A stretch of DNA of 35,358 nucleotides from a virus: IMG/VR virus record IMGVR_UViG_3300042934_000530, positions 1 to 35,358 of that record; one strand, written 5' to 3'. The notes below the pieces were generated by a model. The model ran no database searches and had not been told where the DNA came from. It saw nothing but the letters and a program-made list of their open reading frames with translations. This document shows positions 1 through 35,358 of this stretch, piece by piece. The first letter of the stretch is position 1, and each line of letters opens with the position of its first letter. Position numbers and translations under genes: made by a program.

Positions 1-283
1 TACATTAGGAGGAGCCCGGTGGAGCGCGAATATACCACTCCTGCAGATCGGTACTATATGGTGACGGGGGGGCGTCACCATATAGTCAGCCTCCAACGCT
101 ACCAGCTTCAAAGCTGCAATCCCAAGCTCTAGTGCACGAATTAGTGGCTGCACCGAGCGTTTCCCCGCTCCTGCTCTCGGCTACTAGCGATAACTCCAGA
201 AACGTCTCGGAAGTCATCAATATTCAATACTGAGACCAAAGCTACCTCGTAGGTATCGCTGTCCTAAATTCGCGCCATAATGA
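1..283. other. Left-edge stretch with no recognised gene
   Basis: No convincing gene was found. On the minus strand a frame without stops runs from a GTG at 153 off the window edge (at least 51 codons), but it has no clear ribosome binding site and no family I recognise. A second minus-strand frame just after the methylase gene ends after about 40 codons. The main visible structure is the inverted repeat at 53-86. The tRNA-Ser 3' sequence seen at the right end is not repeated here, so the second attachment site lies outside the window. Confidence 0.5.
53..86. repeat. Perfect 14-bp inverted repeat with a 6-G loop
   Basis: The arms ACTATATGGTGACG (53-66) and CGTCACCATATAGT (73-86) are exact reverse complements around a GGGGGG loop (67-72). 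Neither side is followed by a T-run, so it is not a standard intrinsic terminator. It lies about 200 bp downstream of the last gene of the late operon. It could be an RNA-stabilising 3' hairpin or a protein-binding site; the role is unknown. Confidence 0.8.
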
Positions 284-1078
284 TCAGAACAATCCTCCCA
301 ACGATTCTGGCGCCCAATTCATGATCACCAGCTCGCCGCTCACCTCGGCTTTGCCTTGCCGCTGGTTAGTATTGGAGTAACGGATGTCCAGTGTCTCGAA
401 GTAGAAGCCTTCGAACACGCGACGGATGTCCGGGTGATCGTTGATGCTGACCATCACCTTGCCTTTACAGCGGCGCATGAAATCGGCCATACGTTCGTAA
501 TTCTCGAACGGAAAGTCCACGCCATAGCCGGCGGTCTGCCAGTAAGGCGGATCCATGTAATGGAAGGTATGGGCACGGTCGTAGCGTTCTGCGCATTCAA
601 GCCATGGGAGATTTTCGACGTAGGTGCCGGACAGGCGCTGCCACGCGGCCGAGAGGTTTTCCTCGATCCGCAGCAGGTTGATGGCCGGGGCAGTCGTCGC
701 CGTCCCGAATGTCTGACCCGAGACCTTGCCGGCGAAGGCATGGTGCTGCAGATAGAAGAATCGGGCGGCGCGCTGAATGTCGGTGAGGGTTTCGGGGCGG
801 GTCATTTTCTGCCATTCGAACACCTGCCGCGAACTGAGCGCCCATTTGAATTGGCGCACAAACTCTTCGAGGTGGCTCTGCACGACGCGGTAAAGCGTGA
901 CCAGGTCGCCGTTTATGTCGTTGAGAACTTCGACCGGCGATGGCTGGGGCTTCATGAAGTAGAGCGCGGCACCGCCGGCAAAGACTTCAACGTAGCATTC
1001 GTGTGGCGGAAAAAGCGGAATGAGGCGGTCGGCCAGGCGGCGTTTGCCGCCCATCCAAGGGATGATGGGTGTAGACAT
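284..1078 (-). CDS. DNA adenine methylase, D12 class
   Basis: This 264-residue protein should transfer a methyl group from S-adenosylmethionine to N6 of adenine in DNA. Visible landmarks fit the D12/Dam class: the N-terminal WMGGKRRL motif (about residues 8-15), the SAM-binding VEVFAGGAALYF (about 30-41) and the catalytic DPPY in YMDPPYW (about 175-181). The start at the ATG at 1078 is chosen because STPIIPWMGGKR is where family members begin; a TTG nine bases upstream is an alternative. It is the last recognisable gene of the minus-strand late block, 150 bp after Rz, and has a LexA box just upstream, so it may be separately SOS-induced. Phage versions often protect phage DNA from restriction; that role is inferred. 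The recognition sequence cannot be read from the protein. Confidence 0.93.
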   Translation of the reverse strand: MSTPIIPWMGGKRRLADRLIPLFPPHECYVEVFAGGAALYFMKPQPSPVEVLNDINGDLVTLYRVVQSHLEEFVRQFKWALSSRQVFEWQKMTRPETLTDIQRAARFFYLQHHAFAGKVSGQTFGTATTAPAINLLRIEENLSAAWQRLSGTYVENLPWLECAERYDRAHTFHYMDPPYWQTAGYGVDFPFENYERMADFMRRCKGKVMVSINDHPDIRRVFEGFYFETLDIRYSNTNQRQGKAEVSGELVIMNWAPESLGGLF

Positions 1079-1095
1079 AAAAAGCAAGACCTTTA

Positions 1096-1111
1096 CTGTA
1101 TGGATAAACAG
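1096..1111. promoter_or_regulatory. LexA (SOS) box upstream of the adenine methylase
   Basis: CTGTATGGATAAACAG is a complete CTG-N10-CAG match to the gammaproteobacterial LexA site, preceded by TA as in the extended consensus. It ends 18 bp upstream of the methylase ATG on the minus strand. I see no good -35/-10 pair around it, so the promoter it controls is not defined. Confidence 0.75.
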
Positions 1112-1192
1112 GTGCTAGGCTCGCCGCGCTTTGTGCACGGAGCAAGAGCCTTGGCTGGACTTGCAGGGACAATCTGCAGGGACGGCGGTCGA

Positions 1193-1229
1193 TCCGGATG
1201 TTGACGCATCCGGACCGGCCGCTCTTTTT
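1193..1229 (+). terminator. Hairpin followed by a T-run, plus-strand orientation
   Basis: TCCGGATG (1193-1200) pairs with CATCCGGA (1207-1214), with partial pairing continuing outward into GCGG/CCGC, and TCTTTTT follows on the plus strand. No plus-strand gene feeds it. It may stop opposing transcription at the end of Rz, or end a short SOS-linked transcript starting near the LexA box. Confidence 0.4.
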
Positions 1230-1771
1230 CACTTCGGTGTTGAGACTTCTTTGGCGTATGCCTGACAGGCCGCGAGGGCAATCAGCCCCCGGTCGCCGTC
1301 ATCGGTGACGCCGATAATTCGTTGAGCATGCGCTGGGTCAAGTTCGGCTCTTGTGGGACCATGAACCACGCCGCCGGTGGCGGTGGCGGCTGACACCGAT
1401 CCGTTGCCGGCGCCGGTGGTGGCGTCGAGTAGGACTGACAAGCGCAGATCAGCAGTGGCAAGACGGTCGCGCAGGCGACCTTGATCACGTTGGACATCGC
1501 TCAAAGCTCGGTAATGGGTTTGTTCGCTGTTGGCCAGGCGCTGCTCGAGCGCAAGTCGTTTGTTCTGTTCGGCACGCTGCTGCGCAACCGTGGCCAGGGC
1601 CAACTGGTTAAGCGTTTCGGTGTGGAGTCGGGCCTGCTCTGCGAGCTGTTTGCCGTAGCGCCAATCCTGTGCTTGCCAGGTAAAGGACGCAGAACCACCG
1701 ACCAAGACGACCAGCAGCACACCTTTGGCCAGCAGCCGATACGGCGCCGGAGTCAGTTCGCCGAAACGCAT
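1229..1771 (-). CDS. Rz: Rz-like inner-membrane spanin (i-spanin)
   Basis: This 180-residue protein has a short cytoplasmic N-terminus, one N-terminal membrane segment (about residues 15-30, rich in L, V and G), then a long polar, coiled-coil-prone periplasmic region rich in Q, A, R and E. That is the layout of Rz i-spanins, which link to Rz1 in the outer membrane and fuse the two membranes in the last step of lysis. The ATG at 1771 is chosen because the membrane segment follows directly; longer frames only add low-complexity sequence overlapping the endolysin. It overlaps the endolysin 3' end by 19 bp and carries Rz1 inside it, the classic arrangement. Confidence 0.85.
   Translation of the reverse strand: MRFGELTPAPYRLLAKGVLLVVLVGGSASFTWQAQDWRYGKQLAEQARLHTETLNQLALATVAQQRAEQNKRLALEQRLANSEQTHYRALSDVQRDQGRLRDRLATADLRLSVLLDATTGAGNGSVSAATATGGVVHGPTRAELDPAHAQRIIGVTDDGDRGLIALAACQAYAKEVSTPK
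1282..1497 (-). CDS. Rz1: Rz1-like outer-membrane spanin, embedded in Rz
   Basis: A 71-residue frame lies wholly inside the Rz gene in another reading frame. It starts MSNVIKVACATVLPLLICAC: a signal sequence ending in a lipobox-like LICAC, with the cysteine as probable lipidation site. The mature part is proline-rich (STPPPAPAT, then a run of five prolines), typical of Rz1 o-spanin lipoproteins. Rz1 binds the end of Rz across the periplasm. The combination of lipobox, proline richness and nesting makes this a strong call in spite of its size. Confidence 0.85.
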   Translation of the reverse strand: MSNVIKVACATVLPLLICACQSYSTPPPAPATDRCQPPPPPAAWFMVPQEPNLTQRMLNELSASPMTATGG

Positions 1772-2316
1772 AGCACCGCCCTCGCCCGCCCCCACAACTC
1801 CCGCCGATCCTGCAGGCCGTTGAGACCGCCATTGATCTTGCGGGTGATCGTGTTGAATTCGTTTTGATCGGCCAGCGCGTTCAGCCCATTCACGGACCAG
1901 AACCATGCGGCCGACTCGGCGGCCCACTGCGGCAGCTCCAGCAGTTCAGGGGTGCGCAGCAATCGCTCGTCGCCGAACAGCGCCAAGCTGCAGCGCAGGT
2001 AATTGTCGTGGCCGGTGACCTGGATCAGGCCGCGACCGCGATAGCGCTGGCCATCACCATCTGCTGCCGGCGTGTTGCCCAGTTTTGCAGCCAGGTTGCC
2101 GGTGTCGTATTTGCTCAGGTACTGCTCGCCGCCCAGTTCCCGGACGTACTGCAGCTGACCCGACTCATGACCAACTTGCGCCAGAAACGCGGCTTGGCGT
2201 TTCGGCGTGTTGATCTGCCGGTGCGCCATGGCTGCGTTGAGGGCGGATACAAAAACGCCCGCTTGGCGGCGGGCGTTGGGCATGATGCTTTGCAGCTGCT
2301 GTTTAGTGATGGACAT
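1753..2316 (-). CDS. Endolysin, glycoside hydrolase family 19 type
   Basis: This 187-residue enzyme should cut peptidoglycan at lysis. It resembles family 19 chitinase-like phage lysozymes: AFLAQVGHESGQL holds the probable catalytic glutamate (about residue 50), and RYRGRGLIQVTGHDNY (about 91-106) is the well-conserved second motif. There is no signal peptide or membrane anchor, so release should need a holin, but the holin gene is about 20 kb upstream in the same operon. The ATG at 2316 has GGAG five bases upstream on the minus strand. A short hairpin-U-tract lies just before it. It is followed by Rz/Rz1, so endolysin and spanins stay together. Confidence 0.93.
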   Translation of the reverse strand: MSITKQQLQSIMPNARRQAGVFVSALNAAMAHRQINTPKRQAAFLAQVGHESGQLQYVRELGGEQYLSKYDTGNLAAKLGNTPAADGDGQRYRGRGLIQVTGHDNYLRCSLALFGDERLLRTPELLELPQWAAESAAWFWSVNGLNALADQNEFNTITRKINGGLNGLQDRRELWGRARAVLCVSAN

Positions 2317-2331
2317 ACAAACTCCAGACAT

Positions 2332-2352
2332 AAAAAAACCGCACTCAGGCGG
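2332..2352 (-). terminator. Weak intra-operon terminator before the endolysin
   Basis: On the minus strand CCGC-CTGAGT-GCGG (a 4-bp stem) is followed by seven Ts, between the gpD-like gene and the endolysin start. The stem is short and would be leaky. It is one of a series of similar hairpins inside the late operon. Confidence 0.45.
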
Positions 2353-2365
2353 CGATGGGATGTGG

Positions 2366-3415
2366 TTACTGCTTCTCGATGTTCACAACCTTGAGTGGTG
2401 GTTTCGGCCCTTTCTTTTTCTTGCCCTTGGATTTACCGGCTTTGCCGGCATTGCATTCGACCGTGGTGGACCAGCCGGACTGGGTGAATACCTGCTCGAC
2501 CGAGTCGGCCAGGTATTCGCCGTCAAGCCCGACCTTGAACCCCTGAGCGATGACGGGTCGCTCGGCGAAGATGTCCGTCCGGCCGGGCATCTCAAGCCGC
2601 ACATCAGCGGTCGAGCGGTTGAACGCCGACAGACGTGCCTTGGCCGCCGCTTCTGCAGCCGTTTTGTTGGGGTAGATATGGCGGTCGGTATGTACTGCCG
2701 GCAACCCGTCCGGAGCATCATCGTTGTCGACGGTGACCACTGCCAGCTTGCCGTCCTTCTTGTTCTGATGCTTGGTGGCGACTGCCTTGTGTGAGTTGCG
2801 ATCACCGAGACTGAATTGCCATCGGCTGAGGTCGCGTCGAGTCAGAGTGATGGCGCCAAACGTCTTGCCGCTGGCTGTCTGGCCACCTTGACGCGGCATC
2901 ACCAACAGCTTGCCGTCGGCGACCTTGGCCGTGCAATCGTATTGCTTGGCCAGACGGGTGATGAAATTAAAATCGGACTCGTTGAGCTGGTCGACCCGCG
3001 CGACCTTGGTCGATACCGGGCACACTGGTTGCCAGCCATTGCGCGCGGCGACGTCAGCCACAATCTTCGACAGCGGCACGTCTTCCCAGCTCCCGCTACG
3101 GATGGTCTTGCCACTGCCCCGCATGTCGCTGGCTTTGCCCTTGACCACGATGGTATCCGGCGGGCCTGACACCTCGACCGTGTCCACGGTATAGCTACCC
3201 ATGCGCGCCAAGGTCGTTTCGGCATACCCCAGGTAGATCTCGATTGAGCTGCCACGCCGTGGCAATTGCACTTGCCCATCACGGTCGTCGATACGCAACT
3301 CAAACTCGTCGGACTCCATGCCCGGCTTGTCAGAGGTGCGCAGCAACAACAGCCGATCATTGATCTTGGCCGTGACATCGGCCCCATCGGCGACAATGCG
3401 AAACATCGGAGTCAT
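2366..3415 (-). CDS. P2 gpD-like tail protein (late control D family)
   Basis: This 349-residue protein matches the phage late control D family: in P2-like tails gpD is the baseplate hub on which the spike sits, structurally like gp27/VgrG. Features seen are an N-terminal beta-rich half with SDEFELRIDDRDG and IEIYLGYAE, a middle FNFITRLAKQYDC segment, and a lysine-rich tail (KSKGKKKKGPKPP). The start MTPMFRIVADG at 3415 is chosen because the longer frame crosses a terminator-like hairpin. It follows gpX and is the last gene of the P2-like tail module, the same position as in P2. Confidence 0.9.
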   Translation of the reverse strand: MTPMFRIVADGADVTAKINDRLLLLRTSDKPGMESDEFELRIDDRDGQVQLPRRGSSIEIYLGYAETTLARMGSYTVDTVEVSGPPDTIVVKGKASDMRGSGKTIRSGSWEDVPLSKIVADVAARNGWQPVCPVSTKVARVDQLNESDFNFITRLAKQYDCTAKVADGKLLVMPRQGGQTASGKTFGAITLTRRDLSRWQFSLGDRNSHKAVATKHQNKKDGKLAVVTVDNDDAPDGLPAVHTDRHIYPNKTAAEAAAKARLSAFNRSTADVRLEMPGRTDIFAERPVIAQGFKVGLDGEYLADSVEQVFTQSGWSTTVECNAGKAGKSKGKKKKGPKPPLKVVNIEKQ

Positions 3416-3425
3416 GGTTTTTTTC

Positions 3426-3451
3426 CCAATAAAAACCCGCACAAGGCGGGT
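3426..3451 (-). terminator. Intra-operon terminator between gpX and gpD
   Basis: On the minus strand ACCCGC-CTTGT-GCGGGT is followed by TTTTATT. It lies between the gpX stop (3505) and the gpD start (3415), inside a single-direction operon. Confidence 0.6.
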
Positions 3452-3504
3452 CAGAAAAACAAAGTGTCGTCGCGCGCAACGCGGCGGTGCGACGGCGCCC
3501 GGGG

Positions 3505-3711
3505 TCAATCCCACAAGCTGACGCCCTCACTGGTTGGGCTGGGCAGATCCGGCAGGACGATAATCACGCCCGACCGGAACGGTTGAGGCTCATCGGCCAG
3601 CCCCTGATTGGCATCGAGCACGGCCTCGACGCTGCCATTCAGATGGCCGTAAACGTTGTTGCAAATGACATCGAGCATGTCGCCATCAGACGTCCTGCAT
3701 GTCGTCGCCAT
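3505..3711 (-). CDS. P2 gpX-like tail protein
   Basis: This 68-residue protein has the gpX/LysM-like pattern: DGDMLDVICNNVYG followed by VEAVLDANQGLAD and a C-terminal VIIVLPDLP. P2 gpX is an essential small tail protein; LysM-like folds suggest peptidoglycan or protein contact at the tail. The start at 3711 (MATTCRTSDGDML) overlaps the end of the gpU-like gene by about 26 bp, which points to translational coupling. Length and position between U and D match the P2 order. Confidence 0.88.
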   Translation of the reverse strand: MATTCRTSDGDMLDVICNNVYGHLNGSVEAVLDANQGLADEPQPFRSGVIIVLPDLPSPTSEGVSLWD

Positions 3712-4531
3712 AGCGCTCAAACTCCAAAGTGAACCCCTGTTTTCGAGCAATCCCGCCGTGCAGCAGCGCGGACTGTTCTTCGTTGATGTTTCTCAGGCAC
3801 CACGTTCCGATCACTTCGCCATAACCCGTGGTCAGGGTCAGCGGCTGTAGCCTGGCCCCGATGGAACGCAGGGTGTCGAGCTGCTTCAGCCCACCCTTGA
3901 AGCCCGGGTAGATCGTGCCCTTGAGCGTTAACTTTTCATCGCCCATACCGATGGCCTGCTTCGCCGGCCGGCGCGTCAACCGCTCCTGAGAAGCCCAGCG
4001 GAATTCGGTCGAACGGCTCAGCTCATCAAAGGCCGCCGTGTCCAGGTTGAAGTAGTACGGCTCAATTTTCGGATCACGCGGCTGGATGATCATCAGGTGT
4101 GGGAACGGCTTCACCGCTTCCGGCGCCGGCGTGGCCTCTCCGGCAAAGGAACTGGTGGGCACGATATTGGCCAGCGATGGGCTGACCTTGCCGGCGACGT
4201 TGTTGATCGCCGTGGCCGCCTTGCCCGCCTGTTCCTTCAACGTGCCCAGCCGCTCCTGCACTTCGGTCGCCGCCCGGGTGGCGCGGCCGTACACCGCCGC
4301 CACCTGCCCGACCTTGGCCTGAGCCGCATCGACGCCGCGCATCACCCGCTGAAGTTTGGCGCCGATGGCCGGACCAACAAACGGGATGTTCTCCAGCTCG
4401 GACGCGGCGCCGGTTAGTTCGCGGATCGCACCGTTGACCGGGGTCAGCATGCCATCGGCACTGCGTCGGCCGGTTTCCGCCGCCTCGACCAGGTACTTCA
4501 GGCTCGATTGCATCTGCTCCATGTAAGCCAT
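3686..4531 (-). CDS. P2 gpU-like tail protein with long N-terminal extension
   Basis: The last ~135 of 281 residues match the P2 gpU family (PHLMIIQPRDPKIEPYYFN, then RWASQERLTRRPA, IGMGDEKLTLKGTIYPGF, and GTWCLRNINEE). The first ~140 residues are helical and alanine-rich and are absent from the ~160-residue P2 protein. The ATG at 4531 has an excellent AAGGAGG four bases before it. The gene follows the tape measure with a 9-bp gap. gpU acts in tail completion; the extension is probably structural, its role unknown. Confidence 0.88.
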   Translation of the reverse strand: MAYMEQMQSSLKYLVEAAETGRRSADGMLTPVNGAIRELTGAASELENIPFVGPAIGAKLQRVMRGVDAAQAKVGQVAAVYGRATRAATEVQERLGTLKEQAGKAATAINNVAGKVSPSLANIVPTSSFAGEATPAPEAVKPFPHLMIIQPRDPKIEPYYFNLDTAAFDELSRSTEFRWASQERLTRRPAKQAIGMGDEKLTLKGTIYPGFKGGLKQLDTLRSIGARLQPLTLTTGYGEVIGTWCLRNINEEQSALLHGGIARKQGFTLEFERYGDDMQDV

Positions 4532-4540
4532 GAAACCTCC

Positions 4541-7177
4541 TTAGACATGGGGTTCGTCGTACAGCTTGGCGGCGTTACTCTTCGCCGCGTCCGCCATCAT
4601 TCGCTGCATGTACGGCATCAGATCCTGCGCCAAGGTTTGGGGGTCCTTGACGTCGCCCTGCACCGTGACCGGCATACTCAGCGAGTACTGAAACTGCTGG
4701 TCTACTTTGGCCGGCACCGGTTTTTCTGGCTCCTTCGGCTGAATGGCCAGCGCCGCAGACTTGAGCTGCGCCGTCACCGCCATCGAGCGTGCGACATCCC
4801 CCAGCGCCGGTCCTTGTTGGCCCGCCGACGCCATCATGAGCGGCGTAGTCGGCACCGGCGCCTTTGCCGTTTGCTCGGGCTTTTCATCCTCGCCACCAAA
4901 CAGCGACTTGCCCAACGACCCGCCCAGCGCCGCACCGCCCTGACTGCCAAGGTAAGCACCGATCAAGCCGCCGATGGCCGTACCAATGATCGGCACCACC
5001 GAACCGATGGCGGCCCCAGCTGCGGCGCCCGCCATGGTGCCGGCCAGGTTGCCAGCGGCCGCACCGTAGCCCTCGGCTTTTTCGTCCTTGGTCTTGGCGT
5101 TTTCAAACGTCTCATAGGCCATGGCCCCGGACTCCAGCAGCGTACCGCCTGGAATCATCTTGGCGACTTTGCCGACCTTACCAACGGCCTGCACAACCCC
5201 GCCCAGCTTGGCCATCGTGCCCGCCGGAACAGGCGGTACCGGTGGAGTGACCGGCCGTGGCACGGGAACAGGCGGACGCGGCAGCGGTGAACGCGCCGCC
5301 CCAGGGCGAGGCAGCGGCCGCCGCCGCGAAGCACTGCGCCGCGAGCCGCGACCACGCCGGCGAGACTCGCCTTGAATATCCGCGCCGCCAGCGCCGCCCA
5401 TGGCGTTGGCATTGACGACGAAAACTTTTTGGACGCCGTCGTTACCTGCGCCAGTTTCAGTGCCAAGGCCGCCGCCCGTTGCCGCTTCCTTCACCCGCGA
5501 AACAACATCCAGGCCAGTCGCTACCAGATCAAGTTCTCCGGGCTTTTCATTGCGGGCTTCGCTCCCACTCCTGCCACCGCGCGACCCACGCGCAAGGTTT
5601 AGCAGCCCCTTGCTGATTTTGATCGTGCTGAAGATACCTTTTAAGGCGATCAGCCCCGCCCCGACCGTGGCGATACCGGCAACTACCCCGGGCGCGCTAT
5701 CAGTCAGCGACGTAATGCCTTTAGTAACCTTGGTCAACGACTCGGCCACGGTGTCCGTCACCGGGCGCAGCGCATCGCCGATGCTGCGCATGGCGTCATC
5801 CATCGACTGGGCCATTTCCGCCCATTTCTGCGATGACGACTCGCGCCGCTCGGCGAGGTTCTTGTCGAGGATCCCGGTCGCTTCACGCGAATCGTTTTTG
5901 AGCTGGCTGTACAGCGCCTTGTTCTGCATGTAAGCCGACAGTGCGGCCTTGACCTGCATATCGGCGAACAGGTCGCCGGTGCGCAGGGATTCTTCCAGCG
6001 AGGCCATCATTGCCTTGGCCTTTTCGGGATTGGCTTCCTTGCTGATTTTCGAGGTCGCTTCGGCCATGGCCGCGGCGCGCTTTGGATCGGTCGCCTGAAT
6101 GTATTTCTGGGCCAGTGCCATGCTGGTTTCGAGCGTCGACATACCGTTTTGCAAACCGGTCTGCATCGATCCCTTGTAATCAATTCCGGCCTTTTCGTAA
6201 GCCTTGACCGTATCGGTCGAACCGATTTTGCCCATCCAGTTTTTCAGGTTGTTGGCCGCTTCGTCCGAACTGCCGGCCTGCTTCATCTGCACCTGCAACA
6301 TGGCGCCCAACTGCGTCACCGCGTCCAGGCCGGTGATGCCGTTGCTGGCCATGTTGGCCAGGAGCTCCGGAAACCACTTGGCCATGTCGGCCGCTTCAAA
6401 GCTGCCCGCCTGCCCTTGGTAGGCAATCGCCTCCAGCGCCTGCTGCATCTGCTTGGGGTCGGTGATCTTGGCGTTCTGCCCCAGGGCATTGATCATCTTC
6501 GCTGTGTCGACGCCGCTGGATCCTTGCCCCACGACAAACTTGGCCGCGACGGGCGCGTACTCCAGCGCCTTGCTCAGGTCCATACCGGCGCCGACCAACT
6601 GATTGACCACGTCGGCCACATCGTTGCGCGCCATGCCGGTATCGCGTGAAGTGTCGATGATCTTGCGTGACATCTCCTGCTCTTGCGGCTTGTTGGCAAT
6701 GCCGGCCTTGATCGCGATGTCACGCACAATCGCGCCAAAATCCGCGCTGACCTTGGCCGGTACCGCCATGGCACCGACACCGACCACCGCCGCACCGACG
6801 GCGCCCTTCATGCCCTTTACACCAGAATCAATCTGCTGATGACCCTTGGCTTTCAGCTCGGCTTTGTTGGCAGTCTGCCCCATCGAGCGATAGGCTTTTT
6901 CCAGCCGGCCGACCTCGATCCCCTGCTTTTTCAGGCTGTCGAGGTTCGAGTTCAAACGGTTGAGTAATTTGGACGCGCCGGCAGCGCCGGTGTCGTGAGC
7001 CTTTTTCCATTCTTCACGCAGGCGAATGGTGTCGCCAATCGTGCGCTGCAGCACGCGCGCTTTATTGCCTTCTGCCTCGAGGCGCTTGATGCGCCCGGTC
7101 ACATCCTTGAACGCGGCGCCGACCGTGGAACTGACGGCGCCGCCGATCACCAGCCCGAGGGCGAGTTTGTTTGCCAT
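4541..7177 (-). CDS. Tail tape measure protein (P2 gpT-like)
   Basis: This 878-residue protein is long and helix-rich, as expected for the ruler that sets tail length and helps DNA entry. The N-terminal third has the alanine/glycine-rich TMP pattern with a VGVGAMAVPAK hydrophobic stretch (about residue 135). The middle has helical segments around QLGAMLQVQMKQAGSS. A basic and proline-rich linker (about residues 600-650) separates it from a glycine/alanine-rich, membrane-prone stretch (IGSVVPIIGTAIGGLIGAYL, about 715-735). It lies after gpE/E', the usual place for the tape measure. Confidence 0.93.
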   Translation of the reverse strand: MANKLALGLVIGGAVSSTVGAAFKDVTGRIKRLEAEGNKARVLQRTIGDTIRLREEWKKAHDTGAAGASKLLNRLNSNLDSLKKQGIEVGRLEKAYRSMGQTANKAELKAKGHQQIDSGVKGMKGAVGAAVVGVGAMAVPAKVSADFGAIVRDIAIKAGIANKPQEQEMSRKIIDTSRDTGMARNDVADVVNQLVGAGMDLSKALEYAPVAAKFVVGQGSSGVDTAKMINALGQNAKITDPKQMQQALEAIAYQGQAGSFEAADMAKWFPELLANMASNGITGLDAVTQLGAMLQVQMKQAGSSDEAANNLKNWMGKIGSTDTVKAYEKAGIDYKGSMQTGLQNGMSTLETSMALAQKYIQATDPKRAAAMAEATSKISKEANPEKAKAMMASLEESLRTGDLFADMQVKAALSAYMQNKALYSQLKNDSREATGILDKNLAERRESSSQKWAEMAQSMDDAMRSIGDALRPVTDTVAESLTKVTKGITSLTDSAPGVVAGIATVGAGLIALKGIFSTIKISKGLLNLARGSRGGRSGSEARNEKPGELDLVATGLDVVSRVKEAATGGGLGTETGAGNDGVQKVFVVNANAMGGAGGADIQGESRRRGRGSRRSASRRRPLPRPGAARSPLPRPPVPVPRPVTPPVPPVPAGTMAKLGGVVQAVGKVGKVAKMIPGGTLLESGAMAYETFENAKTKDEKAEGYGAAAGNLAGTMAGAAAGAAIGSVVPIIGTAIGGLIGAYLGSQGGAALGGSLGKSLFGGEDEKPEQTAKAPVPTTPLMMASAGQQGPALGDVARSMAVTAQLKSAALAIQPKEPEKPVPAKVDQQFQYSLSMPVTVQGDVKDPQTLAQDLMPYMQRMMADAAKSNAAKLYDEPHV

Positions 7178-7215
7178 GTAGTGGCCCTCATGTGCCCAGC
7201 ACTACCGGTGGCAGC

Positions 7216-7332
7216 TCAATCCGTGAGCCACCACACCATGTCCGCAAACGGCATCGACTGGATCTCGGCGGCGGAAAACCCGGTTTCCGCCGCCAGACGT
7301 TTCGCCGCCGACTTGATCACGCTGGGATTAAA
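7216..7332 (-). CDS. gpE' frameshift extension (GpE-like, 38 residues)
   Basis: Directly after the gpE stop a second frame, +1 relative to gpE, codes for about 38 residues (FNPSVIKSAAKRLAAETGFS, then AAEIQSMPFADMVWWLTD). Its end resembles the P2 GpE/E' family, where a short hydrophobic WW-ending piece joins the tail assembly chaperone by ribosomal frameshifting. It lacks a good start codon and RBS of its own; GTG at codon 5 of this piece is the only option. The gpE end reads GGG CTT TAA, so a slip of the CTT-bound tRNA by +1 to TTT would enter this frame. P2 itself uses a -1 slip. Confidence 0.6.
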   Translation of the reverse strand, partial: FNPSVIKSAAKRLAAETGFSAAEIQSMPFADMVWWLTD

Positions 7333-7927
7333 GCCCGTCGTCGTTGTCCATGCGAAAATAGCCGGCCTGCAAGCGGTTAAAATCCACCAGCTTCAGCCCC
7401 TCCAGATCCGAGACTGGTGCACCGGACAACGCAGCAAACAACACCAGCTCGCGCTGCTCATCATCGCCACCCACTTCACGATTGGCCGCCCGCACGTCGC
7501 CCACGGTCGGCGAACGCAAGGCCAGCTTGTCGACGGTCACGCCGTTGATTTCACTCGGACACGACAGCGTTACCAGCACCTGATCGGTGGTCAGCGACAA
7601 CCACGCCGGCATCGAGTCCGAATAATCGGTTTTCGGTACCAGGTGCGAATACGCCGTTTGCACACGGCGATAATCCGTCAGCTTGAGGCCTTCCAGATCC
7701 TTCAGCCCGACTTCGGCGAGACCTGCGAACAGCATCAGTTCGCGCTGTTCATCATCGCCGTTGGCAGCACGATCAGCCGCGCGCACTTCACGCACGGTCG
7801 GATTGCGCAGGTTCAACGTCTCGACGTCGATGCTGTTGGCTTTGGTTGGGCGGGTCAGCGTCACGACCGCGCCGAGCGCACTGAGCGACAGCCAGGCCGG
7901 CAGGTTTTTAGCGATTGCTTGAGTCAT
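7328..7927 (-). CDS. Tail assembly chaperone (P2 gpE-like) with tandem duplicated domain
   Basis: This 199-residue protein consists of two homologous halves of about 90 residues. Each has (L/M)PAWLSL, a beta stretch, LRxPTVxxVRAAxR, GDDEQREL(M/V)LFA, DLEGLKL and a terminal RxQxxYxxx segment. Single-domain members are about half this length, so the gene carries an internal duplication. The protein should bind the tape measure during tail assembly and not be part of the finished virion. It ends with CTT TAA, overlapping the E' frame. The gene lies between tail tube and tape measure as in P2. Confidence 0.88.
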   Translation of the reverse strand: MTQAIAKNLPAWLSLSALGAVVTLTRPTKANSIDVETLNLRNPTVREVRAADRAANGDDEQRELMLFAGLAEVGLKDLEGLKLTDYRRVQTAYSHLVPKTDYSDSMPAWLSLTTDQVLVTLSCPSEINGVTVDKLALRSPTVGDVRAANREVGGDDEQRELVLFAALSGAPVSDLEGLKLVDFNRLQAGYFRMDNDDGL

Positions 7928-7939
7928 CTAAATCTTTCC

Positions 7940-8443
7940 TTACAGGCCGAGCGCGTTGCGCACTTCGAGGAGCTGGTCTTTGCCGTCGATCACCTGAATG
8001 CCGGCGACCATGTCGATCTCGTACATCAGGCGCCCGTCGATTTCGAGCTTGTAGTACGTGACCGCTACGGCGTGTTTGATCTCGGCAGCATCGCCCGCTT
8101 TCCAGTCACCGAGATCGACCTCTTTGAGGCGACCACGCAGGGTGGCAACGACAGCTGTCACCGCGCCTTTTTGGCCCTTGAAGGCACCTCGGAACGTGGC
8201 GTTGAACGCCGTGCCGTCAGCCAGGCCGAAGTATTTGAGCGACTCGCGGCGCACGCCCTTGGTGACAAACGAGGCTTCCATTTTCTCAAGCCCCTGATCC
8301 ATCTCGATGGGGCCGGCCATGCCGCCACCACGATATTCGTCGGTCTTGGTGGTCAGCTTGGGCAACGTCAGGCTGGGCACGTCGCCGGAGAAGTTCACGC
8401 CGTCGACGAACAGGTTGGTGTTGTACAAAGTCTGAGGAATCAT
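7940..8443 (-). CDS. Major tail tube protein (P2 FII-like)
   Basis: This 167-residue protein has the conserved start MIPQTLYNTNLFVDG and the segments SLTLPKLTTKTDEYRGGGM and AGPIEMDQGLEKMEASF, which identify the P2 FII tube family. It forms the inner tube of the contractile tail. The end YYKLEIDGRLMYEID is also typical. The gene follows the sheath by 13 bp and is of the usual length. Confidence 0.96.
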   Translation of the reverse strand: MIPQTLYNTNLFVDGVNFSGDVPSLTLPKLTTKTDEYRGGGMAGPIEMDQGLEKMEASFVTKGVRRESLKYFGLADGTAFNATFRGAFKGQKGAVTAVVATLRGRLKEVDLGDWKAGDAAEIKHAVAVTYYKLEIDGRLMYEIDMVAGIQVIDGKDQLLEVRNALGL

Positions 8444-8456
8444 TGATTACGCCCCC

Positions 8457-9623
8457 TTAGGCTGCTTCAAGCACTTCGGTCATCCACTGATCGGTGACTT
8501 CGAAAAGGAAATTCGGGTTTTCTGCCGGCGGCACGTCGGTGAAACGGATGCGCCAATACACTTTGCCCTGGGCGATCTGGCTGGCCGTGTTCAGTTCGGT
8601 GTCGGGGAAGACTTCAAAGTTGATGATCGCGCCCTGAGCTTTCAGGTCGGCCATGAACGCGTTGAGACCGTTGGTGACATCGGTCACGTAAGTCTTGGTG
8701 ATCGAGCGGTCGACCGCCCACTTGTGCCCGGCCTGCACCGCGTCCATGAGGATGAACAGCGTGCGAACGCGGGTAACGAATGCCCACTTCGGATCGCTCG
8801 ACAGCGTGCGGTTACCCCACAGGCGATAACCATCGTCGCGAATGATCGTGGTGATATTGGCGTTGTTGAGCAGGTTGGCCCGGCAGGTTTCGTCGCCGTC
8901 CAGGTACTCGACCGCGCGGCCGGTGCCGGTGATGCCGGTCAACTCTTTGTTCGACGGCGAGGCCCAGAACCCGTATTCAGCATCCGTCCAGGCAAACAGG
9001 CCCGCCGCCCAAGCTGAACCCGGCGCGTCGACGGTCTTGCTGGTGACGGTGTCCCAATACTTGACGCCCGGGTCGACCATGAACAGGTTGCGACTGCCGA
9101 AGTTATCGGCGTAGGCCATGGCGGCCTCGTCGGTGGTGCCAGGGCCGTCGATGATGCCGATGGCACGCAGTTTCTGCGCCAAGCTATCGAGCGCTGTGGC
9201 GACCGCCTGAGTCGCGGTATGACCCGGTGCGATCAACAGTCGCGGCTGCGCATTGAACAGGCTTTTACCGTCGAGCAGCGCCTGCAAACCGGTACGCTGA
9301 CCCGAGGCCAGCACGCCGCCGATAATCGCCGAGGTTTGCAGCGCAGCGTCTTCCAGCTTGGCCACACCGATGGCGACGATCACCGCTTTGGCCTTGACGT
9401 AGATGGCCTGACACGCCTTGGTGATCGCCGAGTCAGGGCCGAACGCAGCGATGGCTTCGCGCTCGGTAGTGATCAATTTCAGCTCGCCCGCCTTGGCCGT
9501 ACCACCGCCCAGAACGCCAGGTGTGAAGGTGTCGCACAGACCGATGATCGAGGACGACGGCAGCGAGATGGTGCGTGCGCCTGTGTCGACCGACGTGGTC
9601 GTCACGCCGTGAAAAAAACTCAT
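8457..9623 (-). CDS. Tail sheath protein (P2 FI-like)
   Basis: This 388-residue protein is a P2 FI-type contractile sheath subunit: start FFHGVTTTSVDTGARTI, SSSIIGLCDTFTP, then RLLIAPGHT and the conserved GYRLWGNRTLSSDPKWAF followed by RSITKTYVTDVTNGLNAF. Length fits P2 FI (about 396 residues). Its presence shows a myovirus-type tail. The preceding spacer (9624-9726) holds a hairpin-U-tract. Confidence 0.97.
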   Translation of the reverse strand: MSFFHGVTTTSVDTGARTISLPSSSIIGLCDTFTPGVLGGGTAKAGELKLITTEREAIAAFGPDSAITKACQAIYVKAKAVIVAIGVAKLEDAALQTSAIIGGVLASGQRTGLQALLDGKSLFNAQPRLLIAPGHTATQAVATALDSLAQKLRAIGIIDGPGTTDEAAMAYADNFGSRNLFMVDPGVKYWDTVTSKTVDAPGSAWAAGLFAWTDAEYGFWASPSNKELTGITGTGRAVEYLDGDETCRANLLNNANITTIIRDDGYRLWGNRTLSSDPKWAFVTRVRTLFILMDAVQAGHKWAVDRSITKTYVTDVTNGLNAFMADLKAQGAIINFEVFPDTELNTASQIAQGKVYWRIRFTDVPPAENPNFLFEVTDQWMTEVLEAA

Positions 9624-9642
9624 AGGGGTCAGTCTCCAGAAA

Positions 9643-9666
9643 CGAAAAAACCCCGCATAAGCGAGG
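9643..9666 (-). terminator. Intra-operon terminator before the sheath gene
   Basis: On the minus strand CCTCGC-TTAT-GCGGGG (6 bp including one G-U pair) is followed by six Ts and then CGTTTCTGGAG, the probable ribosome binding site of the sheath gene. Confidence 0.65.
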
Positions 9667-9726
9667 CTGTGAGGGTGTTCGTGTTACGCGTAACGGAAAA
9701 GAAAACGCCGCGTCAGTGCGGGGCGT

Positions 9727-10341
9727 TTAGTCGGGTTGGGCTGACAGCCAGGTCGGCGCCAACGGCCGGTGTTCGGCGAGCGGAAATTGCGAACCTTGCG
9801 GCCAGTCGCGCAACTGCCGACGGTAGGCTTGCAGCTCCGTATATTGCTCGGCCGTGATCGAGGTCGAACCACCTTCCTCTAACTCGTCGCGATGCCGAGA
9901 AACCACGCCGTCAGTAGCAGCAAGCGCACCGTCGCGCCACACCCGTTCAACCGCTTCAACGTGATCTATAGAGGGTGGCAGCGGATCGACGAGCATCGGA
10001 TAGCCATCTCCACCCGCGGCTATTCGCTTACCGTTGAACTGGCCGTCAAAAAGCTCTGCATGGCGCTCTTTGGTAATTTCCACCGCATCTACAGGGATCA
10101 AGCAATCCGGGTTCTCCACCTCCACCATGGCAGGTGTTGCGTTCACATCGGGAACGTTGCGAAATGTGATTGGTTCGGCCCCGGTGTTCGTCATCTGCTC
10201 GTCACCCACCAATGCCGATTCGCCCGGCAACAGAACGACATCCACTTTTGGCCGAATCCAAGCTGGATCAGCAACGAGGATCCTCCGCGCGCCATGAATA
10301 AATGCGTCATAGAAACCGCCCGTTTGTACTGAGAAGAACAT
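9727..10341 (-). CDS. Tail fibre assembly protein (P2 gpG-like)
   Basis: This 204-residue protein follows the fibre gene by 9 bp. The C-terminal region, with TAEQYTELQAYRRQLRDWPQ, is the hallmark of Caudovirales tail fibre assembly chaperones, which fold or attach fibres. The N-terminal ~110 residues (PKVDVVLLPGESALVGD and following) are less conserved and may match the specific fibre tip. Confidence 0.85.
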   Translation of the reverse strand: MFFSVQTGGFYDAFIHGARRILVADPAWIRPKVDVVLLPGESALVGDEQMTNTGAEPITFRNVPDVNATPAMVEVENPDCLIPVDAVEITKERHAELFDGQFNGKRIAAGGDGYPMLVDPLPPSIDHVEAVERVWRDGALAATDGVVSRHRDELEEGGSTSITAEQYTELQAYRRQLRDWPQGSQFPLAEHRPLAPTWLSAQPD

Positions 10342-10350
10342 GTTTACTCC

Positions 10351-11697
10351 TTAGTAGCCGATGGCTATCCAGTAAAAGGTGCCCGCAGTCGCCGATTTGT
10401 ACCAAGCCTGAAAAGCCGATTTATCAATTATCTGCGCTCCCATAGGCTCGACAGCGGCCGGGCTTGAGGCTTGATCACTGACAATTACGCACAGCCCCTC
10501 ATTGGGGAACGTAGTGGGAAACACCACCGTTGTTCCGCCATACGCAGCGACAGTGGCCGCGCCCCACTGGACGATCAGGCCGCTCGGTAGTTTCTGATAC
10601 CCGCCGTTTCCCGAAACCGACATAAAAAACTCATCAGCGAATTTCTGCATTGTTGCAATCGCATTGCCCCTTACGCCCGTTGGGGGAATCGTCGCAGTTG
10701 GCGTACCGGTGAAAGCAGGACTAGCAATCGGCGCTTTCAGGGCCGTCGCCGCAGCCAGAACAGTCCGCGCAGCCTCAACGAATGCCGTCGTCGCAATTTG
10801 TGTGGAGTTGGTGCCTGGCGCCGCCGTCGGCGCCGTTGGAATATCCAAGAACGCTGGGGATCTGATCGGCGCATAACCCTGCATCACGTCCTGAAAATTC
10901 AGAGCCGTAGTTCCCAGGACAATCATCCCATCAGTCACCAGTTGCCAACGGGTGTCGGCCAACGTGACGCCCTGCTCAACCGACACCACCAGCGCCGAGG
11001 TCACCTTGTCGCTGTTGTCGGCATCCGGCGCGCGCGCCCACTCCTGCGCCGCCGCAATGTAAATGCCATTGTCCTTGGCAACGGCCTGATTTTTCACTAG
11101 CACCCGAGCACCCACCGGCACCGAAACGCCGTCAATCATCTGAAGGCCAGTCAGCGCGATGTTCGATGTGGTCGCCGCCAGAACCGACTGTTTACTGTCG
11201 AGTTTGTACAGCTCATCCAGGATTCGAGTATCAACGTAGTTGCGAGTCGCCAGGACAATCGCCGGATCGATCTTGAGGGTGATGTTGCCGGCACTTGTCA
11301 CCACAAAGTTCATGCGCACAATTTGCGTGCGCCCCGAGCCTTGCGACAGCACAGGCTTGAAGCTCGGCGCGCAGTTGGCCACGGCCACCAGATCCCCATC
11401 CGCATCGTACAGACCGATTTCGCGGATCCAACGCCCGCCTTCGTCGGCCGGGATAATTTGCTCAGCGATAATCACCGCCGAGTTGACCGGGTCAACCTTG
11501 AGTTGATTCAGCGGCCGACGCCGCCATTCATTGATCAGGCGGGTCTGCGACTCAGAGGGAATCGGGTCGGTACCGTTGGCATCACCCACGCCCATTTCCG
11601 TGAGTTTCCAAGGAATGCCGAGTGCATCGGCATTCGCTTGCTTGGCTTTCCCCACATTCGTAAGGATCGCAAAAAACTGCGAATTCGCATCAATCAT
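10351..11697 (-). CDS. Tail fibre protein (P2 gpH-like, tail-collar type)
   Basis: This 448-residue fibre has the conserved N-terminal baseplate-attachment part (NSQFFAILTNVGKAKQANA, WKLTEMGVGDANG, GGRWIREIGLYDADG). A middle repeat-rich region (TGLQMIDGVSVPVGARVLV, then AKDNGIYIAAAQEWARAPD) follows, and a C-terminal tip begins near GYQKLPSGLIVQWG. The last ~100 residues probably determine the host receptor. It is short for a fibre (P2 gpH is over 650 residues). Start overlaps the gpI end by 8 bp. Confidence 0.92.
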   Translation of the reverse strand: MIDANSQFFAILTNVGKAKQANADALGIPWKLTEMGVGDANGTDPIPSESQTRLINEWRRRPLNQLKVDPVNSAVIIAEQIIPADEGGRWIREIGLYDADGDLVAVANCAPSFKPVLSQGSGRTQIVRMNFVVTSAGNITLKIDPAIVLATRNYVDTRILDELYKLDSKQSVLAATTSNIALTGLQMIDGVSVPVGARVLVKNQAVAKDNGIYIAAAQEWARAPDADNSDKVTSALVVSVEQGVTLADTRWQLVTDGMIVLGTTALNFQDVMQGYAPIRSPAFLDIPTAPTAAPGTNSTQIATTAFVEAARTVLAAATALKAPIASPAFTGTPTATIPPTGVRGNAIATMQKFADEFFMSVSGNGGYQKLPSGLIVQWGAATVAAYGGTTVVFPTTFPNEGLCVIVSDQASSPAAVEPMGAQIIDKSAFQAWYKSATAGTFYWIAIGY

Positions 11698-12298
11698 AAT
11701 AAACGTCCAGGGTGTCTATGGTGTGTTCGCGGCCGACTACGCCGAAGCTGCCAGTCACCTCAATGTCACGCATGACGGGCGGGTAAACGTCGATTTCGTC
11801 GCCTTCGTAGAGGGACACGGCGATGTTTAAATTGCCCTGAGTTTCCAGGCTGATCGCCAGCCCGGTCAGTTGCCGGGTAACGGGTTTGGCATCGTCGATC
11901 AGGCGTTCAAGCTCCTGATACATTTCTTCAGTGATGCCGGTATCGAGCACCCCGACCTTGAGCGCGAAGGTGCCGGGCACACCCTCGGGCATGGTCTGGA
12001 ACCACTCGACAATCTCGATCAGGTAGCCCAGCGGCTCGACCACCCGGCGCAACGCGCCGATAGTGCCTTTGTGCTTGTGGATGTAGTACGACGCCTTGAT
12101 GGCCGCGCGCTTGGTCGCCTCAGTCCACCGGTAATCCCAGCGGTCCACCGACCACGCCCATGCCAGATGCGGCAGCAGATGAACCGGGCAGGTATCGGCG
12201 TTGTAGAGGTCGCGCAGAGGGACAATCGTCTTTTCGAAAAACGCGGCCTCCATGGCCCGTTCCAGTTGCGTGCTGTTGAGCGGCAGTAGACTTTTCAT
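11690..12298 (-). CDS. Tail protein I (P2 gpI-like baseplate)
   Basis: This 202-residue protein has the gpI pattern: SLLPLNSTQLERAMEAAF, LRDLYNADTCPVHLLPHLAW, DRWDYRW and IKASYYIHKHKGTIGALRR. gpI is a baseplate wedge component next to gpJ, near fibre attachment. It lies one base after the gpJ stop and overlaps the fibre gene. Confidence 0.95.
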   Translation of the reverse strand: MKSLLPLNSTQLERAMEAAFFEKTIVPLRDLYNADTCPVHLLPHLAWAWSVDRWDYRWTEATKRAAIKASYYIHKHKGTIGALRRVVEPLGYLIEIVEWFQTMPEGVPGTFALKVGVLDTGITEEMYQELERLIDDAKPVTRQLTGLAISLETQGNLNIAVSLYEGDEIDVYPPVMRDIEVTGSFGVVGREHTIDTLDVYYD

Positions 12299-12299
12299 A

Positions 12300-13181
12300 T
12301 CAGCCCGCCAGCCTCACGTTGTAGCGCGTACAGAACGCCGCTTGCGCCTTGGTCGGGGCCAGATCCTGCCATCCGACCAACTCAACCCGGGCAACCCCGG
12401 CAACGTGCAACTGAGCGTCAACAGCGGAGCGGGCGACCTCGACGCCCAGCCGCTTGCGTGGATTGATCCAGGCTGCCAATCGGTTTTTCGCCTCGGCCAA
12501 ACTGGCATCTGCTTCGGGGCCGGCGCCGGCCATGTGCAAGATGGCGTCAATCTCGTAGCGGATCACCTGCGCACTCTGCACGGTCACCCGATCACCGACC
12601 GGCCGCACGTCCTCGTCATTCAACGCAGCAGCCACCGTCGCCAGCAGCTCAGGCGGCGCTTCGCCCTCCCCCTCTAAACCCAGCACCGTTACCGTAACGT
12701 AACAAGGCTCCGGGCTTTCAGCCGTGGCATCTGCCACCAACCCCGAGGCGTTACGAGCGTGCAGGATGTAGCTGTTACGCGGGCCGGCCGTGGTCAAGCC
12801 CTCATAGGCCAACTGGATACGCTCGCGAAACGGATCGTCGTCTTCCATGACCCTGGGCACTGGTGGTACCGCCAGCAGATCCTCGGCCTGAATGACCAGG
12901 CGTTGCAGATTGACGTTGGCGCCCAAGTGATCGAGGTCACCGCGAATGGCATGTGCCAGCAACAGCGCCTTGCCGGCGTCATTGACTCGAGCGCGGTTGC
13001 CGACCTTGTTGTAAGCCCCGACCTCAAGCACCTTGACCACCGGATCGCTTTCCAGCGCGGCCGTCCAGTTGCCCCCCATGTACCCGCGAAACACGCTCAG
13101 CCCGTCCTGATAAACCTCTTCGAAGTCCAAAGGCTCCAGCACAGTCGGCGCCGGCAGCGACGACAGATCTACGGTACTCAT
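12300..13181 (-). CDS. Baseplate protein J (P2 gpJ-like)
   Basis: This 293-residue protein belongs to the baseplate J family: SSLPAPTVLEPLDFEEVYQD at the start, LLAHAIRGDLDHLGANVNLQ, DDPFRERIQLAYEGLTTAGP and SYILHARNASGLVADAT. It is a wedge component of the contractile baseplate. It overlaps gpW by an ATGA junction at 13178-13181, which suggests coupled translation. Confidence 0.96.
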   Translation of the reverse strand: MSTVDLSSLPAPTVLEPLDFEEVYQDGLSVFRGYMGGNWTAALESDPVVKVLEVGAYNKVGNRARVNDAGKALLLAHAIRGDLDHLGANVNLQRLVIQAEDLLAVPPVPRVMEDDDPFRERIQLAYEGLTTAGPRNSYILHARNASGLVADATAESPEPCYVTVTVLGLEGEGEAPPELLATVAAALNDEDVRPVGDRVTVQSAQVIRYEIDAILHMAGAGPEADASLAEAKNRLAAWINPRKRLGVEVARSAVDAQLHVAGVARVELVGWQDLAPTKAQAAFCTRYNVRLAG

Positions 13182-13513
13182 GCGGCCACCTCCAACGTGA
13201 CGCTGTCGCCCAGGTACTTCCCGACGATTTGCAAATTGATTTGCCCGCCAATGACGGAAATGACGCGTACCTGATCCAACTTCAAGCGCGGCTCCCAGCG
13301 CCCCAGAGCGCGGGCAACCTCAGCCTGTACGGCACTTTTCCAGCCTTCGTTGATGGGCAAATCGATAAACCGCCGTAGCTTGCTGCCGTATTCCATACGG
13401 TGCCGACGACTGCCCAGCGGCGTGCTCAAGATGTCGGCAATGGATTGGCGCAGGTGCTCAATGCCGGATATGGGTAGGCCGGTGTGGCGATCCATTCCGA
13501 TCATCGATGTCAC
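13178..13513 (-). CDS. Baseplate protein W (GPW/gp25 family)
   Basis: This 111-residue protein shows the gp25-like pattern: IGMDRHTGLPISGIEHLRQS, ILSTPLGSRRHRMEYGSKL, and a C-terminal VEVARALGRWEPRL-type stretch. Family members link the baseplate to the sheath in contractile injection systems. It begins within ATGA of the upstream 82-residue gene's stop. Confidence 0.95.
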   Translation of the reverse strand: MTSMIGMDRHTGLPISGIEHLRQSIADILSTPLGSRRHRMEYGSKLRRFIDLPINEGWKSAVQAEVARALGRWEPRLKLDQVRVISVIGGQINLQIVGKYLGDSVTLEVAA

Positions 13514-13758
13514 TCCTTGAACGGCTCGTATTCGTCGCTGGCTTTCAGGAACTTGACCGCTTCGATGTCGGAGGCCGGCACCACGACCGTCGCCTTCTCC
13601 ACCGGATAGGAACGGTCAGTACCGGGGACGATCAACAGTCGCGACGTGTAGAGCTTGTCGCGATATTTCATGAGTTCGGGCGATGAGAACGGTGAGGATG
13701 CAATTGCCGGTTCCGAGGGCGTTTGCACTTCAGTCGAGGTCGTATCGATCTTGGCCAT
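13510..13758 (-). CDS. Small unknown protein between spike V and baseplate W
   Basis: An 82-residue protein, starting MAKIDTTSTEVQ with GGAG six bases upstream. The first ~30 residues are S/T/P-rich and probably disordered; the rest (YRDKLYTSRLLIVPGTDRSY, KATVVVPASDIEAVKFL) looks like a small folded domain. I do not recognise a family. It is co-transcribed with and overlaps gpW, so it is probably a minor baseplate or assembly protein. Confidence 0.8.
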   Translation of the reverse strand: MAKIDTTSTEVQTPSEPAIASSPFSSPELMKYRDKLYTSRLLIVPGTDRSYPVEKATVVVPASDIEAVKFLKASDEYEPFKE

Positions 13759-13775
13759 GTGTTTCTCCAGGCATG

Positions 13776-13798
13776 AAAAAGCCCGCACTGGGCGGGCT
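13776..13798 (-). terminator. Intra-operon terminator after spike gene V
   Basis: On the minus strand AGCCCGC-CCAGT-GCGGGCT, a 7-bp stem, is followed by TTTTCATG. It stands 12 bp after the spike stop and before the 82-residue gene. Confidence 0.75.
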
Positions 13799-13810
13799 GT
13801 CGTGAATGAA

Positions 13811-14377
13811 TTAATGCGTGTGGTGATTACTGTTGCCAGTAGTGTCGATGATTGCGCCGGCGCTGGTGATGCCCTTGGTCACGTGCAACGCCCCTTCGAT
13901 CATCACCGCCGCTTTCAGGTTGATGTTGCCGGTGGTCACGCTCACGGCGCTATCGGTGACAACCGCCTCGGTGCTGGCCACTTTGATGGTGACCGTGCCG
14001 CTGGGCAGGGTGATGCTGTAGCTCTTGGCCTGCCAGTCGTAGATCAGCGAGCCGCCATCATCGAAGCGCCAGACCTCGACATGGTCGCGGTTATCTGGCG
14101 GCGGGCCAGCATTGCCATACAGGCCCGGGACAAACGTGCCTTGCGCCACGTCGCCGCTGGGACTGATCAAACTGCCCTGCTCGCCCAATGACGGTGCCCG
14201 CCAGTGCCTGGCCTTGCCGGCGGCGATGCTGTGCCAGCGCACCCAAGCACTGACCCATTCACTGCCGTCCGACACGCGACATACCGGCGGCGAAGCGGAC
14301 AGATCCACCGCAACCACGTAGCAAGCCTTTACCGCCCCCGCGATCATGCGGTCATGCTGGGCGCTTGCGTAACTCAC
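13811..14377 (-). CDS. Baseplate spike protein V (P2 gpV-like)
   Basis: This 188-residue protein forms the membrane-piercing tip. The N-terminal OB-fold-like part includes CRVSDGSEWVSAWVRWHS and SLGEQGSLISPSGD, and the beta-helical C-terminal part (SYSITLPSGTVTIKV to GALHVTKGITSAG) ends in NSNHHTH, the histidine motif that binds a metal ion at the spike tip in the P2/phi92 family. The end is right at the metal motif, as expected. Confidence 0.94.
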   Translation of the reverse strand: MSYASAQHDRMIAGAVKACYVVAVDLSASPPVCRVSDGSEWVSAWVRWHSIAAGKARHWRAPSLGEQGSLISPSGDVAQGTFVPGLYGNAGPPPDNRDHVEVWRFDDGGSLIYDWQAKSYSITLPSGTVTIKVASTEAVVTDSAVSVTTGNINLKAAVMIEGALHVTKGITSAGAIIDTTGNSNHHTH

Positions 14378-14886
14378 GGCAGATCCTCGGGCCTGAATGG
14401 CCCGTCACCCGGATCAACGTCCAACACCAACGTCCCCGGCGGTTCGTCCGGCCACGGCCATTGCTCAACGCCGAGATAAACCTGCTGCGTCCACTCCACC
14501 ATCCACACCGTGTATCCATCCAGATGCGGCTGGGTCCAGTCCTGCAGCGATTGCACAAACTCGGCGGGTTCAACTGGCAACCCCCACGTCTGCGCACGCA
14601 GCAGCACCGCCAACTGGGTCGCCAACTGCACAGCTTGTTGATGATGGTGCGGCTTGATCGGGTCAACAATGACCCGAGCCTCAAACTTACAGACCAGCGA
14701 GGTTTCGCCGGTGCCGATATCGGTACCCGGCTCGATCTCGGCCACCTCCAGAAACACCGCTGGCAGCAACACGCGATCAGCGATATTTGGCCAGGCCGTG
14801 ACTGCATGCACGCCGGGAAGGTGAGCGCGCAGATGCTGCTCAACCGACCGATAAAGCTGGTCCAGGCTGAAGGGTTCGTCAGACAT
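14374..14886 (-). CDS. Probable tail terminator/neck protein
   Basis: A 170-residue protein between the gpZ-like gene and spike V. It starts MSDEPFSLDQLYRSVEQHLR; the ATG at 14886 overlaps the upstream stop by 8 bp. It contains a two-domain alpha/beta pattern (LLPAVFLEVAEIEPG, EARVIVDPIKPHHHQ, GYTVWMVEWTQQVYLGVEQW) like neck or tail-terminator proteins of other phages. The function is inferred from position at the head-tail boundary; the family is not firmly recognised. Confidence 0.7.
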   Translation of the reverse strand: MSDEPFSLDQLYRSVEQHLRAHLPGVHAVTAWPNIADRVLLPAVFLEVAEIEPGTDIGTGETSLVCKFEARVIVDPIKPHHHQQAVQLATQLAVLLRAQTWGLPVEPAEFVQSLQDWTQPHLDGYTVWMVEWTQQVYLGVEQWPWPDEPPGTLVLDVDPGDGPFRPEDLP

Positions 14887-15544
14887 TGCCGATCCTCTTA
14901 AGGTATTTCTGCAGCTCAAAGTTGAGTTCCTGCTTGAGGATCTCCAGCAGGCGCTCATCCACTTTTTTTACCCAGCTTTCGAAGTGCGGTCGGGCTTGCT
15001 CCAGCGATACCTTGGCTTTGGCCAGCGGGAAACGACTGCCGTTTTCGGCGACCCAACCCGAACTTGGCCCGCGACCAGGTGACACCGTGCTGTCGGGGTA
15101 GTCGTCTGCGTTGAAATGCTTGCTGGCCGTGCGGATCCAGATGTCGGGTTTGTTGCCGTAGACCTTCTTGAGGAAAGCCCCTTGGTAACGCCGCCCCGCC
15201 ACTGATACACCGCTGCCGGTTTGCCGCGCCCGGCCGATCCGGCTGGATTCGATGGTGTTCAAACCGAACCAGAGTTTGCCGCTCGCGGCACCGCCTGAAA
15301 CCGGATAGCTGCGCAACCGCTGACGCACCGCTGCTACGGCAATGCGTTCTGACCGGCTGACGGCTCGGGCGATGTGCGTGCGCAACCAGCCCAACGTCTT
15401 GTTGATTGCGCGCCGATGCGCCGCAGCAGCCGCTTTCGGCACGACCTTGGCAAAGTCCTGGAACGCCTGAAAATCTGCGGCCGAGGACTGGATAGAGATC
15501 ATCCCGCCCCCGGCCGAGGGTTTGAAATAGCTGCCAACACTCAT
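14879..15544 (-). CDS. Minor tail protein Z-like (lambda gpZ family)
   Basis: This 221-residue protein resembles the prophage minor tail protein Z family: an N-terminal helix AFQDFAKVVPKAAAAAHRRA followed by INKTLGWLRTHIAR, then WFGLNTIESSRIGRARQTG and YQGAFLKKVYGNKPDIWIR. Lambda gpZ acts at the head-tail connection and DNA positioning. It is joined by ATGA to the upstream connector gene. In this mosaic it lies at the switch from lambda-like head to P2-like tail genes. Confidence 0.82.
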   Translation of the reverse strand: MSVGSYFKPSAGGGMISIQSSAADFQAFQDFAKVVPKAAAAAHRRAINKTLGWLRTHIARAVSRSERIAVAAVRQRLRSYPVSGGAASGKLWFGLNTIESSRIGRARQTGSGVSVAGRRYQGAFLKKVYGNKPDIWIRTASKHFNADDYPDSTVSPGRGPSSGWVAENGSRFPLAKAKVSLEQARPHFESWVKKVDERLLEILKQELNFELQKYLKRIGNV

Positions 15545-15861
15545 GGGCGCAACCTCAGAATCAGAGCGACCAGGCCATCGCCGCTTGGCTCGAGCTGGAT
15601 CAGGTCGTAGTCGCCGCCGCCATCCAGGGCAGGCAGGTCAACGCTGACCAGCATACCCTGCTGCAGACCTTGCGAATCGCTGACGCGAATCTCGAAACGC
15701 GGCTCGCGCAAACCGGTGTTGAGCTTGCCGAACTTGGGTTGCAGCCAGGGCGCGGCAAACATGCCGAACACTGGCTCTTCGCGACCCTCGATCCGTGCGG
15801 TGTCGCCCAGCGTTTCGAACACCACCGCGTCAACCTCGGCGATCAGATCGCGAAAGCCCAT
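15541..15861 (-). CDS. Head-tail joining protein (lambda FII-like)
   Basis: A 106-residue protein beginning MGFRDLIAEVDAVVFETLGD, with EPVFGMFAAPWLQPKFGKLN in the middle and a beta-rich end (DYDLIQLEPSGDGLVALILR). Length and pattern fit the lambda FII attachment protein family. The start at 15861 is 2 bp after the capsid stop. It should sit at the capsid portal vertex where the tail docks. Confidence 0.82.
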   Translation of the reverse strand: MGFRDLIAEVDAVVFETLGDTARIEGREEPVFGMFAAPWLQPKFGKLNTGLREPRFEIRVSDSQGLQQGMLVSVDLPALDGGGDYDLIQLEPSGDGLVALILRLRP

Positions 15862-15863
15862 GG

Positions 15864-16859
15864 TCAGAGTTCCAGCAGGATCTGGGCGCGCGGTCGAGTG
15901 CACAGGTGCAGCGGGTTGGACTGAGCTTCACCGGCCATGCCTTTGTTGAAGGGCAGCGGCTCGATCATGCTGTAGTAGGGAATACCCTGGGTGTTGACCG
16001 TTTCCATGTAGTCAGCCGGGGCAAACACCGAGATGTACAGATCCGGCACGCCTTCAGGGATCAGAAGCGCCTTGTCGTCATGCACGAACGACACGCCGGC
16101 CACCTTGCCCCGGTAGCGCTCCCAAATGATGCCGCCGAACTCGAAGCTTTCACGGGCATCACCGCGCAGGGCTGCTGCCTGCTGGCTGTTGAGGTAGGTC
16201 TCTTTGACCGACTTGTGAACGATCAGCTTGTTCCAGAAATTCTTGCCGCAGAAGGCGCGAGAACCGGTGCTGGTCACACTGCCGAGCGCGTCTTCCTGCA
16301 TGTCCAGCGCCTCGCCGCATTGAACCCGCAGCTCAGTCTCGGGATCCGCCAGTCCCATGGACATCCTTTGACGCTTCACACCGAAGCGGTCATAGAGATC
16401 CAGCAGTACGGTTTTGCCATCGGCGTCGAGGATTTGGCCATTCAGTGCGCCCATACGCTGGAATTCGTGCGTGGCGTCCAACTGGCGCCGCGCCTTTGCC
16501 AGGCGCGCATTGACCACGTCCTGCACGGCCTGCAGTTCAGTGCGAGTGCCGAAGGCACGGATGCCTTGGATCTCGTCAGCCTTGATGGTGAAGCGCTCAG
16601 GCAGGTGCACGGTGTTGAACGGGATCAGGTTGCGCTTGCTGGCCGCGACCACCAGGCCTGAACCACCACGCTCCCCAGCGGGCACCAGTGCCAGGGTGTC
16701 GCCGTCCTTTTCAATCTGCACGGTCAGGGTGGTAATGCCTTCTTCGCGAAACAGGCCCAACGCGCTGATGCGTCCCGGCAGGTAAGGTTGATCATTGAGC
16801 GCAGCGGTCAGCGAGGTAACGGTAAACGCTTCGTCGTCAAAAATGGCGATATCGGCCAT
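15864..16859 (-). CDS. Major capsid protein (lambda gpE family)
   Basis: This 331-residue protein matches the lambda E family: MADIAIFDDEAFTVTSLTAA, NDQPYLPGRISALGLFREEG, NLIPFNTVHLPERFTIKADE, AVQDVVNARLAKARRQLDAT, and GIIWERYRGKVAGVSFVHDD near the end. The ATG at 16859 is the family start. Family members form the icosahedral shell and are stabilised by the decoration protein, encoded just upstream. A 7-bp hairpin terminator lies between the two genes, which may tune their ratio. Confidence 0.96.
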   Translation of the reverse strand: MADIAIFDDEAFTVTSLTAALNDQPYLPGRISALGLFREEGITTLTVQIEKDGDTLALVPAGERGGSGLVVAASKRNLIPFNTVHLPERFTIKADEIQGIRAFGTRTELQAVQDVVNARLAKARRQLDATHEFQRMGALNGQILDADGKTVLLDLYDRFGVKRQRMSMGLADPETELRVQCGEALDMQEDALGSVTSTGSRAFCGKNFWNKLIVHKSVKETYLNSQQAAALRGDARESFEFGGIIWERYRGKVAGVSFVHDDKALLIPEGVPDLYISVFAPADYMETVNTQGIPYYSMIEPLPFNKGMAGEAQSNPLHLCTRPRAQILLEL

Positions 16860-16876
16860 GGGTACTCTCCAGAAAC

Positions 16877-16900
16877 GAAAAATCCCGCACGCGGCGGGAT
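16877..16900 (-). terminator. Intra-operon terminator between decoration and capsid genes
   Basis: On the minus strand ATCCCGC-CGCGT-GCGGGAT (7 bp) is followed by TTTTCGTTTCTGGAG; the GGAG is the capsid gene's ribosome binding site. The same TTTTTCGTTTCTGGAG segment occurs before the sheath gene. Confidence 0.75.
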
Positions 16901-16922
16901 GCAAAATAAAGAGGGAAATGCT

Positions 16923-17267
16923 TTAGCGGACGATCAGCGAATGTGCGGCCAAGGCTTTCTCGGCGGCCAGATCGAGGCCGGTCAAGTGCGCTTCGCTGAC
17001 CTCGGCCAGCCGCACCACGGCGCGACCGCGACGCACCACGTCGGATTCACCGAGCGGGCCGTACAGAATGGCGACAGCGTTTTCTGTGCCGTCCTCTGCC
17101 GTTGGGTTGTACGGTGCAAATTCGCCGCTGGCAGTCACCAGCCCGAGAATTTGTCCGGGCCACAATGCTGGACCCGCCGCGACATTGATCGCTTCGCGCG
17201 AGATCGTGCCGGCGCCCTCGGACAGCAGGAATTCACCCGCGTGCATCGGTTCCTGTTTGATGGTCAT
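16923..17267 (-). CDS. Capsid decoration protein (lambda gpD family)
   Basis: This 114-residue protein is a lambda D-type trimeric capsid stabiliser: the pattern HAGEFLLSEGAGTISREAIN, LWPGQILGLVTASGEFAPYN, ENAVAILYGPLGES and AVVRLAEVSEAHLTGLD fits. The start MTIKQEP at 17267 overlaps the protease stop (ATGA) and has AAGGAG upstream. It should bind the expanded capsid. Confidence 0.95.
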   Translation of the reverse strand: MTIKQEPMHAGEFLLSEGAGTISREAINVAAGPALWPGQILGLVTASGEFAPYNPTAEDGTENAVAILYGPLGESDVVRRGRAVVRLAEVSEAHLTGLDLAAEKALAAHSLIVR

Positions 17268-18418
17268 GCTCGTGCTCCTTTCGCGCCGCGCGCGGTTCCA
17301 GTTTGAGCCGCTTGGCGAGCAGCCCAAATCGAGTTGGGGTCAGGTTGTTTGGCCAGCACCTTGGGTGCCGGGTCGTCCGCCAGCGGCAAACTGTTGTCGA
17401 TTTCAAAGCCCTTACCGCTGGTGACTATCTTGTCGAACAGACGTGCCCGCACCGCCGCCGCATCCAGACCGGCCGCGACATAGTCGGCGCTGAATTCCGG
17501 CAGACGTGCGGCCACGCAGAGGTCGTTCACCGCCTTGGCGCGAGCCAGGCCCGCGAGAACGATTTCCTCGCTTTCGAGTTGGGTAGAATTGAGCAGCGGC
17601 TCGATCAAATTGCTGATGCCTGCCGCCGTGCAGCGCTGAGTAATCAGCACTGCCAACTTGGCCGAGTCGACGACAGGCGGCACCAGCGGCGGATCGACAG
17701 GTTCGAGTTCGGGATCCGGTTCAGGCAGCTCGTCGAGCTGGGCCAGCAGTTCAGCCGGTGCGTTCTGAAATCGTTGCAGCACCGCGCCTTGACCGAGACA
17801 GGCTTTGACCTTGACGCCGTCGCCCACTTCATCGGCCAGACCCAAAGCCACCGCTTCGTTGGCGGTCAGCCAGGTTTCGGCCGCCACCAACCGCCGCAGC
17901 TCCACCTCATCAATTTCGGGGGCTTTGGCCTTGTACGCGGCAATGATCGCTTCCATGGTTTGATCGAGCACGTCGGCTATCTTGCGAAAGCCTTCGGCAT
18001 CACCGGCGGCGTAAGTCCACGGGTTGTGGATCATCAACATTGCGTTGGAGGCGATCACCACCCGGTGGGCACCGCACACGGCGACGCTGGCGGCGCTCGC
18101 TGCCAGCGCATCAATCCGCCCGGTGCAGCGCTCGCCCAGACGCGACAGCGCGTTGTGCATAGCCAGACCGTCGAAAAGATCGCCGCCGATGCTGTTGAAC
18201 GCGGCGACCACCGGCGACACACCGTCGTCCATGGCACGCAGATCCTGCACGAACTGATTGGCAGTGATGCCCCACGCGCCGATCTCGCCATAGACGAAAA
18301 CCTCGATTACTCGCTCGGTGGCTTCTCCGCTGGCCTGTAGGGCGTACCAGGTCTTGTCCTGAACCTCGACGCGTTTGCCTGCGCGGTTGTAAATGCGCGG
18401 TCGCGCTTGTTTGCTCAT
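17264..18418 (-). CDS. Head maturation protease (ClpP-like S14), with scaffold-like C-terminus
   Basis: The N-terminal ~210 of 384 residues form a ClpP-like protease: FNSIGGDLFDGLAMHNALS, the serine region DALAASAASVAVCGAHRVV (nucleophile about residue 111) and LMIHNPW with the histidine. The rest is helical with a P/D/E-rich linker (about residues 220-245) and may serve as scaffold, as in lambda C/Nu3. It would cut portal or scaffold during capsid maturation. ATGA junctions link it to portal and decoration genes. Confidence 0.93.
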   Translation of the reverse strand: MSKQARPRIYNRAGKRVEVQDKTWYALQASGEATERVIEVFVYGEIGAWGITANQFVQDLRAMDDGVSPVVAAFNSIGGDLFDGLAMHNALSRLGERCTGRIDALAASAASVAVCGAHRVVIASNAMLMIHNPWTYAAGDAEGFRKIADVLDQTMEAIIAAYKAKAPEIDEVELRRLVAAETWLTANEAVALGLADEVGDGVKVKACLGQGAVLQRFQNAPAELLAQLDELPEPDPELEPVDPPLVPPVVDSAKLAVLITQRCTAAGISNLIEPLLNSTQLESEEIVLAGLARAKAVNDLCVAARLPEFSADYVAAGLDAAAVRARLFDKIVTSGKGFEIDNSLPLADDPAPKVLAKQPDPNSIWAARQAAQTGTARGAKGARA

Positions 18419-19896
18419 GGTTGCTCCTTGTCGTCGGTGTCTTCGACGGCATCAAGGGTGTTGTAGTTGAGGCCCAGTTTTGCGGCCCGTGCCAGATCAG
18501 CGGCGTTTTCCAGGTCGACCGTTTCGGCGTCGTAGCCGGTGCGCAGCACCATCTCACTACGAGAGGAAAAACCGGCTTGCACTTCCATACGGCGTGCCTG
18601 CACGTCCTGCACTGGCTGGATATAGGCCCAGCCTTGCGGCACCCAGCGAGTGCGCAGGTACTGGCGGCGTTTCTGTGCGTAATCGACGAGCACCAAGACG
18701 CCAGACAGGACCGCCATGTCCATCCACGCCGCCCGTACGGGACGGCAGAGCTGATGCACGTACACGCTGAATTGCAGCTGCTCCAGACGGCGCCGAAATT
18801 CGTTGAGCACCACCCGAAGCGCCCGGTCGTTGATACCGCGCATGTCGCCGGTGAGGATCTCGTAAGGCGTGCCCGACCCCGCTGCAGCAGCCATCAGTTG
18901 TTGCCGCATGAAGTCCGGGTAGTTGTTGCCGGCGTCTGGCGGTTTAGAGAACTCAACCTCCTCGCCTGCCCCCAGTTCCTGCATGGTGCCGGGTTCGAGC
19001 GCAACCATCGGCGTGAAGCCATCGCGGTCCAGATCGAGCGGCTGACCGGTCACCGGATCTCTGGGAAGTGGTCCCGAGTCCGGCGCCGGCCGCTTGATGA
19101 AACCGGCGAACAGGTTGGCCACTTCCTGACGGAACAGCACCGCGTCGTCATAGTTGTCCAGACTGCGCAGGCGCTTGAGCACCGGCGACAATCGCGGCAC
19201 ACCGCGCAACTGGCCCGGCTCGACCGGTTCGAAGATGTGCAGCACCTGAGTCGCCGGCACGCGAACCAGCTGGTTGTACCCGGCGTTCAGCGAGGCCGCA
19301 TCGCGCGGATGCGACAAATACATCCAGTACGCTACACGCTTGCCACCGGGAGTGAACTCGATACCGGCGCGGATGACGTTGCCGTTTTTGGTGCTCTCGA
19401 ATTTGTCGTGCGGCACGAATTCCGGTGCGAGGATCTGCAGCTGCAGCGGAACGGCCAAGCCTTCATTCAGACCGCGCGGACGCAACCGTACGAAGCACTC
19501 GCCCGAGGTTTCCACCGTGCGCGCCACCAGCGCCTGCTGGCCGTAAAAGTCGGTGCGATCATCCGCGTCCGACTCATCGACCCAATCCCCCCACAGCTCC
19601 TGCAGAAGCTTGCGCAAAGCATCATCGTCGGTTGTGGGTCGAGGGGTGATGCCGGTGCCGATCAGGTTGCTGACGCGCTTGTCGATGACGTTGAAGGCAT
19701 ACGGGTCATTGCGAACCGCTGCCCGCGAGCGCGACCGCAGATTGCGCAGAGCCGGAGTGTTGATGATGTTGATCCCGTTGTCGGGTGCATCCCAGCCAGT
19801 GGAACGGCGCCCTTCCCCGGCGCCTTCGTAACTGGCCTTGATGTTGGATGGCAGGACGAAACCGTTACGGGTCAGCGTCGGAAACTGTCGGGCCAT
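18415..19896 (-). CDS. Portal protein (lambda gpB family)
   Basis: This 493-residue protein has the lambda portal pattern: NIINTPALRNLRSRSRAAVR, DPYAFNVIDKRVSNLIGTGI, SGECFVRLRPRGLNEGLAVP, QLRGVPRLSPVLKRLRSLDN and AGSGTPYEILTGDMRGINDR. Twelve subunits form the DNA channel at one capsid vertex. It overlaps the gpW-type gene by one base and the protease by four, typical of a tightly coupled head operon. Confidence 0.96.
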   Translation of the reverse strand: MARQFPTLTRNGFVLPSNIKASYEGAGEGRRSTGWDAPDNGINIINTPALRNLRSRSRAAVRNDPYAFNVIDKRVSNLIGTGITPRPTTDDDALRKLLQELWGDWVDESDADDRTDFYGQQALVARTVETSGECFVRLRPRGLNEGLAVPLQLQILAPEFVPHDKFESTKNGNVIRAGIEFTPGGKRVAYWMYLSHPRDAASLNAGYNQLVRVPATQVLHIFEPVEPGQLRGVPRLSPVLKRLRSLDNYDDAVLFRQEVANLFAGFIKRPAPDSGPLPRDPVTGQPLDLDRDGFTPMVALEPGTMQELGAGEEVEFSKPPDAGNNYPDFMRQQLMAAAAGSGTPYEILTGDMRGINDRALRVVLNEFRRRLEQLQFSVYVHQLCRPVRAAWMDMAVLSGVLVLVDYAQKRRQYLRTRWVPQGWAYIQPVQDVQARRMEVQAGFSSRSEMVLRTGYDAETVDLENAADLARAAKLGLNYNTLDAVEDTDDKEQP

Positions 19897-20102
19897 CAGA
19901 CCCCCTTCCCTGCATGGTACAGCCGGACCACGCGCGAACGTGGCCCAGCTGCACTTGCCAACGACGCACGTATTTCTTCCCGCGCCTTGAGCAGCTCATC
20001 GACCGTGCGGTATTCCACGGTGCGGTCGGTGTAGCGCACAGTTTTCTCACCACGAGCAATGGCCGCCTCAACCGCGTCGAGGTGCTTTTTTGTAAAGGAC
20101 AT
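19896..20102 (-). CDS. gpW-type head-tail joining protein
   Basis: This 68-residue protein, starting MSFTKKHLDAVEAAIARGEK and containing EYRTVDELLKAREEIRASL, matches the lambda gpW family, which binds under the portal after DNA packaging. Its size is exactly that of the family and it lies between terminase and portal as in lambda. Confidence 0.95.
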   Translation of the reverse strand: MSFTKKHLDAVEAAIARGEKTVRYTDRTVEYRTVDELLKAREEIRASLASAAGPRSRVVRLYHAGKGV

Positions 20103-20103
20103 A

Positions 20104-22128
20104 TCAGCGTCTCTTCAGATAGCCGCTGGCAGAGCTGCGGCGTTGAGGGGGTGCTGCCGGTCGCGCTTGCGTAACCGGTGCAGCGGGTGGTGGTGCGGGC
20201 TGGGCTTGGCGTACAGCAGCAGGCGCCGGTGATTGTTCGGCATCAAGCCGCTCGCCCTGGACAGGCTTGATGACGTCATCGAACAAGCCGGACTGGGCCA
20301 GTGCCTGTCGCACCCTGTCCCAATCGTGTTCCTGGTAGCGATTGATGCCGAGGTAATGCGCCATCGCCAGGCAGTACACCATCAGGTCGAGCGCTTCGTT
20401 GCGCTCAGCCTTGCCCTTCACCCACTCGATGCGCTTGTGTCCGCGTATGTATCGCACGACTTTGCGCTCGGCGACGCACTGGGCGAAGAATTCGTCCGGC
20501 AGGTCGTTGGCAAAGTGCAGCGATCCCGGACCGTCCGGGAATGGATAACGGTTGTAGATCCAGTCTTTGGCGGTGTCGGTACCGACAAACCACAGCTCGG
20601 CGCCGTTGCGTTCGGTCTGTCCCTTCCATGTCACGTCGACCATGGACGGGCGCTGTGCAATGACCGGCCTGCCCGGCTTGCTCGCCCCCTTGATGGCGAA
20701 GATATTGCGCCAGCGACGAACGCGGCAGAACTGGTAGACCTCATCGGTGTGGTGACCACCGGAGTCGACACCCACGGCGAGAATCGCCAGACCCACACCA
20801 CAAGGATGCCGGTAACGCGCCTTAAGCTTCTCATCCAGCACCGCCCAGGTGCGGTCGTCTGCCGGATCACCCCAGATGACTTGGTGATCAACCACCCAGC
20901 GCTCCATGCCGACGCCGAAGCCCATCACCATAAGTTCCAGACGATTGGCCTGAACGTCGACGGCGCCGGTCAGCATCAGCACGCCTGACGGCATAGCGCC
21001 GAGGGTGTAGGTTTCCTGACGAGCCCTGGCGATTAACACTTCAGCCTTGGTCTGCTCGAGCGAGCTGTCCCATACTTTGGCCAGACGGGTGTTGTAAAAC
21101 ACCTGCATAAGGCTGGTATCGCCTTGCGCCTGGGCTTTTTTCGCGTCCTCGAACTCGATGGCGAGCGATGTCCAGTCCATCCAACCGGTCGGCGAATACA
21201 AAGCGCTGAGATGAAAGCCAACCGTCTTGCCGTCGCCGGTGCCATGCGCACGCCACTCTCCGCGGGCGAGCATGTCGCTTTTGTGGTGCTCTTCGATCAG
21301 CACATCACAGTCCAGGCCGGACGCAGCGCACTTGTAATGCACGACGCTGAAATCGGCCGAATACAGTAGGTTTTCCCACTCAAGCACCTGCATGTGCCCA
21401 CAATGCGGACATGGCACGTAGTAGTGACGCTGATCGCTGGACTCGAACAAATCGGCGATTCGCGAGGCGCCCTTGATCGTCGGCGAGCTGGAAAAGTAAA
21501 TCTTCGCATTGCGACCGAAGTTGGTTGCACGCGTCTCTGCCAGCCTGATGGGATCACCCTCCTGGCCGACGTCGTTCTCCCAGCGGTCGACTTCGTCGCC
21601 GTAGATGTAGCGTGCCGACAGCTCTGATAGGTTGGCCGCAGAACCGGCGGTGGTGACGTACAGGGAGCCACCCTCGAATTCCTTGGTGTCCATCGTATTA
21701 CGTGCGTCCCGCGAGCGGGTAGCCGCGACCCGCTCGCGCAGCACGGGAGTGGCTTTGATGGTCTTGCTGATCCGCCCAGACACCCGCTTGGACAGGCCGA
21801 GGCTGGGCAGCAGCGCCAGGATGTTCGACGGCGCCATGTGAATCAGGCCGCCCATCCAATTGAGCGCGATCTGGGTTTTCATCAGCTGCGAAGCCACCAT
21901 GGTGACCACGCGTCTGCAGGGATGAGCCGGCGACAGGCAACGCATCGGCTCGCGAGCATAAGGTGTGCGCGAGGTACGGTACTGGCCCGGCTCAGGGGCA
22001 CCGGTGTCACGCGGGATTCGCATGTACTCGTCGGCCCATTGATCAATCCAGAGATCGGGGTCGGGACGCAGCCCACGGAAGTAGTTCTCACGGTACACCT
22101 GTGCACCGTCAGAAAATTCCGTGTGCAT
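20104..22128 (-). CDS. Terminase large subunit (lambda gpA / GpA family)
   Basis: This 674-residue protein is the packaging motor and cos nuclease. Family landmarks are WADEYMRIPRDTGAPEPGQY, the ATPase region with RYIYGDEVDRW (Walker B aspartate/glutamate, about residues 173-183), PCPHCGHMQVLEWENL with paired cysteines, and nuclease-domain aspartates in GAVDVQANRLELMVMGFG and GVDSGGHHTDEVYQF. The C-terminal ~60 residues are proline/alanine/glutamine-rich and probably bind portal. It starts 4 bp after the small-subunit stop. Confidence 0.97.
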   Translation of the reverse strand: MHTEFSDGAQVYRENYFRGLRPDPDLWIDQWADEYMRIPRDTGAPEPGQYRTSRTPYAREPMRCLSPAHPCRRVVTMVASQLMKTQIALNWMGGLIHMAPSNILALLPSLGLSKRVSGRISKTIKATPVLRERVAATRSRDARNTMDTKEFEGGSLYVTTAGSAANLSELSARYIYGDEVDRWENDVGQEGDPIRLAETRATNFGRNAKIYFSSSPTIKGASRIADLFESSDQRHYYVPCPHCGHMQVLEWENLLYSADFSVVHYKCAASGLDCDVLIEEHHKSDMLARGEWRAHGTGDGKTVGFHLSALYSPTGWMDWTSLAIEFEDAKKAQAQGDTSLMQVFYNTRLAKVWDSSLEQTKAEVLIARARQETYTLGAMPSGVLMLTGAVDVQANRLELMVMGFGVGMERWVVDHQVIWGDPADDRTWAVLDEKLKARYRHPCGVGLAILAVGVDSGGHHTDEVYQFCRVRRWRNIFAIKGASKPGRPVIAQRPSMVDVTWKGQTERNGAELWFVGTDTAKDWIYNRYPFPDGPGSLHFANDLPDEFFAQCVAERKVVRYIRGHKRIEWVKGKAERNEALDLMVYCLAMAHYLGINRYQEHDWDRVRQALAQSGLFDDVIKPVQGERLDAEQSPAPAAVRQAQPAPPPAAPVTQARPAAPPQRRSSASGYLKRR

Positions 22129-22132
22129 AGGT

Positions 22133-22723
22133 TCAGTTCACTGTTAAGGCGTGATCAAGGTCCGCTGAAGAGAGTCGCTCGGCTTCCTCCAGCGTTCGAC
22201 GGATTGTCGCGGTGAGATGTTTTTCGATCTGCCAGGGATCCGTCATTGCCGCAAGGTCGTAGGACAGCTGAGGTAGCGGTCCGAACAACTGGTCACGCAA
22301 CAACCGGCCGGCGTCATAGGCGCCAGTCTCGACTGCCTCTCTCGATACCAAAGAGCCTTGCGCCTTGCCCAGCTCGATCTCGGCCAACTTGGCCATGTTG
22401 TGTTCGCGCAGTGCACGGGATTTCTGGTAGTCGGGGTGTTTGCCGTCGCTAGGCATCAGCTGCGGCGGCGCAGCCGTGGAAGTCGGCGCCGTCAGGGGCG
22501 ACAGTTGGCTGTAAACGTCACGTTGAATCCGGTCTTGCTGGTGACGGTCGGCGACGGCGGCCTTGCTGGGGTCGCTGGTTTTATCGAGTAGCGCCTCAGT
22601 GGCTTCCAAGTCGATCTTGCCATTTTCGGTAAGTACCAGCCGATCCTGACTCGCCAATTTCGAAACATAGGATTTGGCCCAGCCGCGCCGGGCCGCGAAC
22701 TCCGTTTTACTGATGATTGTCAT
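22133..22723 (-). CDS. Terminase small subunit (Nu1-like, DUF1441-type)
   Basis: This 196-residue protein has an N-terminal helix-turn-helix (TIISKTEFAARRGWAKSYVS, KLASQDRLVLTENGKIDLEA) that should bind cos DNA, a central Q/P/S-rich linker, and a helical C-terminal part (KLAEIELGKAQGSLVSREAV) for oligomers and contact with the large subunit. The ATG at 22723 has GGAG seven bases upstream; the longer frame would begin in the repeat array. Its location next to a GTTCAC array fits cos recognition. Confidence 0.87.
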   Translation of the reverse strand: MTIISKTEFAARRGWAKSYVSKLASQDRLVLTENGKIDLEATEALLDKTSDPSKAAVADRHQQDRIQRDVYSQLSPLTAPTSTAAPPQLMPSDGKHPDYQKSRALREHNMAKLAEIELGKAQGSLVSREAVETGAYDAGRLLRDQLFGPLPQLSYDLAAMTDPWQIEKHLTATIRRTLEEAERLSSADLDHALTVN

Positions 22724-22735
22724 GGTTATTCTCCA

Positions 22736-22795
22736 GTTCACCCGCGAGTTCACCGCGAGTTCACCTGTTCACCTCAGTTCACTAAGCTGGTGAAC
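22736..22795. repeat. GTTCAC direct-repeat array, candidate terminase-binding (cosB-like) site
   Basis: Five direct copies of GTTCAC start at 22736, 22748, 22759, 22767 and 22777 (8-12 bp apart, about one helical turn) and one inverted copy (GTGAAC) lies at 22790-22795. The array lies between the small terminase start and the putative cos region, the place of the cosB R sites in lambda. Binding by the small subunit is inferred. Confidence 0.7.
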
Positions 22796-22887
22796 CGTCT
22801 GCTAACACAGTCCCGCGGGTTTCCGACCCCGTGTCCATCAGATACCCCTAGGGTCCCCGGCGGTTTTCGGGGTGCCGGGGCGGTGCA
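22796..22887. other. GC-rich spacer, candidate cos (cohesive end) region
   Basis: This non-coding stretch between holin and small terminase genes contains C/G-rich near-palindromic runs (CCCCTAGGG at 22846-22854, then CCCCGGCGG and GGGGTGCCGGGG). In lambda-like phages cosN lies next to cosB at this site. The nick positions cannot be read from sequence alone. Confidence 0.4.
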
Positions 22888-23232
22888 TCACCCCTGCCCG
22901 CCGCTGGTTGGCGGGGCTTCGCTGAGGCCCAATCGCTTGGCAGCCCATCGTTCGTACAACCCGATGGCAACGTCAGCGCCGGCCATTGCCGTCAAACAAC
23001 CCAACGCACCAGCCGTCCACAGCGACATCCCGGCGGCAATCATCAACATCATCGCCGTCACCCCGCAGACAATGCAGGCACCCGACCGAAGTGCAAGCCT
23101 GCGCAACAACGCCCAGCCCCGCGCCCCATCCTTGTCCGCCCGCCACATCTCCCCCGATACGCCGCCGACAAGAGCCAGGACGATCACTAACCAGATCGGC
23201 ATTTCTGCCAGTGCTTGTTGCTCGCTTGTCAT
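22888..23232 (-). CDS. Holin, three-TM type
   Basis: This 114-residue protein has three probable membrane segments (IWLVIVLALVGGVSG, about residues 13-27; CIVCGVTAMMLMIAAGM, about 53-69; TAGALGCLTAMAGADVAIG, about 73-91) and a charged loop between the first two, which fits LydA-like phage holins that form inner-membrane holes for endolysin exit. It is the first gene after the putative late promoter, separated by about 20 kb from the endolysin. Confidence 0.82.
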   Translation of the reverse strand: MTSEQQALAEMPIWLVIVLALVGGVSGEMWRADKDGARGWALLRRLALRSGACIVCGVTAMMLMIAAGMSLWTAGALGCLTAMAGADVAIGLYERWAAKRLGLSEAPPTSGGQG

Positions 23233-23250
23233 CGCCTACCCCATGAACGC

Positions 23251-23276
23251 AAAAACCCGGCGCAATGGCCGGGTTT
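23251..23276 (-). terminator. Terminator between late promoter and holin (tR'-like)
   Basis: AAACCCGG pairs with CCGGGTTT (8-9 bp, loop 8) and on the minus strand is followed by TTTTTGCG. It stands just before the holin start and downstream of the putative late promoter, the position of the Q-overridden terminator in lambda. Confidence 0.8.
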
Positions 23277-23328
23277 GGTGGTTTGGTGCCTGCCGCTCTC
23301 TGCGGTCGCACCTATCGAAGATGACTAC

Positions 23329-23357
23329 TTTTTACAGGTCGATTCCGGTGGCAGCAA
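23329..23357 (-). promoter_or_regulatory. Candidate late promoter
   Basis: On the minus strand TTGCTG (23357-23352), a 17-bp spacer and TAAAAA (23334-23329) form a moderate sigma-70-like pair. The start would be near 23322, about 45 bases before the tR'-like hairpin. The match is only fair; position supports it. Confidence 0.35.
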
Positions 23358-23458
23358 CCCTGTTTTAATGCCACCCGGTGAATAAGTGGGTAACGCAGGG
23401 TGAACGCCTAGCGAATGTCGGCGAATACACCTCCCCGGCAATCTGTTGTTGCGGTGGT

Positions 23459-23734
23459 GTCCCATACGTCCCACTTTTCAAAATCGAAGTGGGACGCCTG
23501 AGAGCGCCTAGATTCGGGGCTTCGCCCCACTGTCCTACTTATCATTCTCCTTTCTCGTGTAAAGGAAGAAACTTAAAGAACACGCGTTCGCGCGTAAGCG
23601 CGTACTGCTTGCCCGCTACGCTCACACGGGCGGGAGGCACTACTAGGCGGGACGGTGGGACAACCCAACAACGACAAGGCCCGCACATGTCCCACCGCAT
23701 CAAAACGCAGCGAGACAAGACGGGCCAGTGGGAC
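23459..23734. repeat. GTGGGAC heptamer array in the Q-holin spacer
   Basis: The 528-bp spacer 23233-23760 holds no convincing gene. It has five exact copies of GTGGGAC in either orientation (23468-23474 and 23689-23695 as GTCCCAC; 23489-23495, 23655-23661 and 23728-23734 direct) plus near copies at 23459 (GTCCCAT) and 23647 (GCGGGAC). The copies at 23467-23496 form a 10-bp inverted repeat. A GGGGC/GCCCC hairpin lies at 23516-23528. Chance would give almost none in this length. Function is unknown. Confidence 0.75.
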
Positions 23735-23760
23735 ACCCCCAACCGGAACGATGCCTGGGA

Positions 23761-24120
23761 TCACGCAGCCTTCCCCATCAGCACCCAGTAGATCTGCAGA
23801 TGCGCATCATGCAAACGTTGGTAGTACGTATCTCGCCCACAACCGCAGTGGGCATACCGCAGTCGCATATCCACATTGAGCGTGCAGTAATGCTCACGCA
23901 CCACCGTTACCAGCTCTGGCGCGAGGTGCTTGGTCACGATCAGCTCAATGTCCAACGAACTCTCCAGCGGCGCCCGAAAAGCACGCCGCCCCCTGATCAG
24001 TTGCCCGTTGCTCTCCATCATCATGGCAACCATATTTCCCCCAGCCAGCCCCCCTTTCGAATTTTCCGAGTGCAGCTCCTGCGCCCACAACCGAAGCAGC
24101 GAATCAATCTCCTTAATCAA
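23761..24120 (-). CDS. Probable Q-type antitermination protein
   Basis: The frame begins at TTG 24120, overlapping the primase stop (TTGATTAA), and codes for 119 residues starting MIKEIDSLLRLWAQELHSEN. The pattern, an N-terminal LxxLLRLWAQ, a middle basic part, then VVREHYCTLNVDMRLRYAH and CGCGRDTYYQRLHDAHLQIY, resembles the P22/lambdoid antitermination Q families, with a sigma-region-like HTH near the end. It stands after replication genes and before the late promoter, as Q does. It would bind near the late promoter and make RNA polymerase ignore terminators. The family call rests on pattern and position, not on a database search. Confidence 0.62.
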   Translation of the reverse strand: MIKEIDSLLRLWAQELHSENSKGGLAGGNMVAMMMESNGQLIRGRRAFRAPLESSLDIELIVTKHLAPELVTVVREHYCTLNVDMRLRYAHCGCGRDTYYQRLHDAHLQIYWVLMGKAA

Positions 24121-26329
24121 AGCAAGGCTCCTCGATCGGTTCACGCTGCAACGCCGACGCACCGCCCCACCCTGCCGGCTTCTTGTATGCCCAAGGCCGT
24201 TGCCCGCTCTTAGCCAACGCCGGCAACCGAACACGCCGCCAACCCAACCGATGCATGATCGCGCCGACGCGCATCTGCTCCGGTTTGCCCCAATGCCCGA
24301 AGTCCAACTTCAACGCACTGGTGAGCACGTCACTGCCGGTGGTGGTCTCGCCGATCTGCGACTCCTCGAGCCAGCTCAGAATCGGACCTTCCCACTCATC
24401 GACAACGAAGCGCTCGTCCTGCTCTTCGCCGAACATGGCGGCCTCATCCAGCGTCACCCACCAGAGGTCGCCCGCGTCGTAGCAGAACACCGCCTCGGCC
24501 CACAGCTGATCGCGCATCGAACGCAACAATTCCAGATCTACCTTGGTACACGCGACCGGCCAGTAACGCCGGTTACCGGTGGCGTCCTTCAGGTACTCGT
24601 CTTGGTTGGTCGTACCCACGAAAACACACTGGCGTGGCACGTCCATCGTTCTGCGGCCGTAGCTCTCGCGGTAAGTGTCGGTGGACGCCGAAAAGAACTG
24701 TTTGGCCTTCGTACTCTCAGCCTTGTTGAAGCTGTCGAGCTCGCCCAGCTCAACGATCCACTTGCCCCGGATCGCCTGAAAGCCGTCCTTGTCGCCCAGC
24801 GCGAACGGTGTGTCCATGAACCACTCGCCGCCAAGAATGCTCATTGCGGTCGACTTACCAGCGCCCTGCGCACCTTCGAGAATCATCACCGAGTCAGCCT
24901 TGCAGCCGGGCTTCATTACCCGCGCTACAGCCGATAGCATCCAGCGCTTGCCAACCTTTGCCGAATAATCTGTCGCCTTCACGCCCATGACATCGGTAAG
25001 CCAACTTTCAAGCCGAGGAACCTGATCCCATTGCAGCTTGCGCAGGTACTGCCGCACCGGATGAAACGCATGGTCATGCGCAACCACGCTCACCGCCTCG
25101 ATCACATGCGAGGCCTTGACTCGCAGGTTGTACTGCTGCGCGAGCCACTTCATCACGCGCACGTCATCAATGTCCGCCCAATCACCCGTGCCGCCGCCAT
25201 AAGGCGCCGCACGCAGCTTCACTATCTTCGAGCTGAACGCGCTGTAACTGATGACCCCGGCCCAACGCTCATCATTGGCCAGGATCAACTCGACATTCTG
25301 CATGTGCGCAATCAGCGCGCCGCTCTCGCTACGTGCGAGGAGATCTTTCCAACCACCAGCGGCCGGCGGTTTGACCACTGCCAGCACCTGACGGCGCACC
25401 GCCTCCAAACCTTCAGCAACATGCAGGTCGTTAAAGTCGGTCCACTTGGCTTCCCGCTCGCCGGAAAAGATCGGCGCGACCACCTGGCCGCCGACAATCA
25501 GCGCCGCGTTGTTCGCTTTCTCTTCACCGGGGTTCCACGCATCGCCATTCGGCTTCGTGGTTTTCCAGTCATCGTCCCGGCAGATGATCAGCGGGCAACC
25601 GGCGAAACGCTCGCGCATGGCCTTGCAAACTACCAACAAGTTGCCAGCGTCAAACGCAACGGCCACGGTCAGAGACGTGGCCATATGCAGACTTGCGCCA
25701 GTTGCATAACCCTCACACACCAGCACCGGCTCGCCCGGATCCGGGTGCGGCCCGATCAGATGGAAAGCGCCCTCCTTCGACATGCCGTAAGGCCAATAGG
25801 ACTTGTCTCGGCCGGTATCCTCTTGCTTGGTTGGGGACACTACCTGCAGGCCGACAATCTCGTCGCGTACGTTGCTCATCGGCACCAGAAACGCACCGGT
25901 GCGCGGCGCATAACGAACGCCAAAGCCGACGATCTGCTTGCGATCCAGATAGTCGCTACGGCCCTTCTCCGGCATGCGCTTGAACATACCCGCCGCACGC
26001 TTCGCCGCACGACGTGCCGCGTTGGCTGAGATCTCAGCCGCGCGCCGTTTGGCCTCTTCCTGCCGAGCGCGCATAACCTCGCGCTCTTCAGGCGACATCC
26101 GCCCAGCCTTGACCTTGATCTTCTGAGACTCGCCCGAACGCCAGTCACCGAACGCACCGAAGATCAGCGTTTCGCCTTTCTCGGTGCGTTGCTCGTGAAC
26201 GACATACCAACCGTTCTTTTCCTTGCCCTTGTCTTGCGTCGTCTTGCAGCGGGTCAGCTTGCCGAACACCAATGGCTGCGCAGGCTCAAGACCGTAATCC
26301 GCGAATTGCCCCAGTACGTCATCGAGCAT
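24113..26329 (-). CDS. Phage primase/helicase: Toprim plus VirE-type ATPase
   Basis: This 738-residue protein combines an N-terminal basic helical part (about residues 80-130, MSPEEREVMRARQEEAKRRA), a Toprim domain (PVLVCEGYATGASLHM, about residue 205, and PLIICRDDDW, about 250) and a C-terminal VirE-type helicase/ATPase (MILEGAQGAGKSTAMSILGG with Walker A about 485-493, GKWIVELGELDSF as Walker B, VFVGTTNQDEYLKDATGNRR). It would prime and unwind phage DNA. It overlaps the zinc-finger gene by 11 bp and Q by 8 bp. The longer N-terminal start is supported by this overlap. Confidence 0.94.
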   Translation of the reverse strand: MLDDVLGQFADYGLEPAQPLVFGKLTRCKTTQDKGKEKNGWYVVHEQRTEKGETLIFGAFGDWRSGESQKIKVKAGRMSPEEREVMRARQEEAKRRAAEISANAARRAAKRAAGMFKRMPEKGRSDYLDRKQIVGFGVRYAPRTGAFLVPMSNVRDEIVGLQVVSPTKQEDTGRDKSYWPYGMSKEGAFHLIGPHPDPGEPVLVCEGYATGASLHMATSLTVAVAFDAGNLLVVCKAMRERFAGCPLIICRDDDWKTTKPNGDAWNPGEEKANNAALIVGGQVVAPIFSGEREAKWTDFNDLHVAEGLEAVRRQVLAVVKPPAAGGWKDLLARSESGALIAHMQNVELILANDERWAGVISYSAFSSKIVKLRAAPYGGGTGDWADIDDVRVMKWLAQQYNLRVKASHVIEAVSVVAHDHAFHPVRQYLRKLQWDQVPRLESWLTDVMGVKATDYSAKVGKRWMLSAVARVMKPGCKADSVMILEGAQGAGKSTAMSILGGEWFMDTPFALGDKDGFQAIRGKWIVELGELDSFNKAESTKAKQFFSASTDTYRESYGRRTMDVPRQCVFVGTTNQDEYLKDATGNRRYWPVACTKVDLELLRSMRDQLWAEAVFCYDAGDLWWVTLDEAAMFGEEQDERFVVDEWEGPILSWLEESQIGETTTGSDVLTSALKLDFGHWGKPEQMRVGAIMHRLGWRRVRLPALAKSGQRPWAYKKPAGWGGASALQREPIEEPCFD

Positions 26330-26549
26330 GGCGTGCCCCTTTCAATTCCGCGAGGGAAAGGCAGTCGACGCACTGGGTACAGCCGGGCTGCGCCAAACGG
26401 CGGGCCTCCGGGATCGGCCCATCGCACGTTTCACAAAACAGAAACGAATGCGCCGCCAAAGCTGGCTTGGCGGCGAGGAGACGTGCGGCGAGCGCTTGAT
26501 CAATACGCTCCTGCACCAGGTCATTAGCGAAGTCGACGATATCAACCAC
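26319..26549 (-). CDS. Small DksA/TraR-type zinc-finger protein
   Basis: From GTG 26549, overlapping the upstream CII gene stop (GTGGTTGA), this codes for 76 residues: a short helical N-terminus (MVDIVDFANDLVQERIDQAL) and FCETCDGPIPEARRLAQPGC followed by TQCVDC. The four cysteines (C-x2-C-x17-C-x2-C) form the DksA/TraR zinc finger. TraR-like proteins bind in the RNA polymerase secondary channel and reshape promoter use; that role here is inferred. An ATG much further upstream would run through the CII gene and is rejected. Confidence 0.88.
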   Translation of the reverse strand: MVDIVDFANDLVQERIDQALAARLLAAKPALAAHSFLFCETCDGPIPEARRLAQPGCTQCVDCLSLAELKGARHAR

Positions 26550-27060
26550 GATCAGTACCCCGCGTCGTCTGATTGACGTAGGTGGCGCGGTTGAACAACC
26601 CCAACAGCCCCTGAATTCCACGAAACACCTGCAGGCGAATCGCGGCCAGTTCCTCATCGGAAACAACCCCGTCACCAATGCTCTTGGCCCAGGTATCCGC
26701 CAGATCCGCAACCTGCCGAAAGTACTCGGCAATCCCGGTGGTCAACGTCTCAGGCATATCGTTGGTGTACGCCTCAGCCAGCTCCTGCCAAGTCGTATCA
26801 CCGACCAATGCATGCACCGCGTCCAGAATGCGGCGATCCTTGGTCAGCTCCAGAATCTCGCCGAACTCTTGAATGTTCACCGTGTGGCTAGGGTGGGTAG
26901 GAGACAGCTTGTGCTGCAGCGTGGTCGCATTGCGGCCAGTGGTGGCGGCGATGGCTGCGGCGCCGCCGGGGTAGTCCCGTGCGGCATGGTAAAGCGCGAG
27001 ATCGAGCGGCAAAACTTCCCGCTGCGCCCGCTCAACAGAACTCAGAGCGATACGGCTCAT
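26542..27060 (-). CDS. CII-type phage regulatory protein (CP76 family)
   Basis: This 172-residue protein has the CP76/CII-family pattern: LALYHAARDYPGGAAAIAAT, GRNATTLQHKLSPTHPSHTV and NIQEFGEILELTKDRRILDA. It should bind DNA through an N-terminal HTH and steer the lysis-lysogeny choice or early transcription. It is the second gene of the leftward operon after cro, the place of cII in lambda. AAGGA lies 8 bases before the ATG on the minus strand. Confidence 0.88.
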   Translation of the reverse strand: MSRIALSSVERAQREVLPLDLALYHAARDYPGGAAAIAATTGRNATTLQHKLSPTHPSHTVNIQEFGEILELTKDRRILDAVHALVGDTTWQELAEAYTNDMPETLTTGIAEYFRQVADLADTWAKSIGDGVVSDEELAAIRLQVFRGIQGLLGLFNRATYVNQTTRGTDRG

Positions 27061-27389
27061 GGCATTAATCCTTGTAAGTTGCCAGTGCCGCGCGACATGC
27101 AGTGGTGATACATTTGCCGCGTGGCTTGAAAGGGCCCAAACGCCGGCTAGATCTTCGGGATCGATACCGGCACCGTGCCGGGGCGAGCAATCCGTTGCTC
27201 ACCCCTGGCGCAACAGCTGCCAAATCTGTGGTGGAAGAGGCAGCAACACCAAGGCTTCCGAGCCTTGGAAAAGCGCGATAACGAGAGGTGGTTGCATGTG
27301 GTGTGCCCGCCTATCTTTATCGCGACCCGACAGCGCTGTGGTGGTGCGTGCCGGGAGGAACTGGGCGGCCTATGGGTCGCCTTTTTTCT
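27061..27389 (+). ncRNA. Structured cro-cII spacer with plus-strand terminator; candidate small RNA
   Basis: This 327-bp spacer has three strong hairpins: CCGGCAC/GTGCCGG (27167-27181), GGGGCGAGCAA/TTGCTCACCCC (27180-27205, one mismatch) and a perfect CCAAGGCT/AGCCTTGG (27249-27268). On the plus strand it ends with GGCGGCC-TATG-GGTCGCC-TTTTTT (about 27367-27389), a good intrinsic terminator reading away from cII and into the cro 3' end. A plus-strand transcript would be antisense to the cII leader, the position of lambda OOP RNA. I see no strong promoter, and a short plus-strand frame starting ATG 27296 cannot be ruled out. Confidence 0.4.
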
Positions 27390-27612
27390 AAGCTGCTTTC
27401 TTACTATCCATCTCTGGTGGAAATACGTCGTCAAGCGAGCATTTGACACCGAGCCGATTCAGGGCGGCAGTAATGGCGCGTGATTCAGCTAGGCCAGCGA
27501 TGCGTCGACCAGACTCGTAATTGCTTATCCGAGTTTGGGTCCATCCGAGAGCAGCCACCAGATCACGCTGCTTAATGCCCGCTCCCTCTCGGAATGTAGC
27601 GATCCTGTTCAT
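27388..27612 (-). CDS. Cro-like repressor
   Basis: A 74-residue HTH protein starting MNRIATFREGAGIKQRDLVA, with LGWTQTRISNYESGRRIAG as the recognition helix region (about residues 22-40). It is transcribed away from the CI gene, and its ATG at 27612 has GGAGG upstream on the minus strand. It should compete with CI at the shared operators and allow lytic growth. A longer upstream frame is rejected because it would run through its own promoter. Confidence 0.88.
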   Translation of the reverse strand: MNRIATFREGAGIKQRDLVAALGWTQTRISNYESGRRIAGLAESRAITAALNRLGVKCSLDDVFPPEMDSKKAA

Positions 27613-27637
27613 CAAACACCTCCTTAAGCTGGAGGGA

Positions 27638-27677
27638 ACAATAAACACGAATCGTGATTTTTGCAACACGTAAAGTG
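27638..27677 (-). promoter_or_regulatory. Leftward early promoter with CI/Cro operator
   Basis: On the minus strand TTGCAA (27666-27661), a 17-bp spacer and TATTGT (27643-27638) drive cro. The operator CACGATTCGTG (plus-strand CACGAATCGTG at 27646-27656) fills the spacer. A second, weaker site CACGTAAAGTG (27667-27677) lies upstream. The 16-bp segment AATCACGATTCGTGTT is repeated exactly at 28446-28461. Confidence 0.78.
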
Positions 27678-27713
27678 CGAAAAAAACATTTCAATGCGTG
27701 GTAAAAATGCCAA

Positions 27714-28436
27714 ATGAACACACTCGGCTCGCGCATCAAAACATTTAGGAAAGCCAAAGGCTTGAGCCAGAAGGATCTGGCGCTCGCCTGTGGCTGGGAA
27801 TCCCAATCGCGAATAGGCAATTACGAAAAGGGAACACGCCAACCCAATCTCCAAGACCTTGGAAAAATCGCAGCATCGTTAGGTGTTCCAATTGCCCAAA
27901 TGGTCAAGGACATTGAGGGTCCAACGCCCAACATCTGGACCGATGCAATGGGCAATACTTACGACATCAGCAGCCCGCCGTCTTTAAAGTCTCAGCGGGT
28001 GCAAGGTTTGCTTTCGGCAGGAATGCCTAAAACGGGTAGCGTCCCAGTGGTAGGAACCGCGCAACTTGGTAATGAAGGATATTTTGAAGCACTTGATTTC
28101 CCTCCTGGTCACGGGGACGGTTATCTGAACATCTACAGCGATGATCCTGACGCCTACGGACTCAAAGTTACCGGTGACAGCATGCTTCCCCGAATCAAGA
28201 ATGGGGAATACGTTCTAATCGAGCCTAATAAAAGCTATTGCAGCGGCGACGAAGTGGTAGTCCGAACAGAAGCGGGCAGAACGATGATCAAGGAATTTAT
28301 TTATCTGAGAGACGGCATGTACCGTTTCGACAGCGTCAATGCCGAACATTCGCCAATTCACATCGCAGCAACCGAAGTCAAAGAAATCCATCTTGTGGGT
28401 GGAATTTTGAAATCGTCTCGTTTTCTTCACGAATAG
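27714..28436 (+). CDS. CI-type prophage repressor, HTH plus S24 domain
   Basis: This 240-residue protein has an N-terminal HTH (LGSRIKTFRKAKGLSQKDLA, WESQSRIGNYEKGTRQPNLQ, about residues 4-58), a linker, and a C-terminal S24/LexA-like domain with GDSMLPRIKNGEYVLIEP (serine 156) and RTMIKEFIY (lysine 193). It should keep the prophage silent and respond to RecA by self-cleavage. The usual Ala-Gly cleavage pair is not seen; the equivalent region reads VVGTAQLGNEGYFE (about residues 108-121). It is divergent from cro and flanked on both sides by matching operators. Confidence 0.93.
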   Translation: MNTLGSRIKTFRKAKGLSQKDLALACGWESQSRIGNYEKGTRQPNLQDLGKIAASLGVPIAQMVKDIEGPTPNIWTDAMGNTYDISSPPSLKSQRVQGLLSAGMPKTGSVPVVGTAQLGNEGYFEALDFPPGHGDGYLNIYSDDPDAYGLKVTGDSMLPRIKNGEYVLIEPNKSYCSGDEVVVRTEAGRTMIKEFIYLRDGMYRFDSVNAEHSPIHIAATEVKEIHLVGGILKSSRFLHE

Positions 28437-28445
28437 TAATTGCAC

Positions 28446-28488
28446 AATCACGATTCGTGTTGACACCAATAAGCACATTGCGTGATAT
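28446..28488 (+). promoter_or_regulatory. Rightward early promoter with CI operator
   Basis: The operator CACGATTCGTG (28449-28459) abuts a perfect -35 TTGACA (28460-28465); a 17-bp spacer leads to TGATAT (28483-28488). A weaker operator-like CACATTGCGTG (28474-28484) overlaps the spacer. It should drive the plus-strand early operon from 28525 and be shut by CI. Confidence 0.82.
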
Positions 28489-28524
28489 TTGCCTCACTCT
28501 TCCACCACAGAGCGAGGCAACATC

Positions 28525-28701
28525 ATGCACACCACAGCAACCCTGCACGTCCACCCGGCCGCTGCTAACCCCTCCCGTATCTTTGAGATCCGCCGCCTAG
28601 CCCGTGAGAGCGGCTGCTCGTTTGCCACCAGCAAACCTATGCAGCAACCTCGCACTGCCCCCACCCCATTCGACCCGAACGGCGGAGGGCATGCAGCATG
28701 A
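28525..28701 (+). CDS. Small unknown early protein
   Basis: First gene after the rightward promoter: 58 residues starting MHTTATLHVHPAAANPSRIF, with a basic EIRRLARESGCSF stretch and a proline-rich end. GAGG lies about 10 bases upstream of the ATG at 28525. It ends in an ATGA overlap with the next gene. No family recognised. Confidence 0.65.
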   Translation: MHTTATLHVHPAAANPSRIFEIRRLARESGCSFATSKPMQQPRTAPTPFDPNGGGHAA

Positions 28702-29288
28702 TCAAGTACAAAATCGACAACCGCACCCTGCAGTTGCTCAACGCCCAGGTCAACCTGACCGAGACCTTCAATCACTTACTCCGCACGGCGCCCAAGCGCG
28801 AGTGTCTGGCGTTCCGTTTGAAGGCTGAGCGCGGGACTACGGAAAGCACCTTCGTCGTGGAGCTGGGCAGCGAACGCCACACGCTGACCCTGCCGAACGA
28901 AAAGAAGATGCATCTCAAGCTGGCCGACTTTATCGAAGAGATCGCCAATGGCCCCTTCGATGCGAGCAATACCAGCGACCTGGTGCACCGCCCGCACGCC
29001 AGCCGCGAATATGGCCGCTTCGAGGTCTCGGACAAGCAACGGGTGTTCGAGCTGGTACGCGCTGGGGGCGTCCTGAGTCTCGACATGGGCTTCGACTACC
29101 CTCTGCAGGTCGCGCTGCACCGCACCCAATCGCGCTCAGGTGTCACCACCATCCTGAGCATCGGCAACACAAGCCCGCACACTCGGTGCTTCACCGTATA
29201 CGGCAGCGATGTCGAGATCTACGACAAGGTAATCGAGTCCATCAACCACCTCGCTGCAGCGGCCACTCCAGCCGCGCACGCGGCATAA
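28698..29288 (+). CDS. Unknown early phage protein
   Basis: A 196-residue soluble protein beginning MIKYKIDNRTLQLLNAQVNL. It has mixed alpha/beta pattern, a mid-segment KKMHLKLADFIEEIANGPFD and an alanine-rich end. No catalytic motif or known family is evident. It is co-transcribed within the rightward early operon (overlap of 4 bp with the previous gene, 10 bp before the KilAC-type gene). Confidence 0.85.
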   Translation: MIKYKIDNRTLQLLNAQVNLTETFNHLLRTAPKRECLAFRLKAERGTTESTFVVELGSERHTLTLPNEKKMHLKLADFIEEIANGPFDASNTSDLVHRPHASREYGRFEVSDKQRVFELVRAGGVLSLDMGFDYPLQVALHRTQSRSGVTTILSIGNTSPHTRCFTVYGSDVEIYDKVIESINHLAAAATPAAHAA

Positions 29289-29298
29289 GAGGTGCGCC

Positions 29299-29583
29299 AT
29301 GGAACGCAACCTAGCCCAAGCCGCAACCCAGCTCGGCCTCACCCGGCCAAAACTCATCGCTCGCATGCGGGAACAAGGCCTGCTCAACGAGAAGAACCTA
29401 CCGGCCTACCCCAATCGTGACCGCGACTACCTGCGCATCAAGGATGGCCAGTGGTACCACGACCAGCTCGGCATGCAGTACAGCCAGTCGACCAGGGTGA
29501 AACAACCCGGAATCCGCTGGCTGGCCGAACAGCTGGGCATCGACCTGCCTGCCATCCCGGCAGACAGCCGTGACGTGGCCTAG
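29299..29583 (+). CDS. KilAC/ANT-domain antirepressor-like protein
   Basis: A 94-residue protein consisting mostly of the KilAC/ANT pattern: LAQAATQLGLTRPKLIARMR, EQGLLNEKNLPAYPNRDRDY, then QWYHDQLGMQYSQSTRVKQP and GIRWLAEQLG. Usually this is the C-terminal, DNA-binding part of phage antirepressors; here it stands alone, with no KilA-N, BRO or AntA part. It may modulate repressor or early genes; function inferred. GAGGTG lies just before the ATG. Confidence 0.8.
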   Translation: MERNLAQAATQLGLTRPKLIARMREQGLLNEKNLPAYPNRDRDYLRIKDGQWYHDQLGMQYSQSTRVKQPGIRWLAEQLGIDLPAIPADSRDVA

Positions 29584-29749
29584 GGAATACGCCCGCCAGA
29601 TCATCGCCATGCGGACACGAGAGGAGCGCAATGCCGCGCTCCTCGAAGTGCCCGAACATCTGCGCGAGCTGACCAAACGGCACTGCCTGAATGCCTGGAA
29701 TCACCCAGGCAGAAAACAACGCAAGGAGGCCCAGCAAAGCCATGAGTAA
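29570..29749 (+). CDS. Small conserved-type phage protein (GTG start)
   Basis: From GTG 29570, overlapping the KilAC gene end, a 59-residue frame reads MTWPREYARQIIAMRTREER, NAALLEVPEHLRELTKRHCL and a basic end. It is helical and strongly charged. I have the impression of similar short TWPxEYARxI proteins in other Pseudomonas phages, but no function is known. It overlaps the next start (ATGAGTAA). Confidence 0.72.
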   Translation: MTWPREYARQIIAMRTREERNAALLEVPEHLRELTKRHCLNAWNHPGRKQRKEAQQSHE

Positions 29750-30059
29750 CACAGCACAAAGCCCGCTTCGCCTGCTACCGGCACCGGAGTCAGCCACCGT
29801 CGAATTGCTCTACCGCATCTTCGGCGACGTCCTGATCCCTTTGGACAAAGTGCGCGAGCAGTACTTCCGCAACCTCAACGAGCAATCGTTCGTGGCCGAG
29901 ATCAGCAGCGGCCGCATCCAGCTCCCAATCACCACGCTGGACACCAGCCGCAAGGCACCGAAGTACGCACACATCCGCCACGTCGCCTCATTGATCGACA
30001 TCCGCGCCTACAAAGCCGACGAAGACATGCAGCGACAGCAGGACGACACCAACGAGTAA
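29742..30059 (+). CDS. PrtN-family (pyocin activator-like) protein
   Basis: This 105-residue protein has the PrtN pattern: ATVELLYRIFGDVLIPLDKV, REQYFRNLNEQSFVAEISSG, RIQLPITTLDTSRKAPKYAH and IRHVASLIDIRAY. PrtN activates pyocin genes in P. aeruginosa by binding P-box sites; phage homologues may activate phage genes. The ATG at 29742 is chosen because the protein aligns from there; a longer frame begins inside the upstream gene. Confidence 0.82.
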   Translation: MSNTAQSPLRLLPAPESATVELLYRIFGDVLIPLDKVREQYFRNLNEQSFVAEISSGRIQLPITTLDTSRKAPKYAHIRHVASLIDIRAYKADEDMQRQQDDTNE

Positions 30060-30117
30060 CAACCACCAACCGAGCGGCTGCCACCACCAGCCAATGACAT
30101 CACCAGGAGCACACCAC

Positions 30118-30537
30118 ATGACTGCTATTCAGATCTGCGCACTCATCGCCCTTGTCACCCTAGCTGGCTTACTAGTCTGGGCCGGTTACTTCATGGGGCA
30201 CAGCGACGGCATGTCCGCCGGCAGGAAAGAAAGCGACAACACCCTGCGCGCCGAAAACGCCAAGACCATTCGCGAGCTAAGAGCCTCGCTCGACTTCATC
30301 AAGGCAGACCACGCCCACCTGGCGCAATTCAGCAAACGCCTCCAGCAAGCATTGACGCTTGGTGAACCCGAACGCCAGACGCTGCTGGACATTGCCGAAA
30401 AGCTCCGCATTGCCGCCGAGACATTCGCAGCCTTTCGCACGGGGAAAAAACTCGAACGCGAAACCCTCGCCCTACGCGACGAAGCACTCGCCATTGCAGC
30501 GCTACTGAAGCCGGCAGCTCAGGAGAGCGCCGCATGA
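30118..30537 (+). CDS. Small membrane-anchored coiled-coil protein
   Basis: A 139-residue protein with one N-terminal membrane segment (ICALIALVTLAGLLVWAGYF, about residues 5-24) and a long helical region (ENAKTIRELRASLDFIKADH, about 45-65, on to RETLALRDEALAIAALLK). ATG 30118 has AGGAG nine bases upstream. No family recognised; might be a membrane-linked early protein. Overlaps the next gene by ATGA. Confidence 0.78.
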   Translation: MTAIQICALIALVTLAGLLVWAGYFMGHSDGMSAGRKESDNTLRAENAKTIRELRASLDFIKADHAHLAQFSKRLQQALTLGEPERQTLLDIAEKLRIAAETFAAFRTGKKLERETLALRDEALAIAALLKPAAQESAA

Positions 30538-31142
30538 GCCAGATCTGCCCCCAATCCAACACACACCGCAACCCGGCTCATGCACCACCAGCAGCTGATG
30601 AACCAACGCGCATTCAAATCTCGGAGGAAAGCGACATGCAAAAGGACCAGCACGACACCCAATCCACGACCGCTTTTCTCCGCGAAGAAGTCAGCGTCGA
30701 CACACTAGAAACAAACAGCCTCTGCTGCGCAGCAGCAGGCATTATTGCGCTTCCCAGCAGCACCACCGAGGCGCTTATACCCCACGAAAAGCTGCGCGAG
30801 GCAGCCACACCCAATGCAACGCTAATCGCTCAGAATCGCCCGCCCGCGCAGCCTGCTTTGGGGTATACGCACCCTGACAGCAACTCTGCAAGCCCACCAC
30901 GAGAAGTCGTCGACGAGATCCAGATCGACGAGCGTGTTGAGTTCGAGAAAGAGTTTCCAGTCCCCGAAGGCCTGCAGTACTGCACCCAGCGAGGCACGTA
31001 CACCACCGCACCAGGTGCGAAGACATCCGACTCATTCGCTCGTGAGCATTACGCCTACCGGGCCGGGTATGCCGCATGGACGCGCAGAGCGTGGAAGCAT
31101 GCCGCACTCGTTGGCCAGCAAGCCAAAGGAGTTCGCCCGTGA
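30534..31142 (+). CDS. Unknown early protein
   Basis: A 202-residue protein. The first ~120 residues are T/S/P/A-rich and probably disordered; an internal ATG (30636) could also be used. The C-terminal part (VEFEKEFPVPEGLQYC, REHYAYRAGYAAWTRRAWKH) looks like a small folded domain with aromatic residues common in phage accessory proteins. It ends in a GTGA overlap with the C5 methyltransferase, so the two are probably coupled. Confidence 0.7.
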   Translation: MSQICPQSNTHRNPAHAPPAADEPTRIQISEESDMQKDQHDTQSTTAFLREEVSVDTLETNSLCCAAAGIIALPSSTTEALIPHEKLREAATPNATLIAQNRPPAQPALGYTHPDSNSASPPREVVDEIQIDERVEFEKEFPVPEGLQYCTQRGTYTTAPGAKTSDSFAREHYAYRAGYAAWTRRAWKHAALVGQQAKGVRP

Positions 31143-32941
31143 TCAAGCGCACTCTCAAACACTTTCACATGTGCTGCGGTCTGGGCGGCGGTGCCAAGGG
31201 ATTCAACCGGGCCAAGCCTATCGTCGGGCACATACAAGCCGAATGGCAATGCATCGGTGGCGTGGACGTAGATCCGGCAGGCCTGCGGGACTTCGAGAGA
31301 CTGTCTGGCGTTCCTGGCACGCTGATGGATCTGTTTACCCGCGACCAATACACCCGCTTCCACGGGAAAGAACCGCCCGCCGGCTGGACGGAAGCGAGCG
31401 CCGACGACCTTCGCCGTGCTGCGAACAATCATCGGCCTGATGCCGTCTTCATCTCCAGCCCGTGTAAGGGCGCCTCGGGCTTGCTGTCAGAAACGATGAG
31501 CCTGACACCGAAGTATCAAGCCCTGAACGAACTGACGCTGCGCTGCATCTGGCTGATGTGTGAGGCGTGGAAGGACGACCCGGTGTCGCTGATCGTCTTC
31601 GAGAACGTACCGCGCCTAGCCACCCGTGGCCGCCACTTGCTGGACCAGATCAACAAACTGCTGAATCACTACGGATACGCGGTTGCTGAAACCACCCATG
31701 ACTGCGGCGTAATCGGTGGCCTTGCCCAGAGCCGCAAACGCTTCTTGCTGGTGGCCCGTCATATCGAGAAGGTGCCGCCGTTCCTGTACGAGCCGGAAAA
31801 GAAGACGCTCAAATCTGTCGGCTCGATCCTCGGTCGCATGCCGCTGGCCGGCGATGTCGAAGCCGCTGGCCCGATGCATCGGGTCCCAGCCCTGCAGTGG
31901 AAAACGTGGGTTCGCCTCGCCTTGGTCACCGCCGGCAAGGACTGGCGCAGCCTGAACGATTTGGCGATCGAGGAAGGATACCTGCGCGACCTGGTAATCG
32001 TGCCGGAATACCGCGCAGGCTATCTCGGCGTGCATGAATGGCAGGACACTGCCGGTACCGTCGCTGGGCGCAACAGTCCAACGAACGGCGCCTTCTCGGT
32101 AGCGGATCCACGCGCCAAAGCAGGCGCCCTGCAATACCAGCAGTACGGCGTACGTCGCTGGGACGAAACGAGCGGCGCGGTAATCGGCGTCAAATCACCC
32201 GGGCAAGGAACGTTCAGCGTTGCTGATCCTCGCCGGCCGGGTAATGGCTTCGGAAAGTATCTGGTTACGCCATTCGACAATGCCGCCGGAACGGTCATCG
32301 CCGGCAGCACCACAGGGCAAGGCGCCTTTGCGGTTCAGGATCCCCGGTATCACAACTGGCACAAGGGCGCGAGCAGCCGCAAGCTTGGCGTTTGCCCATG
32401 GGATAAAACTGCCGGGACTGTTACCGGATCGCAGCAGGTAGCCAGCGGTGCATTATCGATCGCAGACCCGCGTCCAGGCATGAGGCGCACGAAGGGCGAC
32501 GCTTACCTAACTGGCGGCCACTACGGCGTCGTCGGCTGGAACGAGCAATGCGGTGCCGTGTCGGCCAGCGCCAAACAGGACAACGGGCGGTGGTCAGTGG
32601 CGGATCCCCGCATGCCGGAAGCCAATGACCGTCTGACCTGCGTTATCGAAAGCCTCGACGGCACCTGGCACCGACCATTCACCACTCTGGAGCTGGCTGC
32701 GCTGCAAAGTCTGGTCGAACCGGAAGAGCAGTTCGAGCTGGACGGCCTGAGCGATCAGGCGTGGCGCGAGCGCATCGGCAACGCGGTACCGCCGGCAGCT
32801 GCCGAAGCAATCGCCCACGTAATGGGCACCACCCTACTGCTCGCCGAAGCCGGCGAAACCTTCATGCTAAGCAACATGCCGGTGTGGGTGCGCCCCGTAG
32901 CAGTGGGATTGAGCGTGAGTCAGAGGGGGGAGGCAGCATGA
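31139..32941 (+). CDS. C5 cytosine DNA methyltransferase with five internal repeats
   Basis: From GTG 31139 (AAGGAG upstream, overlap with the previous stop) the protein has 600 residues. N-terminal C5-methylase motifs: HMCCGLGGGAKGF (motif I), FISSPCKGASG with the catalytic cysteine (about residue 108; PCK instead of the usual PCQ), VFENVPRL (motif VI ENV) and GLAQSRKRFLLVAR (motif VIII). C-terminal motifs FTTLELAALQSL and RIGNAVPPAAAEAI (IX/X) close the fold near 513-560. Between them (about residues 294-495) lie five ~30-residue repeats ending (F/W/L)S(V/I)ADPR or a variant, where a target-recognition region is expected. It should methylate cytosine; specificity unknown. Confidence 0.92.
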   Translation: MIKRTLKHFHMCCGLGGGAKGFNRAKPIVGHIQAEWQCIGGVDVDPAGLRDFERLSGVPGTLMDLFTRDQYTRFHGKEPPAGWTEASADDLRRAANNHRPDAVFISSPCKGASGLLSETMSLTPKYQALNELTLRCIWLMCEAWKDDPVSLIVFENVPRLATRGRHLLDQINKLLNHYGYAVAETTHDCGVIGGLAQSRKRFLLVARHIEKVPPFLYEPEKKTLKSVGSILGRMPLAGDVEAAGPMHRVPALQWKTWVRLALVTAGKDWRSLNDLAIEEGYLRDLVIVPEYRAGYLGVHEWQDTAGTVAGRNSPTNGAFSVADPRAKAGALQYQQYGVRRWDETSGAVIGVKSPGQGTFSVADPRRPGNGFGKYLVTPFDNAAGTVIAGSTTGQGAFAVQDPRYHNWHKGASSRKLGVCPWDKTAGTVTGSQQVASGALSIADPRPGMRRTKGDAYLTGGHYGVVGWNEQCGAVSASAKQDNGRWSVADPRMPEANDRLTCVIESLDGTWHRPFTTLELAALQSLVEPEEQFELDGLSDQAWRERIGNAVPPAAAEAIAHVMGTTLLLAEAGETFMLSNMPVWVRPVAVGLSVSQRGEAA

Positions 32942-33153
32942 GCGCTGCAGAGAAAATTGATTTTCAAATCACACCAGGCGCTTGGTTCCGCCAAGACCTG
33001 CTTTATCCAGTGTTCGGACTCAGCACAGAAGCTGTCCGCAAGTATCGTTCTCGCGGTCTGTGGCTGGAGGGCAAACACTACCGTACCGACCCTGCCAACG
33101 TGCTGGTTTACAACAAGGAAGCAATTGAAAAGTGGATGGCAGGTCAATCATGA
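32938..33153 (+). CDS. xis: Excisionase
   Basis: A 71-residue protein starting MSAAEKIDFQITPGAWFRQD, with LLYPVFGLSTEAVRKYRSRG, LWLEGKHYRTDPANVLVYNK and EAIEKWMAG, fits the phage excisionase/winged-HTH family. It is joined by ATGA to both the methyltransferase and the integrase. It should bind and bend att DNA to favour excision. Confidence 0.9.
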   Translation: MSAAEKIDFQITPGAWFRQDLLYPVFGLSTEAVRKYRSRGLWLEGKHYRTDPANVLVYNKEAIEKWMAGQS

Positions 33154-34367
33154 GTGACAAGATGCCCACAGGTGTCGAGATGAACGGCAAACAGCTGCGC
33201 ATCTGGTTCATCTTCAATGGCCAGCGATGCCGGGAACCACTAGAGGGGATCTCGAAGGTTAACAAAGCTGCTATTGCCTATGCCGACAATAAACGTCGCA
33301 CGATCCTCGCAGAGATCAAAGAGGGCCGCTTCGACTACGCGGCCCACTTTCCCAACTCTCCCAGGGCAGCAATGTTCACCGGGACTGGCGGACCATCTCT
33401 GAAGCGGACCGTGAAGGAAGGTATCGATCGATGGCTGGAGGTTCAGCGCGCACTCAAAGCATCAAGTACCGTCGTTAACTACGTCAGCAAGGCCAAACAC
33501 GTCGATAACAAATTCGGCAAACGCCGAATCGTGGACATCAGCAAGAGCGATATAGAGCTATTTCAAGCACAACTGCTGAAGCAAGGCCTATCCCCAAAGA
33601 CAGTAAACGACATCTTCACCGTCGCCCGAGGCGTCTGGGCGGACGCCTTTGGCGACGGCATCTTGAAAGCGAACCCACTGGACCGAATCAGCAACGTCGG
33701 TTCGGACGTCGACCTTGAACACGCCGATCCCTTCAGTCGCACCGAGATTGAGTTGATCGGCAAAGCTGATCCGGACCGACGAGCTGACGCCCGAATGATT
33801 GAGTTCAACTGTTGGGCCGGACTATCGCTATCCGAACTCATCGCACTCGCGGCTGAGGACATCGATCTTGACGCCGGCCTGGTGCAGGTTCGTCGTGCGT
33901 TAGTCGTAGGCGAATTCAAAGTCCCGAAAGAACGCTCACGTGTACGTATCATTGAGCTGATAGATCCTGCACTTGAACTGATGCGAGAGATCGTTGCAGC
34001 AGCCAGGGATGTACCTGCAGAAGAGATCACCGTTATCCAGCGTGACAACATCACGTCGAAGAAAATGAAAATCAGGTTTCTTTTCCGTAGTTCCACCAGC
34101 GGCTTGCTATGGAGCGGTAAGACACTCAGCAATTGGTTCACCGCGCACCTTAAAAAGGCAGAGGTTCGTCACCGAGGCGCCAATCAGTGCCGCCATACGT
34201 TCGCCAGTCAGATGCTATCGAGTTACGTGCCAGTCGAATGGGTAGCTCGGCAACTGGGACATGCAGATACAACGATGGTGAGAAAACATTATGGACGCTG
34301 GATCCCGAAAGATACAAAAAGCATGGCGGGCATCGTGTCAAAAATGCTGGGGTTCAGAGTTGAATGA
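33150..34367 (+). CDS. int: Tyrosine-recombinase integrase
   Basis: This 405-residue protein has an N-terminal arm-binding part (GKQLRIWFIFNGQRCREPLE), a core-binding SAM-like region (LFQAQLLKQGLSPKTVNDIF) and a catalytic domain. Visible active-site residues: lysine in KVPKERSRVRII, arginine 348 in CRHTFASQML, histidine 371 in LGHADTTM, tyrosine 381 in RKHYGRW. The first arginine (normally G-L-R-x-S-E-L) is serine 226 (GLSLSELIAL), and the HxxR histidine is asparagine 345. It should integrate at the nearby tRNA-Ser. ATG 33150 overlaps the excisionase stop. Confidence 0.95.
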   Translation: MSDKMPTGVEMNGKQLRIWFIFNGQRCREPLEGISKVNKAAIAYADNKRRTILAEIKEGRFDYAAHFPNSPRAAMFTGTGGPSLKRTVKEGIDRWLEVQRALKASSTVVNYVSKAKHVDNKFGKRRIVDISKSDIELFQAQLLKQGLSPKTVNDIFTVARGVWADAFGDGILKANPLDRISNVGSDVDLEHADPFSRTEIELIGKADPDRRADARMIEFNCWAGLSLSELIALAAEDIDLDAGLVQVRRALVVGEFKVPKERSRVRIIELIDPALELMREIVAAARDVPAEEITVIQRDNITSKKMKIRFLFRSSTSGLLWSGKTLSNWFTAHLKKAEVRHRGANQCRHTFASQMLSSYVPVEWVARQLGHADTTMVRKHYGRWIPKDTKSMAGIVSKMLGFRVE

Positions 34368-34406
34368 TTTTCAGCTCGATAGATATGCGCACGGTTCACC
34401 AATCAG

Positions 34407-35156
34407 CTACCCTCGTGATTCCAATCTATGGTACTCCACCCATTGAACCGCGGATTCGAAAACCTCCAATACCCTAAGCTGCAGGGTCGACTCGAATGAC
34501 ACCATTTTGTTGGAGTAATCTAAATAGGCGTTAACGTGTTCCCTGTTCACAATATTAAATGGCTCCGTTCCACCAGTGCGCGGATCGATCGGTTGTTCAC
34601 CGTACTCTTGAGCAAGCAATCGAACTTTATCTGTCAGCACAAGCCAGCTTAGGGCGTGCTCAGGAGATAACGCTACGGCTAATGTGAGAGCATGTTGAAA
34701 ATCTTGGTATCTTGAATGCCCGGTTTCCATAGCAAATTTCAGCCGAAGAAATTCGGGCTCTTTTTTGATCGCCGAGATATTTAACTTTAATTGCTCAATT
34801 TTCAAAACACCGAGATCGATCGAGGTTATCGGTGTTTCATGTCCAAAGAGTCTGGTTCTATCAAACGCGTCTATTACAGACGCCACAAGCAGATTCAACA
34901 CTTTGAGCGTCTCAGTTTTTCTACGGAAGCTCGGCAGCAGTTCGATAATCACATAAAAAATATAGGCTGAGATGATTCCAACGAGAAGGTCGCTTGTGAC
35001 ACTGGCAGTGGAATCTGCGCGAAGGAAAGCAGCCATCCGCCCCCCGTCCAATTTTTCCCAAAGTGGAAGCCTCGCGTTAACGAGACAGACGAGCACAAAC
35101 GCGACCACTACCGCGGCCAACAAGCATCGCTCACGCGCATCTCGCCAAATCCACAT
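34407..35156 (-). CDS. Unknown membrane protein in the integrase-tRNA cargo slot
   Basis: A 249-residue protein (ATG 35156, with AGGAG seven bases before). Two membrane segments are visible: CLLAAVVVAFVLVCLV (about residues 11-26) and LLVGIISAYIFYVIIELLP (about 57-75). The C-terminal ~170 residues are soluble and helical (LNLLVASVIDAFDRTRLFG, KIEQLKLNISAIKKE, HALTLAVALSPEHALSWLVL). The gene is less GC-rich than its neighbours and reads against the integrase. With its own promoter it can be expressed in the lysogen. No family is recognised; superinfection exclusion or another defence role is only a guess from location and membrane topology. Confidence 0.85.
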   Translation of the reverse strand: MWIWRDARERCLLAAVVVAFVLVCLVNARLPLWEKLDGGRMAAFLRADSTASVTSDLLVGIISAYIFYVIIELLPSFRRKTETLKVLNLLVASVIDAFDRTRLFGHETPITSIDLGVLKIEQLKLNISAIKKEPEFLRLKFAMETGHSRYQDFQHALTLAVALSPEHALSWLVLTDKVRLLAQEYGEQPIDPRTGGTEPFNIVNREHVNAYLDYSNKMVSFESTLQLRVLEVFESAVQWVEYHRLESRG

Positions 35157-35196
35157 TCCATCACTCCTTTTCGCGCCGGCCCTGATGCAGCGTCTC

Positions 35197-35225
35197 AATA
35201 TATGCCCTAAAAATGCCCTAAACAA
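35197..35225 (-). promoter_or_regulatory. Promoter for the membrane-protein gene
   Basis: On the minus strand TTGTTT (35225-35220), a 17-bp spacer and TATATT (35202-35197, 5/6 of consensus) lie 40 bp before the ATG. The spacer consists largely of the ATGCCCTAAA repeats, so a bound protein there would affect transcription. Confidence 0.6.
35202..35222. repeat. Tandem ATGCCCTAAA repeat near the attachment site
   Basis: ATGCCCTAAA occurs at 35202-35211 and 35213-35222, exactly 11 bp (one helical turn) apart, 70-90 bp from the tRNA. Such spaced direct repeats next to att are typical of integrase arm-type or excisionase sites; the assignment is inferred. Confidence 0.6.
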
Positions 35226-35240
35226 AACTCTAGAAACGAA

Positions 35241-35276
35241 AAAGCCCCCGTAATCAGCAATGATTACGGGGGCTTT
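35241..35276 (-). terminator. Strong terminator downstream of tRNA-Ser
   Basis: AAAGCCCCCGTAATCA (35241-35256) and TGATTACGGGGGCTTT (35261-35276) form a perfect 16-bp stem with a 4-base loop. On the minus strand it is followed by TTCGTTTC, so it can end the tRNA-Ser transcript, which comes from the right. It separates the tRNA from the membrane-protein gene. Confidence 0.88.
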
Positions 35277-35290
35277 GTCTTGTTCAATAA

Positions 35291-35358
35291 TGGCGGAGAG
35301 ATAGGGATTCGAACCCTAGGTACCGGTGAAGGTACAACGGATTTCGAATCCGTCCCAT
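35291..35358 (-). tRNA. tRNA-Ser(CGA), partial; attachment site
   Basis: Reading the minus strand, 68 bases at the window end form the 3' part of a class II tRNA: anticodon stem ACGGA/TCCGT with loop TTCGAAA (anticodon CGA at 35346-35344), a long variable arm (GGTACC-containing), T-arm with GGTTCGAATCC, and acceptor strand TCTCTCC-G-CCA with encoded CCA. The 5' part is cut off by the window. A serine tRNA 3' end next to int/xis is a common phage attachment site; the core should lie in this segment. Confidence 0.95.

Follow-up and report, generated by a model that had tools for sequence, protein, structure and literature searches.

A membrane-protein gene family in the variable cargo slot that separates integrase from tRNA-Ser(CGA) in Pseudomonas prophages

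Near its right end, the window (the whole stretch of DNA analysed here, the 35,358 nt of virus record IMGVR_UViG_3300042934_000530) carries a single minus-strand gene between a tyrosine integrase gene and the 3' part of a tRNA-Ser(CGA) gene. The gene encodes a protein with two transmembrane (TM) segments, and its position raises the question of whether it is exchangeable phage cargo and, if so, what such cargo may do for the lysogen. The original prediction had read the gene as an exclusion or defence candidate with its own promoter. The features of the region are listed in Table 1.

Table 1. Features at the right end of the window.
Feature	Position	Strand	Description	Evidence
Tyrosine integrase with arm-binding domain	33150..34367	+		Pfam Arm-DNA-bind_2 2.4e-18, Phage_integrase 1.2e-13
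Gene	34407..35156	-	249 aa; TM helices at about 7-27 and 53-76, helical C-terminal domain in the cytosol	ORF and RBS; 22-member alignment A4; AlphaFold2 pLDDT 88.6, pTM 0.76; purifying selection
RBS AGGAG	35164..35168 (approximate)	-	7 nt upstream of ATG	From sequence
Originally predicted promoter TTGTTT-17-TATATT	35197..35225	-	8/12 consensus, not conserved	
Tandem repeat TTTAGGGCATTTTTAGGGCA, 11-bp unit	35203..35222	-	Putative integrase arm-type sites, P' arm	
Strong stem-loop with T tail	35241..35276	-	Between tRNA and gene	
Putative att core AATCCCTATCTCTCCGCCAT	35290..35309	-	3' end of tRNA-Ser(CGA)	
tRNA-Ser(CGA), 3' part, cut by window end	35290..35358	-		Matches complete tRNA in L003, L012 and L018

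The ORF is intact over 249 codons, from ATG 35156 to the stop codon at 34407. The original prediction had started the gene at TTG 35225, which is wrong, as relatives in the same slot start with MW[VI]W at the position of ATG 35156. The upstream TTG is, moreover, the first base of the -35 hexamer of the promoter proposed in the same prediction, so that gene start and promoter, as given, were incompatible. Other elements of that prediction stood: the good RBS lies just ahead of the ATG, the gene is less GC-rich (47.6%) than the whole window (59.8%), it is convergent with the integrase gene (stops at 34407 and 34367, respectively), and its location between integrase and the tRNA-Ser end is seen in the sequence. 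The gene is constrained and evolves as coding sequence under purifying selection, as indicated by two family pairs (dN 0.070 and dS 0.452 for L004/L005; dN/dS values of 0.190/0.986 for L003/L005).

Slot loci have stem-loops equivalent to the one that separates gene and tRNA in the window. The stem-loop in the window carries a T tail, lies upstream of the gene and would stop transcription reading through from the tRNA. A copy of the 20-bp att core was found at the far end of an element of P. caspiana (L166). The left att core was not found within the window, the record being seemingly truncated at that end; a strong inverted repeat, ACTATATGGTGACGGGGGGGCGTCACCATATAGT, occurs near the left window end (about 52-86). 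Pseudomonas prophages inserted in tRNA-Ser are already known (PMC2647930).

The leader of the gene is AAAAGGAGTGATGGAATG. Both hexamers of the promoter assigned to it are literally present, TTGTTT at 35225-35220 and TATATT at 35202-35197, with a spacer of 17 nt. A consensus promoter scan found no site reaching the 9/12 threshold, and when the 84-nt leader was dinucleotide-shuffled, 34% of the shuffles contained a site equal to or better than the proposed one, which is chance level. Most of the spacer is covered by the TTTAGGGCATTTTTAGGGCA tandem repeat. This repeat is found in 40/40 tRNA-Ser-linked slots irrespective of their cargo, with its spacing to the tRNA nearly constant; it is followed by TATATT in 2 of these 40 slots, and the TATATT is absent from the slot homologues L003, L012 and L018. 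A similar repeat, TAGGGCAAAAATAGGGCA, lies approximately 120 bp from the 20-bp copy of the tRNA 3' end on the far side of L166. Because the repeat is present whatever the cargo and recurs beside the far att core, the simplest reading is that it represents putative arm-type sites of the integrase. The promoter originally proposed was probably mistaken, though a promoter overlapping the putative arm sites could exist in this one prophage. In many slots among L086-L165, the TTAGGGCA arm repeats are succeeded by another repeat, degenerate and similar to CCGCTCTA, often in two copies spaced by about 11 bp; it may correspond to further integrase, Xis or host-factor sites.

Searching viral contigs with the integrase as query yielded 117 relatives, the best 80 of which were kept. 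Among these 80, 39 slots are complete, i.e., can be followed from the integrase stop through the arm repeat. Nine of the complete slots are empty (26-55 nt each), and the remaining 30 hold 0.73-2.98 kb of varied cargo. The cargo gene nearest the integrase points against it in 25 of the 30 occupied slots, as in the window. Clustering resolved the slot cargo into several dozen unrelated families; the family of the window's gene accounts for 5 loci among the best 80 of the 117 relatives, and is also present in P. caspiana L012. The comparison of the same slot across related prophages, which the original prediction had called for, thus revealed fixed flanks, exchanged contents that include several defence candidates, and slots with no contents at all. 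The region that integrase and tRNA-Ser(CGA) enclose is a genuine hotspot for cargo. In this group of Pseudomonas prophages the interval from integrase to attR is hypervariable, and the window's gene is one of its dispensable occupants, carried as cargo.

Many of the genes using this slot are of defence type, in line with what had been predicted. PADLOC, the PDC entries of which are candidate systems and not all validated, matched slot cargo to PDC-S65/SIR2 (3e-208), DUF626_VIII (3e-206), PDC-M03A (3e-163), PDC-S20 (a KAP NTPase, 8e-89), PDC-S60 and a GajA/AriA/PtuA-like ATPase, while Pfam searches identified Mrr_cat, HNH, HipA_C and YfbU-group domains. Anti-phage-type matches are frequent among the 42 slot representatives analysed with PADLOC and Pfam, as counted without a background rate for random phage genes. 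The cargo seen most often is a protein of about 184 aa with a YfbU domain, present at 11 loci (L087, L090, L091, L117, L118, L121, L123-L125, L130 and L149). The slots of L098, L131, L136 and L137 share a recurrent pair, a five-TM protein of approximately 207 aa and a 324-aa protein, which had no strong PADLOC match and is another candidate defence pair.

Antiviral hotspots have been described in P2-like and P4-like prophages, and integrase-adjacent ones in Vibrionaceae and Bacillus prophages (Rousset et al. 2022, PMC9122126). The present slot resembles them in being a small locus (about 1-5 kb) with conserved phage flanks, a high gene turnover and many anti-phage systems. In contrast, it belongs to another phage group, lies between the integrase stop and the arm repeat/tRNA-Ser(CGA), and is known here from sequence. 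No paper on this particular integrase/tRNA-Ser slot was found in the literature searched.

About 20 distinct relatives of the window's protein were identified in viral contigs, species genomes and Pseudomonadaceae genomes, and all traced hosts are Pseudomonadaceae. The family is rare. A first profile detected it in 4 of 400 sampled Pseudomonas genomes; a broader profile matched 11 of 399 genomes in a wider group, 3 of the 11 matches being short fragments. A class-wide genome sample contained no further credible member, and tblastn against phage and plasmid records returned no family match. The members found in tRNA-Ser-slot prophages form one supported clade (97/96). Others reside in a second phage type, in which the gene is located between terminase/portal-like genes and an MvaT-like gene, in a conjugative-type element (L078), in relaxase-bearing elements (L033 and L048), in a defence-rich island carrying PrrC-like and AbiU2 genes (L032), and at the other end of a related prophage (L049); conjugative, terminase and portal are names assigned solely by eye from the sequence. 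A truncated copy (L013, 6310-6714) was also observed, and the family profile matched short fragments in further Pseudomonadaceae genomes (L074-L076): truncated copies fit accessory-gene turnover, and the short fragments may be chance matches. Two hits were dropped, one from Sinanaerobacter (L014) as a chance translation, the other (L051) because its multi-helix, transporter-like ORF matched in the TM2 region only.

Hydropathy analysis placed hydrophobic segments near residues 6-30 and 51-77. The AlphaFold2 model, obtained with 22 sequences, replaced a first run with 9 sequences (pLDDT 51.6) and features a TM1 helix at residues 7-27, a TM2 that runs without a break into a long helix in the cytosol (48-100) and a helical bundle thereafter. 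The two methods agree on a membrane anchor and a cytosolic domain, and the two membrane segments and helical soluble domain originally predicted are thereby corroborated. The protein is probably an inner-membrane protein with both termini inside the cell. Conservation peaks in TM2, where A64, Y65, F67, Y68 and P75 are invariant; the helix spanning residues 164-186 is also conserved, with an invariant W171 and nearly invariant T175 and D176.

No known family or fold accounts for this protein, and the statement that it has no recognisable motif holds for the sequence libraries and for Foldseek. Searches of Pfam, NCBIfam, PHROGs and PADLOC with the window protein, and of Pfam and NCBIfam with the 22 members, gave nothing credible; the libraries searched indicated no homology to known defence proteins. 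A PDB sequence search returned chance matches only, and Foldseek found no match with E < 0.1 among PDB and viral structures. An HEPN RNase was considered because of the sequence R100-x5-H106. H106 is nearly invariant, but the arginine varies across alignment A4, and the assignment was rejected for that reason; nor did any PDB fold match at E<0.1. The topology also suggested putAbiC (PF16872), the one member of which that was examined (L193) has two N-terminal TM helices followed by a mostly helical cytosolic part. This candidate gained no support, as none of the 22 members had a Pfam match to it and profile comparison gave a probability of 7.9%, restricted to the TM region. The protein family is thus new, whereas the hotspot that houses it is of a familiar type.

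The defence-rich slot, the defence genes found beside relatives elsewhere (AbiJ_NTD4-DUF7014, PrrC-like, AbiU2 and SIR2), the conserved TM2 and cytosolic helix, and the AlphaFold2 model lead us to favour, tentatively, an anti-phage effector that is anchored in the membrane and acts by abortive infection. The TM2 helix is predicted to continue into the long cytosolic helix carrying the helical domain. In a lysogen expressing the gene, as we infer, the cytosolic domain would sense a product or consequence of an incoming phage, the TM hairpin would then compromise the membrane, and the cell would arrest or die ahead of the rival phage's maturation. Location is weak evidence for any one gene, and non-defence genes also occur in cargo slots; membrane damage is not indicated by topology alone. 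A functional analogy is offered by PdpSau, a membrane-anchored abortive-infection protein of Staphylococcus prophages (PMC10127798), which is likewise a prophage accessory gene product with an N-terminal membrane anchor and a cytosolic C-terminal domain of similar size. PdpSau differs in having one TM, an OB-fold-like domain and a location in the lysis module, and has no demonstrated sequence relation to the window protein.

Small membrane proteins that exclude superinfecting phages are known in several phages, and the hairpin could stop the DNA of related phages from entering at the inner membrane without killing the cell. The two predicted TM helices, the prophage location and the peak of conservation in TM2 are consistent with this. 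Superinfection exclusion of this kind is nevertheless unlikely, as a conserved cytosolic domain of about 170 residues exceeds what a hairpin needs, and as the family is also present on a conjugative-type element and in islands, where excluding a cognate phage makes less sense.

The gene could also be a moron serving host fitness outside defence, in stress, signalling or the envelope. Cargo slots hold mixed genes, and the lack of defence homology in any library fits such a role; the frequency of defence-type neighbours, both in the slot and in the other contexts, argues against it, and we regard it as improbable.

Neighbouring genes suggest a further alternative, in which multi-gene defence systems would use the protein as one membrane subunit and exchange its partners (an AbiJ_NTD4-DUF7014 protein, a CoiA-like nuclease or a 355-aa protein), with MvaT-like silencers nearby. 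An AbiJ_NTD4-DUF7014 gene often neighbours distant members of the family and lies close upstream of the family gene at three separate tree positions. At 14 loci outside the tRNA-Ser slot, no more than about 2.6 kb separates the family gene from a same-strand MvaT-like (H-NS family) gene, which could silence the cargo (for instance, L032 10189-10602, L077 8413-8778 and L020). A CoiA-like nuclease gene adjoins the family gene in two distant elements, L045 (7146-7853, a Pfam CoiA_nuc match) and L079 (downstream of 8964, similar by eye). However, the reciprocal test failed, in that the family gene is absent within roughly 6 kb of 12/12 other Pseudomonas DUF7014 loci. L184 carries an AbiJ gene in seemingly the same phage slot without the family gene, and in the window and its slot relatives the family gene stands alone. 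A two-gene system with AbiJ was rejected on the strength of this test, and the association with these AbiJ_NTD4-DUF7014 proteins, which are soluble and not homologous to the family, is read as one of shared hotspots rather than of an obligate pair. A multi-gene subunit thus appears quite improbable.

Two further neighbourhoods were noted. A protein of 354-355 aa is encoded next to the family gene at two distant loci (L077 9726-10793 and L082 8073-9137), its gene in L082 ending just ahead of the family gene start. In L049 (about 2873-5061), a transposase-bearing insert interrupts an AbiJ_NTD4-DUF7014 gene located at the prophage's far end, where a SIR2 gene and a distant member of the family adjoin it.

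A core role for the phage near att, in controlling integration or excision or in lysis, is very improbable. The leader overlaps the putative arm-type repeats, and integrase could therefore bind there, but nine of the complete slots are empty, the majority of the others hold different genes, and this family occurs in only 5 of the 80 related loci kept.

Returning to the abortive effector, a more far-reaching version is possible but rather doubtful: the proteins would constitute a new effector family with an undescribed all-helical sensor domain and an invariant AYxFY...P motif in the membrane part, spread by phages, conjugative elements and islands among Pseudomonadaceae, and housed in an undescribed integrase-attR hotspot with leaders that overlap arm sites. 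The locus also illustrates that a promoter-like site near att can in fact be an integrase binding array, putative here. The slot is easily recognised by the order of integrase stop, cargo, TTAGGGCA tandem repeat, stem-loop and tRNA-Ser, and prophages with an empty slot are natural controls. Known or candidate defence systems share the slot with many genes that are uncharacterised, and the slot provides a short list of anti-phage candidates, the window's family included.
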